Source: Chryseobacterium hagamense
GTDB lineage: Bacteria; Bacteroidota; Bacteroidia; Flavobacteriales; Weeksellaceae
DNA length: 64,000 bases
Direction of reading: 5' to 3'
NCBI RefSeq assembly: GCF_007991455.1
Contig: NZ_BJYJ01000004.1
Span: 1-64,000 of the forward strand
This document shows, piece after piece, positions 1 to 64,000 of this stretch. The position numbers and the translations under genes were made by a program. Under the pieces are notes generated by a model, which searched no databases, had not been told where the DNA came from, and saw only the letters and a program-made list of their open reading frames with translations. The stretch's first letter is position 1; every line of letters starts with the position of its first letter.

Positions 1-193
1 ACGAAAGTTCCTTTTCAAGTTCCATCATTTTAATGAGTTGCTGAACATCCAAACCGCAATATTTATTCTTCCATTTATAAAAGGTTGGCTGGCTGATACC
101 ATGTTCCCGGCAAATTTCATTCACTGTTTTGCCTTGATGCTGCTCAGATAAAATCTTGATGATCTGAACTTCTGAAAATTTACTGTTTTTCAT
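1..193 (-). CDS. IS3-family transposase OrfA, partial
   Basis: The first 64 codons of an IS3-type OrfA are present, running off the left edge. The protein starts MKNSKFSEVQIIKILSEQ and continues through a helix-turn-helix of the type KTVNEICREHGISQPTFYKWK, which binds the IS ends in this family. It then enters what should become the leucine-zipper region (MMELEKELS). OrfA is normally joined to the OrfB integrase by programmed frameshifting, but OrfB is not visible here. The ATG at 191-193 is the only sensible start. Confidence 0.8.
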   Translation of the reverse strand, partial: MKNSKFSEVQIIKILSEQHQGKTVNEICREHGISQPTFYKWKNKYCGLDVQQLIKMMELEKELS

Positions 194-251
194 TGTCTCC
201 CAAATTTAAAAACTATATTTCTAAATGCTCCAGTTTTTTGGGAAGATTACA
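1..251 (-). mobile_element. Partial IS3-type insertion sequence, orfA end
   Basis: The left window edge cuts an insertion sequence. Its orfA-like gene reads leftward from 193. Upstream of that start, the minus strand from 251 reads TGTAATCTTCCCAAAAAACT, which resembles the TG...CCCAAAAA terminal repeats of IS3-family elements. The other end, orfB and any target duplication lie outside the window. The family call comes from the orfA protein and this end; the exact border at 251 is inferred. Confidence 0.6.
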
Positions 252-353
252 CATTTCTCTATTTTATCTTTGCTGATGAGTTCCAGATTATTTGTCTTTT
301 AAATTGCAATCCAAAATTGCTAATTTTCTCGGAACTTTTTATTCTAAATAAGT

Positions 354-1205
354 TTAAACAACTTCATTATTAATATTTCTATTAAAAATCACTTTATTAA
401 TGTATTGTATAACCGTTAAAGAAGTGATTTCTGATATTATTCTGGTTTAAACCCAGAAAATGTTTCTGCATAATTTCTTCTCATCATAAACTGGTCACAT
501 AATTGAGAGAATAAAGTTTCAATTCTTTTTCGTTTCTTTCTGAATAGATAAAATTGAGGTTTATAGTGTTTTTGGTTTTTCCGTTTGGGAGTATCAAGCC
601 TGATATTAGCAGTTTCAAACAAGTTAAGCTGCACACTTTCAGATAAGTATCATTTATCTCCAATCAAAACACAATCAGACATTTGATGCCGTATATCTTT
701 AAGATAATGAATGTCATTGCACTGAGATCCACACTTTGAAAAACTCCGTTTACAGAACATACTGCATGTAATTTATAACCATAGAAAGAAATTTTTGCGA
801 AGCATAAAATCCTCTGTCAGGAAAACTAAACTCTGCTTCTTTGCAGTCTTTAGAGTGAGCGCTTCTAGATATTTTACATACTTTTAAAGGTATGCTGTCA
901 ACAATGAAATAATTTTCAAATTCATTAAGCATCTCGGATAACTGCAGTCTTATTGTATTTGTAGTACTCATTAATCTTCTTTTTCTCCGATCGTAAACTG
1001 TTCTCTCAATTCTGGTTGTAAAGAATTGCGGTAAAATTCTGAATAAATGATTTTCGCTATCAATCCCCATGTATTCTGCAGTTAAACTAATTAATTCTAA
1101 ATCACTCATTTTTGGAGTTCGGCGTTGATAATATAAAAGATCATCATTTGATATTTTTCTTAATACTTCCAAAATTCTTTCGTAATTTGCCCTCAAGTTG
1201 TTCAT
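354..1205 (-). pseudogene. IS982-family transposase, broken by frameshifts and a stop
   Basis: The N-terminal two thirds are open from the ATG at 1205 (starts MNNLRANYERILEVLRKIS) and include the DDE-transposase segment around NYFIVDSIPLKV. The reading frame is then lost near 750. At about 640 a glycine codon in the expected GDKGYLS motif has become TGA (GDK-stop-YLS). The conserved C-terminal segment RKKRKRIETLFSQLCDQF is open again from 634. A further single-base shift near 450 is needed to reach the natural end at 354 (INKVIFNRNINNEVV). Total length is about 284 codons, the size of an intact family member, so this is a decayed full-length gene that cannot make active transposase. Confidence 0.85.
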
Positions 1206-1291
1206 TGTAGATGTTTTGTGGTAAAAACAATTTACTGATTATTAATCAAATGAATAACTTTATTATTTTTTACCCATAATGCACAACGGGT
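354..1291 (-). mobile_element. Remnant of an IS982-family insertion sequence
   Basis: An IS982-type transposase relic fills most of this stretch. One terminal repeat is recognisable: the minus strand from 1291 starts ACCCGTTGTGCATTATGGGT, fitting the ACCC-type ends of this family. I could not find the matching end on the other side between the transposase stop (354) and the IS3-type end at 251, so that terminus has been lost or has diverged. The element sits just downstream of the DCC/ABC operon and may have removed or displaced sequence there. Confidence 0.65.
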
Positions 1292-1429
1292 GAATTCTAT
1301 ACTTTTCTTGATAGAAACTTGAATGCCTTTGAATTTATCAAGGGAATTCAGAAAATGCCCAATAGTAATTCCGATTACTGTAAGTTTTTGAGCAAGAGAG
1401 ACAGTCCCATTTAGTTAAGGAGATAGTTT

Positions 1430-1792
1430 TTATGGTATTTTACAACTTTTCTTGTCACAATGTATAGGAATAATCTTTCTTTTTACAGCTAATTCTTTAT
1501 AAATTAATTGTCCAATACCTGTTATTTTAAACAGGAAGAAAATTGGAAGGAATATCCAGAGTAGTGGGAGTCTTAAAAATATCATATAAATAGTAGCAAA
1601 ACCATATCTCCACTTTCCGTTATATGAAGCCATTTGTTGTTCTGCTAATGCTTTATTTATATCGATAGCTTCTTTAATATGATTAAGGTTTCTCAACTCC
1701 TTGAATTCTAGCATGTTCATCCAGTCCAATCTTTTAATATTTTTAACAAATAAAGTACAGTTGGGACAATAATTATCGTAATAAATTTTCAT
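1430..1792 (-). CDS. DCC-family (DUF393) thiol-disulfide oxidoreductase-like protein
   Basis: A 120-residue protein with the N-terminal DCC-family pattern: a beta strand, then YYDNYCPNC with Cys9 and Cys12 forming a CxxC pair. A hydrophobic segment follows at about residues 72-92 (IYMIFLRLPLLWIFLPIFF), so it is probably membrane-associated. Family members are predicted thiol-disulfide proteins of unknown substrate. Its ATG overlaps the TGA of the upstream permease gene (ATGA overlap), so the two are co-translated, and it is the last gene of the ABC-transporter operon. A redox protein beside an exporter fits the Cys-rich peptide theme of this island, but that link is inference. An IS982 remnant lies directly downstream. 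Confidence 0.75.
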   Translation of the reverse strand: MKIYYDNYCPNCTLFVKNIKRLDWMNMLEFKELRNLNHIKEAIDINKALAEQQMASYNGKWRYGFATIYMIFLRLPLLWIFLPIFFLFKITGIGQLIYKELAVKRKIIPIHCDKKSCKIP

Positions 1793-3147
1793 AACTGGAA
1801 AATATTTAAAATAGGTTTACCTGTTAAATAAGTGGCAAATAAAATAATCAATAGGATATCAGTAAATGTATTATTTCTAAAAATACGAGACATGATAACT
1901 TGAAAAAATGCAAGTATTAAAAAGCTTAGTAATACATACAAATTTTGTGTAAATGAATGTTTTATTAATAGTGGTATTAATAATATTGCATAGAAAACAA
2001 AGATTATAGCATTTTTGGAAAAAATTATTTCAAAACTTTTGTAAGGGGAAATCTTCTCCGCATAGTCAATATTATATAAAGATAATCTTGTAAGAAATTT
2101 ATTAATAAAAAGAGTAAAGAAAAAGAGTAAAGGTAACAGGAATTTTAAAAAATCTTCTTTTACCAGGAATAACAAAACCCATATAATAAGAATGGCATAA
2201 ATTGCAGTCTTGTCTATTGAGTGTGAAAACAGATAAAAGTCTTTTTGAAGTATATTGAAAAATGACAGATCTTTTTTTATCTGACTAAAGGAAAACTTAA
2301 TAGACTTTATTTCTGAGGCTTTTTGTGAAAAATCGGTTAGTGTTTTAATTGTGGTAAGTTTCCTATTTATAGGAATTTTACATAATAAATACACCGTTAG
2401 AATAAATAGTAAAAATGCGGCTAATTTATTCAGCCAGAATATAGGAAAAATAGGTTCTTGTAGAGAAATAATATGAAGTCTAGACTTTGGTAAATATCCA
2501 ATGGCAAATAGATTTGTTTCAGAAATATTCTTATTGATTATAAAATTTAATTCATGAATTCCTAAAATTCCTAAAAAAAACTTATCATTAAACATGATTA
2601 AAAATACAAATATGTAATAGGTTGCATATTTGAAAAATTTATTTTTTATATAAAATTCTATAAAATAACTTAGGCCAGCAATAATCAGGATATATGGAAC
2701 CGAAAAATATAAAAGAGGCAGAACAAAATATGATCCCGTAAGCTTGATGTTCTGGATGAAAATCGTAATATTCAAAATAAATAGAAATGTGATTCCTATA
2801 AAGAAAAGTCCTAGGATTTTATGTAATGCTTTAAAAAATGAGCTTAAAAAAGAAAGATCTTCCTGTATATAAGTATAACTCAAAATTTCGTTTTCCCTTT
2901 CTCCTGCTAAAATATGAATCATTAGCCATGAAATAATCACATTAGAAAAAATTGCGGACAAGTTTCCAATCCAAAATTTATTTGGAGCAGGGCTTATGTT
3001 ACCCATATAGAATGTTACATAATCTGCATCTTTATTAGGTATAAGAAAAAGCCCTAATACGACTAAAATCAGGGTACAGAAAATAAAGGATTTTTTTTTG
3101 ATTAAATACGTATAGTATAAAGATGACAAAGAGAGCAATCTTGACAT
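1789..3147 (-). CDS. ABC transporter permease, multi-pass
   Basis: A 452-residue, very hydrophobic protein with roughly a dozen membrane segments. The first helix follows the short N terminus (SFIFCTLILVVLGLFLIP), a loop at about 75-90 contains HILAGERENEILSY, and paired helices run to the C terminus. It has no ATPase motifs. It lies directly after the ATP-binding gene (TAA immediately followed by ATG) and overlaps the DCC gene by four bases, so it is the membrane half of an ABC-2-type exporter. The sequence does not reveal the substrate. The island context (leader peptides, GLPGLI proteins) makes peptide export or immunity plausible. AT-rich codon use matches the rest of the island. Confidence 0.7.
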   Translation of the reverse strand: MSRLLSLSSLYYTYLIKKKSFIFCTLILVVLGLFLIPNKDADYVTFYMGNISPAPNKFWIGNLSAIFSNVIISWLMIHILAGERENEILSYTYIQEDLSFLSSFFKALHKILGLFFIGITFLFILNITIFIQNIKLTGSYFVLPLLYFSVPYILIIAGLSYFIEFYIKNKFFKYATYYIFVFLIMFNDKFFLGILGIHELNFIINKNISETNLFAIGYLPKSRLHIISLQEPIFPIFWLNKLAAFLLFILTVYLLCKIPINRKLTTIKTLTDFSQKASEIKSIKFSFSQIKKDLSFFNILQKDFYLFSHSIDKTAIYAILIIWVLLFLVKEDFLKFLLPLLFFFTLFINKFLTRLSLYNIDYAEKISPYKSFEIIFSKNAIIFVFYAILLIPLLIKHSFTQNLYVLLSFLILAFFQVIMSRIFRNNTFTDILLIILFATYLTGKPILNIFQL

Positions 3148-3813
3148 TTAGCTGTTTATTTGAAAATTAATATTGTTTTCCAGAGAGACTGTTCCATTAC
3201 TAATTGTTACTTTCTTATCACAGAATCTGGAAATTTCCTCTATTAAATGTGTTGATAAAATGACTATACTAGTTTTTGAAATATCTTTTAGAAGCAAATA
3301 CATCTTTTCACGTTCCAAATAATCCAGATTATTGACAGGCTCATCTAGTATTAAAACACTAGGACTGTTAATTATAGATAACGCAAATGAGATCTTCTGT
3401 TTGATTCCACCTGACAGATTTTTTATTTTTTGATTATTATAACTTTCTAAATCAAAATCTTTTAAAATTTTTGAAATATTGTTGTTGAGACTTTTTTTCT
3501 CACATCCTTTCAATAGTCCAAAATAGGTTAAGTTTTGTATAATGTCAAAATCCTGAATAAGCCCAAGATTCTGAGACATAAATCCCAGATCTTTTCGTAG
3601 ATATTCCGGTTTATTTAATACTGATACATTATTATAAAAAAAATTCCCGGTCGATGGCTTTTTTAATGTTGAAATAATATTAATCAGAGAAGTTTTTCCT
3701 GTCCCATTTAATCCTAATAATGCATAAAGGCCATTTTCAAATTCCAGATTAATTTTATTTAAAATTATTTTATCTCCAACTGTATAGGAAATATCTTTAA
3801 GTTGTAACTTCAT
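3148..3813 (-). CDS. ABC transporter ATP-binding protein
   Basis: A 221-residue nucleotide-binding protein. From the start chosen here: Walker A GLNGTGKT at 34-41, Q-loop Gln81, signature LSGGIKQ at 133-139, Walker B LILDEP at 154-159 and switch His189. It lacks a membrane domain and pairs with the permease encoded directly after it. I chose the ATG at 3813 because the alignable domain begins there (MKLQLKDISYTVGDK). The frame stays open 18 codons further upstream, but that stretch looks like leader sequence. A GLPGLI stub lies just upstream on the same strand and could have been the operon's first gene before it was truncated. Confidence 0.85.
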   Translation of the reverse strand: MKLQLKDISYTVGDKIILNKINLEFENGLYALLGLNGTGKTSLINIISTLKKPSTGNFFYNNVSVLNKPEYLRKDLGFMSQNLGLIQDFDIIQNLTYFGLLKGCEKKSLNNNISKILKDFDLESYNNQKIKNLSGGIKQKISFALSIINSPSVLILDEPVNNLDYLEREKMYLLLKDISKTSIVILSTHLIEEISRFCDKKVTISNGTVSLENNINFQINS

Positions 3814-3900
3814 TATTTTTATTATTTTGTTTAAATATAACTGATCGTTTTTCATTCCAATACCCAATTAGTACTGAAAACGTGGCAGGATAGAAAGCAA

Positions 3901-4020
3901 TTATATTAAAGAGTCCTTGTTTTTTTTATAAGTAAGTTCATAAAAAAATCTATTTGCTTCAGTTTGGCTGTATGCCTTGCTAAAAAATAATACAATGATT
4001 ATAAAAAATATTCTTTCCAT
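3901..4020 (-). pseudogene. Truncated GLPGLI-family gene (first 39 codons only)
   Basis: A 39-codon frame starts MERIFFIIIVLFFSKAYSQ, a clear signal peptide, and continues NRFFYELTYKKNKDS. This matches the N terminus of the intact GLPGLI protein encoded at 5901-6734 (NRFIYEVDYKKDST). It ends in TAA at 3901, and about 87 bp later the ABC ATPase begins. The remaining 230 or so codons, including the GLPGLI motif, are missing, so this is a deletion remnant. It shows that a third GLPGLI gene once stood at the head of the transporter operon. It might still be translated as a tiny secreted peptide, but that would be accidental. Confidence 0.75.
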
Positions 4021-4224
4021 ACTATCGTTTTTTCTGTAGCAAAGATGCAAGTGCTTTTTTGGTCATACAAGAAAAGTAACATAAGATTTATATATTTTGA
4101 GTCGTTATAGTATAAAATTTATAAATTCAAACATATAATAGCTTAAAGAACTAATTATTAATATGTTATCTAAATTACTTAAAAATGCAGAAAAATTGTA
4201 ATATTGCAAGTTGAAAAAACACAG

Positions 4225-5886
4225 ATGTATAGGATTTTGTTTATTTTAATTTTTTCTCTTTACCAAAACCTATGCTTTTCACTAAGCATAGAAAAATTTC
4301 ATATAAAAGATTCTATAAAAGCGACAACCTATGCCAAGAATTTAATTTTAAATGGCAAGAAAAACAGTAATAATGTTAAGCTAATCAATGGATATTTAAT
4401 ATTATCACGATTTTCTAACGAAAACAAAATTATTCCTTATTTAGATAGTGTTCTTATCATTGCAAAAGAGATTGACAATAGAGAATACTTGTCTGATGCA
4501 TATACATACAAGGGAAATCATTATTATTTAAAAGGAGATTATTTAAAGTCGCTGGATAATTATTTATTAGCTAAAAATTTTTGTGAAGAAAATAGCAAAA
4601 ATTATAATATAATCAATTTTAATATTGGATTATTAAAACTTGAGCTTGAAAATTATGATGAAGCAATAAGTCTATTTTTAAATTACAAATCTTCTCTGGA
4701 ACAAAATAAATTAACTGAAAAATCCAATTATGTAAGATGCCTTTACGCATTAGCTTATGCCTATAATAAGCGGAAAGATATTAAAACTTCAAATCAGTAT
4801 TTAAAGCTGGGATTCCAAAAAAATGTCAAAGCTAAAAATGCAAAAATGCATTCAAATTTATTATTAATAGCTGGAATAAATGAATACAATCAAAAAGACT
4901 ACAAAAAATCTTTGCAAACACTAGCTAAAGTTTCAGGATTAATTAAAACAAATTCTTTTGATCCTCAAAATCTGGCTTTGAGTGAATATTACTCGGGCAA
5001 ATGTCTTATAAAACTAAACAATAGTAATTTTTTGAAAAAATTTGAAACTATTGATTCTATTATAATAAAAACTAAAGATATTACTCCTGAATTAAGAGAT
5101 ACATACCCTATTCTAATTGATTATTACAAAAAACTTCAAATTAAAGATAAACAATTGTATTATATAGAGCGTTTACTTGCTGTAGATAATATATTATACA
5201 AAAAGAAAAGCATACTCTCAAATCAAATTAATAAAAAGTATGATACTCCTATTTTACTTAAAGAAAAGGAAAAATTAATTTCTGATCTCAACTCAAAAAA
5301 TCATATTCTTTTTTGGTTATTAGGAATTGGCAGTATATTCTTAGCTATTGCATTATTCTTATATTTAAGTAATATAAAGAAAGTCAAACTATATAAAAAA
5401 AAGGCTGACTTCTTGTTATCTAATTCAAAACCGTCTATTGTAAATAATACAGATGAAAATTTTAATTCTTCAACTTCAGCAGTTGTTGACAATAAGATTC
5501 AAAAATCAAAAGTAAAGTTATCTGACGATAAGTTTTTGCAACTAAGTCTTCAATTAGAGGAATTTGAAAAAGGAAAACGTTTTTTAGATAAAAATATGAA
5601 TTTAGATATTTTATCTAAAGAACTAAATACAAATAGAGCTTATTTATCAAGATCTGTAAATGAATTAAAAGGGAAGAATTTTTCACAATATCTAAATGAA
5701 TTAAGAATAAATTACATAATAGAGGAGATTAAAACAAATACACAGCTTCAAAAATTTACAATCGCAAGTATTGCAGAGTATGCGGGATATAATAATGCAG
5801 AATCTTTCACAAACGCTTTTAAAAAAATCACTAGTACTTTGCCATCTTATTTTATAAAGGCATTGCAAAAAAATAATGCAAATTAA
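4225..5886 (+). CDS. TPR-containing AraC-family transcriptional regulator, membrane-anchored
   Basis: A 553-residue protein with an N-terminal signal-like segment (MYRILFILIFSLYQNLCFS), then tetratricopeptide-like helical repeats over about residues 35-340. One membrane helix lies at about 360-380 (LFWLLGIGSIFLAIALFLYL). The C terminus is an AraC-type double helix-turn-helix at about 450-550 (LDILSKELNTNRAYLSRSVN, then IASIAEYAGYNNAESFTNAF). The layout, periplasmic TPR sensor to cytoplasmic DNA-binding domain, is common in Bacteroidetes. I start at the ATG at 4225; an upstream in-frame TTG at 4204 would precede the signal segment. It points away from the ABC operon and ends against the GLPGLI gene, so it is the obvious candidate regulator of the island. 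No binding site is proven. Confidence 0.85.
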   Translation: MYRILFILIFSLYQNLCFSLSIEKFHIKDSIKATTYAKNLILNGKKNSNNVKLINGYLILSRFSNENKIIPYLDSVLIIAKEIDNREYLSDAYTYKGNHYYLKGDYLKSLDNYLLAKNFCEENSKNYNIINFNIGLLKLELENYDEAISLFLNYKSSLEQNKLTEKSNYVRCLYALAYAYNKRKDIKTSNQYLKLGFQKNVKAKNAKMHSNLLLIAGINEYNQKDYKKSLQTLAKVSGLIKTNSFDPQNLALSEYYSGKCLIKLNNSNFLKKFETIDSIIIKTKDITPELRDTYPILIDYYKKLQIKDKQLYYIERLLAVDNILYKKKSILSNQINKKYDTPILLKEKEKLISDLNSKNHILFWLLGIGSIFLAIALFLYLSNIKKVKLYKKKADFLLSNSKPSIVNNTDENFNSSTSAVVDNKIQKSKVKLSDDKFLQLSLQLEEFEKGKRFLDKNMNLDILSKELNTNRAYLSRSVNELKGKNFSQYLNELRINYIIEEIKTNTQLQKFTIASIAEYAGYNNAESFTNAFKKITSTLPSYFIKALQKNNAN

Positions 5887-5900
5887 TTTGTAATTATAAT

Positions 5901-6734
5901 TTATGGGGAATATTTTATAGCCTTATTCAACTCAATAGGATTATTTAAAGATTTTATTTTTATTCTTTCCTTTTTTTCTGCTGGTTTTAACTGTTCTTTA
6001 GTCAAAATTGTTCCATCTTCCAGTTGCAATTTTTTTCCATCAGGAATAGTTAATTTTCCATTAAGAACATATTTAAAAGGATTCTGATAAAGTTCTAATT
6101 TCAACTTATTTAGTTTTTGATAATTTGTTTTAATCGATTTCGATTTAAAACCATCTAAAGTAAGACTTTCATAGTCTTTAGGAATTTTTTCATTTTTTAT
6201 AAGTTTAAAAAAGTAATTTTTTTGGCTATCATAAAGTTCTATAATAAGTCCTGGTAAGCCATTAAATTTATATGGACCATAAGAAAATGGTATTTCGGCA
6301 GTAAACCAAGCAATCCATTTTCTTCCTCCAAAATTGGTTTCTGCTTTTTGTACTTTCAATTCATTTATGCTTTTTGTACTATCTGTAATTTCCCATTCAA
6401 AACTTACAGGTTCTTCTATCTTATAAAAATTAACATCTCCTATATATTCATAATTTTCATAAAAAGGATTTTTTATTTTTTTTAGGAGAAAGGATGTCAG
6501 CTTAAATCCTTCAAAACCATATTGTTTTATATTAGTATATAAAGAATCATTAATGTAATAAAGTCTATTGTAATAATTAATATCATTTTGTGTTATATCT
6601 AAATTATAATTTTCTTTTGTAATCTCATTAGAAGTAGAATCCTTTTTATAATCAACTTCATAAATAAATCGATTATTTTGAGAGAACAATAAAAAAGTTT
6701 GTAATAATAAAAGGAATGTTATAAGCTCTTTCAT
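5901..6734 (-). CDS. GLPGLI family protein
   Basis: A 277-residue secreted protein. The signal peptide is MKELITFLLLLQTFLLFSQ, followed by NRFIYEVDYKKDST. The hallmark motif lies near residues 153-167 (GPYKFNGLPGLIIEL), preceded by the characteristic GGRKWIAWFT. GLPGLI is a Bacteroidetes family of unknown function, predicted to be periplasmic or surface-exposed. It is the last gene of an operon (peptide, C39-like/VKOR/thioredoxin protein, GLPGLI), only 9 bp after the preceding stop. This window has a second full copy at 37557-38363, also beside leader peptides, and a truncated copy at 3901. The repeated pairing suggests a role in handling the peptides, which is inference. Confidence 0.9.
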   Translation of the reverse strand: MKELITFLLLLQTFLLFSQNNRFIYEVDYKKDSTSNEITKENYNLDITQNDINYYNRLYYINDSLYTNIKQYGFEGFKLTSFLLKKIKNPFYENYEYIGDVNFYKIEEPVSFEWEITDSTKSINELKVQKAETNFGGRKWIAWFTAEIPFSYGPYKFNGLPGLIIELYDSQKNYFFKLIKNEKIPKDYESLTLDGFKSKSIKTNYQKLNKLKLELYQNPFKYVLNGKLTIPDGKKLQLEDGTILTKEQLKPAEKKERIKIKSLNNPIELNKAIKYSP

Positions 6735-6743
6735 AATTGCGAT

Positions 6744-8285
6744 TTAATAGTTTTCATTATTGTCTATGATTTCAGATACAAAATATTCTATATCCGATCT
6801 TTCATATTCTGTTGGGTATTCAAAGTTGTTAATAAAAATACTTGGTGTATAATATATTTCGTTTTCATTAAGCCAAGTTCTTTGATCTTTTAAAATTGAA
6901 ATTGCTTTGTCTTCATTTTGAAAATATTTTGAATATTTTTCATACCAGTTTTCTTTTTTATTGGTGGCATTATGTAAAATATACCATTCGTTCAACGCAT
7001 TCAAAAATTCACTTTTATTTTCAGCATTATTATAAATTTGAGCTAATTCAATATATGCTTGATTAATTTCTTTTGGCTGCTTTTCAAAATCTACATCTAA
7101 TAAAATATTAATACTTATTTTTTCCGATAAATGATTAATTATTTTCATAAAGTAGGGATAGAATAATTTACAATGTTTACAGTACGGATTCGTAACTAGT
7201 GTTAGATTAATATAAGAGTCTCTGCTTCCATACTTAAATGCATTTGAAAAGTCTTTATTTATTAATTCTTTCTGAATAGATAAATTATTTTTAAAGAAAG
7301 TGAAATTTTTTCTAAACTTTATATAATTTGTATTTTCATCTTTCAATTTTTGAAATACAGTAAATTTACTTTTTAAATAATAAAGACCAATAAGGGTAGA
7401 TGTAAAGGCTAAAAAATAGAATAAAATAGCAATGCTATTGAAATTTTTAAAAGAAAACAAAGTATATAATGTTGCTAATTGAATAGCAACACAGCTAATT
7501 ATCACAAGGCAAATCGGACAGAGTTTTTTAACTATGAAAAGCTGATAATAGATTGATAAACATGCAATAGGAATAAAAAACAACAATCCTATCTTATAAA
7601 TATAAAAAAAGACTTCTGTTTGCTTAAGTAATGATGCTATTAAAAAACAAAAGATTTGAGTTGCAAAAAAAGCGATTGAAACTTCTGACAAATCAATATA
7701 TTTTAAAATATTCCATCTTTTCGCGTTAAAAACAAAATCACAATCAGTTTTTAAAACCTTACTTTGGCAAACACCAATAGGAATGATTGTTCCTTTTCCA
7801 TGTGTTTTTTTGTAAGCTTCAAATCCTAAAGTTAATCCAATAATTGATGTAGAAAAAAATATTGTTTTCAAAGAAAGGTTTGTTGAATCCACTTTAAAAA
7901 GTAAGAAGATAAAAACAAAAAATATTATTGAAAATATTTCTAACAAAGGAAAACTAAGTTTATTTTTAACTTTTTCTTCAATATTATTTACTATCAAAAC
8001 GATATTATCCCAATCTGAAAAAAAGCTATTATTTTTTTTATTGTCAATAAATCTGAATTCGCCATTTGATAAAGCAATGAATTTTTCCGGTAATAAATTG
8101 ATTTCATCATTCGTTACATGATATGATGTATTTTCAATATTGAAGAACTTCATTGTATCAGAGTATGATAGTAAAGTGGGGAAGTCTGGATGCCCTTGAA
8201 GTTGTAATTTAAATTCCTCACTATCAATATTTATTTTATTGTGATTCAAATATTTCAATAGTGTATTATAATTTTTATCATTCAT
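6744..8285 (-). CDS. C39-like / vitamin K epoxide reductase / thioredoxin fusion protein
   Basis: A 513-residue three-part membrane protein. Residues 1-100 resemble the C39 peptidase-like domain of bacteriocin exporters (LQLQGHPDFPTLLSYSDTM), but the first cysteine of the whole protein is Cys173, so this domain has no catalytic Cys. Residues 110-305 form a multi-helix VKOR domain with loop cysteines Cys173 and Cys182 and active-site CPIC at 256-259. Residues 340-513 form a thioredoxin-like domain with CKHC at 369-372 and cis-Pro region YTPS at 479-482. VKOR proteins re-oxidise thioredoxin partners and so drive disulfide formation outside the membrane. The gene sits between a six-Cys leader peptide and a GLPGLI protein. 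An inert C39 domain could bind double-Gly leaders, as the C39-like domain of HlyB binds without cutting; that is inference. Confidence 0.85.
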   Translation of the reverse strand: MNDKNYNTLLKYLNHNKINIDSEEFKLQLQGHPDFPTLLSYSDTMKFFNIENTSYHVTNDEINLLPEKFIALSNGEFRFIDNKKNNSFFSDWDNIVLIVNNIEEKVKNKLSFPLLEIFSIIFFVFIFLLFKVDSTNLSLKTIFFSTSIIGLTLGFEAYKKTHGKGTIIPIGVCQSKVLKTDCDFVFNAKRWNILKYIDLSEVSIAFFATQIFCFLIASLLKQTEVFFYIYKIGLLFFIPIACLSIYYQLFIVKKLCPICLVIISCVAIQLATLYTLFSFKNFNSIAILFYFLAFTSTLIGLYYLKSKFTVFQKLKDENTNYIKFRKNFTFFKNNLSIQKELINKDFSNAFKYGSRDSYINLTLVTNPYCKHCKLFYPYFMKIINHLSEKISINILLDVDFEKQPKEINQAYIELAQIYNNAENKSEFLNALNEWYILHNATNKKENWYEKYSKYFQNEDKAISILKDQRTWLNENEIYYTPSIFINNFEYPTEYERSDIEYFVSEIIDNNENY

Positions 8286-8308
8286 TTTTTGGATATTTTC
8301 AATAAAGA

Positions 8309-8339
8309 AACAGCAACATTTTTTAAATATGTTGCTGTT
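8309..8339 (-). terminator. Intra-operon hairpin between peptide and VKOR genes
   Basis: Arms AACAGCAACAT (8309-8319) and ATGTTGCTGTT (8329-8339) pair perfectly over 11 bp with a 9-nt AT-rich loop. The hairpin lies between the peptide stop and the VKOR start. Read on the minus strand it is followed by a weak T tract. It can act as a partial terminator or mRNA-stabilising stem that lets the peptide be made in excess over the downstream enzymes. Confidence 0.6.
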
Positions 8340-8354
8340 AGTTTTAAGTTTTAA

Positions 8355-8537
8355 TTAGCAGCAATTGCTTGCGCTACAATATTTACTTCCGTCGGTGTTG
8401 CTACTAGTTACACAAAATGCAGCTACACAACCACAACCTACATCTTCTCCTGCTGCTACAACAGATTCGTTAGGATTTTTTTTAGCTCCAGTTAAAGATT
8501 TCATTTCTTTTCTTGAAAGTTGTTTCAAATTTTTCAT
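8355..8537 (-). CDS. Cys-rich bacteriocin-like peptide with GA-type leader
   Basis: A 60-residue precursor. The N-terminal 18 residues (MKNLKQLSRKEMKSLTGA) match the Bacteroidetes leader type that ends in a GG/GA motif before a small, Cys-rich mature part. The mature segment has six cysteines (35, 37, 42, 54, 59, 60), ending in NCC. Such leaders are normally cut by C39 peptidases during export. The peptide is first in an operon with the VKOR/thioredoxin fusion, which could form its disulfides, and a GLPGLI protein. It also lies beside a decayed dehydratase locus; serines and threonines between the cysteines (CVTSSNT) would be possible dehydration sites. The product, whether bacteriocin or signal, is unknown. 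Confidence 0.85.
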   Translation of the reverse strand: MKNLKQLSRKEMKSLTGAKKNPNESVVAAGEDVGCGCVAAFCVTSSNTDGSKYCSASNCC

Positions 8538-8670
8538 GTTTTGATTTTTAAGTTTAATAAAATGTTTTTGTCATATAATCCCTGACATGGGTTTTGCTGA
8601 TCAGCATTATACTTTCTTTTTATACTGCGCACATATAAAAGAAAACAAACATTTGTGTTTTTGATTGAAG

Positions 8671-8700
8671 CAAAGTTGCGTCGTTTTTATATTTGAACAA
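8671..8700 (-). promoter_or_regulatory. Candidate promoter of the peptide/VKOR/GLPGLI operon
   Basis: On the minus strand TTG (8700-8698) is followed after 19 nt by CAACTTTG (8678-8671). This is one base from the Bacteroidetes -7 consensus TAnnTTTG and has a normal spacing. Transcription would start near 8664, leaving a leader of about 125 nt before the peptide ATG. Confidence 0.45.
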
Positions 8701-8708
8701 AAAAAGCG

Positions 8709-8734
8709 ATATCGGAATTTATAAATTCCGATAT
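8709..8734. promoter_or_regulatory. Perfect 26-bp palindrome upstream of the peptide promoter
   Basis: The half-sites ATATCGGAATTTA and TAAATTCCGATAT are exact reverse complements with no spacer. The palindrome lies 9 bp upstream of the candidate -33 element of the peptide operon. A degenerate second copy of one arm (CGATATTTATAAATT) follows at about 8744-8758. The position fits an activator site or a divergent operator. A hairpin ending a rightward transcript is less likely because no T run follows. Confidence 0.55.
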
Positions 8735-8849
8735 ATTAATTTTCGATATTTATAAATTTAGACAGGCATCTATCTGAATATGATGTTTTTATTTTTTTTT
8801 TCAAAAATTTGAATTTAAAACAGATTATGATCAAAAGTATCTTTTCTAG
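8735..8849. other. Non-coding, AT-rich; lost 5' part of the dehydratase gene
   Basis: With the adjoining 8538-8734 region (promoter and palindrome), this makes a 312-bp gap without an intact gene. It is AT-rich, with homopolymer T and A runs and the degenerate palindrome half-copy. The expected N-terminal dehydratase sequence is absent, so the deletion that truncated that gene ends near 8850. Confidence 0.5.
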
Positions 8850-10113
8850 ACAGACCTGTATTATAATGAAAATTATAATTTATCTTCAAAACTAAAGTCA
8901 GATTTAAAAAAAGCTATTATACTATCAAATAAAATATCATTTCCTTCACAAAAAACTCATTTCGAAAATTTTAAAAAAGCATTTTTTGAAAGGTTTGAAA
9001 CTCAGGAAGTCCCTTTGTTGAATGCTCTTGATACTGAAATTGGGGTTGGATATATTCAAAATAATTCGGGAATTCATCCTTATTTGGAAGATCTGAAGTT
9101 TCAGGGTTCCGGAAAAAAACAGAATTTACAGTTGACACTTAATTCTATTCACTTAATTCTAAATGAAAGACTACAGAAAGCTTTATTAGAACAACAATAT
9201 AAAATTGAACTTACTGACGCCGACTTCAAAGACCTCAAAGAGGAGAACTGGGATGATCTTCCGGCAACAATTTCTTTTATGGCTGAAATTTTTTCAGAAG
9301 GAGATCAGGAAAAAATGATACTGAACGGTAGTACTGGAAAAAGTGCAGCCAATCTTTTAGGAAGATTCTGTTCAGAAAAATCGCAAGTGAGAGATTTAAC
9401 AAAAAATATTGCTAAGAAAGAAGAAGCGTTTTATAAAAATTATACTCTTGCAGAAATTATTCATCTTCCGGAAGCAAGAATAGGAAATATTGTAAGAAGA
9501 CCAACTTTAAGGGAATATGAAATTCCTTTTCTTGCACAATCGGTCTTATCTGCTGATCATCAGATTTCGGTAGAAGATCTTTTTATCTCTGTAAAAAATA
9601 ATAGAATTGTTCTACGTTCACGGAAGTTGAATAAAGAGGTTAAACCCTATCTCACTAATGCGCACAATTATTCCAACAATACTTTACCGGTATATCATTT
9701 TTTGTGTGATCTCCAGTCTCAGGACATCAGATCCGGACTGTACTTTAATTGGGGCGGATTGGAACATATCTATAAGTTTCTCCCACGGGTTAAATACAAC
9801 AATATCGTTCTTTCAAAAGCACAGTGGAAAATCACAGAAAAAGATCTTGCTTTTTTTATCTGAAAAACACCTAAGCAATGATAAGATTATTTCGAAATTG
9901 AAAGACTGGAGACTGAAAAGAAAAATTCCTCAATGGATTCAATTGGTAAAATCCGATAATACTTTATCCGTCAATTTGGAAAACGATGATATGTCAACGG
10001 TTTTTTTACAAACGGTAAAAAAAGAAAAGACGGTTGTTATTGAAGAATTTTTATATAACGGAAATGATGACTTTAAGAGGGAATTCATCTTTCCCATGCT
10101 AAAAGTAAAATAA
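8850..10113 (+). pseudogene. Lantibiotic dehydratase (LanB), 5'-truncated and frameshifted
   Basis: From about 8850 an open frame without a start codon encodes LanB C-terminal sequence (DLYYNENYNLSS, FKKAFFERFETQEVPLLNAL, DTEIGVGYIQ), continuing through IGNIVRRPTLREYEIPFLAQ. The frame is lost around 9840-9862. The remaining about 90 residues continue in the next frame (ILLFLSEKHLSND ... DDMSTVFLQTV) to TAA at 10113. Intact LanB dehydratases glutamylate and eliminate Ser/Thr in precursor peptides. Here the N-terminal several hundred residues are gone and the rest is split, so it cannot work. It lies 14 bp upstream of its split partner, which is still open. A TTG at 9015 could start a fragment, but no function is expected. 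Confidence 0.85.
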
Positions 10114-10127
10114 AAAGCACTACAAAA

Positions 10128-11015
10128 ATGATGAAAAGAAAATTTGCTCCGGGAAGCGAATGGTTATATCTTAAAATTTACACAGGAATAAAAACGGCAG
10201 ACCTTATTTTAGAAGAGTCGGTTGTGCCCTTGGTAAAGTGTTTTCAGAAAGAAAATTATATTTCCAAATGGTTTTTTATCCGTTACAATGATCCAAAACC
10301 TCACCTGAGGTTAAGGTTTATGCTGACTGATCCCCAAAACTACCCTGAAGTTTTAAAAAGTATCAGTGCTTCTCTTCAAAAATTTACAGAAAGCGGGGAA
10401 ATTTCAAATATTGTAGTAGATACGTATAACAGGGAAATTGAACGTTATGGAAAAAATACCATAAAAGATGCAGAAACTGTATTTTATAGAAACAGTGAGT
10501 TTACTCTGCAATGTCTCCATTATGACGATGAGGAAGAGATTATTGTCAGCCTTTTTTTGATTGATCAGATGCTCAATAAATTAAATCTTTCAGTGCAGGA
10601 AAAGTTAGAATGGATGAAAGATTTTAATAATGCTTTTAAAAGAGAATTCAATGCCGATAAAAAACTTAATTCTCAATTGGATAAAAAATACAAGGAGTTT
10701 AAACCTAAATATTTGGATTTCTTGATTTCAGACGAATTTTCGGAAGAGAGGAGTGCCATTTTATTCAATATTGAAAAAAACAATGCTGCTTTAGAAAATG
10801 TTCTTCGTCGCAATGAAAATCAATCTTTGAGAATGTCTTTGCAGAATTTTTTTCAAAGCATATTCCACATGAATATCAACAGGCTTTTTGTTTCCAATCA
10901 AAGAGTATTTGAAATGATAATTTATGATTATTTGGTGAGATATTATAAATCAGAGATCTTTACAATCTCCATCAAACATCGTAATAGATCCGAAAATATA
11001 AATACATTTGGTTAA
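10128..11015 (+). CDS. Thiopeptide-type bacteriocin biosynthesis protein (SpaB C-terminal domain)
   Basis: A 295-residue protein of the Lant_dehydr_C/SpaB-C type. It opens with APGSEWLYLKIYTGIKTADL, then has the family's WFFIRYNDPKPHLRLRF near residues 48-64 and DTYNREIERYG near 102-112. This domain carries out the elimination step of glutamate-dependent dehydratases, or related reactions, on leader-bearing peptides. It begins 14 bp after the decayed LanB gene and has no disruption. It is therefore an orphan survivor of a split-LanB cluster, and without LanB it is probably no longer useful. Start codons at 10128 and 10131 are both possible. The AT-rich composition matches the island. Confidence 0.85.
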   Translation: MMKRKFAPGSEWLYLKIYTGIKTADLILEESVVPLVKCFQKENYISKWFFIRYNDPKPHLRLRFMLTDPQNYPEVLKSISASLQKFTESGEISNIVVDTYNREIERYGKNTIKDAETVFYRNSEFTLQCLHYDDEEEIIVSLFLIDQMLNKLNLSVQEKLEWMKDFNNAFKREFNADKKLNSQLDKKYKEFKPKYLDFLISDEFSEERSAILFNIEKNNAALENVLRRNENQSLRMSLQNFFQSIFHMNINRLFVSNQRVFEMIIYDYLVRYYKSEIFTISIKHRNRSENINTFG

Positions 11016-11322
11016 AATGATTTTAACAAAAGTGTTACACAATTATAATATGTTTTAAAAATGATGACTATAAAGCCTAGTAACCAACTACAACAACTAG
11101 ATATTCACACAGTAAGGAAGCACATAGCGTTAGTCTTACAATCAAATGATACGGTCTAAGGACTGCCTGTATGAGAACCATTATCAGACAGGAGGTGGAG
11201 AAAAATCCTACAAAAAGTCCGTTTTTACTAATTGTGAGACAGACTCTTTTATTTACATCCCTCAATTCTAACCCAGCAGTCTCAGTTTGCATGTATTTTG
11301 TACCCATCCTTTAAAATTCAGT
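11016..11322. other. Intergenic, end of the accessory island; possible gene remnant
   Basis: No confident gene. A 32-codon frame at 11061-11159 (MMTIKPSNQLQQLDIHTVRK...) has the look of a LanC-type N terminus and stops at TAA. Further short frames follow without a shared frame. A dead modification gene downstream of lanB/spaB-C would fit, but the similarity is weak. Base composition changes to the GC-richer backbone within this gap. Confidence 0.3.
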
Positions 11323-11952
11323 ATGTGCTATAACTTCAACAATAAAAAAGTCAGTTTAAAGAAAGCCGTCGAGGATCTGGGGGCGGAAGGATATGAAGAG
11401 GAAAACTTTGTCTTAAACGGAAGCATCAACGCATTCACGAAACAAACTGCCCCAACCATTCCGGCAATAGCCAATCATAACGGGATTGTTTTGATGAATA
11501 CCTTCTGGGGCGTTAGAGAAAATCCGGATGCGCCCACCAAAGGGAAAAACCTGCAGTCCGAAAATACCCATACGTATTACCGGAAAATTGAAAAGAACCG
11601 ATGCCTGATCCCGGCATCCTCCTATTTCGAACATAAGAGCATTCCGGTTCCGGGAAGAAAAACCCCGGTGAAAGCAAAGCATGAAATGTTCTGGAAAGAC
11701 AAAGCGCAATTTTATATAGCCGGGTTCTTTAATGTATATACAGACGGTAATTTGGGTTTCGGGCTGGTCACTACCCTTCCGAATCCCGTACAGGCAGAAA
11801 TACATGACCGGATGATCATTACCCTCGACGCAAAAATGGGAAGAGAATTCCTGGAACTGGAACCTATTGAGAAATTCCAGTTTCCGAATTATTCGCCGAA
11901 TCTGGAGTACATTGACCTGGAACCGGAGAAAACACCCAATACTCTATTCTGA
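11323..11952 (+). CDS. SOS response-associated peptidase (YedK/HMCES family)
   Basis: A 209-residue SRAP protein. After removal of Met1 the catalytic Cys2 (MCYNF) is exposed, which fixes the start at 11323. Other family hallmarks are RCLIPASSYFEH with Glu103 and EIHDRM with His161. These proteins form a thiazolidine crosslink with abasic sites in single-stranded DNA, protecting them from cleavage. The length is typical. A clear terminator follows 13 bp after the stop. It is the first backbone gene right of the accessory island. Confidence 0.92.
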   Translation: MCYNFNNKKVSLKKAVEDLGAEGYEEENFVLNGSINAFTKQTAPTIPAIANHNGIVLMNTFWGVRENPDAPTKGKNLQSENTHTYYRKIEKNRCLIPASSYFEHKSIPVPGRKTPVKAKHEMFWKDKAQFYIAGFFNVYTDGNLGFGLVTTLPNPVQAEIHDRMIITLDAKMGREFLELEPIEKFQFPNYSPNLEYIDLEPEKTPNTLF

Positions 11953-11964
11953 ATCTAAAAAAAT

Positions 11965-11984
11965 AAGCCCCGGTCAAGGGGCTT
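11965..11984. terminator. Rho-independent terminator
   Basis: A perfect 7-bp stem AAGCCCC / GGGGCTT with a 6-nt loop lies between the convergent YedK-like and small hypothetical genes. It is preceded by an A-run and can serve both strands. Confidence 0.75.
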
Positions 11985-11992
11985 TGTATCAG

Positions 11993-12232
11993 TTATAAAA
12001 AGAAGGGCGAAGCTGAAGATGAATCCGGTGACGTATACACCGTAATGATGCTGTTCTTCAGAAGCAGGGCCGGAAACATGGTTCCTGAACCTTCTTTTTC
12101 ATAATAAACGCCTTTTATATTCAGTTCATCCGTTATCGATTCGGTAATCTCTTCATGAATTTTTTTGAAGTACTCTGCGTTATCAAATTCCAGGGTTACT
12201 TTTTCAATCGGGGTCTTGATTTCTATTTTCAT
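11993..12232 (-). CDS. Small hypothetical protein
   Basis: A 79-residue acidic protein starting MKIEIKTPIEKVTLEF, with predicted beta strands and a helix (NAEYFKKIHEEITESITDEL). I recognise no domain. I chose the ATG at 12232 because the ten residues further upstream in frame (MVITLQILNS) look like untranslated leader. It converges on the YedK-like gene, sharing the terminator, and is transcribed away from the DUF5686 gene. Backbone-like codon use supports it as real. Confidence 0.6.
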   Translation of the reverse strand: MKIEIKTPIEKVTLEFDNAEYFKKIHEEITESITDELNIKGVYYEKEGSGTMFPALLLKNSIITVYTSPDSSSASPFFL

Positions 12233-12367
12233 ACTGTTTAAAATTTGTAATGTAATAACCATACTGATACGAGAAGCCGTATCGCTGAGCTGAATGATGC
12301 AAAATATACGCCTAGCCCGGCGAGACCCGCAATTATTTTTTATTTTATGGAAACAGGCACAAACAGG

Positions 12368-12400
12368 TTGCTCAACCGTAGCCTTATTTCCTTACCTTTG
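12368..12400 (+). promoter_or_regulatory. Promoter of the DUF5686 gene
   Basis: TTG at 12368-12370 and TACCTTTG at 12393-12400 are 22 nt apart, matching the Bacteroidetes TTG / TAnnTTTG promoter. The leader to the ATG at 12500 is about 90 nt. Confidence 0.6.
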
Positions 12401-12499
12401 CAGCTTTGTATTTGCATCGGTTCAAATGTAAATATTATTAATGCGGCACAATAAAATCTGCATGCTTTTTGTTTATGCCATAGCTTGAAGAAACAATAA

Positions 12500-15025
12500 A
12501 TGTTAATTAGTAACTCCAGATATTATCCCCTCTTTTTTTTACTGTTTTTTACCGGATGGGTGTATTCACAAAACACAGCCGTCGGAAAGATCATTGATGC
12601 GAAAACCAGCAAGCCGATCAGTGGTGTGGATATCTTTATCAATGAAAAAGACAAGCCTGCATTAACAACCACTTCGGGGAATTTTACGGTACAGTCCGAC
12701 ACTGTTATTTATAAACTGCGGTTTTTAAGAAAAAACTATTCTTTAGAAACCATAGACGTAACTTCTGAAAACGCTTCAAATATTTTTGTAAAACTGGCAC
12801 AGGAAAAGGTAAGCAGCATCCAGGAAGTCGTTATCCACAACGAAAAGCCGAAATACAAAAACAAAAAGGAGAATCCCGCGTATGCCATTATGCAGAAGGT
12901 CTGGGAAAGAAAGAGGAACAACGGGCTTGATAAATTCGACACTTATACCTATAAAGAGTACGAGAAAATCCAGTTTGACGCGAACAACCTCGACAGCGCT
13001 TTCATGAAAAGGAAAATCTTTAACAAGCTTGAATTTATTTTCGATTATAAAGATTCCACGGCAAACGGGAAATTAGGGCTTCCGGTATTTCTGAACGAAG
13101 CGGTTTATGAAAATTATGGGGAGAACAGGCCGTCTAAAAGAAACAAAAAGCTCCTCGTTGCTCAGAAGACTTCCGGTTTCCAGGATAACCAGATTATTAC
13201 CCTAACGGCAAAAAATCTTTACCGCGATATCAATATTTACGACAATACGCTGAATTATTTTGATATCGGCTTTCCAAGTCCGGTAGGAGAAACAGGGTTC
13301 AGCACCTATGATTACAACCTGACCGATACGATTTCGATCCGTGGTGAAGAAGCCTTTAAAATCCGCTATCAACCGAAAAGAACGGAGGTACTGGCATTCC
13401 AGGGCTATCTGTATATCGATACCGACAGCTACGCCGTTTTGGGAGCAACCCTTAAATCCACACAGAAGATTAACGTCAATTTCATTAACGGGATTTCAAC
13501 GGAGCTGGAATATGACAATCCGGACGAAAATACATTTTTACCCAGAAAAGTAATAACGGAAATCGAGATGACGCCTTTTTCAAAAAAGAAAACAGCCAAA
13601 AGTATTGTTGCGAAACGGACCGTCGATTATTCCGAATACCAGTTTAACAAGCCGCTGGAAGAGAAGATTTTCAAACGGAAGGAAGAAGAATATGAGGATA
13701 ATTTTGTTGACAAAGATGATGCCTACTGGGTAAAAGCAAGGCCGGATTCATTATCGAAAAGTGAGCAGGGCGTTTATGAAATGCTTGACAAACTTCAGCA
13801 GACCCCGAAATTCAACCGGATCGTAAAGCTTTATGAAACATTGGCGTCAGGTTATTACCACATTGGCAATGCAATCGATTTAGGACCTATTTTCTCGGTT
13901 TACGGAAAAAATGAAGTGGAAGGTGACCGGATCAGGATCGGAGCCAGAACCTATTTTACCCGCAATGACCCGTGGAGACTTCAGTTTTACACAGCCTACG
14001 GCTTTAAGGACCACCAGGTAAAATACGGAGCTGAAGCACGGTACATGTTCAACAGGGTCAACCGCTTTACCATCGGCGCCGGAACAAGGCGGGACATTCT
14101 CCAGCTCGGAGTCCAGCTGACCAATGATGACGGAATTATGGCCAGGACCTTTGCTTCCTCCACGATATTTGCCAGAGGTGAAAATGCTTCCTTAAGCTCA
14201 TTAAACCAAACCAATGTATTTACATCCATCGAACCCTGGAAGAACTTTCAGATCAGGCTGGACGGAACGATGCAGAGCATCAAATCCGCCAATCCTTCCG
14301 GCTTTAATCTGATGTATTATAAAAACGGAGACCTGAGGAAGACGACCAACGATTCCCATTTCACTTTAAGTCTGATTGCCAGACCGGGTGCCAAGTTTTC
14401 ACAAACCGGCTTGGACAGAACCGAGCATGGAACGCTTGCACCGACAATTGTTTTAAAATATACCAGAGGAGTGGAAGGATTATTCGGATCGGACTTTAAT
14501 TACAATAAGTTGCAGTTTTTATTTTACAAGCCGATCCTTATCGGAAGCTGGGGTAAACTGATGCTGAACTTTGAAGCCGGGAAAAACTTTGATACCGTAC
14601 CGTTGGCCTTACAGAATGTAATACCCGGGAACCAGTCATACAGCTTAGCCCAGAATACCTTTGCCCAGCTCAATTATTATGAGTTTGTAGCGGATACGTA
14701 TACCACACTTCATCTGGAGCACCATTTCAACGGAAAAATCCTTTCTTTCATCCCTTTGATCAAGAAATTAAAACTGAGGGAAATTGCGTTCATCAGAGGC
14801 GCTTACGGAACTTTGAGTGATGCTTCGAAAGCTATTAATGTAGAAGGATTCAAATACTCTGCGCCCAGCGAACACATTTACTACGAATACGGTTTTGGGA
14901 TTGAAAACATCGGGTTTGGAAACCTGAGAATCTTCAGGGTGGATTTCAACTGGCGGGGAAACTATCTGGACCGTCCGGATATTTCAACTTTTGGCGTAAA
15001 AGCAGGGTTCCAGGTAAACTTTTAA
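12500..15025 (+). CDS. DUF5686 outer-membrane protein with carboxypeptidase-like regulatory domain
   Basis: An 841-residue exported protein. The signal peptide ends near WVYSQ. A carboxypeptidase D-like beta-sandwich at about 28-105 starts GKIIDAKTSKPISGVDIFI, as in the N termini of many Bacteroidetes outer-membrane proteins. The DUF5686 region follows (RKRNNGLDKFDTYTYKEYEK near 135-155) with a long C-terminal beta-barrel ending GVKAGFQVNF, a terminal aromatic as expected for outer-membrane insertion. The function is unknown. It is monocistronic, with its own promoter and terminator. Confidence 0.88.
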   Translation: MLISNSRYYPLFFLLFFTGWVYSQNTAVGKIIDAKTSKPISGVDIFINEKDKPALTTTSGNFTVQSDTVIYKLRFLRKNYSLETIDVTSENASNIFVKLAQEKVSSIQEVVIHNEKPKYKNKKENPAYAIMQKVWERKRNNGLDKFDTYTYKEYEKIQFDANNLDSAFMKRKIFNKLEFIFDYKDSTANGKLGLPVFLNEAVYENYGENRPSKRNKKLLVAQKTSGFQDNQIITLTAKNLYRDINIYDNTLNYFDIGFPSPVGETGFSTYDYNLTDTISIRGEEAFKIRYQPKRTEVLAFQGYLYIDTDSYAVLGATLKSTQKINVNFINGISTELEYDNPDENTFLPRKVITEIEMTPFSKKKTAKSIVAKRTVDYSEYQFNKPLEEKIFKRKEEEYEDNFVDKDDAYWVKARPDSLSKSEQGVYEMLDKLQQTPKFNRIVKLYETLASGYYHIGNAIDLGPIFSVYGKNEVEGDRIRIGARTYFTRNDPWRLQFYTAYGFKDHQVKYGAEARYMFNRVNRFTIGAGTRRDILQLGVQLTNDDGIMARTFASSTIFARGENASLSSLNQTNVFTSIEPWKNFQIRLDGTMQSIKSANPSGFNLMYYKNGDLRKTTNDSHFTLSLIARPGAKFSQTGLDRTEHGTLAPTIVLKYTRGVEGLFGSDFNYNKLQFLFYKPILIGSWGKLMLNFEAGKNFDTVPLALQNVIPGNQSYSLAQNTFAQLNYYEFVADTYTTLHLEHHFNGKILSFIPLIKKLKLREIAFIRGAYGTLSDASKAINVEGFKYSAPSEHIYYEYGFGIENIGFGNLRIFRVDFNWRGNYLDRPDISTFGVKAGFQVNF

Positions 15026-15031
15026 AATACA

Positions 15032-15057
15032 AACTCCTTCAAGGCGAAGGAGTTTTT
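15032..15057 (+). terminator. Terminator of the DUF5686 gene
   Basis: A 9-bp stem AACTCCTTC / GAAGGAGTT with loop AAGGC is followed by seven T residues, 7 bp after the stop codon. Confidence 0.85.
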
Positions 15058-15071
15058 TTGTGATGAAGATT

Positions 15072-15251
15072 TTATAAACAGGGTTCAATACAGGCCAGAG
15101 GTTTTGCCGGAGCACTGAGACAGGCAGCTTCTCCCATGATCAGATATCGGCAGAGTTCTTCACAATTGGAAGCAGGCCTCACCTTGACACAGCCTGCAGC
15201 ACCTCTGATAGACTTTAACTCCTGTTTTGTTAGCTTTTTCAGGTTTTTCAT
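15072..15251 (-). CDS. Cys-rich bacteriocin-like peptide with GA-type leader, solitary
   Basis: A 59-residue precursor. The leader MKNLKKLTKQELKSIRGA is followed by AGC and a mature region with six cysteines (21, 30, 34, 44, 54, 58) ending in PCL. The leader matches those at 8537 and 37318 almost residue for residue, while the mature parts do not align, as expected for one export route serving different cargo. It stands alone between the DUF5686 gene and the ribosomal protein operon, without neighbouring transporter or modification genes, so its processing would have to act in trans. Confidence 0.8.
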   Translation of the reverse strand: MKNLKKLTKQELKSIRGAAGCVKVRPASNCEELCRYLIMGEAACLSAPAKPLACIEPCL

Positions 15252-15400
15252 AATAAATTTTGTTTAATTTGACGCCTACTCTATTTTGCTTTTCGGCTTC
15301 CGCAGTGTATTAGTTATTTAACAGAGCCAGATATAAAAATATTTCCCTTTAAAATGATTAATTATGAAAAATTTAACTTTACTGAAATAAAGACATAAAA

Positions 15401-15424
15401 AAACCTCAGCAGATGCTGAGGTTT
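15401..15424 (-). terminator. Terminator of rplU-rpmA
   Basis: A perfect 10-bp stem AAACCTCAGC / GCTGAGGTTT with a 4-nt loop lies 21 bp beyond the rpmA stop. Minus-strand transcription runs into the T-rich side. Confidence 0.85.
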
Positions 15425-15445
15425 TGATTTTTATAAAACGCCTGA

Positions 15446-15703
15446 TTAAGCGTTTGCTTCTACAGATACGAAAGATCTGTTGTTTGCTTTCTTTCTGAAA
15501 ACTACTTTACCATCGATCAAAGCGAACAAAGTATGGTCTTTACCGATACCCACGTTTGCACCCGGGTGGTGTTGCGTACCTCTTTGTCTAACGATGATGT
15601 TTCCGGCAATAGCCTCCTGACCACCGAAAATCTTTACTCCTAATCTTTTGGAGTGAGATTCTCTACCGTTCTTGGAACTACCAACTCCTTTCTTATGTGC
15701 CAT
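15446..15703 (-). CDS. rpmA: 50S ribosomal protein L27
   Basis: An 85-residue L27 with the classic N terminus [20 protein letters not shown] and [20 protein letters not shown]. The N-terminal tail reaches the peptidyl transferase centre. There is no cleavable N-terminal extension of the Firmicutes type. It is the second gene of the rplU-rpmA operon, 28 bp after rplU, and ends at a strong terminator. Confidence 0.98.
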
Positions 15704-15731
15704 TTTATTTTAAGGTTTTTTGGTTTTACAA

Positions 15732-16121
15732 TTATTCTGCGCTTTCAGTTGCTTCGGCGTCAGCTTTTTTGGTTGTCTTTTTAGCAGGCTTTTCTGCTTT
15801 CTGAGCTCCTTCAAATCCGGTAATCCCCGTGATCTGAATCTGAGTTAAAGATTGTCTGTGACCGTTTTTCACTTTGTAACCTTTTCTTCTTTTCTTTTTG
15901 AAAACGATTACTTTATCAGCTTTTACGTGATCCAGGATCTCTGCTTCTACAGTGATTCCGCTTACAGCTGGGGCGCCTACCGTGATTGCTCCGTTTACAG
16001 TAAGAAGTACTTTATCAAAAGATACTTTTCCTCCTTTGTCTCCTGCTAAACGGTTTACAAACAGCTTTTGGTCTTGCTCAACTTTGTATTGAAGCCCTGC
16101 TATTTCTACAATTGCAAACAT
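15732..16121 (-). CDS. rplU: 50S ribosomal protein L21
   Basis: A 129-residue L21. The core (MFAIVEIAGLQYKVEQDQKL to YKVKNGHRQSLTQIQITGI) is followed by a lysine/alanine/glutamate-rich tail (PAKKTTKKADAEATESAE) of the kind common in Flavobacteria. L21 binds 23S rRNA. It is the first gene of the operon with rpmA and has a consensus promoter upstream. Confidence 0.98.
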   Translation of the reverse strand: MFAIVEIAGLQYKVEQDQKLFVNRLAGDKGGKVSFDKVLLTVNGAITVGAPAVSGITVEAEILDHVKADKVIVFKKKRRKGYKVKNGHRQSLTQIQITGITGFEGAQKAEKPAKKTTKKADAEATESAE

Positions 16122-16152
16122 TGTTTATAAGATTTTTAGTTATTTCGAGGTG

Positions 16153-16185
16153 CAAATATAAGAAATATTTTCTAATCCATTCAAA
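16153..16185 (-). promoter_or_regulatory. Promoter of rplU-rpmA
   Basis: On the minus strand TTG (16185-16183) and TATATTTG (16160-16153) are 22 nt apart and match the Bacteroidetes consensus. Transcription would begin about 25 nt before the rplU ATG. Confidence 0.65.
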
Positions 16186-16301
16186 TTCAATCCCATCTTT
16201 TTTAAAAATAAAATTTTAACTATGTTTTGAATAATTTATCACAATAAAGTGATATGATGTACCGTTAAAATGAATAACTTCGTCCTACAAAATATTTATA
16301 T

Positions 16302-17189
16302 ATGAAAAGAAACATCCATTTTCCCATCCTATTGGGAGCCATTGCTGCACTCTCATTGTCAGCCTGTAACGACGATGCCATGGAAACTCCGGTGCAGCCT
16401 GCACCACAGACGGAGAGCCTGACCATCGACCAGCCGAATGCCCTGGAAAAAGTATGCTATTATGTAGACCAGTACTGGAGTTCCTCATCGGTGCTGCTCA
16501 CTTCGCTTCAGAATTCCACGGATACCAGCTTCATGAATTCCCAGATGACCAAAATCTCAGGGATGTGGGGAAGAAGCAATCCGACGCTGAGATTCGTGAA
16601 CGATCCTTCGAACTACAATTCCACTTACAATGCGATTTCGTATTCTACCGGGAAAATCTATTATGGCTACGCTATTTATTATGATGCGAAATCCAAAGGC
16701 GGAGATATCGTCAATGCGATGATCCTGGCCCATGAATACGGCCACCAGCTGCAATATATCTTCGGGTTGCCTTCCGTAACCGAGTCTACCGCAAGACCGA
16801 ATGAACTGGAAGCTGACGGTTTCGCCGGGTACTACCTGAGAAGGCCGAACGGCTATAACCAGACCAGCTTTGCACAGATTGCCGCAGCCTATGAATTTGC
16901 CCAGAGCATCGGTGACTACCAGACCAACAGTGCCGGACATCACGGGACACCGCCGCAACGAAGATCGGCCGTCCGTTTAGGATTCCTGCTGGGCCAGTAT
17001 GACCTTACCGCTTCAGCTTTCGATTATAATTTCTTCTATTACTACCAGGGCGTGCTGAACGGAACCTATAAAATGGCAAAAAATTCACAGTATCCTGAGC
17101 TGGATGCTTATATGAAGCCTTATTTGGATGAGATTAAGAAACTTCAGACCGGCGAAATATCTGCTGAAGAATTTAAAAATTTAAAGTAA
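16302..17189 (+). CDS. Lipoprotein zinc metallopeptidase
   Basis: A 295-residue secreted protein. The signal peptide ends in the lipobox LSAC (Cys22), so it is lipid-anchored. The zinc motif HEYGH (HExxH) is near residues 144-148, followed by NELEADGFAGYYL, where the downstream glutamate is the likely third ligand as in neutral zinc metallopeptidases of the YpfJ type. The family substrate is unknown. It is monocistronic between rplU (divergent) and the acyltransferase. The high GC content is typical of the backbone. Confidence 0.8.
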   Translation: MKRNIHFPILLGAIAALSLSACNDDAMETPVQPAPQTESLTIDQPNALEKVCYYVDQYWSSSSVLLTSLQNSTDTSFMNSQMTKISGMWGRSNPTLRFVNDPSNYNSTYNAISYSTGKIYYGYAIYYDAKSKGGDIVNAMILAHEYGHQLQYIFGLPSVTESTARPNELEADGFAGYYLRRPNGYNQTSFAQIAAAYEFAQSIGDYQTNSAGHHGTPPQRRSAVRLGFLLGQYDLTASAFDYNFFYYYQGVLNGTYKMAKNSQYPELDAYMKPYLDEIKKLQTGEISAEEFKNLK

Positions 17190-17302
17190 TCATCATTTTT
17201 GAAATATCTTTTCTTGAGAGGCAGGAACTTAGTTCCTGTCTCTTTTTATTTACCCCTGAATCCATAAAGTTTATTTATTTTTGAAACTTCATATTTGCAT
17301 TC

Positions 17303-18394
17303 ATGAACAGAGACCTTTATATCGACTTCGCCAAAGGGATGGCCACCCTTTCCATTATATTCATCCATACGGCCTTCTGGTCGGGGCAGTTTTACATCCT
17401 GCCGGAGATCAGGATCTTTTCCCTGGTTTTTGATGTCGCCCTATTCTATGCACTGAGCGGGATCACATCCGGATCGAATATCGAGAAAACGTTTTACCGG
17501 CTTCTGAAACTGCAGATCACTTACATGATTTTTGTAACCCTGCTGTTTTTTCTCGACTATTTCTTTAAGGTGTTCGGACTGACTTTCTTCTCACCGGAAT
17601 GGCTGCAGAATTTCTATTCGACCTTTGGATCCAAATACGCCGCTACAAGTATTTCCACCGTTCCGCAATGGGAAAACCTGGGCAACTGGTACCTGCATCA
17701 GTACACCAATGCGGATACATTCCCTGTGGTGATGGGAAGCTTCTGGTATTTAAAGGTGTACTATATCCTGACCGTTTTCGGGGTCCTGATTTTAAGATTC
17801 TTTCCGAAACATATCAACTGGTTCATCGGGCTTTGCGGAGCACTGACTTTATTATTCAACATTTTTCCAGAAATTTATCCGTCCGGACAGGTAGGTTATG
17901 TGGCTTTCTATATGACGATTTTCCTGGCAGGAAATAGACTGAAAGGCAAAAAGATTCCGACAAAGGCCATCCCCGTCCTCTATGCAGCGGTTGCGTTGGC
18001 ATTGATAGGGCTGTTCTCGTTTTATGGAAATGAAGTTTTCTTTAAGATCAGCAAAAACAAATTTCCTCCCCAGACACCGTATATTGTCTGGACTTTATTT
18101 TCTCTGGTAACACTTTTCGTTTTTTACAACAGATTAAAGGTCACAAAAGAAAATTTTGTGACCTATATTGGTAGAAATGCTATCTTTTTCTATTTCGGGC
18201 AAGGCATCAGTTCTTCCCTGATTTATTTTCTGGTGGTTCCGCTGAAGGACAGCATGCCGTGGTGGGTTTTAATGATTTTAATTTACAGTATCAATATCAT
18301 TCTGGCATCCGTCATTTCGGCAGGCCTGAAAAAAGTGGATGAAGCAGGTTGGAAAACCCTTCAGTTCCTGAGAAGAAAAACGGCTGCCGGTTAA
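17303..18394 (+). CDS. Acyltransferase 3 family membrane protein
   Basis: A 363-residue multi-pass protein. It starts RDLYIDFAKGMATLSIIFIH, with the catalytic-type His of acyltransferase-3 proteins, and has about ten hydrophobic segments to residue 350. These enzymes transfer acyl groups to cell-surface sugars or lipids; the acceptor cannot be read from sequence. A -7-like CATATTTG lies 15 nt before the ATG, implying a very short leader. The last codons overlap the convergent small membrane gene by four bases. Confidence 0.82.
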   Translation: MNRDLYIDFAKGMATLSIIFIHTAFWSGQFYILPEIRIFSLVFDVALFYALSGITSGSNIEKTFYRLLKLQITYMIFVTLLFFLDYFFKVFGLTFFSPEWLQNFYSTFGSKYAATSISTVPQWENLGNWYLHQYTNADTFPVVMGSFWYLKVYYILTVFGVLILRFFPKHINWFIGLCGALTLLFNIFPEIYPSGQVGYVAFYMTIFLAGNRLKGKKIPTKAIPVLYAAVALALIGLFSFYGNEVFFKISKNKFPPQTPYIVWTLFSLVTLFVFYNRLKVTKENFVTYIGRNAIFFYFGQGISSSLIYFLVVPLKDSMPWWVLMILIYSINIILASVISAGLKKVDEAGWKTLQFLRRKTAAG

Positions 18395-18633
18395 GCTCTG
18401 CTTCTTCCGTTTCTGGCGATCAGCGCAATAATGATGATCAGAAGAATCGCTCCGCCGATAATATACATCGGATCGGTATACCATTCTGTCGTGGTGGTGG
18501 TTTTTTGTTCTGTTGTTACGGTTCCGCTTCCTGTGGTCGTTTCCTGGGCAAAAGCCAAAGCAGAAGTACCCATGGTGAAGATCATTAATAATAAAGCGTT
18601 TACTCTGGACTTGAAGTTGTTGATTGTTTTCAT
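18391..18633 (-). CDS. Small membrane protein with signal peptide
   Basis: An 80-residue protein. The cleavable-looking signal is MKTINNFKSRVNALLLMIFT to AFAQ. A short Thr-rich linker (TTTEQKTTTTTEW) follows, then one C-terminal membrane helix (MYIIGGAILLIIIIALIA) ending in basic residues. No domain is recognised. It converges on the acyltransferase gene with a four-base overlap. Confidence 0.7.
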   Translation of the reverse strand: MKTINNFKSRVNALLLMIFTMGTSALAFAQETTTGSGTVTTEQKTTTTTEWYTDPMYIIGGAILLIIIIALIARNGRSRA

Positions 18634-18756
18634 AACTGATATTTTTTTAGTGATTTTTTAAACATAACAAAAAAAATACCACTTAATGAAATATTATAAA
18701 CTTAAAATTGGGATCAGTAAAACTAATCCCAATTTTAAATTGTTAAAAAATATTAT

Positions 18757-18885
18757 TTACTTGTTTTTAGCTTGAAGTTCTAATGGCGTTAACTTCTTAA
18801 CGTCATTATATCTATCAAATACTTTAATAGCAAAGATAATAGCTAAAATTGTTATACCTATAAATATTACGGATTTCTTTTTCAT
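18757..18885 (-). CDS. 42-residue single-pass membrane peptide
   Basis: The frame encodes MKKKSVIFIGITILAIIFAI, a basic N terminus and hydrophobic helix, then a short charged tail (FDRYNDVKKLTPLELQAKNK). It starts 17 bp after the stop of the Cys-rich lipoprotein gene on the same strand, so the two are probably one transcript. It has no recognised family. It may be a membrane peptide associated with the lipoprotein, and it shares the AT-rich composition of this patch. Confidence 0.6.
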   Translation of the reverse strand: MKKKSVIFIGITILAIIFAIKVFDRYNDVKKLTPLELQAKNK

Positions 18886-18902
18886 TGTTTTATATTTTTA
18901 AA

Positions 18903-19484
18903 TTAACATGTTCTACAAACAATACTCTGATAACAATCGTAATAATTATTCCATGATTGATGACTAGCCCCAAATCCAGGTTTAGTACATCCAAATGCAC
19001 CTTGCCATGCAACAGCAATTTCTTCCCAAAAATTACAAGCGTCAGTATTTATTGTGCCATTTGAATTTTTGTGACATTTATCTCCTCCTCCCATATAATA
19101 TCTTTGAGATGGACTAGAGTCATTAGCCTCTAATTCTTCGAAAAAACTCATTACAACCTCTTCTTTACCACCATAATCTTCAAGAAGCAAATTACTACTT
19201 TGAACTATAACATCTATTGCTTGATGTTGAGCATCAACATCATCAATTGCAGCTGCTTTTTTATATGCATCAATATTTTCAATAATTTTCTGCAAGTTTT
19301 TATTACTTACAAATTTATCCAATTCATCGTTTGATGACCTACTAAAGTTATTATTTTGCACATTTTTTGAAGTTTTACTCTTTGCTACGATATTAGTAGA
19401 GCTATTACTATCAATATCATTGCTACAAGAACTTACTACTAAAAATACACTTATACTAACAAAGTTAATAAGATTTTTTTTCAT
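18903..19484 (-). CDS. Hypothetical lipoprotein with Cys-rich C terminus
   Basis: A 193-residue protein with a lipobox-type signal (FVSISVFLVVSSC, Cys20). A Ser/Asn-rich linker and a helical middle (LQKIIENIDAYKKAAAIDD) precede a C-terminal 60 residues with six cysteines (KCHK, DACNFW, FGCTK, YDCY, VCRTC). Only the lipidated Cys lies outside this tail, so the tail is probably a disulfide-knotted module. No family is recognised. It lies in an AT-rich patch with the 42-residue membrane peptide and a damaged XRE gene, which looks horizontally acquired. Confidence 0.7.
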   Translation of the reverse strand: MKKNLINFVSISVFLVVSSCSNDIDSNSSTNIVAKSKTSKNVQNNNFSRSSNDELDKFVSNKNLQKIIENIDAYKKAAAIDDVDAQHQAIDVIVQSSNLLLEDYGGKEEVVMSFFEELEANDSSPSQRYYMGGGDKCHKNSNGTINTDACNFWEEIAVAWQGAFGCTKPGFGASHQSWNNYYDCYQSIVCRTC

Positions 19485-19665
19485 TTTAAAAGTTTTAATT
19501 AATTATTTTTTGTTAAAAATTTTTATCAAAAATAGTAATCATTTGTAATTTTTCCCAATCAAAAATGACAAATGATTAATAAATAATGACCGATTTTATT
19601 AATTTTTAATTTTTTATATTTTCCAAATCAAAAAACTTATTTATTTTTGTTAAAACTAATATTAT

Positions 19666-19955
19666 ATGAGAATTGGTCAAACATATCAGAATCAACATAT
19701 AGAAGATACGAAGCAGATAAAAGTTTTCCCGATATATTTCTTCTATGTAGAATTGCTAAAATTTTTGATAAAAAATTAAATAATTTATTACCTGAATATA
19801 TGGTTGATGTAAATGAAAATTCTAGTGCCGAAAACTCTAACATTACTAAATATCTCTCTGAAAAAATTATCGAGCAGTATGAAGAAAGGCTTAAAGATAA
19901 AGATTGTCAGATTGCTTTATTGAAAAGTATGTTAGAAAAATATAGTTCTATATAA
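19666..19955 (+). pseudogene. XRE-type regulator with internal deletion in its HTH
   Basis: The ATG at 19666 opens with MRIGQ, the standard start of an XRE/Cro regulator. The next segment of the HTH is missing. In the neighbouring frame the sequence resumes at SESTYRRYEADKSFPDIFLL, then RIAKIFDKKLNNLLPEYM and a coiled-coil tail (KIIEQYEERLKDKDCQIALL) to the stop at 19955. The simplest reading is a small out-of-frame deletion removing helices 1-2. A TTG at 19647 could start the second frame, but the product would lack a complete DNA-binding domain. Confidence 0.55.
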
Positions 19956-19973
19956 ATAAATCTAATTTAAAAC

Positions 19974-20555
19974 ATGTTTAAGTTGAAACTTCCTACCGAC
20001 CCGAGGTGGGCAAATATTGCGGAAGGAAACATAGAAGAAATTTTAACGGATCATGCCTGGTGTGAGCAGAAAGCTGCAACCAACGCCATCGGGCTTATTA
20101 CCATGCTGCCGGAGTATCCGGAGATGGTAACCGAGCTTCTGGCCATTGCCCGGGAGGAACTGGAGCATTTCGGGCAGGTGCATGAGATTATTAAGAAAAG
20201 AGGCTATACTTTCGGACGCACCCGGAAAGACGATTACGTAAACGAACTGGTACAGTTTATCCAGAAAGGCGGCAACAGGGACGATCTGATTATCGACAAG
20301 ATGCTTTTTGCAGCCATGATCGAAGCAAGAAGCTGCGAAAGGTTCAAGGTGCTTACGGAAAATATTAAAGATGAAGAGCTGAGAGTGTTCTACAGGGAAC
20401 TGATGATTTCGGAGGCCAATCATTATACGACTTTCATCGGTTTTGCCAGGGAGCTGGGTGATGAACAGAAGGTAAACGCAAGATGGGAAGAATGGCTGGA
20501 ATATGAAGCCAAGGTGATCCAGTCTTACGGAAAAGGAGAAACCATCCACGGATAA
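19974..20555 (+). CDS. miaE: tRNA-(ms2io6A)-hydroxylase-like di-iron protein
   Basis: A 193-residue ferritin-like four-helix protein. The di-iron ligand motifs are EELEHF near residues 62-67, EARSCERF near 115-122 and SEANHY near 146-151. MiaE hydroxylates the isopentenyl group of modified A37 in tRNAs. The length and motif spacing fit. The DUF502 gene follows 6 bp later, so the two form an operon. It starts 18 bp after the XRE remnant. GC content jumps back to backbone level here. Confidence 0.85.
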   Translation: MFKLKLPTDPRWANIAEGNIEEILTDHAWCEQKAATNAIGLITMLPEYPEMVTELLAIAREELEHFGQVHEIIKKRGYTFGRTRKDDYVNELVQFIQKGGNRDDLIIDKMLFAAMIEARSCERFKVLTENIKDEELRVFYRELMISEANHYTTFIGFARELGDEQKVNARWEEWLEYEAKVIQSYGKGETIHG

Positions 20556-20561
20556 CACAGA

Positions 20562-21179
20562 GTGAAAAAGCTGACGTTTGAAAATATCGCCAATTTTTTC
20601 CTGAAAAACTTCTTTCAGGGATTAGTGATCATCGGTCCGATCGGGCTGACGATCTTTGTGATCTGGTATGTGGTAACGTCAATTGATAACATCATCCCTT
20701 CCGTGGCAAGGGAAATCCCGGGACTGGTGTTCATTTCCACGATTTTAATCACAGCATTATTAGGCTTTTTAGGCAATAAGTTTGTGGTAGGAAAATTCTT
20801 TTTCGATTCCATGGACCGCCTGCTGGAAAAGACGCCCGGTGTCAAGCATATTTATACCCCGACGAAAGATGTAATGTCTTCCTTTGTGGGCGACAAGAAA
20901 AAATTCAATGATCCGGTCTGGGTAAAGACCAATGAAAACCCTGAAATCTGGAGAATCGGTTTTTTGACCCAGAAAGAAATGGCCGATGTGGAAAAGCACA
21001 ATTATGTGGCCGTATACCTCCCGCATTCCTATGCAATTTCAGGCTGGGTGATCGTTACTGAGGAGAAAAACATCAAACCGGTAGTCGGCATGACGGCTGC
21101 TTCCGCCATGAAATTTGCGGTGAGTGGCGGCGTGGCAGGCTTCCATTCCGACGACAATATTTTTAAAGCACCGGAATAG
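20562..21179 (+). CDS. DUF502 family membrane protein
   Basis: A 205-residue protein with two N-terminal membrane helices (GLVIIGPIGLTIFVIWYVV and VFISTILITALLGFLG) and a soluble C-terminal half containing GVKHIYTPTKDVMSSF and VAVYLPHSYAISGWV. These are hallmarks of DUF502, a conserved inner-membrane family of unknown function. The start is GTG at 20562; no in-frame ATG precedes the first helix. It is downstream of miaE in the same operon. Confidence 0.85.
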   Translation: MKKLTFENIANFFLKNFFQGLVIIGPIGLTIFVIWYVVTSIDNIIPSVAREIPGLVFISTILITALLGFLGNKFVVGKFFFDSMDRLLEKTPGVKHIYTPTKDVMSSFVGDKKKFNDPVWVKTNENPEIWRIGFLTQKEMADVEKHNYVAVYLPHSYAISGWVIVTEEKNIKPVVGMTAASAMKFAVSGGVAGFHSDDNIFKAPE

Positions 21180-21304
21180 GTGTTCTGTAAGATAATACCG
21201 TCCTGATATTATCTTATCTACTTTCAACCATTTTGGCTAAAAGCCACTTTCCTTTTCATTAAAATTATTTGCGGGGCATCATTTTCCCCCATGCGATAAT
21301 TTTA

Positions 21305-22438
21305 ATGGAAAAATTACATCCTACAATAAAACAAAACAAACAACCAATAAAGATGGGCAAAGCTGCAATCATAGGTGCCGGCGTATCCGGGCTGAGCATG
21401 GCGAATTATCTGGAAAAAAATAAGATTGACTATCACCTGTACGAAAGAAGAACTCCGAATGACCTAAAGGGACATGGGTTCATCCTTCCGAAAGAAGGGA
21501 TCGAATTTCTTTCCGAGATCATTGATATCGACGAACTTTATGCAAAGGGAAGTTTCCTCAAAAAGTATATTCATTACAACCGGTCGGGAGAAATCATTTC
21601 CGAAAAAGACCTGGACAACGTATTTGTGGTTTCCAGGAGCGCGCTGATTGAAATCCTTGCCAAAGGCGTTCCGGCAGATAAAATCTCTTACAATTCTACT
21701 GTCGCTTTGAATGGCTTTGAAGACGGTAAAGCCCAGATTACCCTGGACGGCAGCCAGAAACTGGATGCGGATATCGTCATTGCGTCAGACGGATCAAGAA
21801 GCCGTTTAAGAAGAACGATTTTCCAGGACGAAACAATGAAAGCGGTGCTGGAAAATGAAGTGGTGAACATTATAGAAAATGAAGCACTGGCCGGTGAGAT
21901 CGAAAGCAACTTCCTGAAGTTCCACCATGAGAACGGCGGTCTTACTTTCGGAGTTTTAAAGCTTTCCTCTTCAAAAATCCTCTGGTACTGCCAGTTCGAC
22001 ATTACCAAATATTTCATCAACGAGGATTACACTCCGGATTGCATCAGGCAGTTTATGCTCGATAATTTCGGAACCTGGAACCCCCTGATTTCCTCTATTA
22101 TCGAAGGCTCAAGCTACGAAAACGCCCATATCTGGAGAGTCTATGAACTGGAAAAGCTGAATCCTTTTTATCACCGGAATGTCGTATTTATCGGTGACGC
22201 TGCCCATCCGCTGATCCCCTTCACCAGCCAGGGCGTGACTTCTGCCCTGAAGGATTCTTTTACGCTGACGAATCTTTTAACCGAAGGAAAACCTCTTCAG
22301 GAAACTTTCCAGAAGTACGAAGAAGAAAGAAGGCCTGAAATCGACATCCACATTGCCAACGGAAGGGCTTTGCTGGACCAGTTTCTTCTACCGCTTGATG
22401 AACAACCGAAAAATACATTACCCATTTCATACAAATAA
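21305..22438 (+). CDS. FAD-dependent monooxygenase
   Basis: A group-A-type flavoprotein hydroxylase. The N-terminal dinucleotide fold is AAIIGAGVSGLSMANYL (GxGxxG), with DIVIASDGSRSR in the middle and a C-terminal FAD motif RNVVFIGDAAHPLIPFTSQG, which includes GD and the proline-rich loop. Starts at 21305 (377 residues) or 21353 (361 residues, MGKAAIIG) are both possible; the shorter begins right at the Rossmann strand. It lies 3 bp before an aminotransferase gene, so they probably act in one pathway on the same small molecule. Related enzymes hydroxylate aromatic substrates; the substrate here is unknown. Confidence 0.82.
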   Translation: MEKLHPTIKQNKQPIKMGKAAIIGAGVSGLSMANYLEKNKIDYHLYERRTPNDLKGHGFILPKEGIEFLSEIIDIDELYAKGSFLKKYIHYNRSGEIISEKDLDNVFVVSRSALIEILAKGVPADKISYNSTVALNGFEDGKAQITLDGSQKLDADIVIASDGSRSRLRRTIFQDETMKAVLENEVVNIIENEALAGEIESNFLKFHHENGGLTFGVLKLSSSKILWYCQFDITKYFINEDYTPDCIRQFMLDNFGTWNPLISSIIEGSSYENAHIWRVYELEKLNPFYHRNVVFIGDAAHPLIPFTSQGVTSALKDSFTLTNLLTEGKPLQETFQKYEEERRPEIDIHIANGRALLDQFLLPLDEQPKNTLPISYK

Positions 22439-22441
22439 AAA

Positions 22442-23599
22442 ATGTTTACAAATAAAGAGATCAATTTTGAAGCCCTGAAAAGAAAAGCCTACAACGGAAG
22501 ATGGGCTACCCTTGAAGACGGCATTATTCCTTTAACGGCCGCCGATCCCGATTTCAGGATGTCGGAAGAAATAGAAAACGGAATCATTGAATATATTAAA
22601 GACGGTTATCTGAGTTACGGACCCTTCTCCGGAATCCCGGAATTCAAAAAAAGTGTTGCTGAGCATTTTAACATTGAGAAGAAAGGAAATTTTACACCGG
22701 ACAATGTCTTAGCTGTTAACAGTGCCGCCCAGGGCATGTTCCTGATCGCAAAATACGTCCTTAGCCCCGGAGATGAAGCAATCATCTTCGATCCGGTGGA
22801 TTTCCTGTTTAAAAAGACCGTGGAAGCCGTCGGTGGGAACATCCGTTTGTGTGCGGTAGACTCCGTAACCGGCGACATCGATTTCGAAATGCTGGTTTCC
22901 CTGATTTCCCCGAAAACAAAAATGATCAGCATCTGCAATCCGCATAACCCGGTGGGAAGGGTTTACTCCAGAGAAATCCTGAAGAAGATATCCGAAATTG
23001 CCGTTGCTCATGATCTTTGGGTAATGAGTGACGAGATCTGGAGCGATATTGTCTATGACCACAGGGAATTCAATACCTATTCCTCCGTTTCCGAAGAAGC
23101 CCGGAAAAAGAGCTTTACCGTATTCGGGTTTTCAAAGTCTTTCGGTATTGCAGGGCTGAGAATCGGTGCCGTCCTGTGCAATGACCAGGAATTAATGGAT
23201 GATTTTACGGAGAAATCCCAGTTCAATTCAACCATTGAAGGAGTTTCCACCCTGTCTCAAATTGCGGCGAGTGTGGCAATTGACCGGGCGAAACCGTGGT
23301 TCAACGATTTCCTTACGCATCTGCAGCACAACAGGGATCTGGCGCACAGCATGCTGGGCAACTCAGGAATTCTGACCCCTAATCTTCCGGAAGCCACCTT
23401 CGTTATTTTCCCGAAAATCGAAAACGGAATGTCGAGCGACGAATTCGCCCAACACGTTTTAAAAGCAGGAAAAGTAGCCGTTGTCCCGGGTTCGGAAAGA
23501 TGGTTCGGAAAAGGAGCTGAAGGGCATATCCGGATCTGTTTCTCCACCTCTCGGGAGATCCTGACGGAAGGACTGAACCGACTGATCAACAGCTTTTAA
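22442..23599 (+). CDS. PLP-dependent aminotransferase/C-S lyase (class I/II, MalY-like)
   Basis: A 385-residue fold-type I PLP enzyme. Visible motifs are GYLSYGPFSGIPEFKKSV near residues 54-71, NPHNPVGRVY near 163-172, DEIWSDIVYD near 198-207 and the Schiff-base lysine in FGFSKSFGIAGLRIG near 229-243. The DEIW and AADPDF motifs resemble MalY/PatB C-S lyases, though a true aminotransferase role is equally possible. It is co-transcribed with the FAD monooxygenase (3-bp gap), and a strong terminator follows. The pathway is not identified. Confidence 0.82.
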   Translation: MFTNKEINFEALKRKAYNGRWATLEDGIIPLTAADPDFRMSEEIENGIIEYIKDGYLSYGPFSGIPEFKKSVAEHFNIEKKGNFTPDNVLAVNSAAQGMFLIAKYVLSPGDEAIIFDPVDFLFKKTVEAVGGNIRLCAVDSVTGDIDFEMLVSLISPKTKMISICNPHNPVGRVYSREILKKISEIAVAHDLWVMSDEIWSDIVYDHREFNTYSSVSEEARKKSFTVFGFSKSFGIAGLRIGAVLCNDQELMDDFTEKSQFNSTIEGVSTLSQIAASVAIDRAKPWFNDFLTHLQHNRDLAHSMLGNSGILTPNLPEATFVIFPKIENGMSSDEFAQHVLKAGKVAVVPGSERWFGKGAEGHIRICFSTSREILTEGLNRLINSF

Positions 23600-23616
23600 A
23601 TAAAAGACATGATAAA

Positions 23617-23652
23617 CAACTCCGGGCAGAAATTATTTTCTGCCCGGAGTTG
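23617..23652 (+). terminator. Strong terminator after the monooxygenase-aminotransferase operon
   Basis: A 16-bp stem CAACTCCGGGCAGAAA / TTTCTGCCCGGAGTTG with loop TTAT lies 17 bp after the stop codon, with a T-rich 3' flank. Confidence 0.8.
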
Positions 23653-23748
23653 TTGTTTAACAGTTAAAATTTTATTGATATTTAAGACCAAGGGCTTTTG
23701 GTACTAACTGGGAGACTTCCAGCATCCGGCATCCTCCTTCCGGTCTTT

Positions 23749-24969
23749 CTATTTTTTCGAAATTTTATAAAGCTTTCCACTGTCGGTAACGGCATATAAA
23801 TTTCCGTCGCTCCCGTTCAGGACATCCCGGAATCTTTCATTTTCACTTTCCAGAAGACGTTCTTCGCCGATCACTTTATTATCTTTCATCACAATCCGAT
23901 TGATATGTTCTCCGCTAAGACAGCCGATCATCAGGTTACCCTTCCATTCACTGATGTTTCCGGTGTAAAAAGTAACGCCGCTTGGTGAAATTACCGGATC
24001 CCAGTAATAGACCGGCTGCTCGGTCCCTGCCTTCTGCGTAGTTCCGTTATTGATCTTTTCCCCGGAATATTCAATTCCGTAAGTTACATCGCCCCAACCG
24101 TAGTTTTTTCCCGGCCTAATCAGGTTGATCTCATCACCGCCCCTTGGTCCCATTTCCACATCCCACAGCGTTCCGTTCGGATCAATGGCCATTCCCTGCG
24201 GATTCCTGATGCCGTATGCATAAATTTCGGGTTTAAATCCTGCCTGGCCGATAAAAGGATTCCCCGGCGCCGGTTTTCCGTCTTTGGTTATTTTTAGAAT
24301 TTTTCCTAAATAATTATCCGTTCTCTGGGCGTATACCCTGGTCTGCTTGTCTGATCTTTCTCCTGTACTTACGAAAAGGTTCCCGTCTTTATCAAACGCC
24401 AGCCGGCTGCCGTAATGTTTGTCGCCGTCATACGTTGGAGTAGCCCGGAAAATAACCTGAACTCCAGAAATAGTCTTCAGATCAGCAGAAAGTTTTCCTT
24501 TACCCACGGCAGTATGATTTCCTTTTTCGTAAGGCTCCGAAAAGCTGAAGTAGATCATACTATTGGTTTTAAAATCAGGATCCAAAGCGACATCAAGCAT
24601 ACCGCCCTGCCCTTTGGTATCCACTTTCGGGAAACCTTCGATTTTAGAGATCTGCTTTCCATCCACCGAAACAACGTTCATATATCCCCTTTTATCGGTA
24701 ATTAAAAACCTCCCGTCCGGCAGGTTGATAATTCCCCAGGTTTTTCCCAGATCTTTGCTTAAAACCTCCACGTTATAAGGTGTTGAGGTCTTTACGGCTT
24801 TTATCCGGGTTTGTCCTGTAAATGCCGGTTTATATTCCGGAGAATTCGGCTCTTTGGTTTCTACACTGCCATCTTTTCCCAGCTTCTGAGCATGAAGCAT
24901 ATGGTCTTTACAAGAAGATAAAATCAGGAATAAACTGAAGGCTGAAATGTAAAATTTATTGAAATTCAT
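23749..24969 (-). CDS. PQQ-dependent sugar dehydrogenase-like lipoprotein
   Basis: A 406-residue protein of the glucose/sorbosone dehydrogenase beta-propeller family. The lipoprotein signal ends at ILSSC (Cys20). Characteristic blades include GGMLDVALDPDF, HYGSRLAFDKDGNLFVSTGE and YAYGIRNPQGMAIDPNGTLW, and the C-terminal RFRDVLNGSDGNLYAVTDSG. Such enzymes oxidise soluble sugars or related substrates in the periplasm using PQQ. I see no PQQ synthesis genes nearby, so the cofactor would have to come from elsewhere. It is monocistronic. Confidence 0.85.
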   Translation of the reverse strand: MNFNKFYISAFSLFLILSSCKDHMLHAQKLGKDGSVETKEPNSPEYKPAFTGQTRIKAVKTSTPYNVEVLSKDLGKTWGIINLPDGRFLITDKRGYMNVVSVDGKQISKIEGFPKVDTKGQGGMLDVALDPDFKTNSMIYFSFSEPYEKGNHTAVGKGKLSADLKTISGVQVIFRATPTYDGDKHYGSRLAFDKDGNLFVSTGERSDKQTRVYAQRTDNYLGKILKITKDGKPAPGNPFIGQAGFKPEIYAYGIRNPQGMAIDPNGTLWDVEMGPRGGDEINLIRPGKNYGWGDVTYGIEYSGEKINNGTTQKAGTEQPVYYWDPVISPSGVTFYTGNISEWKGNLMIGCLSGEHINRIVMKDNKVIGEERLLESENERFRDVLNGSDGNLYAVTDSGKLYKISKK

Positions 24970-25042
24970 ACAATTAGATTTGATGATTGATCCAATAGAT
25001 GGAAAAATAATGCCATAAAAATTTGCTGATCCGGATTTTTAT

Positions 25043-25056
25043 TCTACATTTGTAGA
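25043..25056. promoter_or_regulatory. BlaI-type operator overlapping the -7 promoter box
   Basis: The perfect palindrome TCTACA-TT-TGTAGA matches the TACA...TGTA core of BlaI/MecI operators. The -7 element TACATTTG (25045-25052) lies wholly inside it, so a bound repressor would block RNA polymerase. It is 22 bp before the regulator ATG, consistent with autorepression. Confidence 0.75.
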
Positions 25057-25078
25057 GTAAATTATCAGTCCGTAGAAA

Positions 25079-25450
25079 ATGAAAGAAATAAAACTTACCG
25101 ATTCCGAAAAAGACCTTATGGAAATCCTTTGGGAAAAAGAAAAAGCCTTCATGAAAGAGATTCTGGAATCTTATCCGGAGCCGAAGCCGGCAACGACTAC
25201 GATTGCTACCCTGCTGAAAAGAATGCAGAACAAGGATTTTGTCGGCTACAAATTGTATGGAAATTCCCGCGAATACTTTCCGAAAATCGCGAAAGGGGAA
25301 TATTTCAAAGAAGAGATGTCTTCCATGATTGAGCGTTTTTTCAACAGTTCCGTGACCCAGTTTGCTTCGTTTTTTACCTCGAATGCAAAGCTCTCCCAAA
25401 AACAGCTGAAAGAACTTCGTGAAATTATCGACCGTCAAATTGATGAATAA
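25079..25450 (+). CDS. BlaI/MecI/CopY family transcriptional repressor
   Basis: A 123-residue winged-helix regulator. It opens KLTDSEKDLMEILWEKEKAF, with the recognition helix in TTIATLLKRMQNKDFVGYK and a C-terminal dimerisation helix region (FFNSSVTQFASFF). In this family a BlaR1-type membrane metalloprotease triggers repressor cleavage. Here that partner follows directly, overlapping by one base (TAATG). A perfect operator covers the promoter. I see no beta-lactamase gene adjacent, so the target may be the pair itself or distant genes. Confidence 0.9.
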   Translation: MKEIKLTDSEKDLMEILWEKEKAFMKEILESYPEPKPATTTIATLLKRMQNKDFVGYKLYGNSREYFPKIAKGEYFKEEMSSMIERFFNSSVTQFASFFTSNAKLSQKQLKELREIIDRQIDE

Positions 25451-26862
25451 TGATAATCCTTGTTAAAATTATACTATGTTCTACCCTGCTGATTGTGTTT
25501 TATTACCGTTTTCTGCAGAAAGAAAAGATGTACCGGTTCAACAGGATCTACCTGTTATTTTCGCTGCTGTTTTCTTACACGGTTCCTTTTATCTCGATCA
25601 GTACACAAACTCCGAAACCGGCGAACCGTCTACAGACAACCTTTGAAACCACCCAGCAGATTCTGGAACTCAAGCCCGGACAGGCCCATTTTAACTTCGT
25701 GGACTTGATCTGGATAGTCTATGGAATGATCACCTGCATTTTTTTAAGCAGAATGATCTTTTCATTTTTAAAAATCAAAAATTTAAAAGGTCAGAAAATT
25801 ATTTATCAGAATCAGGAAGTTTTAATAACGGAAAAAGAAACTCCGCCTTTTAGCTTTTGGAAAACCATTTACCTGGGGAAAAATTACTTTATCGAACAAC
25901 AGATCGATGAGAGAATTTTCCTGCATGAGAAAAGCCATGTCAGACAAAGGCACAGCATCGACCTTATGATCGTTGAAATTATCAAAGCATTTACCTGGTT
26001 TAATCCGGCAGTTTATTTTTACAAAAAAGCCATCCAAATGAATCATGAATTCCTGGCAGATGAATCAGTCCTGAAGAATTATTTTAATATAAAAGAATAT
26101 CAGAATTTAATTCTGGATGAAATTATTGTATCCCAAAACTATAACCTTACCCATACCTTCAATTTTAACAACACCAAAAAACGATTGATTATGATGAACA
26201 CCAAGAAATCTAAAATGGTCCGAATCAAAAAAGCCATCAGCATTCCTGCTCTGATGATCGCCTTCGGATTATTCGTACAGAAAACCTACGCCCATCCGAT
26301 GGAAACAATTATTGAGGAAACCCGGAAGAAAATGGCGGATTACGATCAGGAAGCCCAAACTACAGAGAAAACCAAAACAGATTCCGCAGAAACTAGTCTG
26401 CCTGCACTCTTTGAAACACCTCAAGAACCACTTAAAAAATCCAGAGAAGAAAAGAGGATTCATGATACCATCAGGCCGAAGGAAGGTAAAAACACAGATC
26501 CGGATCCAAAGAGCACAAGACACGAGCCCCTCACTGCCTCACTGCAGGGCGAGCCGACATTACTTCCCCAATTTCCGGGCGGGATAAATGAAATGAGAAA
26601 CAGGGTTTCCAAAATGTTTGACGCCTCTAAGATAGAAACTGAAAAGCCGAAAGGTTTCTTGAAAGCGGATATTTCCTATACCGTTGACGAAACGGGAAAT
26701 GTGGTGAATGTAAAAGTCGCCGGTAATAATGAGCTCTTTAATAATGAGGTGTTAACGTCGTTCAAAAAGGCCAATGAGAATATCGTCTGGAAGCCTGCAG
26801 AAAAAGACGGAAAACCGGTGAATTACACTATGAGACTGCCTTTAACCATGTCATTTCAATAA
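25450..26862 (+). CDS. BlaR1-like M56 metallopeptidase with C-terminal TonB-type domain
   Basis: A 470-residue membrane protein. Helices at about 3-22, 30-50 and 78-100 flank the M56 peptidase region with the zinc motif HEKSH near residue 158 and NHEFLADESVLKN near 197-209. A fourth helix (ISIPALMIAFGLFV) follows. The periplasmic part has a Lys/Glu/Pro-rich linker and ends in a TonB C-terminal-like domain (GFLKADISYTVDETGNVVNV to YTMRLPLTMSF). This architecture, with no penicillin-binding sensor domain, is common in Bacteroidetes and suggests a signal other than beta-lactams. It is translationally coupled to the repressor, and a terminator follows. Confidence 0.88.
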   Translation: MIILVKIILCSTLLIVFYYRFLQKEKMYRFNRIYLLFSLLFSYTVPFISISTQTPKPANRLQTTFETTQQILELKPGQAHFNFVDLIWIVYGMITCIFLSRMIFSFLKIKNLKGQKIIYQNQEVLITEKETPPFSFWKTIYLGKNYFIEQQIDERIFLHEKSHVRQRHSIDLMIVEIIKAFTWFNPAVYFYKKAIQMNHEFLADESVLKNYFNIKEYQNLILDEIIVSQNYNLTHTFNFNNTKKRLIMMNTKKSKMVRIKKAISIPALMIAFGLFVQKTYAHPMETIIEETRKKMADYDQEAQTTEKTKTDSAETSLPALFETPQEPLKKSREEKRIHDTIRPKEGKNTDPDPKSTRHEPLTASLQGEPTLLPQFPGGINEMRNRVSKMFDASKIETEKPKGFLKADISYTVDETGNVVNVKVAGNNELFNNEVLTSFKKANENIVWKPAEKDGKPVNYTMRLPLTMSFQ

Positions 26863-26867
26863 AACAG

Positions 26868-26892
26868 AAAGCATTCCACAGCGGGATGCTTT
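26868..26892 (+). terminator. Terminator of the BlaI/BlaR1-like operon
   Basis: Stem AAAGCATTCC / GGGATGCTTT (one G-T wobble) with a short loop and trailing T-run, 5 bp after the stop codon. Confidence 0.75.
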
Positions 26893-27007
26893 TTTATTTA
26901 ACGAATGATACATAAAATGAATCGGCGCAATATAAATTAAGACCCATCATTTAGGTGGATGCCAAATAATTCTTTCGTATTTTTGTTAGGACAACATCAC
27001 CAATTTT

Positions 27008-28999
27008 ATGAATTTCAAACTTCAATCAGAATATAAACCTACCGGCGATCAGCCACAAGCTATTGACAAGCTCACTGAGGGCATTAAGATCGGCGAAAAA
27101 TATCAGACACTGCTGGGTGTAACCGGATCCGGTAAAACGTTTACCGTGGCCAATGTAATCCAGAACGTACAGAAACCGACCCTGGTTCTGGCCCACAACA
27201 AAACACTGGCAGCACAGCTCTTCATGGAGTTTAAAGAATTCTTTCCGGAAAATGCCGTGGAATACTTTGTCAGCTACTACGATTACTACCAGCCGGAAGC
27301 CTATATTGCGACTTCGGGAACTTATATTGAAAAAGACCTGAGCATTAACGAAGAAGTGGAAAAGCTGAGGCTTTCCGCCACAGCCAGTCTGCTTTCAGGG
27401 CGAAGGGATGTGCTGATCGTTGCTTCGGTTTCCTGTATATACGGGATCGGGAACCCGACGGAATTCCACAAATCCCTCATTTCTATTGCGATCGGTGAAA
27501 AGGTAACGCGTACCGCCCTCCTGCATGCTTTGGTGAATGCGCTTTATTCCAGGACACTCAACGAATTTCAAAGGGGGACATTCCGGGTAAAAGGAGACGT
27601 CATCGATGTATTTCCTGCCTATGCCGATAATGCAATCCGCATCCAGTTTTTCGGAGACGAAATAGAAAAAATCCAGAGCTTTGATCCGGTTTCCGGAAAT
27701 GTAACGGCCAATTTCGAACAGATCCAGATTTATCCCGCCAATCTCTTCGTTACTTCGAAAGAAACGTTAAACGGAGCCATCCGGAATATCCAGGACGACC
27801 TGGTGAAACAGGTGGATTTCTTTGGCTCGATTGAAAAACCGCTGGAGGCCAAAAGATTACAGGAAAGAACGGAGCTTGACCTGGAGATGATCAAAGAACT
27901 GGGTTATTGTTCGGGGATTGAGAATTATTCAAGATACCTGGACGGACGTCTGCCGGGCACCAGGCCGTTCTGCCTGTTGGATTATTTCCCGAAGGACTAC
28001 CTGATGGTAATCGATGAAAGCCACGTTACCGTACCGCAGGTTCACGCTATGTACGGAGGCGACCGTAGCCGGAAAGAGGCACTCGTAGAATACGGATTCA
28101 GGCTTCCCGCCGCCATGGATAACCGCCCATTGAAATTTGAGGAATTCGAAGCCATCCAGAACCAGGTAATTTATGTTTCGGCAACTCCGGCAGACTATGA
28201 ACTGGAAAAAACGGGAGGAGCATATATCGAACAGATTATCCGTCCGACTGGTCTTCTGGATCCTGTTATTGAAATCCGTCCGACCATCAACCAGATCGAT
28301 GACCTGATGGAGGAAATCCAGAAAAGAGCCGATCTCGACGAAAGGGTTCTGGTGACCACTTTAACCAAGAAAATGGCGGAAGAACTGACGAAATACTTTA
28401 CCAAATTCGGGATCAGAACCCGGTATATCCACTCGGACGTGGAAACCCTGGAACGGATCCAGATCATGCAGGATCTCCGGGTAGGGCTTTTCGATGTCCT
28501 GATCGGGGTAAACCTTTTAAGGGAAGGCCTGGATTTACCGGAAGTTTCCCTGGTGGCCATCCTGGATGCCGATAAAGAAGGAATGCTGAGAAGCCGCCGG
28601 TCGATGATCCAGACGGTAGGCCGTGCGGCCCGTAACCTTAACGGAAAGGCCATCATGTACGCCGATAAAATGACAAAATCGATGCAGGCAACGCTGGATG
28701 AAACGGAATACCGGCGCGCCAAACAGGAACAATACAACAAAGAACACGGGCAGGTACCTGTAGCCTTGAACAAGAAAATCTCCGAAAGCCTTGTCGGAAG
28801 AAGCAAGGACTTCCCGGATGAAAAATATACCCAGAAAGAAATCCTTCAGAAAGTGGCTGAAGCCAAAGCCAGTTATACTTCGGAAGATATGGAGAAAGTC
28901 ATTACCCAAAAGCAGAAGGAGATGGAAATGGCTGCCAAGAACCTTGATTTTATCAAAGCGGCCAAACTGAGGGATGAAATTGCCGCTTTAAGAGAATAA
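27008..28999 (+). CDS. uvrB: Excinuclease ABC subunit UvrB
   Basis: A 663-residue UvrB of normal length. The Walker A is GVTGSGKTFT near residues 38-47. The damage-verifying beta-hairpin region is YYDYYQPEAYI near 92-102. Helicase motifs include VIDESHVTVPQ and the VNLLREGLDLPEVSLV segment. A C-terminal UVR motif (AAKNLDFIKAAKLRDEIAAL) contacts UvrC. UvrB verifies DNA lesions in nucleotide excision repair with UvrA. The -7 box TATTTTTG lies at 26978-26985. It is monocistronic. Confidence 0.98.
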   Translation: MNFKLQSEYKPTGDQPQAIDKLTEGIKIGEKYQTLLGVTGSGKTFTVANVIQNVQKPTLVLAHNKTLAAQLFMEFKEFFPENAVEYFVSYYDYYQPEAYIATSGTYIEKDLSINEEVEKLRLSATASLLSGRRDVLIVASVSCIYGIGNPTEFHKSLISIAIGEKVTRTALLHALVNALYSRTLNEFQRGTFRVKGDVIDVFPAYADNAIRIQFFGDEIEKIQSFDPVSGNVTANFEQIQIYPANLFVTSKETLNGAIRNIQDDLVKQVDFFGSIEKPLEAKRLQERTELDLEMIKELGYCSGIENYSRYLDGRLPGTRPFCLLDYFPKDYLMVIDESHVTVPQVHAMYGGDRSRKEALVEYGFRLPAAMDNRPLKFEEFEAIQNQVIYVSATPADYELEKTGGAYIEQIIRPTGLLDPVIEIRPTINQIDDLMEEIQKRADLDERVLVTTLTKKMAEELTKYFTKFGIRTRYIHSDVETLERIQIMQDLRVGLFDVLIGVNLLREGLDLPEVSLVAILDADKEGMLRSRRSMIQTVGRAARNLNGKAIMYADKMTKSMQATLDETEYRRAKQEQYNKEHGQVPVALNKKISESLVGRSKDFPDEKYTQKEILQKVAEAKASYTSEDMEKVITQKQKEMEMAAKNLDFIKAAKLRDEIAALRE

Positions 29000-29054
29000 C
29001 ACAAATCTTTATGCCAGGCATTAAATAAAATTATTAACCCTTTAATCCAAACCC

Positions 29055-29429
29055 ATGAAAAGAGTAACCGGAATCGGCGGAATATTTTTTAAATGTAAAG
29101 ATCCGAAAGCACTGAAAGAATGGTACAAAAGCCATCTCGGAATTGATGTCAACGAATATGGAGCGACTTTCGGCTGGAAGGAAATGTCTGATGCTGATCC
29201 GAAAGGATCGCTGACCTGGAGCCCTTCGCCTGAAACAACTTCTTACTTTGAGCCTTCGACAAGAGAATTTATGATCAATTATACCGTTTCGGATCTGGAA
29301 GCCTTAGTTGTGGAATTAAAAAAAGAAGGCGTGGAAATTCTAGATGAAATTGCCGTTTATGATTTCGGAAAATTTGTTCACCTCCTCGACCTTGAAGGAA
29401 ATAAGGTCGAACTTTGGGAACCTAAATAG
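29055..29429 (+). CDS. VOC family (glyoxalase-like) protein
   Basis: A 124-residue protein with the two beta-alpha-beta-beta-beta repeats of the vicinal oxygen chelate fold. It opens GIGGIFFKCKDPKALKEWYK, and the second module begins FMINYTVSDLEALVVELKKE and ends FVHLLDLEGNKVELWEP with the usual terminal metal-ligand Glu. The family covers glyoxalases, dioxygenases and resistance proteins, and the activity here is unknown. It follows uvrB by 55 bp but may have its own promoter. Confidence 0.85.
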   Translation: MKRVTGIGGIFFKCKDPKALKEWYKSHLGIDVNEYGATFGWKEMSDADPKGSLTWSPSPETTSYFEPSTREFMINYTVSDLEALVVELKKEGVEILDEIAVYDFGKFVHLLDLEGNKVELWEPK

Positions 29430-29481
29430 TATAATAGCCGGAGAAGGAAACCGGAAGTATTTTATTAATTAAAAAATTATA

Positions 29482-29502
29482 GCGGTCTTTTAGTAAGACC
29501 GC
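29482..29502. terminator. Bidirectional terminator
   Basis: An 8-bp stem GCGGTCTT / AAGACCGC is flanked by A-rich and T-rich tracts, between the convergent VOC and DUF3820 genes. Confidence 0.75.
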
Positions 29503-29512
29503 CGTAATTTTT

Positions 29513-29779
29513 TCAGAATTTATAATTCTTTGTTTTAGGCTTTTCAAAATTTGCTGTTCCGCCGCGAAGTGGTGTCAGCAAATCCATAAGGCCGTTTAAT
29601 TTTATTTCATAAATGGTTGCCAGCTGCATTCCCAGTTTGCCTTTGGGCATTCCGGTCCGCTGGAACCATTCTAGGTAACTTATCGGAAGATCGGCAAGGA
29701 CCGTTCCCTGGTATTTCCCGAAAGGCATTTTGACGATACAGATTTCTTTTAATATTTCCGGGTTTATTCCGTCCTGCAT
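29513..29779 (-). CDS. DUF3820 family protein
   Basis: An 88-residue protein with the DUF3820 signature KMPFGKYQGTVLADLPISYL followed by EWFQRTGMPKGKLGMQLATI. The family is small, widespread in Bacteroidetes and gamma-proteobacteria, and has no firm function. The ATG at 29779 lies 9 bp after the AI-2E-type gene's stop on the same strand, so it is the last gene of that operon. Confidence 0.85.
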   Translation of the reverse strand: MQDGINPEILKEICIVKMPFGKYQGTVLADLPISYLEWFQRTGMPKGKLGMQLATIYEIKLNGLMDLLTPLRGGTANFEKPKTKNYKF

Positions 29780-29788
29780 ATTTTATTT

Positions 29789-30877
29789 TTATACGATTAA
29801 GTTAATCTTGGTTTCCAGCTCTTCATCTTTATCCGGCAGCTGCAGCTCAGGGGTATCATCATCCGAAAATTCATTCCGGTAAACCTGGATCAGGAGCAAG
29901 GTTAGGGAAACCATAATCGGCCCGAAAACCAGTCCCATAAAACCGAATAGATTCATGCCCATGATAATTCCGAAAACCGTATTTAAAGGGTGGATATCCT
30001 CCAGCTTTTTCAGAAGGGTAAAACGCAGAACGTTATCCGTTAATCCCACAACAATCATACAGTAAGCAGCCAATCCGAGACCGCTTCCCATGTCGCCTTC
30101 CGCAATCATAAAAATGCAGACCGGCCCGTATATAATAGCTGCACCCACTACAGGAATCATGGAAGTAGCGGCGGTAAGCGCAAAAAGCAATACCGGGCTC
30201 GGAGCTCCAAAGATATAGTAACCCACCAAGGCAACGATACCCTGGCCGAGAGCCACTACAGGAATCCCGATGGCATTGGCCAGAATCAGCTTTCTCATTT
30301 TTTCGCCGATCATCGATACATTGGATCTTTTGAGAGGTGCCGCTGATGAAAGGATTCTTTCGAAAAAACGGGGTTTTTCCAGCATAAAATAAAGAATAAA
30401 GTACATGGACGCCACAATCGTAAGGGTATTTACCGTTCCGCTGAGGGCCTTGGTTGAATACTGCCCTACACTGCTCTTCAGCTTGTCCATATTTCCTTTG
30501 CTTAGAATATCGAATTTAAATTTCGAATAGATATACGTGTGGATTTTTTCAAGGAAGACATTAAACTTTTCCATATAGGCCTGGGCATTTCCAAGCTTTT
30601 CGATAAGAAGGTCCCCAATGAAATAGATGGGAAGAATAAGAACGATCAGACTGGCTCCCATCAGCACCATTGCAGCTACCCAGGGTTTCCATTTTTTCTG
30701 TTCCTGAAGATAAAAATTATACTTCCTGCACAAAACGTAAATGGTTATAGCTCCCAGTACAGAAGGGATAAAGAGGGAAAGATTGAAACAGATTAAGGCG
30801 GCTAAAATTAAAATTATAGCAAGCAAAAAAACCTGTTTGATCTTGATACTGCTGATTTGCTGGTCTTTATTCATCAT
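29789..30877 (-). CDS. AI-2E family transporter-like membrane protein
   Basis: A 362-residue protein of the AI-2E (YdiK/PerM/TqsA) family. It has an N-terminal helix pair, a central amphipathic segment (AQAYMEKFNVFLEKIHTYIY), and C-terminal helices with the family's ATSMIPVVGAAIIYGPV and LEDIHPLNTVFGIIMGMNLF motifs. Members export varied small molecules or ions, so quorum-signal transport should not be assumed. Its start overlaps the stop of the upstream membrane-protein gene by four bases (ATGA). A second in-frame ATG is adjacent at 30874. Confidence 0.88.
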   Translation of the reverse strand: MMNKDQQISSIKIKQVFLLAIILILAALICFNLSLFIPSVLGAITIYVLCRKYNFYLQEQKKWKPWVAAMVLMGASLIVLILPIYFIGDLLIEKLGNAQAYMEKFNVFLEKIHTYIYSKFKFDILSKGNMDKLKSSVGQYSTKALSGTVNTLTIVASMYFILYFMLEKPRFFERILSSAAPLKRSNVSMIGEKMRKLILANAIGIPVVALGQGIVALVGYYIFGAPSPVLLFALTAATSMIPVVGAAIIYGPVCIFMIAEGDMGSGLGLAAYCMIVVGLTDNVLRFTLLKKLEDIHPLNTVFGIIMGMNLFGFMGLVFGPIMVSLTLLLIQVYRNEFSDDDTPELQLPDKDEELETKINLIV

Positions 30878-31608
30878 TTATTAAAAATTATCGGTCTTGG
30901 TTTTCCCAAATGGGCGCAATAGAGGGAATACATCACGGCAAAGATAAAAGGTGCCGTTATGATAATTCCGATGAAGCAGAGTACGATTCCTGCCATTGAC
31001 AGCAGAAAACCTACAAATGTTGCGCCAAGAAAAACCCCGTAATTTTCTTTGGCAATATTAAAGGACTTTCCTAAAGCCTCTGTGGCAGAAGCATTTTCAA
31101 ACAGCAGAATCGGATAGCCCAGCATCAGAAGCGGATAGACGAAGATAATCGGCAGCACACAAAGGGAAAGGGCAACCGATGAAATAATTCCTGAAAGTAA
31201 GGCATAGATTAAAATATTTACAAAATTCTGACGGTATCCGATGAACAGGTCGGAAAACTCAACAGGATTTTTTGTATTGTATTTGTTAATCATATAAATC
31301 AGCCCTACATACAAAGGAGCAAGGAGCAGCCCTAAAATCCCGGATAGGGTGAGGTATAAAGGAAAACCCGGCGCACTGAATACGGAAAATCTCGAGTAAT
31401 CCCCCGCATCGCGCATGTCTTCAAGCATTGCCGCGGAATTCATCCCGGTCAGTGCCTGAATAACGGCTCCTAAAATACTGTAAATGATCATGGCGACAAC
31501 GGCATACAGGAATACGCCTTTGTACATTTCGAAAGCATGGGAGATAATGGCGCCTGTAGTTCTTTCCGGAACAGAGCCTTGCTGGTCAAATTCGTTAAAT
31601 TCTGACAT
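30874..31608 (-). CDS. Multi-pass membrane protein, paralogue of the next gene upstream
   Basis: A 244-residue protein with six or so membrane helices (VFLYAVVAMIIYSILGAVIQ, PGFPLYLTLSGILGLLLAPL, and a C-terminal pair). A soluble loop reads NPVEFSDLFIGYRQNFVNIL. The loop motif S/FSDLFxGY recurs in the upstream 246-residue protein (ELSDLFAGYSGLNF), indicating ancient duplication. Relatives in Chryseobacterium often carry an unsupported beta-carotene monooxygenase name. The function is unknown. It is translationally coupled to the AI-2E-type gene. Confidence 0.75.
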   Translation of the reverse strand: MSEFNEFDQQGSVPERTTGAIISHAFEMYKGVFLYAVVAMIIYSILGAVIQALTGMNSAAMLEDMRDAGDYSRFSVFSAPGFPLYLTLSGILGLLLAPLYVGLIYMINKYNTKNPVEFSDLFIGYRQNFVNILIYALLSGIISSVALSLCVLPIIFVYPLLMLGYPILLFENASATEALGKSFNIAKENYGVFLGATFVGFLLSMAGIVLCFIGIIITAPFIFAVMYSLYCAHLGKPRPIIFNK

Positions 31609-31685
31609 GGTGTTTAAATTTTTAATGTTGATTTCACCAAATTTAACTTTTTTTTGGCTTTAAAAACATTAAAAACCCATGAAAT

Positions 31686-32426
31686 TTATGTCTTTTCTGA
31701 AAATATGGTTTTGTATAGCGAATATATCACGGCATTCCAAAAGGGGAAAGTAAACAATCCGCCGACAAACAGCAAAGCAAAGCCGATATATTTGAAAATC
31801 ACCGCAACCATGACACAGACAATGATTTCCAGGAAATATACTTTCATGGCTTTAAAGCTGAGGGAAAGCGATTCGAAAATGGTTTTGTTCATAAAAAACA
31901 TCATCGGTGCCACAAAGATGGTGATGGAAACCCAGGCTATGGCAAGAATAATGGTCGGAAATGTAAACCGGTAAATAAAATACCAGAAAATATAATAAGA
32001 AACATACCTGAAAAAATTCAGTCCGCTATATCCTGCAAACAGGTCGCTGAGCTCAGGCTTTTCCCCGGCATCCATTTTTCTGTAAATCTGAAAAAAGCCC
32101 AGGTTCAGCGGATACAAAAAAATTGTAGTACCCATGATCCACAAAGAGAAACTCTGGTAATTTTCCGTAGCCACCAGCTTATTGAGCTGCTCCATATAGG
32201 CCTTCATTCCGTCCTGCATATATTTTCCCACTTCATTAAATTCTCCTATGATTCCGTATTTCATATCACACATAAAAAATACGGTGAGAAAAATTCCAAA
32301 GTACATGATGGAGAACATCAGCTGGAATACCAATGTTTTGTTCCAGTAAAAAAAGGCCTGCTTCAATATAAAATCCAATCCCGGTTTCTGCGGATATTTG
32401 CTGTCCATTAAAAATATTTTGTGCAA
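31686..32426 (-). CDS. Multi-pass membrane protein, paralogue of the downstream gene
   Basis: A 246-residue protein with six predicted helices, including LVFQLMFSIMYFGIFLTVFF and IIVCVMVAVIFKYIGFALLF, and the loop ELSDLFAGYSGLNFFRYVSY shared with its neighbour. No catalytic motifs are seen. It is first in a row of four same-strand genes (this one, its paralogue, AI-2E-type, DUF3820) and divergent from pabB with only 29 bp between the starts, so their promoters overlap. Confidence 0.75.
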   Translation of the reverse strand: MHKIFLMDSKYPQKPGLDFILKQAFFYWNKTLVFQLMFSIMYFGIFLTVFFMCDMKYGIIGEFNEVGKYMQDGMKAYMEQLNKLVATENYQSFSLWIMGTTIFLYPLNLGFFQIYRKMDAGEKPELSDLFAGYSGLNFFRYVSYYIFWYFIYRFTFPTIILAIAWVSITIFVAPMMFFMNKTIFESLSLSFKAMKVYFLEIIVCVMVAVIFKYIGFALLFVGGLFTFPFWNAVIYSLYKTIFSEKT

Positions 32427-32455
32427 AAGTAAACATCAATAATTACTTTTGCGGA

Positions 32456-33433
32456 ATGTTTTCAGTGAATCATCAAAAATTTATGGAAATGGACGAACTT
32501 TCGCTCCGGAAGGTTCCTTATTTTTTCATTATCGATTTTCTTGGGGAAAAAGTCGAAATCTTCAAAGAGCATGAGATTGGAAAAGAAGGTCTGCAGATTG
32601 ACTTTCAGAATTTTTCAACCACGGAAACACCGCTTCCGTTACAAAAAAAAGTAGAGTGGAAATCATATCCCGAAACCCTGGAACATTTTAAAACCGGCTT
32701 TGATAAAGTGCAGAAAAATATCCGCTTCGGAAATTCGTATCTCGCCAATTATACCCGGAAGACAAGGGTGGAAACCAATTTAACCCTGGAAGAGATTTTT
32801 TTTCATTCATCAGCAAAATATAAAGTTTTGTATAAAGATTTTTTCGTATTTTTTTCTCCTGAAACTTTCGTAAAGATCACCGACGGGAAAATATCAACGT
32901 ATCCCATGAAGGGCACTATCGATGCCACTCTGGATCATGCCGCCGAAATCCTGAAAAATGATAAAAAGGAAAAGGCTGAACATTATACCGTGGTCGATTT
33001 ACTCCGGAACGATCTGAGCATGGTGGCTGATGATGTAAGGGTGGATAAGTTTCAGTACATCGATTTCATTAAAACCAGGCAGAAAGACCTGTATGCCATG
33101 AGCTCCGAAATATCGGGAACCGTAAAGCCTGAATTTAGCGGCAAACTGGGAAGCCTGATGAAACAGCTGCTTCCTGCCGGTTCTATTTTGGGAGCCCCGA
33201 AGCCGAAAACCCTGGACATCATCCTGGAGGCGGAAGGTTACGAAAGAGGCTATTATACGGGCGTTTGCGGCTGGTTTGACGGAGAAAACACCGACAGCTG
33301 CGTGATGATCCGGTTTATTGAAAAAGAAGGTGAGGCACTGTATTTCAAAAGCGGGGGCGGAATTACCCACATGAGCAGATTAGAAGACGAATATCAGGAA
33401 ATGAAAAATAAAATCTATGTCCCAATTCATTGA
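32456..33433 (+). CDS. pabB: Aminodeoxychorismate synthase component I-like
   Basis: A 325-residue chorismate-binding enzyme. It shows the family's signature stretches: IRFGNSYLANYTRKTRVETN, YPMKGTIDATL near residues 142-152, VVDLLRNDLSMVADDVRV and LLPAGSILGAPKPKTLDIIL, ending with SGGGITHMS. It is shorter than classical PabB because it lacks much of the N-terminal domain, which is normal for the Bacteroidetes short form. It converts chorismate to aminodeoxychorismate with an amidotransferase, toward folate. The next gene, an aminotransferase class IV, overlaps by 17 bp and likely acts as the lyase. Confidence 0.85.
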   Translation: MFSVNHQKFMEMDELSLRKVPYFFIIDFLGEKVEIFKEHEIGKEGLQIDFQNFSTTETPLPLQKKVEWKSYPETLEHFKTGFDKVQKNIRFGNSYLANYTRKTRVETNLTLEEIFFHSSAKYKVLYKDFFVFFSPETFVKITDGKISTYPMKGTIDATLDHAAEILKNDKKEKAEHYTVVDLLRNDLSMVADDVRVDKFQYIDFIKTRQKDLYAMSSEISGTVKPEFSGKLGSLMKQLLPAGSILGAPKPKTLDIILEAEGYERGYYTGVCGWFDGENTDSCVMIRFIEKEGEALYFKSGGGITHMSRLEDEYQEMKNKIYVPIH

Positions 33434-34043
33434 AAGCATAAAAGTAGAAAACCGGAAAATTTTCTTACCGGAACTTCACCAGAAGCGTGTAGACCATACT
33501 TTTTCCCATTTCGGGAAAGAAGACTCCATCGACCTGGCCAAAATCTATAAGCATCTGGAACATAATGAAGACGGCCTTTTTAAATTGAGGATCCTCTATG
33601 ATCTGGATAAGAAAGTCAGAACCCAGATGATTCCGTATGCCATTCCGGAACTTAACGATTTCCAGCTGGTGGAAAACAACAGCTTCGACTACTCCTTCAA
33701 ATCCGAAGACCGGAAAGAACTGGAAAAGATGAAGATGAAATCCAGGGCGGAAGAAATCATTATTGTGAAGAATAACCACATCACCGATACTTCCTACAGC
33801 AATCTTCTGTTTAAAAAAGGTAAAGACTGGTTCACTCCTTCTACCTATCTGCTGAACGGTGTACAGCGACAGAATCTTTTAAAGCAGAAAAAAATAAAAG
33901 AAACGGAAATCACCTTACAGAACCTGAAGGAATTTTCTCATTTCCAGCTCATTAATGCGCTAAACGATTTTGACGAAAATTTCACTTATCCCATCGGCAG
34001 AATTATCAACCTGCCGGGAAACGAAGACTATCCGGAGCTTTAA
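33417..34043 (+). CDS. Aminotransferase class IV (probable aminodeoxychorismate lyase)
   Basis: A 208-residue PLP fold-type IV protein. It opens FIESIKVENRKIFLPELHQK. The central KSRAEEIIIVKNNHITDTSY and TPSTYLLNGVQRQNLLKQKK resemble the cofactor-binding loops of PabC/IlvE-type enzymes. It is short for the family. Overlap with pabB and their joint orientation point to the last step of p-aminobenzoate synthesis. Its stop overlaps the convergent menD stop by four bases. Confidence 0.8.
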   Translation: MSQFIESIKVENRKIFLPELHQKRVDHTFSHFGKEDSIDLAKIYKHLEHNEDGLFKLRILYDLDKKVRTQMIPYAIPELNDFQLVENNSFDYSFKSEDRKELEKMKMKSRAEEIIIVKNNHITDTSYSNLLFKKGKDWFTPSTYLLNGVQRQNLLKQKKIKETEITLQNLKEFSHFQLINALNDFDENFTYPIGRIINLPGNEDYPEL

Positions 34044-35716
34044 TTTTCCTTCAGAAAGTTGAAATACGCTTTCTGGATATCGGCATTGTGCATCGCCTGG
34101 GTATTAACTTCCAGGATTTTAGGCTGTGTATCCGGCTTGAAGAAATTTTCCAGCACACGGTCTAAAGTCACTTCTTCATCCACTTTGGTGTATGAAAACC
34201 CGAAATGTTTCGCCAGATGCTCTGCATGCCTGTGGTGTTTTGTAGCAATGAATTCATCCAGTGTATTCGGATTGGCATTTCCCGGTCCCGGAATAATTTT
34301 AAAGATATTCCCTTCTCCGTTGTTAAAGATGATGATCCTTACAAACGGCGGAATATACTGGTTCCATAATCCATTGATGTCATAAAAGAAACTCAGGTCA
34401 CCGGTAATCAGTAAAGTCGGCTGGGCTTTTTTAATTGCAAAACCCATGGCCGTTGAGGTAGAACCGTCGATCCCGCTGGTTCCCCTGTTGCAGTAGATTT
34501 TTCTTTTCCCGTAATCAAACAGCTGGGCATACCGGATCGCCGAACTGTTGCTGAAGTGGATGTTGTAATTCTCAGGAACCGTCTGCGTGGTTTTATAAAA
34601 GAAATAGAAATCGGAGAAATCAACCGTGCTTAAAAATTTCTCATGTCTTGCATCTTTTTTATCCCTCAGGACATCCCAGAGATTGTAATAAGGCCGCGGC
34701 TCGAGATTAATGAAATTCAAGAGTTTTGAAAAGAAAACCTCCGGCTTCACTTCTATTTTTTCCGTTAAAGCGAAATAGGTATCAGGCTGCCACACCGGGT
34801 CAAGATGCCAGTGCTGCTTCGGCTTTGCTTTTCTTAAAAACTGTTTTACTTTTTTGGAAACTACGTTCTGTCCTACCGTAATCAGCAGATCAGGCGCATA
34901 CATTTTAAAGTCCTCTTCGGTAAAATTGAAGACATACCGGTCAATATGCCGGAAGAATTTTTCATGGTACAGATTGGAATTGGCTTCGCTCAGGACCACC
35001 ACCGTATGGTTTTTCACCAGTTGGGTCAGCTGGTTTTCCAGTTCGGGACTGTGGTCTTTGGTTCCCACCAGGATCATGATCCTTTGGGAAGTATTCCAGT
35101 CGGCAATCAGATTAGACGGAACCTCGTATTCTTTCTGCCGGATGGTTCTTTCCACCGTCGGAAAGGTGGGCAGCTCGGAAATTAATTCGTACAAAGGCTC
35201 TTCCAATGGGATGTTGATGTGTACCGGCCCCTGCTTTTCAATACAGAGTTCAATCGCTGTTTTGATAATCCCGAAATTATAGTCTTCCGCATTTTCCTTG
35301 CCATCTTCCATCAGCTGGAAATCGCCGTAGGAATGCTGATGAAAAAGATTATTCTGCCGGATGGTCTGCCCGTCGAAAATATCCACATAGTCCATCGGCC
35401 GGTCTGCCGTAAGCACCAGAAGCGGGATATTGGAATAGAAAGCTTCCGTCACAGCCGGGTAATAATTGGCTGCTGCAGAACCGCTGGTACAGGTAATCGC
35501 CACCGGTTTCTTCTCACTCATTGCCATCCCCACTCCTACAAAAGCCGCGCTTCTTTCATCCACAATGCTGTAACAGTTGAAACTGTCGATCTCTGAAAAA
35601 TGAATCGCCAGAGGGGCATTTCTGGATCCGGGTGAAACGATAATATCTGAGATTCCGTATTGCTGAAGAAGGTGCGCGAGTATCTGAATACTTCTTTTGG
35701 AAGAATATTTTTTCAT
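34040..35716 (-). CDS. menD: SEPHCHC synthase MenD
   Basis: A 558-residue thiamine-diphosphate enzyme. The N-terminal domain carries SDIIVSPGSRNAPLAIHF and DERSAAFVGVGMAMSEKKPV with the catalytic-type Glu. The middle has the transhydrogenase-like domain. The C-terminal ThDP site is ITGDLSFFYDINGLWNQ followed by NNGEGNIFKIIPG. MenD adds succinic semialdehyde from 2-oxoglutarate to isochorismate in menaquinone synthesis. The length is normal. It converges on the pab genes, so chorismate branches to folate and menaquinone sit side by side. Confidence 0.95.
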   Translation of the reverse strand: MKKYSSKRSIQILAHLLQQYGISDIIVSPGSRNAPLAIHFSEIDSFNCYSIVDERSAAFVGVGMAMSEKKPVAITCTSGSAAANYYPAVTEAFYSNIPLLVLTADRPMDYVDIFDGQTIRQNNLFHQHSYGDFQLMEDGKENAEDYNFGIIKTAIELCIEKQGPVHINIPLEEPLYELISELPTFPTVERTIRQKEYEVPSNLIADWNTSQRIMILVGTKDHSPELENQLTQLVKNHTVVVLSEANSNLYHEKFFRHIDRYVFNFTEEDFKMYAPDLLITVGQNVVSKKVKQFLRKAKPKQHWHLDPVWQPDTYFALTEKIEVKPEVFFSKLLNFINLEPRPYYNLWDVLRDKKDARHEKFLSTVDFSDFYFFYKTTQTVPENYNIHFSNSSAIRYAQLFDYGKRKIYCNRGTSGIDGSTSTAMGFAIKKAQPTLLITGDLSFFYDINGLWNQYIPPFVRIIIFNNGEGNIFKIIPGPGNANPNTLDEFIATKHHRHAEHLAKHFGFSYTKVDEEVTLDRVLENFFKPDTQPKILEVNTQAMHNADIQKAYFNFLKEN

Positions 35717-35801
35717 AAAGCAAATTTAATTGATAAATGCTTAACACGAAAAAGAATTTAATTTAAAAATCTGTAATTTAGCCATTCGTAAATTTCTAAA
35801 A

Positions 35802-36752
35802 ATGGACAAAATACCTAGTGTAGACCTGCGTGATTTCCTTTCGGGTGACCCGGAACGCAAACAGAAATTTGTAAATGAAATCGGAAAAGCTTATGAAGAA
35901 ATTGGTTTTGTAGCCTTAAAGGGTCATTTTCTTGATGATCAGTTGGTAGAGGAATTGTATGGAGAGGTAAAAAACTTTTTTGAACTGCCGACGGAAACAA
36001 AACGGAAGTATGAGATTCCGGGAATCGGCGGCCAGCGTGGCTACGTCGGCTTCGGTAAAGAAACGGCAAAAGGCTTTAAAAAGGGAGACCTGAAAGAGTT
36101 CTGGCATTTCGGACAGTACGTGTCTGAAGATTCTAAGTACAAAGACGAGTATCCTGACAATGTGATCGTTGAAGAACTTCCAAAATTCAACGAAGTAGGC
36201 AAGGAAGCCTATCAGATGCTGGAAAAGACCGGACAGTATGTGCTGAGAGCATTAGCGCTGTACCTGGGTCTCAACGAGTTTTATTTCGACGACAAGATCG
36301 CGGAAGGGAACTCCATTTTAAGACCGATCCACTATCCGCCGATCACGGAAGAGCCGGATGACGCAGTAAGAGCGGCAGCCCACGGAGACATCAACCTCAT
36401 TACCTTATTAATGGGTTCCCAGGGAAAAGGCCTTCAGGTTCAGAACCACAAAGGCGAATGGATCGATGCAATCGCAAAACCGGACGAACTGATGATTAAT
36501 GTCGGGGATATGCTTTCAAGGCATACCAACAACAAGCTGAAGTCTACCATCCACCGGGTGGTAAACCCGCCAAGAGAACTGTGGGGAACTTCCCGATATT
36601 CCATTCCTTTCTTTATGCACCCGGTAAGTTCCATGTCGTTAAATGCGCTTGAGAACTGTGTGGATGAAAATCATCCGAAACTGTACGAAGATACGACGGC
36701 TGGTGAATTTCTGCATGAGAGATTAATTGAATTGGGATTAATCAAAAAATAA
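35802..36752 (+). CDS. Isopenicillin N synthase-family Fe(II)/2-oxoglutarate oxygenase
   Basis: A 316-residue oxygenase of the IPNS/flavone-synthase fold. The N-terminal IPSVDLRDFLSGDPERKQKF is followed by GYVGFGKETAKGFKKGDLKE. The iron ligands are His and Asp in AAHGDINLITLL and the distal His in STIHRVVNPPRELWGTSRYS; the Arg-x-Ser of RYS would bind 2-oxoglutarate. Its substrate is unknown and the family name does not imply antibiotic synthesis. A -7-like TGTAATTTAG lies shortly upstream. It is monocistronic with a strong terminator. Confidence 0.88.
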   Translation: MDKIPSVDLRDFLSGDPERKQKFVNEIGKAYEEIGFVALKGHFLDDQLVEELYGEVKNFFELPTETKRKYEIPGIGGQRGYVGFGKETAKGFKKGDLKEFWHFGQYVSEDSKYKDEYPDNVIVEELPKFNEVGKEAYQMLEKTGQYVLRALALYLGLNEFYFDDKIAEGNSILRPIHYPPITEEPDDAVRAAAHGDINLITLLMGSQGKGLQVQNHKGEWIDAIAKPDELMINVGDMLSRHTNNKLKSTIHRVVNPPRELWGTSRYSIPFFMHPVSSMSLNALENCVDENHPKLYEDTTAGEFLHERLIELGLIKK

Positions 36753-36757
36753 ACAGG

Positions 36758-36781
36758 AAACCGGGCTTTTGGGCCCGGTTT
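36758..36781 (+). terminator. Terminator of the oxygenase gene
   Basis: A 9-bp GC-rich stem AAACCGGGC / GCCCGGTTT with a 6-nt loop and T-rich tail, 6 bp past the stop. Confidence 0.85.
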
Positions 36782-36827
36782 TGTTTTAAGACCGTTTCAC
36801 GTGAAACTTTTAAGGATACTTCTGAAA

Positions 36828-37097
36828 TTATCCTGTGATGCAGTAAAACGGTGGGCATGGTGTATTCTGTATAACTGTTCCCCACGGGCAGATGCAGATA
36901 TAAGTGTCTCCTCCGCCTCCAGGATTTCCAGGATCTCCCGGATCCGGTGAATAAGGGACACACTTCCCGCCTGAACAGATTTCCCCTGATCCGCAGCCGC
37001 CCGTTCCCGGACCATCTCCTTCAAAACAGAATGAAGGCGGTGCTCCTGCAGAAATCCCCTTTTTGTCTTCTCTTGACAGTTTTCTGAAATTTTTCAT
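36828..37097 (-). CDS. Cys- and Gly/Pro-rich bacteriocin-like peptide
   Basis: An 89-residue precursor. The leader MKNFRKLSREDKKGISAGA is followed by a mature region with eight cysteines (24, 35, 41, 46, 68, 70, 81, 86) and a Gly/Pro-rich middle (DPGDPGNPGGGG). CGSGEICSGGKC resembles small knottin-like Cys spacing. It is the longest leader peptide in the window and the only one with this linker. It is divergent from the next peptide gene at 37318. Export and disulfide formation would depend on machinery elsewhere. Confidence 0.82.
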   Translation of the reverse strand: MKNFRKLSREDKKGISAGAPPSFCFEGDGPGTGGCGSGEICSGGKCVPYSPDPGDPGNPGGGGDTYICICPWGTVIQNTPCPPFYCITG

Positions 37098-37258
37098 GAT
37101 TTTTGATTTGAATGTTTCCTACTCTATCAGCTTTTCGGATTCCGCTATTTTTTCTAAAAATAGCAGTTTTCATGCTAATCATCAAAACTTTAAACTTATT
37201 TTATTCACAGGAATATGAATTTTTTATTCATTCTGAAAATAAAATATACCACAGCCTA

Positions 37259-37287
37259 TTGACTTATTGATTTTTTGATTATCTTTA
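37259..37287 (+). promoter_or_regulatory. Candidate promoter of the 54-residue peptide gene
   Basis: TTG (37259-37261) and TATCTTTA (37280-37287) are 18 nt apart, one base off the TAnnTTTG consensus. The leader before the ATG is about 20 nt. Confidence 0.5.
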
Positions 37288-37317
37288 CATTAGTATCAAA
37301 TTTTTAACTTAAACAAT

Positions 37318-37482
37318 ATGAAAAACTTAAAAAAATTAGACAAAAGCCAATTAAAAAACATTAAGGGAGCAGGAGGCATCAAGCCCATCAATGAACCTGA
37401 ATTCTGTTTATATGCTTGTGGAAACATGGTGATCTGCGCTGCCTGCAGCAATGATTTCAAATGCCCGGATGATTCAATCTAA
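37318..37482 (+). CDS. Cys-rich bacteriocin-like peptide with double-Gly leader
   Basis: A 54-residue precursor. The leader MKNLKKLDKSQLKNIKGAGG ends in a true GG, followed by a mature part with five cysteines (30, 34, 40, 43, 49; FCLYACGNM, CAAC, KCPD). An odd cysteine number leaves one free thiol or suggests dimerisation. The leader is nearly the same as in the peptides at 8537 and 15251. It has its own promoter and terminator and is transcribed toward the GLPGLI gene on the opposite strand. Confidence 0.82.
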   Translation: MKNLKKLDKSQLKNIKGAGGIKPINEPEFCLYACGNMVICAACSNDFKCPDDSI

Positions 37483-37507
37483 ACATAGATTTTATCTGCA
37501 AACAATA

Positions 37508-37531
37508 AAACCGTTCCTTTTGGAGCGGTTT
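37508..37531 (+). terminator. Terminator of the 54-residue peptide gene
   Basis: Stem AAACCGTTCC / GGAGCGGTTT (one wobble pair), 4-nt loop and a T-run; 25 bp after the stop. Confidence 0.75.
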
Positions 37532-37556
37532 CTTTTTATCATATTTATTTTATCTG

Positions 37557-38363
37557 TTACTTAAAATCAGGTCTATAATTAAGCTCTATCGGATTATTAT
37601 TTTCTCTTAATGTTTTCTGCATACTCTGTGACATTGCACGTGAATCCCATGATAATTTATTTCCCTTTTCATCTGCCAGTACCATTTTCATTCCGCTGCT
37701 TTCAAGTTCTGCAAACGGGTGATGATAAAAATTTTCTTCTAATAATTTAAATTGGGAAAAACTTAGAAACTTACCTTTTTTAGGAGGAAAAAAAGCAATG
37801 TTTTTTTCGCGTTCATAATATATAAGGCTAAATTTAAAATCATTGGAAGAATCAATAATCTGTACAATCAATCCTGGTAATCCATGGAATATATAAGGTC
37901 CGTCCTGAATAACAATGTTTTTTGCAAACCAAGCTTCCCACATTCTTCCTCCATAAGTAACTATTGCCTTTTGACATTTTAAATTAGAAATAGTAGCAGA
38001 GTCATTTAATAATTTCCAATCTAATTTTTCATCAATTAAAATATCATAAGTATTTAAAATAAGAGGGACAGTAACCGTTTTGTATATTTCTCCTTTAAGT
38101 TTATCTTTACGGCTATATAATTGATTAAAGTTAAGAGGAGTGCCTAAGCCACGCCCTGTTTTTGCTCTAAGAGAATCATAATATTTATCATTTTCTGATC
38201 TAAAAACAGATTTTCCCTCAGCAATATCAAGAAAGTAATTTTCTTTTTTAATTGATTTTTTATCCTGACCTGAATTTGTTGTTACTTCATAAGCAAATGA
38301 TAAATTTTGCGAAAACAATAGAGTTTTCGCAAAAAATAAAAGTATAGTGAAAATTTTCTTCAA
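37557..38363 (-). CDS. GLPGLI family protein
   Basis: A 268-residue secreted protein. The signal peptide is MKKIFTILLFFAKTLLFSQ, then NLSFAYEVTTNSGQDKKS. The central hallmark is GGRMWEAWFAKNIVIQDGPY followed by IFHGLPGLIVQIIDSSNDF, and the C terminus ends RENNNPIELNYRPDF, matching NNPIELNKAIKY in the copy at 5901-6734. The function is unknown. It is flanked on both sides by leader-peptide genes, the downstream-facing one intact and the upstream one broken, repeating the arrangement seen in the first island. Confidence 0.9.
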   Translation of the reverse strand: MKKIFTILLFFAKTLLFSQNLSFAYEVTTNSGQDKKSIKKENYFLDIAEGKSVFRSENDKYYDSLRAKTGRGLGTPLNFNQLYSRKDKLKGEIYKTVTVPLILNTYDILIDEKLDWKLLNDSATISNLKCQKAIVTYGGRMWEAWFAKNIVIQDGPYIFHGLPGLIVQIIDSSNDFKFSLIYYEREKNIAFFPPKKGKFLSFSQFKLLEENFYHHPFAELESSGMKMVLADEKGNKLSWDSRAMSQSMQKTLRENNNPIELNYRPDFK

Positions 38364-38403
38364 TATGATTTGTTAAAATTTTTATCTACAAACATTTTCG
38401 ACA

Positions 38404-38587
38404 CTAACTTGTTATTTGTCCATTATCACTATTGGAAATAACATAAGTACTGCAAGTTAAGCCAAACTGTTCACAATATCCGTCATTTGGACCGCAAGCG
38501 TCTCCGCAATTACCCATACCAACAGGAAGCTTTCCTCCATCAATTTTTTTTTAGTTCTACTCTCGAAAGTTTTTTAAGTTTTTTTAT
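38404..38587 (-). pseudogene. Dead Cys-rich leader peptide gene (lost start, frameshift)
   Basis: The minus strand encodes IKKLKKLSRVELKK, clearly the conserved leader, but its first codon is ATA (38587-38585) instead of ATG. An extra base in a run of nine A residues (about 38544-38552) shifts the frame into a stop. In the shifted frame the rest reads IDGGKLPVGMGNCGDACGPN with four cysteines and ends at TAG (38404). An eight-A run would restore a normal GG-leader precursor. Two independent lesions indicate true decay rather than one sequencing error. It lies just upstream of the GLPGLI gene on the same strand. Confidence 0.7.
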
Positions 38588-39066
38588 TGTTTAAAATTTT
38601 TAATTTAACAAGCTAAAATTAAAAAAATTCTTTAAAAAAAAACTAAAAATTAAAGGTTTATATAGGCCTTAATATGTAAAATCATTTATTAAAATTAGTT
38701 CTAAATTACTGAAAACCAAATAACATATATAAAGTTAAATATCTGAAAAATATTTCAACCCATAAAGATTTATTACTAATTTTAGATAAATTTTAAATTA
38801 TATTGGAAAAAAATAAATCATTGAATGTACATCAATTTAAAAAACTTTTAAGTCAATATGGCAATTTATCTTAAAATATGCCAAACAATATTATAAAGAG
38901 ACGTAAAAATTAAAAATATCTCATTTCAAATAGAAACAAATTGCTCTTCCTAAATGTTAATATTGAGGAATGGAGATAATGGAATTACCACTGTGTACGA
39001 TATAAAGGATGAAATTATGTTCTTTGAGGATAAATATTAAATATGAAAAGAGCTTTTTATCAATAG
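38588..39066. other. AT-rich non-coding gap
   Basis: 479 bp of very AT-rich sequence with long A and T runs and no convincing gene. A 28-codon frame at 38954-39040 (MLILRNGDNGITTVYDIKDE...) has reasonable protein-like composition and may be the tail of a lost gene, but nothing supports expression. The composition changes sharply to the GC-richer backbone at the radical SAM gene. Confidence 0.45.
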
Positions 39067-40113
39067 CTAGTCAAACAACCTCAGCTGCTGATCTTTAGTT
39101 CCTGTAAAATTTTGGGTTGAAAGTTTTGGAAAATCTCTTCCGTCAAAAAACTTTTTCCTTCCGATTCTGAAGGTATCGTGGATCATTTCGGCAATATTGC
39201 CTTCCCCTTTCTGCCGGTCGAAATATCTTTTCTCACCCAGTTTTCCGCCACGCATCGAGCGGATCAGATTTAAAACCTTCTGGGCACGGTCCGGAAAAGC
39301 ATGCTCGATCCAATTAACGAAAACCGGTTCCACCGAATCATTAAGCCTGACCAGCGTATATCCGAAGCTCTGCGCCCCTGCTTCGGAAACGGCTTTTAAG
39401 ACAGACAGCGGCTCATCACTGTTTAGTCCGGGAATAACCGGTGCGACCATTACATTTACCGGAATTTTATTCGCAGATAAAATTTCGATGGCTTTTAATT
39501 TATTTTTTGCCGAACTTGTGCGGGGCTCCATTTTTCTCCGCAGCTCTTCATTGATGGTCGGGATGCTTAACGAAACGGAAACGAGACTCTGTTCAGCCAT
39601 AGGTTTCAGAATATCAAGATCTCTCAGCACCAGCGCATTCTTGGTAAGGACATGAACGGGATGCCGGTAATCCAGGCAGACCTGCAGGATTTTCCGGGTA
39701 ATCTCAAACCTGCGCTCTGCCGGCTGGTAACAGTCGGTGTTTCCGGAGAGTAAAATCGGCGCCGGCCGGTAGCCTCTTTTCTGGAAAAATTTCTCAAGTA
39801 ACTGCGGAGCATTTTTCTTCACCATGATTTTCCTTTCAAAATCAATCCCTGCACTGTAGCCCCAGTATTCATGGGTAGGTCTTGCAAAACAGTAGGAACA
39901 GCCATGTTCGCAGCCCTGATAAGGATTCATGGAATATTCCATCGGTAAGTCCTCACTTTTTATCTGATTAACAATTGTCTTCGGAAAAACTTCAGTAAAG
40001 GACCTCTTTATCGTTTCAAAATCTTCCTCCTCAGGCTCATAGGTGTACCGGTCGAAACGGTTGATGATGTTCCGCTGGGCACCCTGACCTTTTATGATAT
40101 CCCTATTCTCCAT
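39067..40113 (-). CDS. PA0069-type radical SAM protein (SplB-like)
   Basis: A 348-residue radical SAM protein. The iron-sulfur motif is CEHGCSYC (CxxxCxxC), inside SMNPYQGCEHGCSYCFARPT. It continues with ILLSGNTDCYQPAERRFEIT and VNVMVAPVIPGLNSDEPLSV, typical of the PA0069/SplB-like family of unknown reaction. I start at the ATG at 40113 (MENRDIIKGQG); 14 codons upstream remain open but look non-coding. Although near the peptide island, it lacks the SPASM or leader-binding domains of peptide maturases, so I treat it as backbone. Confidence 0.88.
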   Translation of the reverse strand: MENRDIIKGQGAQRNIINRFDRYTYEPEEEDFETIKRSFTEVFPKTIVNQIKSEDLPMEYSMNPYQGCEHGCSYCFARPTHEYWGYSAGIDFERKIMVKKNAPQLLEKFFQKRGYRPAPILLSGNTDCYQPAERRFEITRKILQVCLDYRHPVHVLTKNALVLRDLDILKPMAEQSLVSVSLSIPTINEELRRKMEPRTSSAKNKLKAIEILSANKIPVNVMVAPVIPGLNSDEPLSVLKAVSEAGAQSFGYTLVRLNDSVEPVFVNWIEHAFPDRAQKVLNLIRSMRGGKLGEKRYFDRQKGEGNIAEMIHDTFRIGRKKFFDGRDFPKLSTQNFTGTKDQQLRLFD

Positions 40114-40184
40114 GACTAATGTAAAATTAAGCGGTAATTTCCGGAAAATCATCATGTTCCATGTTACAATTTATAACAAAAAAA

Positions 40185-40209
40185 ATCCAACACTATAATA
40201 GTGCCGGAT
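40185..40209 (-). terminator. Terminator of the small membrane protein gene
   Basis: Read on the minus strand, an 11-bp stem (ATCCGGCACTA / TAGTGTTGGAT, two G-U pairs) with a 3-nt loop is followed by a run of T residues. Confidence 0.75.
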
Positions 40210-40234
40210 CAACTTAATCTGGTATATTTTATAA

Positions 40235-40429
40235 CTACTTCAATGCATAGAATTCAATGCCGTGATATTCGTCATCAAGACTTTTTCCTTCGAAATGACG
40301 GTGATAATCCGAGTAGGCATCGCTGTATTTTTTATCTTTCCGATGTAATATTTTTTTTATTCCTATGATACTTAATACTGCCAGAAGACCTACTCCTCCT
40401 GCCAGCAAAACTCCGACTTCTTTTTTCAT
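40235..40429 (-). CDS. Small single-pass membrane protein
   Basis: A 64-residue protein with one N-terminal helix (VGVLLAGGVGLLAVLSIIGI) and a charged, His/Asp/Tyr-rich tail (KILHRKDKKYSDAYSDYHRH). No family is recognised. It has its own terminator, which supports it as a real transcription unit. Confidence 0.65.
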   Translation of the reverse strand: MKKEVGVLLAGGVGLLAVLSIIGIKKILHRKDKKYSDAYSDYHRHFEGKSLDDEYHGIEFYALK

Positions 40430-40602
40430 ATTCTGCCTGATTTATGTATGAGCAATTACTGCAAAAAGTATACCCAATCTTTTTCGGCAATTATAAATTT
40501 TGTTAACGTTATGAAGGGTCTTTGAGCAGATGAATAGTACAAGAAGATGAAGTTTTATTTATCAATGGTTTAATTATTGCAGATTTAACGGAAAAAATTA
40601 TT

Positions 40603-40956
40603 ATGGACAGTACAGGAAATATTGATAAAATGACCACATTGAGTCAGGTGATGACCAAACTGACGCAAAAAGGCGTACACAGGGAATTCCGTATGAATGA
40701 AGACGGAGAAATGAAGTTTGAAAATTCTGAGAAGGTTTACCAGCCGGATGAGCTGACCATCGTTAAGACCTACCGTTTTGAAGGTCCGAGTGCTCCGGAT
40801 GACAATGCAGTATTGTATGTGGTAAAAGACAATGCCGGAAATATCGGGATGATGATTGATTCTTATGGCGCCGAGAGCAATTACCCGGGAGAGGACTTCG
40901 ATAAGTTTTTAAGGGCAGTACCAATCCTTGAAAGCCATGAATTTGATTTCGAATAG
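40603..40956 (+). CDS. Conserved small protein (often misnamed PRPP synthetase)
   Basis: A 117-residue soluble acidic protein with MTTLSQVMTKLTQKGVHREF at the N terminus and IVKTYRFEGPSAPDDNAVLY followed by GNIGMMIDSYGAES. Bacteroidetes homologues are widely labelled phosphoribosylpyrophosphate synthetase, but it has none of that enzyme's motifs and is far too short. The function is unknown. It is monocistronic and shares a bidirectional terminator with the AsmA-like gene. Confidence 0.7.
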   Translation: MDSTGNIDKMTTLSQVMTKLTQKGVHREFRMNEDGEMKFENSEKVYQPDELTIVKTYRFEGPSAPDDNAVLYVVKDNAGNIGMMIDSYGAESNYPGEDFDKFLRAVPILESHEFDFE

Positions 40957-40983
40957 TCTTAAAACGCATACTTTTATATAGAA

Positions 40984-41015
40984 AAACATCCGGGATTATT
41001 CAGTCCCGGATGTTT
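40984..41015. terminator. Bidirectional terminator
   Basis: A 12-bp perfect stem AAACATCCGGGA / TCCCGGATGTTT with an 8-nt loop. The stop codon of the leftward AsmA-like gene lies inside the loop, so the hairpin's right arm is coding. Confidence 0.85.
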
Positions 41016-43632
41016 CTTTTTTCTTGAATATTCCTTTCAAAAACCCTTTCTTTCCATTCTGCTTTACCGGCTGGGCAGCATTTTCTTTTTTCTGTACCTC
41101 ACTGTTTGTGTTTGCCGCTTCAGTTTTTCCGTCATCCTTTCCTTTTTTAGACGTATCAATATTGATCCCGATCAGTGTTTTTTTAAGGCCCTGCTCAATT
41201 CCTTTCCAGAACAGATTGAAGAAAGATTTGGTGGGATCCCTTTCCACATCTTCGATATCCACATCTTCAGGAAGTTTACCCGAATCGGATTTTACCAGCA
41301 GATTGGCAATCGCCGTTAAAAACCCTTTTTTTTCACGGTTTTCCTTATTTAAAATAGCGACTTTAAGATCTTTATGCTTCAGGTTAAAACGCCCGTTCAG
41401 CCCTTTCGGGTCGCCTCTGAAATTGAAAAGCATCTCCTGAATGGTTCCCGTTGCCGTTACATGCAGGTAAGGACGGATAAAGGGGTTGATTCCCCTGGCA
41501 GGAAGATTGGTTGTGCGTCCGGAAATGTTAAATACATCCCGTTGGTCGGCCACATCGAAATTCCAGTTGACAGAAAGCGGCGCCAGGTTCATGAATGAAC
41601 AATTGATTTTAATATCAACCCGTGTCGGTTTGCCTTTCATTTTGGCAGAGTTCAGGTTTTTTACATTCATATTGAAATTGCTGAACGTCAGCTTGCCCGG
41701 TCCGGCGCTTTCCGGCGTATCTTCTTCATAGACCAGCAGTGAATTCTTCAGATCAAGGTTTTTTACAACCATCGGGATTTTAATGGATCGCAGCAGCCTG
41801 GAATACAGTGGCTTTTCTTTCGGGTCGTCGGCCGGGATTTTACTCCTGAAAATATTGGCATCCGCCGACTGAATCGCAACATTGGAAGCATTGATGGATT
41901 GATGATCCGAAAACAGATCCCAGGTTCCGTTGGCGGTAATCTGTGCTGCTTCAATATCATATAAATCCCGCTCCACCGGTATCATTCTGATAAACTGGGC
42001 TCTCGAAACGGTAGGCTTCATGGCAAACCTGGAAATATTGATCTGATTCTGGTCTGCTTTCAAAGTCCGGGCAGTCATGTGGTAAAACCGGGTTTTATAT
42101 AAAAAATTATCGGAAGTAACCGTATAGCTTTTGATTCCCACATCCATTCCCGGCTTACCTTCATCAGCACTCAGCCGGATCTCATTAGCCGTGGCATTCA
42201 GGTGGTTTAAAGTTAACGGCTGGCTGTTTTTGTCATAAGTAATATCTGAGTTCCTTAAGATTACTTTCCTGATATTGACGGGAAACTGAATTCCTCTGAT
42301 ATTTTCTTTTTTATCCGTTCTGTTATTTGCTTCTCCCGCCTTAATGCTCCCTTTCACCTGGTCCACCAGCACTTCTCTGATGTCGAGGTTCATTTTCTTA
42401 TCGGCAACATCCCATCGGTTCATGGCAAATCCTATATAATTTGCTGTAAGATCCATGGATGTCTTACTTCCGCCCGAACCGTTCGGCACAACGGAGATTG
42501 TTTTGAGCACTCCTTTTTTTGGAGTGAGTGTAAAACTTTTTACCTTAAAATCCTGGTGGTTGGAGTATAGGATATCCTGTGCCGAAAACTGAAAATCCTT
42601 ATATCCTACCGGAATCAGTTCTTCACGGGTTTCCTTATCAAAATGAAGCTGATTGATATTCAGGTTGGCTTTACGGGTATATAAAAGCTTGCTGCCGTCG
42701 GGCTTCATCACCTGTACCGTTGCATTATTCAGCCGGATGTCCTTCAGATCCAGTTCCAGATTTAAAGGTTTCCTGGCTTTAACAGGAACCGCATTAGTGG
42801 TATATATCAAAAGATCAGGATTGTAAAACCCGGCATTGGCTAAAGAAATTTTATTTTTCGCCAGCAAAATATCTTTGAGCTGTATTTTCTCTACATTGAA
42901 TTGGAAAAGCTGAGTTTTTTTAGGATAATATTTTTTAAACTGCTCAAAAGTAACGAGTGGGGTCAGCTGAAATTTATTAACAGACATTTGCCCGTCTTTG
43001 GTCTCAATCCTGTCGATCTGCAATGCATACACATCATCCGGACGATAGAAAAAATCCGTGCCTTTAATACTATACCGATCGAAGACAACGGGCAGCTTGT
43101 CCTCGACATCTTCTTCCGTCATCTGAAGGTTTTCCACATACAGGCTAAGATCTTTTACGGAAAAGAACTTCTGTTTTGTATACCTGAAAACGCTGATAGT
43201 GCCTCCATTGACCCTGATGTTTTCAAACAGAAAAGGATTCTTTTTCTTGCCCGTTTTAGCATCAACGGGACGGGCGAGAATAATATTCAGATTGGGCTTG
43301 GACAGCAACAGATCGGACGAACTGATCTGATTATTGAAAAGTGCATTGTAAATCCCGAAGCGGCTTACCTTCAGGGTATCCATCGTCCCCTGAAAACCCA
43401 TCACATTGATGTTCTGCGGGTTTTTATTATTAATCGTAATTCCTGTTGACAGAATATTTCCTGACAGCAAATCAACTTCCAGGCTTTTATAAGAGACCTT
43501 ATAATCCGTATTATTTCTGATGTATTTGGGAAGCTGGGTCTTAAGCCAGATATTAAGCCCGAAGTTTGCCAGTAAAATAATGATTAACAGAATTCCGAGG
43601 CTGATTACTAATTTTCTGACCCATTTTTTCAT
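40996..43632 (-). CDS. AsmA/DUF748-like inner-membrane protein
   Basis: An 878-residue protein with an N-terminal signal anchor (VISLGILLIIILLANFGLNI) and a long periplasmic beta-rich repeat region with AsmA-type phrases (SYKSLEVDLLSGNILSTGIT, LHVTATGTIQEMLFNFRGDP, GRFNLKHKDLKVAILNKENR). The C terminus is Lys-rich (NGKKGFLKGIFKKKETSGTE). AsmA-like proteins are thought to bridge the envelope or carry phospholipids. That role is family knowledge, not shown here. It is transcribed with, or just after, the DUF2797 gene. Confidence 0.78.
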   Translation of the reverse strand: MKKWVRKLVISLGILLIIILLANFGLNIWLKTQLPKYIRNNTDYKVSYKSLEVDLLSGNILSTGITINNKNPQNINVMGFQGTMDTLKVSRFGIYNALFNNQISSSDLLLSKPNLNIILARPVDAKTGKKKNPFLFENIRVNGGTISVFRYTKQKFFSVKDLSLYVENLQMTEEDVEDKLPVVFDRYSIKGTDFFYRPDDVYALQIDRIETKDGQMSVNKFQLTPLVTFEQFKKYYPKKTQLFQFNVEKIQLKDILLAKNKISLANAGFYNPDLLIYTTNAVPVKARKPLNLELDLKDIRLNNATVQVMKPDGSKLLYTRKANLNINQLHFDKETREELIPVGYKDFQFSAQDILYSNHQDFKVKSFTLTPKKGVLKTISVVPNGSGGSKTSMDLTANYIGFAMNRWDVADKKMNLDIREVLVDQVKGSIKAGEANNRTDKKENIRGIQFPVNIRKVILRNSDITYDKNSQPLTLNHLNATANEIRLSADEGKPGMDVGIKSYTVTSDNFLYKTRFYHMTARTLKADQNQINISRFAMKPTVSRAQFIRMIPVERDLYDIEAAQITANGTWDLFSDHQSINASNVAIQSADANIFRSKIPADDPKEKPLYSRLLRSIKIPMVVKNLDLKNSLLVYEEDTPESAGPGKLTFSNFNMNVKNLNSAKMKGKPTRVDIKINCSFMNLAPLSVNWNFDVADQRDVFNISGRTTNLPARGINPFIRPYLHVTATGTIQEMLFNFRGDPKGLNGRFNLKHKDLKVAILNKENREKKGFLTAIANLLVKSDSGKLPEDVDIEDVERDPTKSFFNLFWKGIEQGLKKTLIGINIDTSKKGKDDGKTEAANTNSEVQKKENAAQPVKQNGKKGFLKGIFKKKETSGTE

Positions 43633-43663
43633 AGTTTGTGATCTGGTTTAATTTGAGATCCGG

Positions 43664-44461
43664 TTAATTCGCTACATCCAATTCAATCACATACCCTTCA
43701 TGCCCTCGTACATTAATAAACTGCCCCCCGTCGAACGCCAGATACTGCCCTTTAATCCCGGTTAACTTTCCGGTAAACTCCGGCTTCTTATCCAGGGTAA
43801 AGGAAGTTACTTTTTCCGGTTTGTCGTAAGGATAGTCGAAGGTCCACAGGTTTTCACCTTCGCTGTAAAACTTCTGGAAATCTTCAGGAAAATATGCTTT
43901 TATTTTCTGCTGAAAATCAATCAGGTCTATTTCATCTTCAAAATCATCCTGGAGCATTTTCTTCCAGCTTGTTTTATCGGCCACATGCTGCTTTAAAGCG
44001 ACTTCTATAATTCCTGCTTCATAACGGTTTTCGGTTCTGGCAATCGGAAGGGCAAAAGTAGCCCCCTGATCGATCCACCGGGTCGGGATCTGCGTATTTC
44101 TCGTTACCCCTACTTTCACCTCTCCTGTGTAGGCCAGATAAACGGTATGCGGCTGTAACTGAATTTGTTTTTCTATATCCAAATCCCGTTCCGCAATTCC
44201 GAGATGGGCCGTGGAAAGTTCCGGCCGGATGATGGTATCGCTGGCATACGGGCTCTCAAAGAAACAGCTTTTGCAGAACCCCATGCGGTAGATGGTCTTA
44301 TCCTGCTGGCAGTGCACGCATTGATAGCCGGTATGCCTGATGGTAAGCTCTTTGCCAAAAAGTTCGTTCATGTGGATCAGATCCCCTGAAAGATTGAGAT
44401 AGTATTGAATCGGCTTGTCGTGAAAGCTCGTCATCTTTAAAATTTGCCCTTTAAACTGCAT
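43664..44461 (-). CDS. DUF2797 family protein
   Basis: A 265-residue cytosolic protein. The N-terminal zinc-ribbon-like cysteines are CVHCQQD and GFCKSCFFE. The core is VYLAYTGEVKVGVTRNTQIP followed by TRWIDQGA, which resembles a GIY-YIG-type nuclease fold, though activity is unproven. The Cys clusters suggest metal binding. The ATG at 44461 lies 89 bp from the divergent epimerase start. It is followed by the AsmA-like gene after 31 bp, probably one transcript. Confidence 0.82.
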   Translation of the reverse strand: MQFKGQILKMTSFHDKPIQYYLNLSGDLIHMNELFGKELTIRHTGYQCVHCQQDKTIYRMGFCKSCFFESPYASDTIIRPELSTAHLGIAERDLDIEKQIQLQPHTVYLAYTGEVKVGVTRNTQIPTRWIDQGATFALPIARTENRYEAGIIEVALKQHVADKTSWKKMLQDDFEDEIDLIDFQQKIKAYFPEDFQKFYSEGENLWTFDYPYDKPEKVTSFTLDKKPEFTGKLTGIKGQYLAFDGGQFINVRGHEGYVIELDVAN

Positions 44462-44550
44462 ATTAAATTTATATTACTTTTTTAAGTAAATTTAATGATT
44501 ATATTTTTCCCGAAGTAAATTTATATTTTTGTACCAAGAAAAACATACGG

Positions 44551-45573
44551 ATGAATTATCTCGTTACCGGCGGAAGCGGTTTTATTGGTTCCCACCTCAC
44601 GGAACAATTATTGAAAAAAGGACATTCTGTCATAAACATTGACAATTTTGACGATTTCTATAATTATCATATAAAAATTCAAAATACTTTAGAAGCTATC
44701 TTTAATTTTTCGGATTTTGATTATTCGGATAAAGAAAAAGATATCAGAAAATTAATTTCTCTTTCAAAATCGGAAAAGTACAGTCTCTATTATCAGGATA
44801 TCCGTGATAAGAGAGGATTGGAGCAAATTTTCAAAACGTATCAGATTGATGCTGTAATCCATCTGGCAGCACTTGCCGGAGTACGCCCCTCCATCGAAAA
44901 ACCCCTGGAATATGAAGAAGTGAATGTAAGAGGAACTATGAATCTGTGGGAATTATGCCGGGATTTCAATGTTAAAAAATTCATCTGCGCTTCTTCTTCA
45001 AGTGTTTACGGAAACAATGAAAAAGTGCCGTTTGCTGAAACCGATAATGTGGACCACCCGATTTCCCCGTATGCGGCAACCAAGAGGTGCGGCGAAATCT
45101 TAGGCCATGTTTATCACGACCTCTATAAAATCGATATGATCCAGCTCAGATTCTTTACGGTATACGGACCCCGCCAAAGGCCTGATCTGGCCATCCATAA
45201 ATTTACCCGGCTGATCTCGGAAAATCAGGAAATCCCTTTCTACGGGGATGGGACGACGGCCAGGGACTATACTTATATAGATGATATCACCGACGGGATC
45301 CTGAAATCCATCCAGTACCTGCAAAACAATTCCGGAGTATACGAAATCATTAACCTGGGGGAAAGTGAAGTCATCAGCCTGAATGAAATGCTGGCCACCA
45401 TAGAAGACGCACTCGGAAAATCTGCCATCCGGAAAAATCTGCCAATGCAGCCCGGAGATGTCCTGAAAACCAATGCCGATATTACAAAAGCACGGACATT
45501 AATTGGCTATAAACCTGACACAAACTTCCAAAATGGCATAAAAAAATTTGTGGAATGGTTTTTGAGAAAATGA
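44551..45573 (+). CDS. NAD-dependent nucleotide-sugar epimerase (UDP-glucuronate 4-epimerase-like)
   Basis: A 340-residue extended short-chain dehydrogenase. The NAD motif is NYLVTGGSGFIGSHLTEQL (GxxGxxG), the catalytic pair is in DHPISPYAATKRCGEI (YxxxK), and FTVYGPRQRPDLAIHKFTRL is the substrate-binding segment. Best fit is a UDP-glucuronate or related 4-epimerase supplying surface polysaccharide. The first about 90 codons are clearly more AT-rich than the rest, suggesting a mosaic gene. A -7 box TATTTTTG lies at 44524-44531, so the leader is very short. Confidence 0.85.
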   Translation: MNYLVTGGSGFIGSHLTEQLLKKGHSVINIDNFDDFYNYHIKIQNTLEAIFNFSDFDYSDKEKDIRKLISLSKSEKYSLYYQDIRDKRGLEQIFKTYQIDAVIHLAALAGVRPSIEKPLEYEEVNVRGTMNLWELCRDFNVKKFICASSSSVYGNNEKVPFAETDNVDHPISPYAATKRCGEILGHVYHDLYKIDMIQLRFFTVYGPRQRPDLAIHKFTRLISENQEIPFYGDGTTARDYTYIDDITDGILKSIQYLQNNSGVYEIINLGESEVISLNEMLATIEDALGKSAIRKNLPMQPGDVLKTNADITKARTLIGYKPDTNFQNGIKKFVEWFLRK

Positions 45574-45712
45574 CCTCGAATACGCTTGGGAAGCCTTGCA
45601 AAGACTCCTGTAGCTTACGGTGAACAAAAATTAATAAAAAGAATTGAAAATCAGGTGTAAAAAAGCATATAATATAAGCGTTTTTTATACTTTTGCAAAA
45701 AATTAAAAAATT

Positions 45713-45934
45713 ATGTACTGGACATTAGAATTAGCTTCCTATTTAAGTGACGCACCTTGGCCAATGACTAAAGCAGAACTTATCGACTATGCCATCAGAA
45801 CCGGTGCCCCTATGGAAGTAGTGGAAAATCTTCAGGCTATCGAAGATGAAGGAGAAATTTATGATGCAATTGATGAAATCTGGAGCGACTACCCTACGGA
45901 CGAAGATTATCTTTGGAACGAAGACGAATATTAA
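45713..45934 (+). CDS. DUF2795 family small acidic protein
   Basis: A 73-residue, strongly acidic protein (MYWTLELASYLSDAPWPMTK, AELIDYAIRTGAP, then EDEGEIYDAIDEIWSDYPTD) belonging to the short DUF2795-type proteins found upstream of secA in Flavobacteria. The function is unknown. A consensus -7 box TACTTTTG lies at 45688-45695. secA follows after 96 bp and may be partly co-transcribed. Confidence 0.8.
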   Translation: MYWTLELASYLSDAPWPMTKAELIDYAIRTGAPMEVVENLQAIEDEGEIYDAIDEIWSDYPTDEDYLWNEDEY

Positions 45935-46030
45935 TACAGCATTTGGCTGATGGCTTATAGCTGTTGGCCAATATTTTTAACCTAATAATAAAGCAATTCG
46001 CCAAAGGCAAATTGCCATAAGCAAATATAT

Positions 46031-49000
46031 ATGAGTTTTTTAAACAAAGTTCTAAAAGGGTTTTTGGGAGACAAAAAAGCGCAGGACCTAAAAGAAGTAA
46101 AAAAAGTTGTAACAAAAATCAAAGCTGTTGAACCGGCGATCCAGCAATTGTCTGACGACGGTTTAAGAGAAAAGACGGCTGAGTTTAAAGAAAATATTAA
46201 ATCTGCAACCGGTAAAATCACAGCTCAGATAGAACAGATCCAGGAACAGATCAGGAATTCGAAAAATGTGGATGAAAAAGAAGCCCTTTTTTCGAAGATC
46301 GAAGCCCTGAAAAAAGAATCATACGAAATTGAAGAAAAAGTTTTGGGCCAGATCCTTCCTGAAGTTTTCGCCTTGGTAAAGGAAACCGCAAGAAGATGGG
46401 CACAGAACGGAGAAATCCGTGTAACCGCTTCCGACTGGGACAGACAATTGGCGGCCGCCGGAAAAGATTTCGTAGAAATCCAGGGTGATCAGGCAGTCTG
46501 GAAAAACTCATGGGATGCTGCCGGAACACCGGTGAACTGGGACATGGTACATTACGACGTCCAGTTTATCGGAGGGGTGATCCTGCACAGCGGAAAAATT
46601 GCCGAAATGGCAACCGGTGAAGGAAAGACCCTGGTAGGTACGCTTCCTATTTTCTTAAATGCCCTTCCGGGAAGAGGGGTTCACGTAGTAACCGTGAACG
46701 ACTATCTGGCGAAAAGGGACTCCGCATGGATGGGACCTTTATACCAGTTCCACGGCATGTCGATCGACTGTATCGACAACCACCAGCCGAATTCAGACGG
46801 CAGAAGAAAAGCTTATAATTCAGATATCACTTACGGAACGAACAACGAATTCGGTTTCGATTACCTGAGAGACAACATGGTAACTTCTCCGTCCGAACTG
46901 GTGCAGAGAGAGCTGAACTTTGCCATCGTCGATGAGGTAGACTCCGTATTGGTGGACGACGCAAGAACGCCGTTGATCATTTCCGGGCCGGTGCCTCAGG
47001 GAGACCGTCAGGAATTTGACGTTCTGAAACCTTCAATTGACAGGATCGTCGAGGTTCAGAAGAAAACCGTTTCTGCCATATTCAATGAAGCGAAAAAACT
47101 AATCGCGGCAGGAAACACAAAAGAAGGAGGATTCAAATTGCTTCAGGCCTACAGAGGGCTTCCTAAAAACAGACAACTCATTAAATTTTTATCGGAAAGC
47201 GGAAACCGTGCATTGCTTCAGAAAGTGGAAGCCCAGTACATGCAGGACAATAACCGCGATATGCCGATCGTAGATAAAGACCTTTACTTCGTAATCGAAG
47301 AGAAGAACAACCAGGTAGACCTTACCGACAAAGGGGTTGAATATATGTCCCAGGGGAACTCCGATCCGAATTTCTTCGTCCTTCCGGACATCGGAACTGA
47401 AATTGCCGAACTGGAAGCCAAGAATTTATCCAAAGAGGAAGAATTTGAAGCGAAAGAAAGATTGTTTTCCGATTTCGGAGAAAAATCAGAGCGTGTTCAC
47501 ACCATGAGCCAGCTGCTGAAAGCGTATACTTTGTTTGAAAAAGACGATGAATATGTGGTTATCGACGGTGAAGTAAAAATCGTTGACGAGCAGACCGGAC
47601 GTATCATGGAAGGAAGACGTTATTCCGACGGTCTTCACCAGGCAATCGAAGCCAAGGAAAACGTAAAGATCGAAGCGGCTACCCAGACGTTTGCTACCGT
47701 TACCCTTCAGAATTATTTCCGGATGTACAACAAGCTTGCTGGGATGACCGGTACGGCTGAAACAGAAGCGGGAGAGCTTTGGGAAATCTACAAATTGGAT
47801 GTGGTGGTCATTCCTACCAACCGTCCGATTTTAAGAAATGACAAACAGGATCTGGTTTTCAAAACCAACCGTGAAAAATACAACGCCGTTATCGAAGAAA
47901 TCGAAAAGCTGACGGCTGCAAGAAGACCGGTACTGGTAGGAACCACTTCGGTTGAAATCTCACAGTTGCTTTCAAAAGCTTTACAGCTGAGAAAAATTCC
48001 GCACCAGGTTCTTAACGCGAAACTTCACAAAAAGGAAGCGGAAATCGTAGCCGGTGCAGGACAGCCGGGTGTAGTAACCATTGCCACCAACATGGCCGGT
48101 CGTGGTACGGATATCAAGCTTTCCAAAGAAGTGAAAGAAGCCGGAGGCCTGGCCATCATCGGTACGGAAAGACACGACTCCAGAAGGGTCGACCGACAGC
48201 TGAGAGGTAGAGCGGGACGTCAGGGAGATCCGGGAAGTTCCCAGTTCTATGTATCCCTGGAAGATAACCTGATGCGTTTGTTCGGGTCGGAAAGAATTGC
48301 CAAAATGATGGACCGGATGGGCCATAAGGAAGGTGAAGTCATTCAGCATTCCATGATCAGCAAGTCGATTGAAAGAGCTCAGAAAAAAGTAGAGGAAAAC
48401 AATTTCGGAACGAGAAAAAGACTTCTTGAATATGATGACGTAATGAACAAACAGCGTGACGTGATCTATAAGAGAAGAAAGAACGCTTTGTTCGGCGATC
48501 ACCTGAAATACGATATCACGAATATGATTTTCGATGTCGCCAATTCCATTGCCGCAAAAGGAAAAGCCAATGGAAATTATAAGGATTTCGAATTTGAAGT
48601 GATTAAGCATTTCACGATGGGCTCCCCTGTTTCAGAAAGCGATTTCGGAAACAAAACGGTTCAGGACCTTACCAATATTCTTTTCAAGGCTGCTCAGGAA
48701 GATTATCAGATGAAACTGAACCTGCTGAAAGAAAAATCGTTCCCGATTATCGAGAATGTATACCAGAACCAGGGATCGATGTTCAGAATGATCCAGGTTC
48801 CTTTTACAGACGGACATAAGACGATGACCATCGTTACCGATCTTAAGGAAGCTTACGAAACACAGTGCGACAGCTTAATCAACGATTTTGAAAAGAATAT
48901 CACGTTGTCCATCATCGACGAAAACTGGAAACTTCACCTTCGTGAAATGGATGATCTGAGAAGATCTTCACAGGGTGCCGTGTACGAACAGAAAGATCCG

Positions 49001-49105
49001 CTGGTGATTTACAAGCAGGAATCTTTCCACTTATTCAGCGAAATGATCGATAAATTAAACAAAGAAATTATCTCATTCTTGTACAAAGGGGAAATTCCGG
49101 CGTAA
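46031..49105 (+). CDS. secA: Preprotein translocase ATPase SecA
   Basis: A 1024-residue SecA. Walker A is MATGEGKTL near residues 196-204, the DEAD-like box is [18 protein letters not shown], and the second ATPase domain carries [14 protein letters not shown] and [20 protein letters not shown]. The C-terminal helical scaffold ends in [13 protein letters not shown]. It lacks the C-terminal zinc-binding SecB tail and carries the extra N-domain insertions usual in Bacteroidetes, hence the length. It drives post-translational export through SecYEG. A strong terminator follows. Confidence 0.98.
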
Positions 49106-49130
49106 GGATACTAATTTTTTAACCATATAA

Positions 49131-49160
49131 AAACCGCTTCAGGCTATCCTGAAGCGGTTT
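49131..49160 (+). terminator. Terminator of secA
   Basis: A perfect 13-bp stem AAACCGCTTCAGG / CCTGAAGCGGTTT with a 4-nt loop and T-run, 25 bp after the stop. Confidence 0.9.
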
Positions 49161-49208
49161 TTTATTTCCAGCATATTAAATCTATGATAAATATCAATCC
49201 ATTAATTT

Positions 49209-49237
49209 ATTTAGAATAATTAAAAACAATATATTTG
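49209..49237 (+). promoter_or_regulatory. Promoter with Fur-like ATTTAGAAT site
   Basis: ATTTAGAAT (49209-49217) sits just upstream of the -7 box TATATTTG (49230-49237). The same nine bases, inverted, lie at the same place before the second iron module (54988-54996). This suggests a shared repressor site, most simply Fur. The binding protein is inferred. Confidence 0.5.
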
Positions 49238-49255
49238 CAGAAAATTTAGAGTTTC

Positions 49256-51421
49256 ATGAAAAATGTACTGATCTGCGCCTCTCTGTTAGGTTCCATGCTG
49301 ACTTTCGCCCAGGAAAAAAAAGATTCAACAAAAGTTGGAGATATTGATGAAGTAATTCTTAATACCTATATTAAAAAAGATTCCGATTATTCCAATAAAA
49401 TGTCTTTAAAAGCCATTGAAGACCCACAGGTATTCTCTTCCATCAGCAGATCGGTATTGGAAAATCAGGCTATTTTCACGATTGATGATTCTTACAGAAA
49501 TGTGACGGGTCTTCAGAAGATGTGGACGCCTACGAGCAGAGCGGGCGACGGAGGGTCTTTCGTTGTTCTGAGAGGTTTTCCATCCAACAATTCTATGAGA
49601 AACGGGTTGGTATCCCCTGTTACTACCACCATTGACGCGATCAATGTTGAAAGGCTGGAAGTACTGAAAGGTCCTTCGGGAACATTGTACGGAAGTAATG
49701 TAGCTTCGTATGGCGGACTGATTAACAGGATTACAAAAAAACCTTTTGACAGCTTTGAAGGTCAGATAAGCCTGATGGGAGGAAGCTACAGTACCTACAG
49801 GGCTCAGGCTGATGTAAATACCCCTCTTACAAAAGACAAGAAACTTCTTTTCAGGGTAAATACCGCTTATACAAATGAAGGTACCTTCCAAAAGACAGAT
49901 GCCAAAAACTCTTACTTTGCCTTTACGCCTTCATTAACCTACAATGCAAACGACCGGCTTCAGCTCAATGTGGAATATGAAATGTTTAATACAAGAGCCG
50001 TTGGCGAGCAGTTCTTTTTTTACCTGAATCCGGCCACGCTTAACGGGATTGACAATATGAAGGATCTTGAAAAGGCAGGACTTAATTATAAAGAATCTTA
50101 TATCGGTGATGATCTGTATACGACTGCAAGGGTAAACAACATTTTTGGCCAGATTAATTATAAAATTAATGACCACATTAAATCTTCTACCAACGTTAAC
50201 AGTTCCAGCAGCTATTCTAACGGTTTCGGGCCTTATTTTTCTGCAAGCGTAGATGCTGGCAACAATGTTTCTGTCAGCAGATTCGATCAGGCAACCCGGG
50301 ACAGCAGAAAAAGATATTTTCAGGTACAGCAGAATTTTAATTTTGATTATAATTTCGGAAACGGTATGAGGAACCGCACCGTTGCAGGTTTCGATTATCT
50401 TAAAACCACCGACCGGTCAAGATTTATTTATCTCTCCAATGGCGCGAATTTCACAGTGCCTGCCAACGGAGGAGATTATTCAGGATTTAACGGAACCGTA
50501 TTAGGCAACCTTTACAGCAATCCGGGAAATATCAGCAATTATGACGTGGACGGAATTACCAACACCTACAGCGGATATATTTCCAACGTTTTTACTCCGG
50601 TTGAAGGATTAAATGTTGTTTTCGGATTACGCTACGAAAGCAATGATTTCCTGGGCGGTAAGGTCTGGGTAAACGATACCCCTGCATTTAACCAATCAGC
50701 CTGGTCTCCGAAGGCAGGACTGGTCTATCAGATTATAAAGGATAAATTCTCGGTGTTCGGTAATTACCAGAACAGTTTTACCAGCAATGGCTATTATAAT
50801 ACGGATCTTTCAGGAAATATCGCTCTTTCAGATCCGGAAAGAGCCAACCAGTATGAGGGAGGTTTCAAAGCCAACCTTTTAAACGGAAAAATCAACGCTT
50901 CGGTAAGCTACTACGATATTAAAGTGAAAAACCTGTTGGTAGGGACAGGGGAATATACCGCAGCCGGGCAGGCCGTACAAGAACAGGCGGGAGAAATACA
51001 CAGCAAAGGTCTGGAGCTTGAAGTAAATGCTTATTTGGTTAAAGGCTTCTCATTAATAGGAGGAGTTGCCTACAATGACATTTCCAATGTAGAAACGGGT
51101 TTACGGACAAGCACCGGAGGATCTCCATGGCTGGCCAACTTTAACGCGAGCTACCAGTTCCTTGACGGAAAACTTAAAGGCTTCGGTATCGGTGTCGGAG
51201 GAAATTATGCAAGCGACAATAAAATATTCAATACCGCCACCGCCAATTTTACCCTTCCGAAATATCTTGTACTGAATGCCAATGCTTTTTATGATACCAA
51301 AAAATTCAGGATCGGCGTAAAAGTAGACAATTTCACCAACCAGCACTACTGGATCGGATACACAACGGGAAACCCCCAGAAGTTGGTCAACGCTTTAGGA
51401 ACGGTTACTTATAAATTTTAA
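49256..51421 (+). CDS. TonB-dependent siderophore receptor
   Basis: A 721-residue outer-membrane receptor. The signal peptide ends near LTFAQ. A short N-terminal segment, GDIDEVILNTYIKKDSDYSN, precedes the plug (residues about 45-165) with VVLRGFPSNNSMRNGLVSPV and INVERLEVLKGPSGTLYGSN. The 22-strand barrel ends in LGTVTYKF with terminal Phe. The ligand is probably a ferric siderophore. It is the first gene of a four-gene iron-uptake locus, has a promoter with a Fur-like site, and a hairpin separates it from the PepSY gene. Confidence 0.9.
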   Translation: MKNVLICASLLGSMLTFAQEKKDSTKVGDIDEVILNTYIKKDSDYSNKMSLKAIEDPQVFSSISRSVLENQAIFTIDDSYRNVTGLQKMWTPTSRAGDGGSFVVLRGFPSNNSMRNGLVSPVTTTIDAINVERLEVLKGPSGTLYGSNVASYGGLINRITKKPFDSFEGQISLMGGSYSTYRAQADVNTPLTKDKKLLFRVNTAYTNEGTFQKTDAKNSYFAFTPSLTYNANDRLQLNVEYEMFNTRAVGEQFFFYLNPATLNGIDNMKDLEKAGLNYKESYIGDDLYTTARVNNIFGQINYKINDHIKSSTNVNSSSSYSNGFGPYFSASVDAGNNVSVSRFDQATRDSRKRYFQVQQNFNFDYNFGNGMRNRTVAGFDYLKTTDRSRFIYLSNGANFTVPANGGDYSGFNGTVLGNLYSNPGNISNYDVDGITNTYSGYISNVFTPVEGLNVVFGLRYESNDFLGGKVWVNDTPAFNQSAWSPKAGLVYQIIKDKFSVFGNYQNSFTSNGYYNTDLSGNIALSDPERANQYEGGFKANLLNGKINASVSYYDIKVKNLLVGTGEYTAAGQAVQEQAGEIHSKGLELEVNAYLVKGFSLIGGVAYNDISNVETGLRTSTGGSPWLANFNASYQFLDGKLKGFGIGVGGNYASDNKIFNTATANFTLPKYLVLNANAFYDTKKFRIGVKVDNFTNQHYWIGYTTGNPQKLVNALGTVTYKF

Positions 51422-51436
51422 TCATCAAAAATAAAA

Positions 51437-51465
51437 GGCTGTTCCCGGAATTCCAGGAACAGCTT
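51437..51465 (+). terminator. Hairpin between siderophore receptor and PepSY gene
   Basis: Stem GGCTGTTCC / GGAACAGC(T) with a partly paired loop and trailing T-rich sequence, ending 6 bp before the PepSY ATG. It could be a partial terminator setting lower expression downstream. Confidence 0.6.
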
Positions 51466-51470
51466 ATTTT

Positions 51471-52679
51471 ATGAAAAAGAAGCATCATCATCAAAAGAAA
51501 CCTTCTTTTGTCCGGAAATGGTCTGCCAAACTGCACCTGTGGTTTGGCTTGTCCGTTGGGCTGATCGTTTTCATTGTTTCCTTATCGGGAACGATGTATG
51601 TTTTCAAAGATGAAATCCAGCATCAGCTCCGGAAAGAAGCCATGTTCGTGAAGGCTGAAACGATGACGAAGAAGCCGCTTTCCGTTGAAATCCTGAAGGA
51701 AAAGGTGTCGCGGGAAGTCAATGAGAAATATCCCGTAAGCTCCGTTGAGATTCCTTTGGCTGAAAACCGGGCTTATGAATTCCTGTACTATGAGAAGGAT
51801 AAAAACGGGTGGAATTATTTTGATGAAGTAAAGATCAACAAACTGGTTTATGTAAATCCGTACACCGGTGAAATACTAGGGATATACAACGAAAAGTACG
51901 ATGTCTTCCCGATCCTGAAGTCCATCCACTGGAGTCTGCTTTTAAAAGCCGACTGGGGAAAATATGTGGTGGGGATCCCGGTCGTACTTTTTATCATCAT
52001 GCTGATCACGGGTATTGTACTGTGGTGGCCCAAAAACAAAAAAGCGCGGAAAGGAAGATTCCGTTTCGACTGGAAAAATGTGAAAACCTGGAAACGCAGA
52101 AACTACGACCTTCACAACATCCTCGGGTTTTATGCATCCTTCATTGCGCTGCTGATGAGCATCACGGGAATTTACTTTGCCTATCCGTGGGTGAAAAATA
52201 CTTTCAGCCTGGCACTGTCCGGCTCAATTGAACTGCCGAAAGAAAAGGAAGTGAAATCACCTGATTCACTGCTGATAGAAAACAAAGCAGTCTTTGATCT
52301 TACGGCCCGGGAAACAAAAAAGCTTTATGCCGAATCATCAAGTTTCAGAATCCCGCTGAACGGAAAAAATAAAAAAGGAAAAGCATTAAACAATATTCCG
52401 GTAACGGTTTACGGTGAAGAAGGAAGGTTTGCCGTGAGAAACCAGCTGGCTTTTGACAAATACTCCGGGAAATTGTTGCTGAACAGGCCGCATCAGGAAT
52501 TAAATACGGCAGAAAAATATGCCCACGCCAATTATGACATTCATACGGGATCTTACTTTGGGATCACCGGGAAGATCATCTGGTTTATGGCAGGGCTGAT
52601 CTGCACTTCACTGCCCGTTACCGGATTTCTGGTGTGGCTGGGAAAGAGGAAGAAAAAAGGAATTAAAAAAACATCATGA
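51471..52679 (+). CDS. PepSY-domain membrane protein (putative ferric-siderophore reductase)
   Basis: A 402-residue protein with a His/Lys-rich N-tail (MKKKHHHQKKPSFVRKW) and four membrane helices: LHLWFGLSVGLIVFIVSLSG, VGIPVVLFIIMLITGIVLWW, LGFYASFIALLMSITGIYFA and the C-terminal pair region. Periplasmic PepSY loops lie between them. Conserved His residues at helix ends (LHLWFG, IHWSLL, YDLHNILG, YDIHTGS) are likely haem or metal ligands. Homologues reduce or handle siderophore iron. It lies between two TonB receptors and overlaps the next one by four bases. It is about 45% alike by eye to the copy at 55036-56247. Confidence 0.85.
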   Translation: MKKKHHHQKKPSFVRKWSAKLHLWFGLSVGLIVFIVSLSGTMYVFKDEIQHQLRKEAMFVKAETMTKKPLSVEILKEKVSREVNEKYPVSSVEIPLAENRAYEFLYYEKDKNGWNYFDEVKINKLVYVNPYTGEILGIYNEKYDVFPILKSIHWSLLLKADWGKYVVGIPVVLFIIMLITGIVLWWPKNKKARKGRFRFDWKNVKTWKRRNYDLHNILGFYASFIALLMSITGIYFAYPWVKNTFSLALSGSIELPKEKEVKSPDSLLIENKAVFDLTARETKKLYAESSSFRIPLNGKNKKGKALNNIPVTVYGEEGRFAVRNQLAFDKYSGKLLLNRPHQELNTAEKYAHANYDIHTGSYFGITGKIIWFMAGLICTSLPVTGFLVWLGKRKKKGIKKTS

Positions 52680-54793
52680 AAAAAATTATTTTACCGGTAG
52701 CTGTTCTGGCTGCCATTACTGTTACGGCACAGCAGAAAGACTCTTTACAGGTGAAAGATGTGGATGAAGTCGTACTGACCGCTTCAAGGAAAAAAGAAAG
52801 CATCAAGGAAGTCCCGAGCTCCGTAACGGTTGTGAGCCGGAAACAGATCCAGTCGCAGCTTACCGTCAATTCCGACATCACCAATATTCTACAGTACACC
52901 GTTCCCAGTCTGGCTACCAGTTCGGGAATGACCACCAACAGCGGCCAGACGCTCAGGGGAAGACAGGTGCTTGTCCTGATCGACGGCATCCCTCAATCCA
53001 CCCCTTTACGGAACGGTTCCAGGGATATCCGGTCCATTGATCCGTCCGTTATCGAAAGAATTGAAGTGATCAAAGGAGCCACCTCCATTTACGGCAACGG
53101 GTCCGACGGAGGGATTATCAACTACATTACCAGAAGAGCGGGCAGCGACCGCAGGATTTCCGGACAATCGCAGATCGGGGTTACCGGTCAGTTGTACGGC
53201 GGAACCCTGGGCATCCGGGCCAGTCAGTTTTTAACGGGAAAGATTACTCCAAAATTTGATTATGCCGCATCCCTGGCTTATGAAAGAACCGGCTATATGA
53301 AAGATGCCGACGGTGTCAACCTCAGCCCTACGTCCAGTCCGGCCAAAATGGACAATTACAACGGAATGCTGAAATTCGGGTACAACCTGAACGACAACCA
53401 GCGAATTGAAGCGTCCTACATCGGGTATGCGTCAAAATCCGATCTGGATCTCGGCCTTAAAACCGGGAAATACGGCGTAACCCCGACCATTGGCGAAGGT
53501 TCTTCAAAAAACCAGGAAACCACGCCGCAGGGAACACCGAGAAACCACAATTTTAAAATCAGCTACGACAACCGGAATCTCTGGAAAGGTACGGCTTTGA
53601 ACATCAGCCTGTACCTGCAGGATTTCCGGACGGTCTACGGATACAGCGATACCTTCCTGAACGGCGGCCAGTCCAACGTCATTTCAAAGAAGAAAGGCGC
53701 GAGATTCAATTTCGATACCGAACTTTGGAATACCCGGAATTCCCAGGGAGAAGTAATTTACGGAGCCGACATCTTGAATGACAAGACCGTACAGAAACTG
53801 GAAGACGGCCGGTACTGGACGCCGGATATGGACATGACCAACATCGCCCCGTTTATGCTCGTAAAAATCGATCTGTTTAAAAAGCTGATCCTGAAAGGCG
53901 GGCTCCGGTATGAGAACATCAAAGTAAAAGTAGGTGATTTCAATACCCTTTCCACCATTAAAAACGACGGGACCTTCACCAAAAGTATTTTTGTGAAAGG
54001 CGGCGACCTGGAGTACAATGCCCTGGTGGGAAATATCGGGTTCCGTTACAATTTCAATCCGCAAATCAATCTCTTCGGAAGCTTTTCACAGTCCTACTCC
54101 ATCAATGAGCTGGGAAGAATCCTGAGGACGTCAACCGCAGAGACCATCAATCAGCTGGAGACCAAACCGATTATTGTCAACAATTATGAATTGGGGGCCA
54201 CCGGACAAATCACCAGATGGCTGAATTACGAAATCACCTCTTATGTAAGTACGTCCAAACTGGGAGCGACCTTTGTTCAGAGCCCCGACCGTTCTCTGAT
54301 GATCCAGCGTGCTCCGGAAGTGGTGTACGGCGTGGAAGGATTCCTTCAGTTCAGCCCGTTAAACTGGATTAATTTCGGGGGAAGCTACAGCTGGATGGAA
54401 GGCATTACCTCCCCGAAAGACGACGGCGATTATTCAACCAAGATCAACAACAGCAGGATTTCGGCTCCAAAAGTCCTGGCCTATGTCCAGGTAAGGCCGG
54501 TCCGGGGCTTATCGGTAGGACTCGATATGCTTCATGCCTTTGAACAGGACCGGTTCCAGCCGAATGCAAAAACGGGATTGTACACATACGGTGAAGGAAA
54601 GGTTCCGGAATATACGGTCTTCAACTTTAAATCAAGCTATGAAATCAATAAAAACTGGAGGGTTGCTGCAGGAATCGAGAACCTGTTCAACAGGTCTTAC
54701 CAGCCGGCTATTGCCTGGTGGGCAGCCCGGGACAGCGATTTCGTGAATGCCCTGGGAACAAGGGGAACGCTGATGGTGGAATATAGATTTTAA
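52676..54793 (+). CDS. TonB-dependent receptor (iron-siderophore type)
   Basis: A 705-residue receptor. The signal peptide is MKKIILPVAVLAAITVTAQ. The TonB-box-like VDEVVLTASRKKESIKEVPS is followed by a plug with LRGRQVLVLIDGIPQSTPLR and IERIEVIKGATSIYGNGSDG. The long barrel ends GTRGTLMVEYRF with terminal Phe. Translational coupling (ATGA) to the preceding PepSY gene indicates a single uptake unit. The ligand is not identifiable from sequence; ferrichrome- or catecholate-type siderophores are typical. Confidence 0.9.
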   Translation: MKKIILPVAVLAAITVTAQQKDSLQVKDVDEVVLTASRKKESIKEVPSSVTVVSRKQIQSQLTVNSDITNILQYTVPSLATSSGMTTNSGQTLRGRQVLVLIDGIPQSTPLRNGSRDIRSIDPSVIERIEVIKGATSIYGNGSDGGIINYITRRAGSDRRISGQSQIGVTGQLYGGTLGIRASQFLTGKITPKFDYAASLAYERTGYMKDADGVNLSPTSSPAKMDNYNGMLKFGYNLNDNQRIEASYIGYASKSDLDLGLKTGKYGVTPTIGEGSSKNQETTPQGTPRNHNFKISYDNRNLWKGTALNISLYLQDFRTVYGYSDTFLNGGQSNVISKKKGARFNFDTELWNTRNSQGEVIYGADILNDKTVQKLEDGRYWTPDMDMTNIAPFMLVKIDLFKKLILKGGLRYENIKVKVGDFNTLSTIKNDGTFTKSIFVKGGDLEYNALVGNIGFRYNFNPQINLFGSFSQSYSINELGRILRTSTAETINQLETKPIIVNNYELGATGQITRWLNYEITSYVSTSKLGATFVQSPDRSLMIQRAPEVVYGVEGFLQFSPLNWINFGGSYSWMEGITSPKDDGDYSTKINNSRISAPKVLAYVQVRPVRGLSVGLDMLHAFEQDRFQPNAKTGLYTYGEGKVPEYTVFNFKSSYEINKNWRVAAGIENLFNRSYQPAIAWWAARDSDFVNALGTRGTLMVEYRF

Positions 54794-54987
54794 GCTTGAC
54801 AGGCTGGAAGAAGGAAGCTGGAAGTCTTTTTAAGAACAGATACTAATAGACTGACCATTAAGCGAATTTGATATTGCCCTGTTTTCATTAATACCTGGTA
54901 AAATTCTAACAGGAATAAAATTTTTGTGCTTTGCGCTTACCCGATATTTTACACATATTTTTAAGCAAAATTTCCTTAATTATAAAT

Positions 54988-55018
54988 ATTCTAAATAAAA
55001 ATTAAAATATTATCTTTG
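54988..55018 (+). promoter_or_regulatory. Promoter of the second PepSY gene with inverted Fur-like site
   Basis: ATTCTAAAT (54988-54996), the reverse complement of the site before the siderophore receptor, lies about 15 nt upstream of the -7 box TATCTTTG (55011-55018). Spacing mirrors the first promoter. Confidence 0.5.
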
Positions 55019-55035
55019 CGGGACTTAAGGAAAAC

Positions 55036-56247
55036 ATGAGGAAAAAGCATCATCATAAGAAAAAGCCAAGCGCGTTCAAGAAATGGACCGGGAAAATGCA
55101 TCTGTGGCTGGGCCTCGGCGTAGGATTTCTGATTTTTATTATCTCCATCACCGGTGCCCTGTATGTTTTCAAGGATGAAATTGAGAATGCCACCCGGAAA
55201 GACGTTATTTACCATCACGAACAAAATATCGGGCAGAAACAGGCGCTTCCCATCAGGACTCTGGAAAAAGCCGTGGTGGCACAGGTGAAGGAAAAATATC
55301 CGGTTCACTGGGTAAATATCCCCATTGACAAAAAAATGTCGTATCTGTTCTACTGGTACGAGCATGATCCAAATGGATGGAATTATTTTGATGAATTCCC
55401 GGTGTATAAAGTCGCTTACGTCAACCCATATACCGGAGAAGTCCTGAGGACCTATGATGAGAAAAACGGGTTCTTCCAGATCGTTAAGATGATCCACTGG
55501 AGCTATCTGCTGAAGCAGTCGTGGGGAACATACCTGGTCGGGATCCCGGTGATCATTTTCGTCATCATGCTGATTTCAGGAATCATTCTCTGGTGGCCTA
55601 AGAACAAAGCGGCCCGGAAACAGCGGTTTTCTTTCAAATGGCAGAATGTAAAAAACTGGAAAAGAAAAAACTATGATTTACACAACGTCCTCGGCTTTTA
55701 TGCATCTATCTTTGCTTTAATCTTTTCCATCACCGGATTATTCTATGCCTTTTTCTTTGTACAGGCTTCCATCTATTTCATATTCTCAGGCGGGAAAACA
55801 GCTTATCCTGATTTTTCCTCCATCCAAACGAAGGCACCCATCGAATTAAGAACGGAAGGCACGCTGGATAAAATCAGCAATACCGTCAAAGCAAAATACC
55901 CCGATTCTTACGGATTCTCCCTCGATCTTGGCCATGAACACATGGATGATCATGAACATCCGAACTTTGAAGTGTACGTCAAGCACCTGTCTTATTCCTA
56001 TCATAAAAGCAGCAGCCTGATCTTTGACGAAAACTCCGGCGAACTGCTTCATACCCATGATATGAAAGACAAAAATTTCGGCGAAAAAGCCGTCGGTGCC
56101 AATTACGATATCCATGTCGGATCCATTTTAGGGCTTCCCACAAAGATCATTGCCTTCTTCGTCAGCCTTGTATGTGCTTCATTACCAGTCACCGGCTTTA
56201 TGATCTGGTGGGGAAGAAGAAAAAAGAAATCCGTAAAAACAGCCTGA
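55036..56247 (+). CDS. PepSY-domain membrane protein (second copy)
   Basis: A 403-residue paralogue of the protein at 51471-52679 with the same plan: His-rich tail (MRKKHHHKKKPSAFKKW), LHLWFG-equivalent MHLWLGLGVGFLIFIISITG, IHWSYLLKQSWGTYLVGIPV, YDLHNVLGFYASIFALIFSI, and the C-terminal YDIHVGSILGLPTK. It has an extra His/Asp stretch (DLGHEHMDDHEHPNF) near residue 300 that could bind metal. A likely inner-membrane iron-siderophore reductase. It has its own promoter with the shared putative Fur site, about 240 bp after the second receptor. Confidence 0.85.
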   Translation: MRKKHHHKKKPSAFKKWTGKMHLWLGLGVGFLIFIISITGALYVFKDEIENATRKDVIYHHEQNIGQKQALPIRTLEKAVVAQVKEKYPVHWVNIPIDKKMSYLFYWYEHDPNGWNYFDEFPVYKVAYVNPYTGEVLRTYDEKNGFFQIVKMIHWSYLLKQSWGTYLVGIPVIIFVIMLISGIILWWPKNKAARKQRFSFKWQNVKNWKRKNYDLHNVLGFYASIFALIFSITGLFYAFFFVQASIYFIFSGGKTAYPDFSSIQTKAPIELRTEGTLDKISNTVKAKYPDSYGFSLDLGHEHMDDHEHPNFEVYVKHLSYSYHKSSSLIFDENSGELLHTHDMKDKNFGEKAVGANYDIHVGSILGLPTKIIAFFVSLVCASLPVTGFMIWWGRRKKKSVKTA

Positions 56248-56331
56248 ATTTTTTTTTCAATAATTATGTTGTTAATCATCCATTAATACAATCTTTTTTA
56301 TAATTTTAACCTTTTAGAATTTTAGAATAGA

Positions 56332-57300
56332 ATGTCATTAGTAGATTTGTCAAAACACGTTGCGCTCGGAATTGATATCGGCGGGACAAACACCAAATTT
56401 GGAGTGGTAAACCACCGGGGGGAAGTCCTGGAAAAAGGAAACATCCGTACCGATGCCTATCCTACCGTAGAAGAATATATCAATGCCCTGTACGAAGCGG
56501 TAGCTCCCCTGATCGAAAAACACGGAAATGAAAGGAATTTCGACGGAATCGGTGTAGGCGCTCCTAATGCCAACTACTACACGGGAACCATCGAACAGGC
56601 CCCTAATCTTCCTTGGAAAGGAACCATCCCTTTTGCCAAGCTGATAAAAGAGAAATTCGGGCTTCCGTGCACCATTACCAATGATGCCAATGCGGCGGCC
56701 ATCGGGGAAATGCTTTTCGGCGCGGCACGCGGAATGAAAGATTTTATTATGATTACTTTAGGTACCGGCGTAGGAAGCGGAATCGTAGCCGGCGGAAAGC
56801 TGATCTACGGACATGACGGCTTTGCCGGAGAGCTGGGACATACCATCGTAAAACCAGGCGGAAGGAAACACTGGAGCACGGGCTCCGAAGGTTGTCTGGA
56901 AGCTTATGCCTCCGCAACGGGGATTGCCATTACGGCCAAGAAAATGAGAGCTGAATTCCCGGAATCCATCCTCAACCAATATCCTGAAGAATCCATCAAC
57001 TCCAAAACCGTCCATGAATGCGCCCTCAAAGGTGACCCGATCTCCATGGAAGTATTCCGGTATACCGGACAGAAACTGGGAGAAGCCCTCGCCAATTTCG
57101 TGATGTTCTCCTCTCCTGAAGCCATCCTTCTGTTTGGCGGGGTAATCAAGGCCGGCGATTTTATCCTGAAACCGACCAAACTCCACATGGAAAGAAACCT
57201 GCTGCCGATTTTCAGAAATAAAGTGAAACTGGTCTTCAGTGAACTGGACGAAGCGGATGCTGCCATTTTAGGGGCAAGTGCACTGGTTTGGGAAAAATAA
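56332..57300 (+). CDS. ROK family sugar kinase/glucokinase
   Basis: A 322-residue ROK protein. The ATP phosphate motif is ALGIDIGGTNTKFGVV near residues 12-27, the catalytic Asp is in TITNDANAAAIGEM, and ITLGTGVGSGIVAGGKLIYG precedes the zinc-site region GELGHTIVKPGGRKHWSTGS with EGCLEAYAS. Only some ROK zinc-site cysteines are visible, so zinc binding may be reduced. Probably a glucokinase or related hexose kinase. A weak hairpin follows the stop. Confidence 0.88.
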   Translation: MSLVDLSKHVALGIDIGGTNTKFGVVNHRGEVLEKGNIRTDAYPTVEEYINALYEAVAPLIEKHGNERNFDGIGVGAPNANYYTGTIEQAPNLPWKGTIPFAKLIKEKFGLPCTITNDANAAAIGEMLFGAARGMKDFIMITLGTGVGSGIVAGGKLIYGHDGFAGELGHTIVKPGGRKHWSTGSEGCLEAYASATGIAITAKKMRAEFPESILNQYPEESINSKTVHECALKGDPISMEVFRYTGQKLGEALANFVMFSSPEAILLFGGVIKAGDFILKPTKLHMERNLLPIFRNKVKLVFSELDEADAAILGASALVWEK

Positions 57301-57879
57301 TTGAAATCTTATTTAAATAATACAAGCATCCTTTTTCAGGGTGCTTTTTTTGTGCGGATTATTGGATTAATATTGATCAGAGCTTACCTATATCTGAATG
57401 GGGCTAAAGCCGGTCATGGAACCTTATCATATAAATGGGCTGAATTCCTATTGATGCCTGCAAGATTCTTTGCATTGAAAATTAGCACACAGGCTGAACC
57501 GATGCCCGGATTTTGTTGCGAAATTTTTTCAACGCAAAGATCTATTACAGACCGCTCATTTCAGGAGGCAGGGGCAGACAAGTCTGCTGCACGAAGCGGA
57601 CGCCAGCTTCATCAATCAGCTTGCTGATTCATGCTTTGCTCCCTTCAGTATGCAGATTTAAGAGAGAAATCTTTGCGTCAAAAACAGCACGCAGATTGAA
57701 CAGATGATGCAGATTTACTGCTTAAAGCTTCATTAATTTGTCTGATCTATCATCATCATTTGGTTATGAGGCGAATGATGGCGCAGAAATTGAGAAAGTT
57801 TTCCTTATTTTTGATAGGTTTTTTCTCCAACCTATTCCCTGAAGAGAAAAATATTTTTAACGACAATAATCAAACGACA
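57301..57879. other. Gene-free region with intergenic repeats
   Basis: 579 bp without a credible gene. The first 60 bp hold a weak GCATCC/GGGTGC hairpin that could end the ROK gene. Then come decayed-looking repeats rich in GCAGATT and ACGCAAAGAT words, typical of Chryseobacterium intergenic DNA. Open frames here have poor protein character. The msrA leader, including an in-frame hydrophobic extension, occupies the last 120 bp. Confidence 0.5.
57532..57678. repeat. Small intergenic element with inverted ACGCAAAGAT ends
   Basis: ACGCAAAGAT (57532-57541) and its exact inverse ATCTTTGCGT (57669-57678) bound 147 bp containing internal short inverted repeats (AATCAGC / GCTGATT). GCAGATT words continue just outside. 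It looks like a small non-autonomous intergenic repeat. Other copies would lie outside this window. Confidence 0.4.
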
Positions 57880-58434
57880 ATGGACAACAATAATTTAGAA
57901 CAGATCACTTTCGGAGGCGGATGTTTCTGGTGCGTAGAAAGCTGCTTCAATATGCTGAAAGGCGTACATTCAGCCGTTTCCGGATATTCCGGAGGGCATA
58001 AAGACCACCCGACTTACGAAGAGGTGTGTACGGGAGCAACAGGTCATGCAGAGGTGGTACAGATCACCTATGATCCTGCCATTATTTCATACGAACAGCT
58101 GATGGATGTTTTCTTCTTCCTGCATGATCCCACACAACTGAACAGACAGGGGAATGATGTCGGCACCCAATACCGTTCCGTTATTTATTACAAAGATGAG
58201 GCGGAAAAGGCAAAAGCTGAAGAAGCCATTGAAAAATCCCAGCAGTCCGGAAGATGGGCCGGAACTTACGTCACCGAACTGACCCCATTCGATAAATTCT
58301 GGCCGGCGGAACAATACCATCAGGGATATTACAACGAAAATCCTACCCAACCATACTGCAGTGCGGTAGTAGGGCCGAAAATCCAGAAATTCAAGAAGCA
58401 TTATGGTGAACTGGGCATGCTGAATGCAGAATAA
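57880..58434 (+). CDS. msrA: Peptide methionine-S-oxide reductase MsrA
   Basis: A 184-residue MsrA. The active site is ITFGGGCFWCVESCFNMLKG near residues 8-27. Following motifs are VSGYSGGHKDHPTYEEVCTG and LNRQGNDVGTQYRSVIYY. Recycling cysteines include the CxxC-adjacent Cys and YCSAVVG. It repairs oxidised methionine S-sulfoxides. I start at 57880 (MDNNNLEQ), where family similarity begins. The frame is open upstream to 57760 and encodes a hydrophobic stretch (FSLFLIGFFSNLF), so a membrane or exported form cannot be excluded. Confidence 0.92.
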   Translation: MDNNNLEQITFGGGCFWCVESCFNMLKGVHSAVSGYSGGHKDHPTYEEVCTGATGHAEVVQITYDPAIISYEQLMDVFFFLHDPTQLNRQGNDVGTQYRSVIYYKDEAEKAKAEEAIEKSQQSGRWAGTYVTELTPFDKFWPAEQYHQGYYNENPTQPYCSAVVGPKIQKFKKHYGELGMLNAE

Positions 58435-58456
58435 TTTAAACAGAACACCTAAGGTA

Positions 58457-58487
58457 AAAGGCGAAGAGAAAGAATCTCTTCGCCTTT
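58457..58487 (+). terminator. Terminator of msrA
   Basis: A 13-bp perfect stem AAAGGCGAAGAGA / TCTCTTCGCCTTT with a 5-nt loop and T-run. Confidence 0.9.
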
Positions 58488-58516
58488 TTTTGTGCAAAAT
58501 ATTTTCAAAACAATAA

Positions 58517-59356
58517 TTAATTGTCGGCAAATTCTTCTTTAGGATGAGTACCGGCATAGGTCTCAATAATGTATCTGGTGGCTATTTTTAACGCTTTTCC
58601 ATTTTCAGGATGCATTCCATAGTTGGTAAAAAATTCTACATGATTATTGGTTTTATCATACCAAACCTTATGATCGCCATTTTCAATAGTAAGCGTGTCC
58701 GGTCTTGTAATCTTTTTCTGATATACAAATACCTCTGGCTTCATAGGCAACATATTAATCTGTGGGCCTATGTAACTGCTGTCTGATGCTATATACCGGT
58801 CTTTATCCCAATACATGTAAGGCTTTTCAGTCGCAGGCGTTCCCCAAAGTGATGCGAATCCGAAAGTTGATTTCTTATCTTTAGAAAATACAACTCCACC
58901 GGTTACAAGCAGCACCAGAAAGGCCATTTCTACAATACCCATCCCATTTTTCTTCAAAAAATCAGGAATTTTAAAGTATTGTTCATTAGTAATATTGATA
59001 ACAATTTTTGAAAGTTTTTCGGTTAAAGATTCTTCATCATTATCAACACTCACTTTTACGGTTGTTTTATTTACCTCGTTATTTTCTTTGACAAAAGTTC
59101 CTGAAAAATCATCAAAGTTCTTATAACCCAAATACTCACTTAGCATATCTAATCGGTCAGGATTAATTCTAATCTCTTTATTTCCAATCACATAAGCATC
59201 ATAGTATCTGGAAAAGCTTCTATCATTTATATCAAATCCCATGTCTTCCTTGAAGTATAGCCATAGATATGAAGCTAATCCATTTTTTGTATCCCGTTGG
59301 GATTCTTCTTCTGCCTTTTTGAATACCTCAGTAATTAATAGTTTTTTCTTGGACAT
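58517..59356 (-). CDS. Hypothetical membrane protein with N-terminal HTH-like domain
   Basis: A 279-residue protein. Residues 1-85 are helical and resemble a small DNA- or protein-binding module (ASYLWLYFKEDMGFDINDRS, then IRINPDRLDMLSEYLGYKNF). One membrane helix lies near residues 142-157 (GIVEMAFLVLLVTGGVVF), and a soluble C-terminal part of about 110 residues follows. The layout suggests a transmembrane regulator or anti-sigma-like protein. No family is recognised. A TTACG-N6-CGTAA palindrome lies 51-72 bp upstream, shared with two other promoters near the histidine kinase. Confidence 0.6.
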   Translation of the reverse strand: MSKKKLLITEVFKKAEEESQRDTKNGLASYLWLYFKEDMGFDINDRSFSRYYDAYVIGNKEIRINPDRLDMLSEYLGYKNFDDFSGTFVKENNEVNKTTVKVSVDNDEESLTEKLSKIVINITNEQYFKIPDFLKKNGMGIVEMAFLVLLVTGGVVFSKDKKSTFGFASLWGTPATEKPYMYWDKDRYIASDSSYIGPQINMLPMKPEVFVYQKKITRPDTLTIENGDHKVWYDKTNNHVEFFTNYGMHPENGKALKIATRYIIETYAGTHPKEEFADN

Positions 59357-59406
59357 AATCAGTTTTTTTTAAGGGTATCACAAAATAATTGATTTTTTTC
59401 CATTCT

Positions 59407-59428
59407 GCATTACGGATTTCCGTAATGC
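59407..59428 (-). promoter_or_regulatory. Palindromic operator upstream of the HTH-like membrane gene
   Basis: Arms GCATTACGGA (59407-59416) and TCCGTAATGC (59419-59428) pair perfectly around TT. The core is TTACG-N6-CGTAA (59410-59425). The minus-strand -7-like TATTTTG (59387-59381) starts about 30 nt from the palindrome centre, the same distance as in the two related promoters at 62.4 and 63.2 kb. Confidence 0.65.
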
Positions 59429-59753
59429 CTTTCCTGTCCATTTTCTTGTCAATCGATGTCCTTGTTTTGTCTAACACTCACTTTTCCTTTCGCCGTTACT
59501 TTGCCATAGAAATCAGTGAGAAACAAACAATTAAAACAATAGACAAAACCAAAGTTACGAAACTGATTTCAAAAACCGCCAGATAAAACGGAAGAAAAGA
59601 TCCGGGTTGGGAAGCAGATGTTTCTCTTCCGTTTTTGAAGGTTTACTTCCCAAAAAATTTAAGAAGCGCTTCGAAATTTTTCACGTGTAAAACTATCTGC
59701 GATCTGTTTCGCAGGGAAGAACACGAATGCCTCAACAATTAAATTTTTTGACA
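59429..59753. other. Gap with a possible small transcript and terminator
   Basis: Together with the operator region this forms a 397-bp gap. A + strand 65-codon frame (59389-59586) ends directly before a hairpin (59585-59599 with 59621-59635, arms AAAACGGAAGA / TCTTCCGTTTT, T-run). A -7-like TACTTTG near 59496 sits 20 nt after a TTG. A short RNA or small peptide ending at this hairpin is possible, but the peptide (RRYFAIEISEKQTIKTIDK...) has no relatives I recognise. Confidence 0.35.
59585..59635 (+). terminator. Hairpin terminator without an obvious gene
   Basis: Arms AAAACGGAAGA (59585-59595) and TCTTCCGTTTT (59625-59635) pair perfectly, with a T-rich 3' flank. It must end a rightward transcript, yet no confident gene lies upstream on that strand. 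Confidence 0.55.
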
Positions 59754-59978
59754 ATGATCGAATTCATTTTGATGCTATTAGGTTTAGCATTCGGACACAA
59801 TAATGCCAATACGCAATCTTGCAACAACGATAATAACGGAACGGTAACCATTCAGACCACCAATCCGGGAACGGGCACTGACCCGGGAACAGGAACGGAT
59901 CCGGGAACGGGAGGTTCAGGTGGAGATACAGGTGGAAATACAGGACAAAAGCCTCCATTTTTACCAATCAATCCATAA
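59754..59978 (+). CDS. Small secreted Gly/Pro/Thr-repeat peptide
   Basis: A 74-residue protein from the ATG at 59754. The signal-like helix is MIEFILMLLGLAFGHNNANT. The mature part has a NDNNGTVTIQTTN segment, then tandem GTGTDP units (NPGTGTDPGTGTDPGTG) and SGGDTGGNTG before a Pro-rich end. Low-complexity Gly/Pro/Thr repeats suggest an extended surface or linker peptide. The function is unknown. An in-frame upstream ATG at 59727 would add nine residues. It is followed by a terminator and then the histidine kinase gene. Confidence 0.55.
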   Translation: MIEFILMLLGLAFGHNNANTQSCNNDNNGTVTIQTTNPGTGTDPGTGTDPGTGGSGGDTGGNTGQKPPFLPINP

Positions 59979-59997
59979 TAATTTTTAATAAAAAAGT

Positions 59998-60020
59998 GGG
60001 AGTAATTAATTATTACTCCC
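59998..60020 (+). terminator. Terminator after the Gly/Pro-repeat gene
   Basis: Stem GGGAGTAAT / ATTACTCCC with loop TAATT and a T-run; 19 bp after the stop codon and 28 bp before the kinase start. Confidence 0.75.
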
Positions 60021-60048
60021 TTTTTCGTAATTTCGAAAAAAAACTACC

Positions 60049-61683
60049 GTGAAAAAACTAATAATATTTACATTACTATTTTTAATTAATTGTAAAGAAA
60101 AAAATCAAACTAATACTTCTGAAGAAGAGAATATTAACTTAGACAAAGCAATAAAATTCCGAAATTCAAATAACGATGATTCAGCTTATGTATATTATAC
60201 TAAAGCGAAAGAAGATTTTCTAAAAAACAAAAATTATGTTCAGGCAGCTCGAGCGATTACAAATATTGCTATTATAGAATGTGACAAAGGTGACTATTAT
60301 TCAAGCATAGCCAATTCGATTGAAGTTGAAAAACTTTTATTAAACAATAGTGATCATGCAGCACTTAACATTGCATCAAGCAACTACAATTCCATTGCTA
60401 TAGCGTCTAAAAATTTAAAAAATTATAACCAAGCAATTTCTTATTACAGGCGTGCAATAAAAACATCCGTTGAAAAAGAGAATTCATTGGCATTTTATAA
60501 TAATATTGGAGATACCTATTTAGAACAAGGAAAGACTAAAGAAGCTAAATATTATTTCAAGAAAGCTTTACAGACTGGTGATACGTTAGATTATGCTCGA
60601 GCCTTAAATAATTTAGCAAGAGCTGGTTTTTTAGAGGATTCATCTTATAATGCCTACCCTTTATTAGAAAAGTCTTTAACAATTCGTAAAAAGTCAAAAG
60701 ACAATGCCGAAATAAATTCCAGTTTCGCAACTTTATCCGATTTCTATTCAAATAAGGATCAAAATAAATCTTTACTTTATGCAGATTCAATGTATTCCGT
60801 TGCTTTAAAGAATAAAAGTCCAGATGATCAATTGGAAGCATTAAATAAAATAATTCTTTTAAATAATAAGACTTATAAACAAAATTTTAATCGATATATA
60901 AATTTAAGAGATAGTCTACAAACTTCACGTAATAATGATTTTCAAAGATTTGGTCTGATAAAATTTGATGTCGAGAAGCAAAAACGTGAAAATGAGGAAT
61001 TAAAAAATGAAAATTTTCAACAAGGATTAATTGTTTCATTATTAGCACTAACATTAGTTACCGGTATTTTCTGGTATAAAAAAAGAAAGAAAAGACTTCA
61101 GCAGGAAAAAGAACTCGAAGTCAAAAACACGCAGCTTAAAATGTCCAAACGGGTACATGACGTAGTGGCCAACGGGATTTACCAGGTGATGGCCAAGATT
61201 GAAAACCAGGAAGATTTTGACCGGAACAGAGCACTGGACGAACTGGAATACGTGTATGAAAAATCGCGGGACCTTTCTTATGAGAAAGCCGGTGAAGAAA
61301 AGGAATTCAGCCAGGAGATTTCGGAGCTGATTGCCGGATTTAACAATGCCACGGTAAAAACCTTTACGGCAGGCAATGACCCTTCAATCTGGGAAAAAGT
61401 GCCTCCGGCGGTAAGAGAAGAAGTTTATCAGATGATCCGCGAACTGATGGTGAATATGAAGAAACACAGCCAGGCCACCCATGTCGCCGTTAAATTTGAA
61501 AAGACCGCCGGGACGGTTGACATCCAGTACAAAGACAACGGCGTCGGGATTTCCGGGGACCTTATTTATAAAAACGGCTTACGGAATACGGCTTCCCGTA
61601 TTGAAGCCATCGGCGGGACGATTACTTTTGACACGAAAATTGAAAAAGGGCTGAAAGTAAACCTTTCCTTCCCTGCTTCGTAA
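60049..61683 (+). CDS. TPR-containing sensor histidine kinase
   Basis: A 544-residue kinase. The N-terminal signal is lipoprotein-like (LIIFTLLFLINC). Tetratricopeptide repeats run over about 30-300 (GDYYSSIANSIEVEKLL, NYNQAISYYRRAIKTSVEKE), with a membrane helix near 326-343 (GLIVSLLALTLVTGIFW). The DHp helix has the phospho-acceptor His in KMSKRVHDVVANGIYQV, and the catalytic domain has REEVYQMIRELMVNMKKHSQ (N-box) and VDIQYKDNGVGISGD (G-box). It is a NarX/DesK-like HWE-distant kinase. It starts at GTG 60049. The sensor half is AT-rich and the kinase half GC-rich, with the switch near 61080. It lies 10 bp before the response regulator and should phosphorylate one or both. Confidence 0.88.
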   Translation: MKKLIIFTLLFLINCKEKNQTNTSEEENINLDKAIKFRNSNNDDSAYVYYTKAKEDFLKNKNYVQAARAITNIAIIECDKGDYYSSIANSIEVEKLLLNNSDHAALNIASSNYNSIAIASKNLKNYNQAISYYRRAIKTSVEKENSLAFYNNIGDTYLEQGKTKEAKYYFKKALQTGDTLDYARALNNLARAGFLEDSSYNAYPLLEKSLTIRKKSKDNAEINSSFATLSDFYSNKDQNKSLLYADSMYSVALKNKSPDDQLEALNKIILLNNKTYKQNFNRYINLRDSLQTSRNNDFQRFGLIKFDVEKQKRENEELKNENFQQGLIVSLLALTLVTGIFWYKKRKKRLQQEKELEVKNTQLKMSKRVHDVVANGIYQVMAKIENQEDFDRNRALDELEYVYEKSRDLSYEKAGEEKEFSQEISELIAGFNNATVKTFTAGNDPSIWEKVPPAVREEVYQMIRELMVNMKKHSQATHVAVKFEKTAGTVDIQYKDNGVGISGDLIYKNGLRNTASRIEAIGGTITFDTKIEKGLKVNLSFPAS

Positions 61684-61693
61684 CCGTTTTGTT

Positions 61694-62356
61694 ATGTTTA
61701 AAAAAGTATTAATCGTGGAAGACCAGGAAGTCGCCAACCTGGGCATCATCCGGGCCATGGAAGAACTATCTGTTCCCAGGTTTGAATTTGTAACGTATTG
61801 CGATGAAGCCCTGCAGAGAATGAAAACTGCAGCGGCAGAAAACAAATCCTACGACCTGCTGATTGCCGATCTTTCTTTTGAAAAAGACCACATCCGCCAG
61901 GATCTGAAAAGCGGTCAGGAACTGATCCTGGAAGCGAAAAAATTCCGGCCTGAATTGAAAGTAGTGGTGTTTTCCGTAGAAAAGCGCGCACAGGTTATTG
62001 ACGATCTTTATAAAATCTATGGCATCAACGGGTTTGTGAGCAAAGCCAGAAATGACGGAAAAGAACTCAGAAATGCAATTGAAAGGATTTTTAAAGGAGA
62101 AATCGTCATGTCGCAGGATATTTTAAATGCCATCCGCAATATTCCTTTTGCCCTGAATACGTATGATCTCAAATTGCTGGAACTGCTGGCCAAAGGATCC
62201 AAACAGAGCGAGATTCAGACCTGCCTGAAAGAACAGCAGATGCAGCCGCACAGCATCCGCTCCATCGAAAAGCGGCTGAATGAGCTCCGCGACAGCTTCG
62301 GGGCGAAAAATAATATTGAGATGATTGTAATCTGTAAAGACATCGGACTGATCTGA
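61694..62356 (+). CDS. Response regulator, NarL/LuxR-like
   Basis: A 220-residue regulator. The receiver domain has VLIVEDQEVANLGI (acidic pair), phospho-acceptor Asp in YDLLIADLSFEKDH, the Thr/Ser in VVVFSVEKRAQVID and Lys in NGFVSKARNDGKEL. The C-terminal HTH is divergent (YDLKLLELLAKGSKQSEIQT, then HSIRSIEKRLNELRDSFGAK), a NarL-type layout. It is coupled to the TPR kinase (10-bp gap). It is paralogous to the next regulator, which shares nearly every motif. Confidence 0.88.
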   Translation: MFKKVLIVEDQEVANLGIIRAMEELSVPRFEFVTYCDEALQRMKTAAAENKSYDLLIADLSFEKDHIRQDLKSGQELILEAKKFRPELKVVVFSVEKRAQVIDDLYKIYGINGFVSKARNDGKELRNAIERIFKGEIVMSQDILNAIRNIPFALNTYDLKLLELLAKGSKQSEIQTCLKEQQMQPHSIRSIEKRLNELRDSFGAKNNIEMIVICKDIGLI

Positions 62357-62392
62357 TTTAAAAAGACCGGCCTGCCCATTTTTTTCGCTGTT

Positions 62393-62437
62393 TTACGTGA
62401 ACCCGTAATGGCGGAATGATAAATGCTTTTACTTTTG
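62393..62437 (+). promoter_or_regulatory. TTACG-N6-CGTAA operator and -7 box of the second regulator
   Basis: TTACGTGAACCCGTAA occupies 62393-62408. The -7 box TACTTTTG is at 62430-62437, its first base 29.5 nt from the palindrome centre. This spacing equals that before the 63270 gene, and the arrangement fits activation or repression by the response regulators themselves. Confidence 0.7.
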
Positions 62438-62475
62438 AGGTCTTAAACCTATGTTTCTAATTAAACCAAATAACC

Positions 62476-63141
62476 ATGTTCAAAAAAATTTTAATTGCCG
62501 AAGATCATGAAAGCATCAATATCTCCGTCCGGAAAACCCTGGAAGACCTGAATATCCCGACGGTAGACTACGTGTACTACTGTGATGATGCCATCGGAAA
62601 GATCCAAAAAGCCCTGAGGGAAGAACAGCCCTACGACCTGCTGATCACCGATCTTTATTATGAAGAAGACCACCATACGCAGACCCTTAAAGACGGGAAG
62701 GAACTTATTGAAAAAGCAAAAGCGCTGCAACCCGGTCTGAAAGTAATCGTCTTTTCCGCCGAACGCAAATCCGGTGTCATTGAAAATCTCTTCTCCGATT
62801 ATCACATCAACGGCTATGTGGGAAAAGCCCGAAACGATTCCAAAGATCTGAAGAAATCCATCGCCTCCGTCTACATCGGCGAAAATTACCTGTCGTTTGA
62901 TCTTAAGCAGGAAATGAAGAAATTCAACAATTACGAATTTTCCACCTACGATATTGTGATTGTTTCCCTGCTCTCGAAAGGCGTGCTCCAAAAAAACATT
63001 CCGGTCCATCTGGAAGAAAAGAGCATCCGCCCTTCCAGCCTCAGCAGCGTGGAAAAAAGACTCAACAGCCTGAAGGAAGACCTCAGCGTGAATAGCAACG
63101 AGCAGCTGGTCGCCTTCTGCAAAGATCTCGGGATCATCTGA
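62476..63141 (+). CDS. Response regulator, NarL/LuxR-like (paralogue)
   Basis: A 221-residue paralogue of the preceding regulator. The acidic pair and phospho-site are in ILIAEDHESINISV and YDLLITDLYYEEDH; VIVFSAERKSGVIE and NGYVGKARNDSKDL follow. The C-terminal HTH region is YDIVIVSLLSKGVLQKNIPV, then SSLSSVEKRLNSLKEDLSVN. The acceptor Asp and conserved Lys are intact. It has its own promoter with the TTACG-N6-CGTAA operator, unlike its kinase-linked sister, so it may be induced by it. A hairpin with T-run follows (63161-63190). Confidence 0.88.
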   Translation: MFKKILIAEDHESINISVRKTLEDLNIPTVDYVYYCDDAIGKIQKALREEQPYDLLITDLYYEEDHHTQTLKDGKELIEKAKALQPGLKVIVFSAERKSGVIENLFSDYHINGYVGKARNDSKDLKKSIASVYIGENYLSFDLKQEMKKFNNYEFSTYDIVIVSLLSKGVLQKNIPVHLEEKSIRPSSLSSVEKRLNSLKEDLSVNSNEQLVAFCKDLGII

Positions 63142-63160
63142 AACCCCTTCATTCACTCAT

Positions 63161-63190
63161 AACCTTTCAATTCTTTTGGAAGGTTTTTTT
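63161..63190 (+). terminator. Terminator of the second regulator
   Basis: Stem AACCTTTCAA / TTGGAAGGTT (one mismatch) with a run of T residues. Just beyond it lies the third TTACG-N6-CGTAA site. Confidence 0.65.
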
Positions 63191-63204
63191 ATTTTTTGCC
63201 CGTT

Positions 63205-63249
63205 TTACGGTTTTCCGTAAAAATTACTCCTTAAAGCGTGATACTTTTG
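63205..63249 (+). promoter_or_regulatory. TTACG-N6-CGTAA operator and -7 box of the 87-residue protein
   Basis: TTACGGTTTTCCGTAA (63205-63220) extends to eight-base perfect arms TTTTACGG / CCGTAAAA. The -7 box TACTTTTG lies at 63242-63249, again 29.5 nt from the palindrome centre. Confidence 0.7.
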
Positions 63250-63269
63250 GAAGGTAAAACAAAACAATC

Positions 63270-63533
63270 ATGGAATACAAAGTAATCCCTTTTGTGGCAA
63301 CAGCGAACCAAAACAACATGAGTTCTAAAAATATTGCCGAACAATTAGATCAGTTAATAAAAAACAATACAGTAGATGGCTGGGAATATGTAAGGCTCGA
63401 AAGTGTTTCCACCTATATCCAGCCGGTGGAAGGCTGCTTTGGAAACACAGAAAAGCCAGGCTATATGACTTCTTTTCAAATGGTCGTATTCAGTAAAAAA
63501 GAAGATGAAAAATCTCCTGCTCCTTCTTATTAA
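63270..63533 (+). CDS. DUF4177-like small protein
   Basis: An 87-residue protein (MEYKVIPFVATANQNNMSSK, IAEQLDQLIKNNTVDGWEYV, FQMVVFSKKEDE) with the plan of short DUF4177-type proteins: strand, helix, GWEYV and a final strand. The function is unknown. It is controlled by a promoter carrying the palindromic site shared with the second response regulator, so it is a likely regulon member. It overlaps the following yidD frame by 29 bp. Confidence 0.65.
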   Translation: MEYKVIPFVATANQNNMSSKNIAEQLDQLIKNNTVDGWEYVRLESVSTYIQPVEGCFGNTEKPGYMTSFQMVVFSKKEDEKSPAPSY

Positions 63534-63795
63534 AATGTATTGGCGGATGATTCATCCGTCGAAAAGAAGAAAATGCATTTTCAGAACAAGCTGTTCGAAA
63601 CATGTGTATGAAAAAACTGCAGAAGAAGGATTTATTTCAGGACTAAAAGCTTTGAAATACCGCTTCAAAAACTGCAGATCCGGAGCCGGGATTATAGAGC
63701 ACCCAACAGGAGAAATATATATTATCCTGCCTAACCGGAGGATTCTGAATGAACCAGAAATTTCAGAACGATTTATTAAAAATAAAAATCAATAA
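63505..63795 (+). CDS. yidD: Membrane protein insertion efficiency factor YidD
   Basis: A 96-residue protein with YidD hallmarks: LIKMYWRMIHPSKRRKCIFR, then TSCSKHVYEKTAEEGFISGL and KYRFKNCRSGAGIIEHPTGE with the three conserved cysteines. YidD aids YidC-dependent insertion of inner-membrane proteins. The usual rpmH-rnpA-yidC neighbourhood is absent; here it overlaps the DUF4177-like gene. The start at 63505 (MKNLLLLLIKMYW) gives a normal N-terminal helix; an internal ATG at 63535 is less likely. Confidence 0.8.
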   Translation: MKNLLLLLIKMYWRMIHPSKRRKCIFRTSCSKHVYEKTAEEGFISGLKALKYRFKNCRSGAGIIEHPTGEIYIILPNRRILNEPEISERFIKNKNQ

Positions 63796-63797
63796 CC

Positions 63798-64000
63798 ATG
63801 GGAAAATTTGTCATTACCCGAAGGGTAAACCAGGAGTATCAGTTTAATCTGAAAGCCGGAAACAGCGAAATTATTTTAACCAGCGAAGGCTATGTTCAGA
63901 AAGGATCCTGCCACAAAGGAATTGAATCAGTAAGAGTCAATTCGCAGGATGATTCCCGATATGATAAGAGAACGGCCGTTAACGGGAAAGTATACTTTGT
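63798..64000 (+). CDS. YegP-like (DUF1508) protein, partial
   Basis: The first 67 codons of a YegP-type protein run off the right edge: GKFVITRRVNQEYQFNLKAG then NSEIILTSEGYVQKGSCHKG and IESVRVNSQDDSRYDKRTAV. This is the first copy of the paired beta-alpha unit of the family, whose members have about 110 residues. The function is unknown. The start is 2 bp after the yidD stop, so it is in the same operon. Confidence 0.85.
   Translation, partial: MGKFVITRRVNQEYQFNLKAGNSEIILTSEGYVQKGSCHKGIESVRVNSQDDSRYDKRTAVNGKVYF

Follow-up and report, generated by a model that had tools for sequence, protein, structure and literature searches.

Dedicated thiol-disulfide oxidoreductases occur in several bacteriocin operons, including those of sublancin (BdbB), pediocin (PedC) and the glycocins. 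To our knowledge, the oxidases of such operons (BdbB, PedC, and TmcD of TMcin) lack any domain for reading leaders and do their work at the membrane or outside the cytosol. Bacterial VKOR enzymes move electrons from thiols to quinone, and a VKOR active site on the non-cytosolic side is usual, not defining. A study of the Aeropyrum pernix VKOR reportedly, to go by its title, concerns a natural two-compartment case in an archaeon. A VKOR on the cytosolic side is workable, as indicated by the engineered inverted VKOR and inverted DsbB of CyDisCo (available text of PMC5471842). According to the accessible part of the report on TMcin (PMC13252029), the disulfide there is made by the DsbA-like TmcD. 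Degenerate C39-like domains (CLDs) of toxin exporters such as HlyB have no protease activity and are discussed for substrate recruitment, and leader positions -4, -7 and -12 enter the C39 groove of LahT150 (available sections of PMC6363468). Grasp-with-spasm and Bacteroidota graspetide loci, which the loci considered below resemble, combine double-glycine precursors with a C39-ABC exporter, HlyD and a SPASM enzyme. Table 1 of the graspetide source names no VKOR or GLPGLI family, and conserved Cys residues are connected there with thioethers (PMC8939145, accessible part).

The operon described here lies in the window, the whole stretch of 64,000 nucleotides analysed. Judged from sequence, its central gene appears to encode a membrane enzyme of Bacteroidota, usually found beside genes for Cys-rich export peptides, that holds the peptide leader and builds disulfides before export. 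Leader-guided, quinone-coupled disulfide formation before export, giving an exported disulfide-bonded peptide, is the reading that we consider probable. As in the bacteriocin-oxidoreductase operons, so far as the available source text describes them, genes for a peptide, an exporter and a peptide-specific oxidoreductase are found together. Unlike in those operons, a C39-like domain, a VKOR and a DsbA-like domain are united in one protein, which is predicted to face inwards. The features are as follows:

8355..8537, minus strand: precursor peptide, 60 aa, with a GA leader and a six-Cys core (NF047798; same Cys pattern before 23/23 closest fusion genes)
8309..8339, minus strand: RNA stem-loop between the peptide and fusion genes (z -5.3)
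6744..8285, minus strand: fusion protein, 513 aa, with a degenerate C39-like domain, an extra TM helix, a VKOR core and a DsbA-like domain
7962..8285, minus strand: C39-like N-domain, residues 1-108, Cys-free
7890..7949, minus strand: extra transmembrane helix TM0, residues 113-132, ahead of the part alignable with Synechococcus VKOR
7371..7877, minus strand: VKOR core, residues 137-305, with invariant C173, C182 and C256-P-I-C259
6747..7277, minus strand: DsbA-like thioredoxin-fold domain, residues 337-513, with C369-K-H-C372 and invariant T480-P481
5901..6734, minus strand: GLPGLI-family protein, 277 aa, with a signal-peptide-like start (TIGR01200)
4204..5886, plus strand: TPR + AraC-type (HTH_18) regulator, convergent with the operon, of uncertain membership

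The gene order peptide, fusion, GLPGLI on one strand, proposed in the initial annotation, is confirmed by the coordinates of the window ORFs, with gaps of 69 bp (peptide-fusion) and 9 bp (fusion-GLPGLI). The same arrangement recurs in relatives. Across the 21 closest loci (20 relatives and the window, with 23 fusion genes in total), a six-Cys peptide with the pattern C.C..[AG].C lies within 700 bp upstream of 23/23 fusion genes, and the listed peptides each end in CC. The GLPGLI gene is on the same strand at 21/21 loci, with offsets of -76 to +11 bp between the end of the main copy of the fusion gene and the GLPGLI start. Because the peptide precedes every fusion gene and GLPGLI follows the main copy at every locus, the operon association is not due to chance. 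In the wider set, an adjacent Cys-rich leader peptide is present at 101/117 distinct fusion loci. A strict leader pattern, which overlooked some true peptides as well as the GA leader of the window, gave a lower bound of at least 93/117, and a second rule raised the count. The neighbourhoods comprise 60 selected among the matches listed plus the best 77 of 212, and related species are counted separately because the 117 loci are distinct as protein strings only. Fourteen of the 16 loci with no adjacent peptide have a C39 exporter 231-3748 bp away, so that 115/117 sit in a peptide or peptide-exporter setting. The density of same-strand leader peptides is 0.98 per kb up to 500 bp from the fusion and falls to 0.12 per kb at 4.5-6.5 kb, and on the opposite strand it is 0.01 per kb over the first 500 bp; chance co-occurrence of peptide and fusion was rejected on this drop with distance and the almost empty opposite strand. 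The neighbourhood is thus conserved across genomes, a point on which the initial annotation had staked its reading. Two further orders contribute six-Cys small peptides at 4/5 plasmid loci (Parabacteroides, Emticicia, Aureibacter, Spirosoma), the five being those examined of six matches (H5 left out). One of the five has separate gene annotations for the C39 part and the thioredoxin part, and a Cys-rich leader peptide sought nearby was not found. TlpA-type thioredoxin genes are also present at many fusion loci.

The leader of the window peptide occupies residues 1-18 (MKNLKQLSRKEMKSLTGA), with a G-A end and hydrophobic residues at -4, -7 and -12, and is followed by a six-Cys core of pattern CxCxxxxC...YC....CC. 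The peptide scores 32.3 bits against NCBIfam NF047798 (leader_Chryseo, 'bacteriocin-like protein'; cut-off 23.5), which together with these residues identifies a double-glycine-type leader; the 'bacteriocin' label is NCBI annotation only. Among 130 Cys-rich small ORFs within 500 bp of a fusion, chosen without any leader pattern, 126 have a G[GAS] end, and these 126 leaders carry L/I/M/V/F at -4 in 97%, at -12 in 96% and at -7 in 65%. The number of Cys residues is even in 102/108 non-redundant cores and odd in six (binomial p 1e-23; a single core, with less than two Cys, is excluded from the count), and 20/20 peptides picked from the window's genome have an even number. Such strong parity suggests disulfides in the peptides.

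The N-domain of the fusion is related to C39, in keeping with the initial annotation. PF03412 is detected at E <= 0.01 in 29/65 members (best 5.5e-8, Pfam), and hhalign of the N-domain with the C39 domains of neighbouring exporters gives 95.2% (E 2.5e-8), all eight controls remaining below 1%. The window fusion alone shows no C39 match in a Pfam scan, and its VKOR and thioredoxin matches lie below the Pfam gathering scores; relatives show all three families. VKOR proteins that carry a C39 part at the N-terminus are reportedly noted in NCBI's CDD as well. The reported absence of Cys from the first 172 residues is correct, the first being residue 173, and no Cys precedes reference position 42 in 96/97 proteins, the exception (L300) having no CG motif. 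The C39 His/Asp motifs, sought in the aligned N-domain region, are not kept. As the catalytic Cys and the His/Asp motifs are lost, this is a C39-like domain and not a C39 peptidase. Q28, H32, P33 and P36 are invariant in 65 proteins. In the structure model, 10-residue blocks of the N-domain have pLDDT 82-91, and the PDB comparison lists are filled by DsbA and VKOR matches. The degenerate domain may dock the leader and leave it uncut. Leader distance tracks N-domain distance with the other domains controlled (partial r 0.25, p 0.001, 56 loci); the corresponding values are 0.05 (p 0.048) for the VKOR and 0.04 (p 0.088) for the DsbA part, and the co-variation of leader and N-domain is modest and partly clade structure. 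CLDs sit in ABC exporters; the domain of the fusion is instead joined to an oxidoreductase, often beside exporters with an active-looking C39.

Both redox centres are intact, as the initial annotation had stated: the VKOR CPIC is C256/C259 and the thioredoxin CKHC is C369/C372. All six redox cysteines are kept in 97/97 proteins, among them the loop pair C173/C182 and the CxxC pair C256/C259 that, on a four-helix core, characterize VKOR. Model residues 137-282 superpose on Synechococcus VKOR (Z 13.2, 137 residues, rmsd 3.2), and the C-terminal domain is DsbA-like by its match to ScsC and BdbD (Z about 16). C369, C372, T480 and P481 are invariant in 65 proteins, and we take T480-P481 to be the cis-Pro site of the family. 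Like the Synechococcus VKOR-thioredoxin protein (PDB 3kp9, 4nv2, 4nv5, 4nv6), the fusion carries a VKOR core and a thioredoxin-fold partner in one chain. Counterparts of the C39-like domain and TM0 are absent from the Synechococcus protein, the alignment starting at model residue 134-137.

The fusion also differs from its relatives in charge. Lys and Arg are denser on the active-site side in 97/97 fusion proteins, whereas canonical VKOR-DsbA proteins (n=11, hand-picked from 28 listed and including near-copies of each other) show the opposite pattern, with K+R more frequent on the other side; in six VKORs of a single domain, neither K nor R occurs near the loop cysteines. In a control with HlyD (single-TM, same loci, n=60), the N-flank is K+R-denser in only 14/60, so that the charge rule is not followed there. 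With the extra helix TM0, the N-domain and the active site come to lie on one side of the membrane. From charge bias and helix count, leader docking, the VKOR centre and the DsbA-like domain are all predicted to face the cytosol. Oxidation would then come before export, as the charge pattern implies a cytosolic location for all the catalytic parts, in the compartment where the leader is still present. Disulfides formed in the reducing cytosol would need protection or fast export.

Many of the loci encode a putative exporter for the product. At 70/117 it is on the same strand and its C39 Cys and His motifs are intact, in 67 cases within 5 kb, and the C39 Cys, His and Asp motifs are kept in 67/67 full-length exporters. 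The count of 70 is motif-based; a cluster-based exporter label also took in other ABC proteins, catching UvrA (an 812-aa ORF) and the window's ABC ATPase. No exporter was found in cis in the window, and one intact C39-ABC gene lies elsewhere in its genome (C68). We propose a division of labour in which the fusion would read leaders with a degenerate C39 and the exporter retains an active-looking one.

From the gene association, domain identities, redox cysteines, lost C39 Cys, even-Cys bias and charge inversion, all computed directly, we infer a docking step, a direction of electron flow, a membrane side, an order of events and a GLPGLI step. The double-glycine-type leader would dock in the dead C39-like domain, being read and not cut. 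The CKHC of the DsbA-like domain would oxidize the six core Cys to three disulfides, with electrons passing from this domain to the C173/C182 loop pair, then to the CPIC pair and to menaquinone. With the extra N-terminal helix and inverted charges keeping these parts cytosolic, oxidation would occur with the leader attached. A C39-peptidase ABC exporter, encoded elsewhere in the window's genome and in cis in many relatives, would cut the leader and export the oxidized core, and the GLPGLI protein, with its predicted LolA-like fold, might handle the product or protect the producer in the periplasm. The initial annotation had proposed leader-guided oxidative folding at the membrane. Its docking and disulfides are supported by Cys parity, the -4/-7/-12 motif and leader/N-domain co-variation; its topology changes, as the apparatus is predicted to be cytosolic and oxidation would precede export, and its action of GLPGLI on the product outside is kept as a possibility.

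Another interpretation concerns the membrane side: as in classical VKOR-DsbA systems, the fusion would oxidize the peptide in the periplasm after export, and the C39-like domain would only tether exporter or precursor at the membrane. Known bacterial VKOR-DsbA systems do work outside the cytosol, the DsbA-like domain resembles the periplasmic ScsC and BdbD, TlpA-type thioredoxins are encoded at many loci, and charge rules are not always reliable in these bacteria, as seen with the HlyD control. The uniform charge bias of the fusions and its reversal in the 11 canonical relatives nevertheless argue against an outward-facing enzyme, and TM0, by keeping the N-domain on the active-site side, would leave the leader reader where no leader is expected; we consider this arrangement rather unlikely. 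A cytosolic position would also suit a reductase or chaperone that keeps the precursor reduced until disulfides form outside, as thioredoxin folds can act both as oxidants and as reductants. Reducing conditions already prevail in the cytosol, however, and the four VKOR cysteines, invariant here, belong to a type of enzyme that in bacteria sends thiol electrons to quinone, making such a role very improbable.

Association with peptides bears on two further interpretations. VKOR and VKOR-DsbA proteins serve as general oxidases in other bacteria (PMC12453122, text available in part), and many genomes of the window's genus have exactly one fusion copy, as might be expected of a housekeeping thiol oxidase that merely adjoins peptide genes. 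Such an enzyme would not be expected to bear a leader-reading type of domain or to keep a peptide or peptide-exporter setting at 115/117 loci, and searches for fusion matches gave none in 140/296 family genomes (E <= 1e-10) and none in 354/395 phylum genomes (E <= 1e-20), so that we regard this as very unlikely. The peptide almost certainly neither is nor was a class I lanthipeptide of the neighbouring lantibiotic dehydratase (9015-11015), although this dehydratase sequence adjoins the peptide gene on the opposite strand and dehydratase-like genes occur in 5/117 loci (L123, L146, L153, L214 and the window; apparently long in L146), with a weak TIGR03893 match far below cut-off. The LanB match in the window starts only at profile position 327 of 649, positions 1-326 being absent, no dehydratase-like gene was found in 112/117 loci, and thioethers do not require the even Cys parity; the lanthipeptide interpretation was rejected for the window on the first two grounds.

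Cytosolic disulfide formation guided by a leader may have a wider role. One fusion copy of the window's genome sits in a grasp-with-spasm locus (TIGR04193, 312 bits, cut-off 175). Whether a natural inside-out VKOR-DsbA, equipped with a leader-reading domain, forms the disulfides of double-glycine peptides in the cytosol before export and is the common engine of Bacteroidota-wide disulfide-rich secreted peptides, with grasp/SPASM, LanC or sugar-transfer steps added at some loci, seems to us an evenly balanced question. No report of C39-VKOR proteins in peptide maturation was found in the open-access literature, among the matches listed. Unlike the engineered CyDisCo, the predicted orientation would occur naturally, in mesophilic bacteria, and be linked to a peptide that bears a leader. 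If true, this would provide a common, testable chemistry for a large unexplored family of peptides in a major phylum, gut (Parabacteroides) and marine members included. Natural leader-guided disulfide formation in the cytosol would be a new peptide-maturation strategy and a ready-made tool for producing disulfide-rich peptides intracellularly, a setting in which engineered inverted VKOR is already in use. The dead C39 domain would be a leader-recognition element of a new kind, carried by a modifying enzyme.

The last gene belongs to the GLPGLI family (TIGR01200, 154.7 bits, cut-off 50), and its product is 61-66% identical to those of close operons. In a fold search, the predicted structure resembles LolA/LolB carriers and part of PNGF-II. 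A protease was considered and set aside, as PNGF-II and LolA/LolB-type proteins rank first and nothing protease-like is among the 50 matches listed. A role in handling the product or protecting the producer in the periplasm would be compatible with the modelled fold, and if true, this large family of unknown function would be given a defined genomic context along with a predicted fold of carrier type. The stem-loop between the peptide and fusion genes recurs in the five relatives tested (z -5.0 to -6.7) with three other stem sequences, and may act in processing or attenuation, so that more peptide than enzyme is made. A relative of the TPR/AraC-type regulator adjoins a third copy of the fusion system (C64).

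The operon on the minus strand runs from a peptide gene (8355-8537) through a gene for a 513-residue fusion protein (6744-8285) to a GLPGLI gene (5901-6734), with intergenic gaps of 69 and 9 bp. This is the order and placement described in the initial annotation, which was also right that the fusion lacks cysteine in residues 1-172 and carries CPIC and CKHC motifs. The peptide scores over the cut-off of the NCBIfam profile leader_Chryseo (NF047798), and the last gene product is a GLPGLI family match. The gap between the peptide and fusion genes holds a stem-loop, both in the window and in the five tested relatives, which show three other stem sequences; this suggests a conserved uncoupling of peptide from enzyme levels.

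Fusion matches are found in 156 of 296 genomes sampled from the family (E ≤ 1e-10) and in 41 of 395 sampled from the phylum (E ≤ 1e-20); phage records contain none. The neighbourhoods fetched (60, plus the best 77 of 212 confirmed) include 117 that are distinct by fusion protein. The proposed conserved neighbourhood is upheld across genomes: a Cys-rich leader peptide, recognized by either of two rules, adjoins the fusion in 101 of these 117 loci, and a C39 exporter lies 231-3748 bp away in 14 of the remaining 16. Among the 21 closest loci, a C.C..[AG].C peptide precedes 23/23 fusion genes and GLPGLI is downstream of 21/21 main fusion copies, at -76 to +11 bp. GLPGLI lies within 1 kb of the fusion in 41 of the 117 loci (about half of them the closest group), where simple arithmetic (31 copies in 4.67 Mb) gives a chance expectation of ~1% for such adjacency. 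HlyD is near the fusion in 53 loci, and a same-strand exporter with the C39 Cys and His motifs occurs in 70 neighbourhoods, at ≤5 kb in 67; the window neighbourhood has no such exporter. Two other orders show the setting as well, with six-Cys small peptides in each of the fusion loci of Parabacteroides distasonis, Emticicia, Aureibacter and Spirosoma. A second Parabacteroides record encodes the two fusion parts as separate genes, and its locus listing yielded no six-Cys small peptide.

The N-terminal domain, originally proposed to be C39-like by appearance, is indeed related to C39: Pfam finds the family in 29 of 65 members (E ≤ 0.01), and profile alignment to C39 domains from the neighbouring exporters gives 95.2% (E 2.5e-8), against <1% for eight control families. 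Unlike the full-length exporters, which keep the C39 Cys, His and Asp motifs in 67/67 cases, the fusions are Cys-free at reference positions 1-41, which hold the catalytic Cys in exporters, in 96/97 proteins, and over the entire domain in 74/97. The domain is not in decay, since Q28, H32, P33 and P36 are shared by all of 65 proteins. Degenerate C39-like domains have been discussed for substrate recruitment, and leader positions -4, -7 and -12 enter the C39 groove of LahT150 (PMC6363468). Leaders beside the fusions (n = 126, gathered without a leader pattern) have L/I/M/V/F at -4 in 97%, at -12 in 96% and at -7 in 65%. Leader distance tracks N-domain distance when the other two domains are controlled (partial r 0.25, p 0.001; 56 loci), whereas it bears hardly any relation to those two domains (0.05, p 0.048; 0.04, p 0.088). 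These patterns support, without proving, leader docking in the C39-like domain.

If all cysteines are paired, their number must be even; thioether chemistries set no such requirement. Even core numbers occur in 179 of the 186 distinct peptides that lie on the same strand within 2.5 kb of a fusion and have at least two core cysteines; after thinning, 102/108 cores are even (binomial p 1e-23). In the fusion, none of the six redox cysteines is missing from any of 97 proteins. In structure comparisons of the model, the VKOR core resembles Synechococcus VKOR (Z 13.2, rmsd 3.2, 137 residues) and the last domain resembles the DsbA-like ScsC and BdbD (Z about 16).

The fusion model (mean pLDDT 86, pTM 0.60) and hydropathy give six membrane helices, the VKOR core starting at the second. 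Owing to the extra first helix, the C39-like domain is predicted to share a side with the active site and the DsbA-like domain. Mean K+R is 17.2 on the active-site side and 1.0 opposite in a 65-member set, in which the active-site side also has more residues; canonical VKOR-DsbA proteins are reversed, with 3.2 versus 12.3 (11 aligned, chosen from 28 listed). Per residue, K+R is inverted in 97/97 fusion proteins (0.179 versus 0.044), and the stretch that follows the last helix averages a net charge of +4.2, with positive values in 96/97. Under the positive-inside rule, this inverted pattern predicts that the whole apparatus faces the cytosol. Caution is needed, as a control departs from the rule when measured by density: in HlyD proteins encoded at these loci, which have a single helix, the N-flank is denser in only 14/60. 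The C39 domain of such exporters removes the leader before the core exits the cell, so a cytosolic site would explain the presence of a leader-reading domain. The engineered inverted VKOR of CyDisCo shows that VKOR can function in this orientation (PMC5471842). The title of a study of the Aeropyrum pernix VKOR, cited in PMC12453122, suggests the same.

The proposed inward-facing, leader-guided step is the part that could make the system new in kind. Peptide operons that include a dedicated oxidoreductase are known, among them those of sublancin, pediocin and glycocins. The TMcin operon carries the DsbA-like TmcD (PMC13252029). Unlike in all of these, the non-cutting, leader-reading C39-like domain and VKOR-DsbA form one protein here, with inverted topology signals and a spread across Bacteroidota. 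Table 1 of a graspetide survey has exporters, SPASM and HlyD, VKOR and GLPGLI being absent from that table (PMC8939145). Among the papers listed by searches of the open-access literature, none describes C39-VKOR proteins in peptide maturation.

The top fold match of the GLPGLI model (pLDDT 86, pTM 0.81) is PNGF-II (E 3e-9), over about half of the model, followed by LolA/LolB-type carriers (E from 4e-4). With a signal-peptide-like N-terminus, the protein may be a periplasmic carrier, chaperone or immunity protein; these hits give a predicted fold to the GLPGLI family, which is matched 31 times in the genome.

The C. hagamense genome has fusion matches in three places, including the window. One further copy sits in a grasp-with-spasm locus with a SPASM maturase (TIGR04193, 312 bits; cut-off 175), an ATP-grasp protein (TIGR04192, 193 bits, under the cut-off of 230), a Cys-rich GG-type peptide and a GLPGLI gene. 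The third, on contig C64 (L003, L016 and L065), is interrupted by an IS630-like transposase and keeps its neighbours: a GG peptide, a GLPGLI gene and a TPR/AraC regulator. The genome contains 28 leader_Chryseo matches (E < 0.01), and core cysteines number 4, 6 or 8 in 20/20 pattern-picked peptides from 30 fetched leader loci. Another contig has one C39-ABC exporter whose DCGPTC motif is intact, followed by a peptide gene; the peptides and the enzyme could therefore act in trans as well. The window has a further six-Cys leader_Chryseo peptide with a leader ending in GA (15072-15251, minus strand) and a second peptide-GLPGLI neighbourhood (36828-38363), in which no match to the fusion turned up in the genome-wide search:

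36828-37097, minus strand, leader_Chryseo peptide
37318-37482, plus strand, leader_Chryseo peptide
37557-38363, minus strand, GLPGLI gene

Dehydratase-like genes occur in five of the 117 fusion loci (L123, L146, L153, L214 and the window), so that some may combine disulfides with other chemistries. The one in the window (9015-11015, plus strand) is a lantibiotic dehydratase remnant: its N-terminal match sets in only at position 327 of the 649 in the profile, and its C-terminal domain is a separate ORF. Six fusion loci (L125, L126, L129, L139, L143 and L145; one scanned) share a DUF6625-type gene, and most of them also have a gene that matches GT25 below threshold (again one scanned). The P. 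distasonis locus L302 encodes LanC together with two annotated glycosyltransferases. The disulfide peptides of such loci may be glycosylated. At 1430-3867 of the window (minus strand), genes for an ABC ATPase, for a membrane protein that no Pfam family matches and for a DCC1-like thiol-disulfide oxidoreductase follow one another and may form a set for immunity or export.
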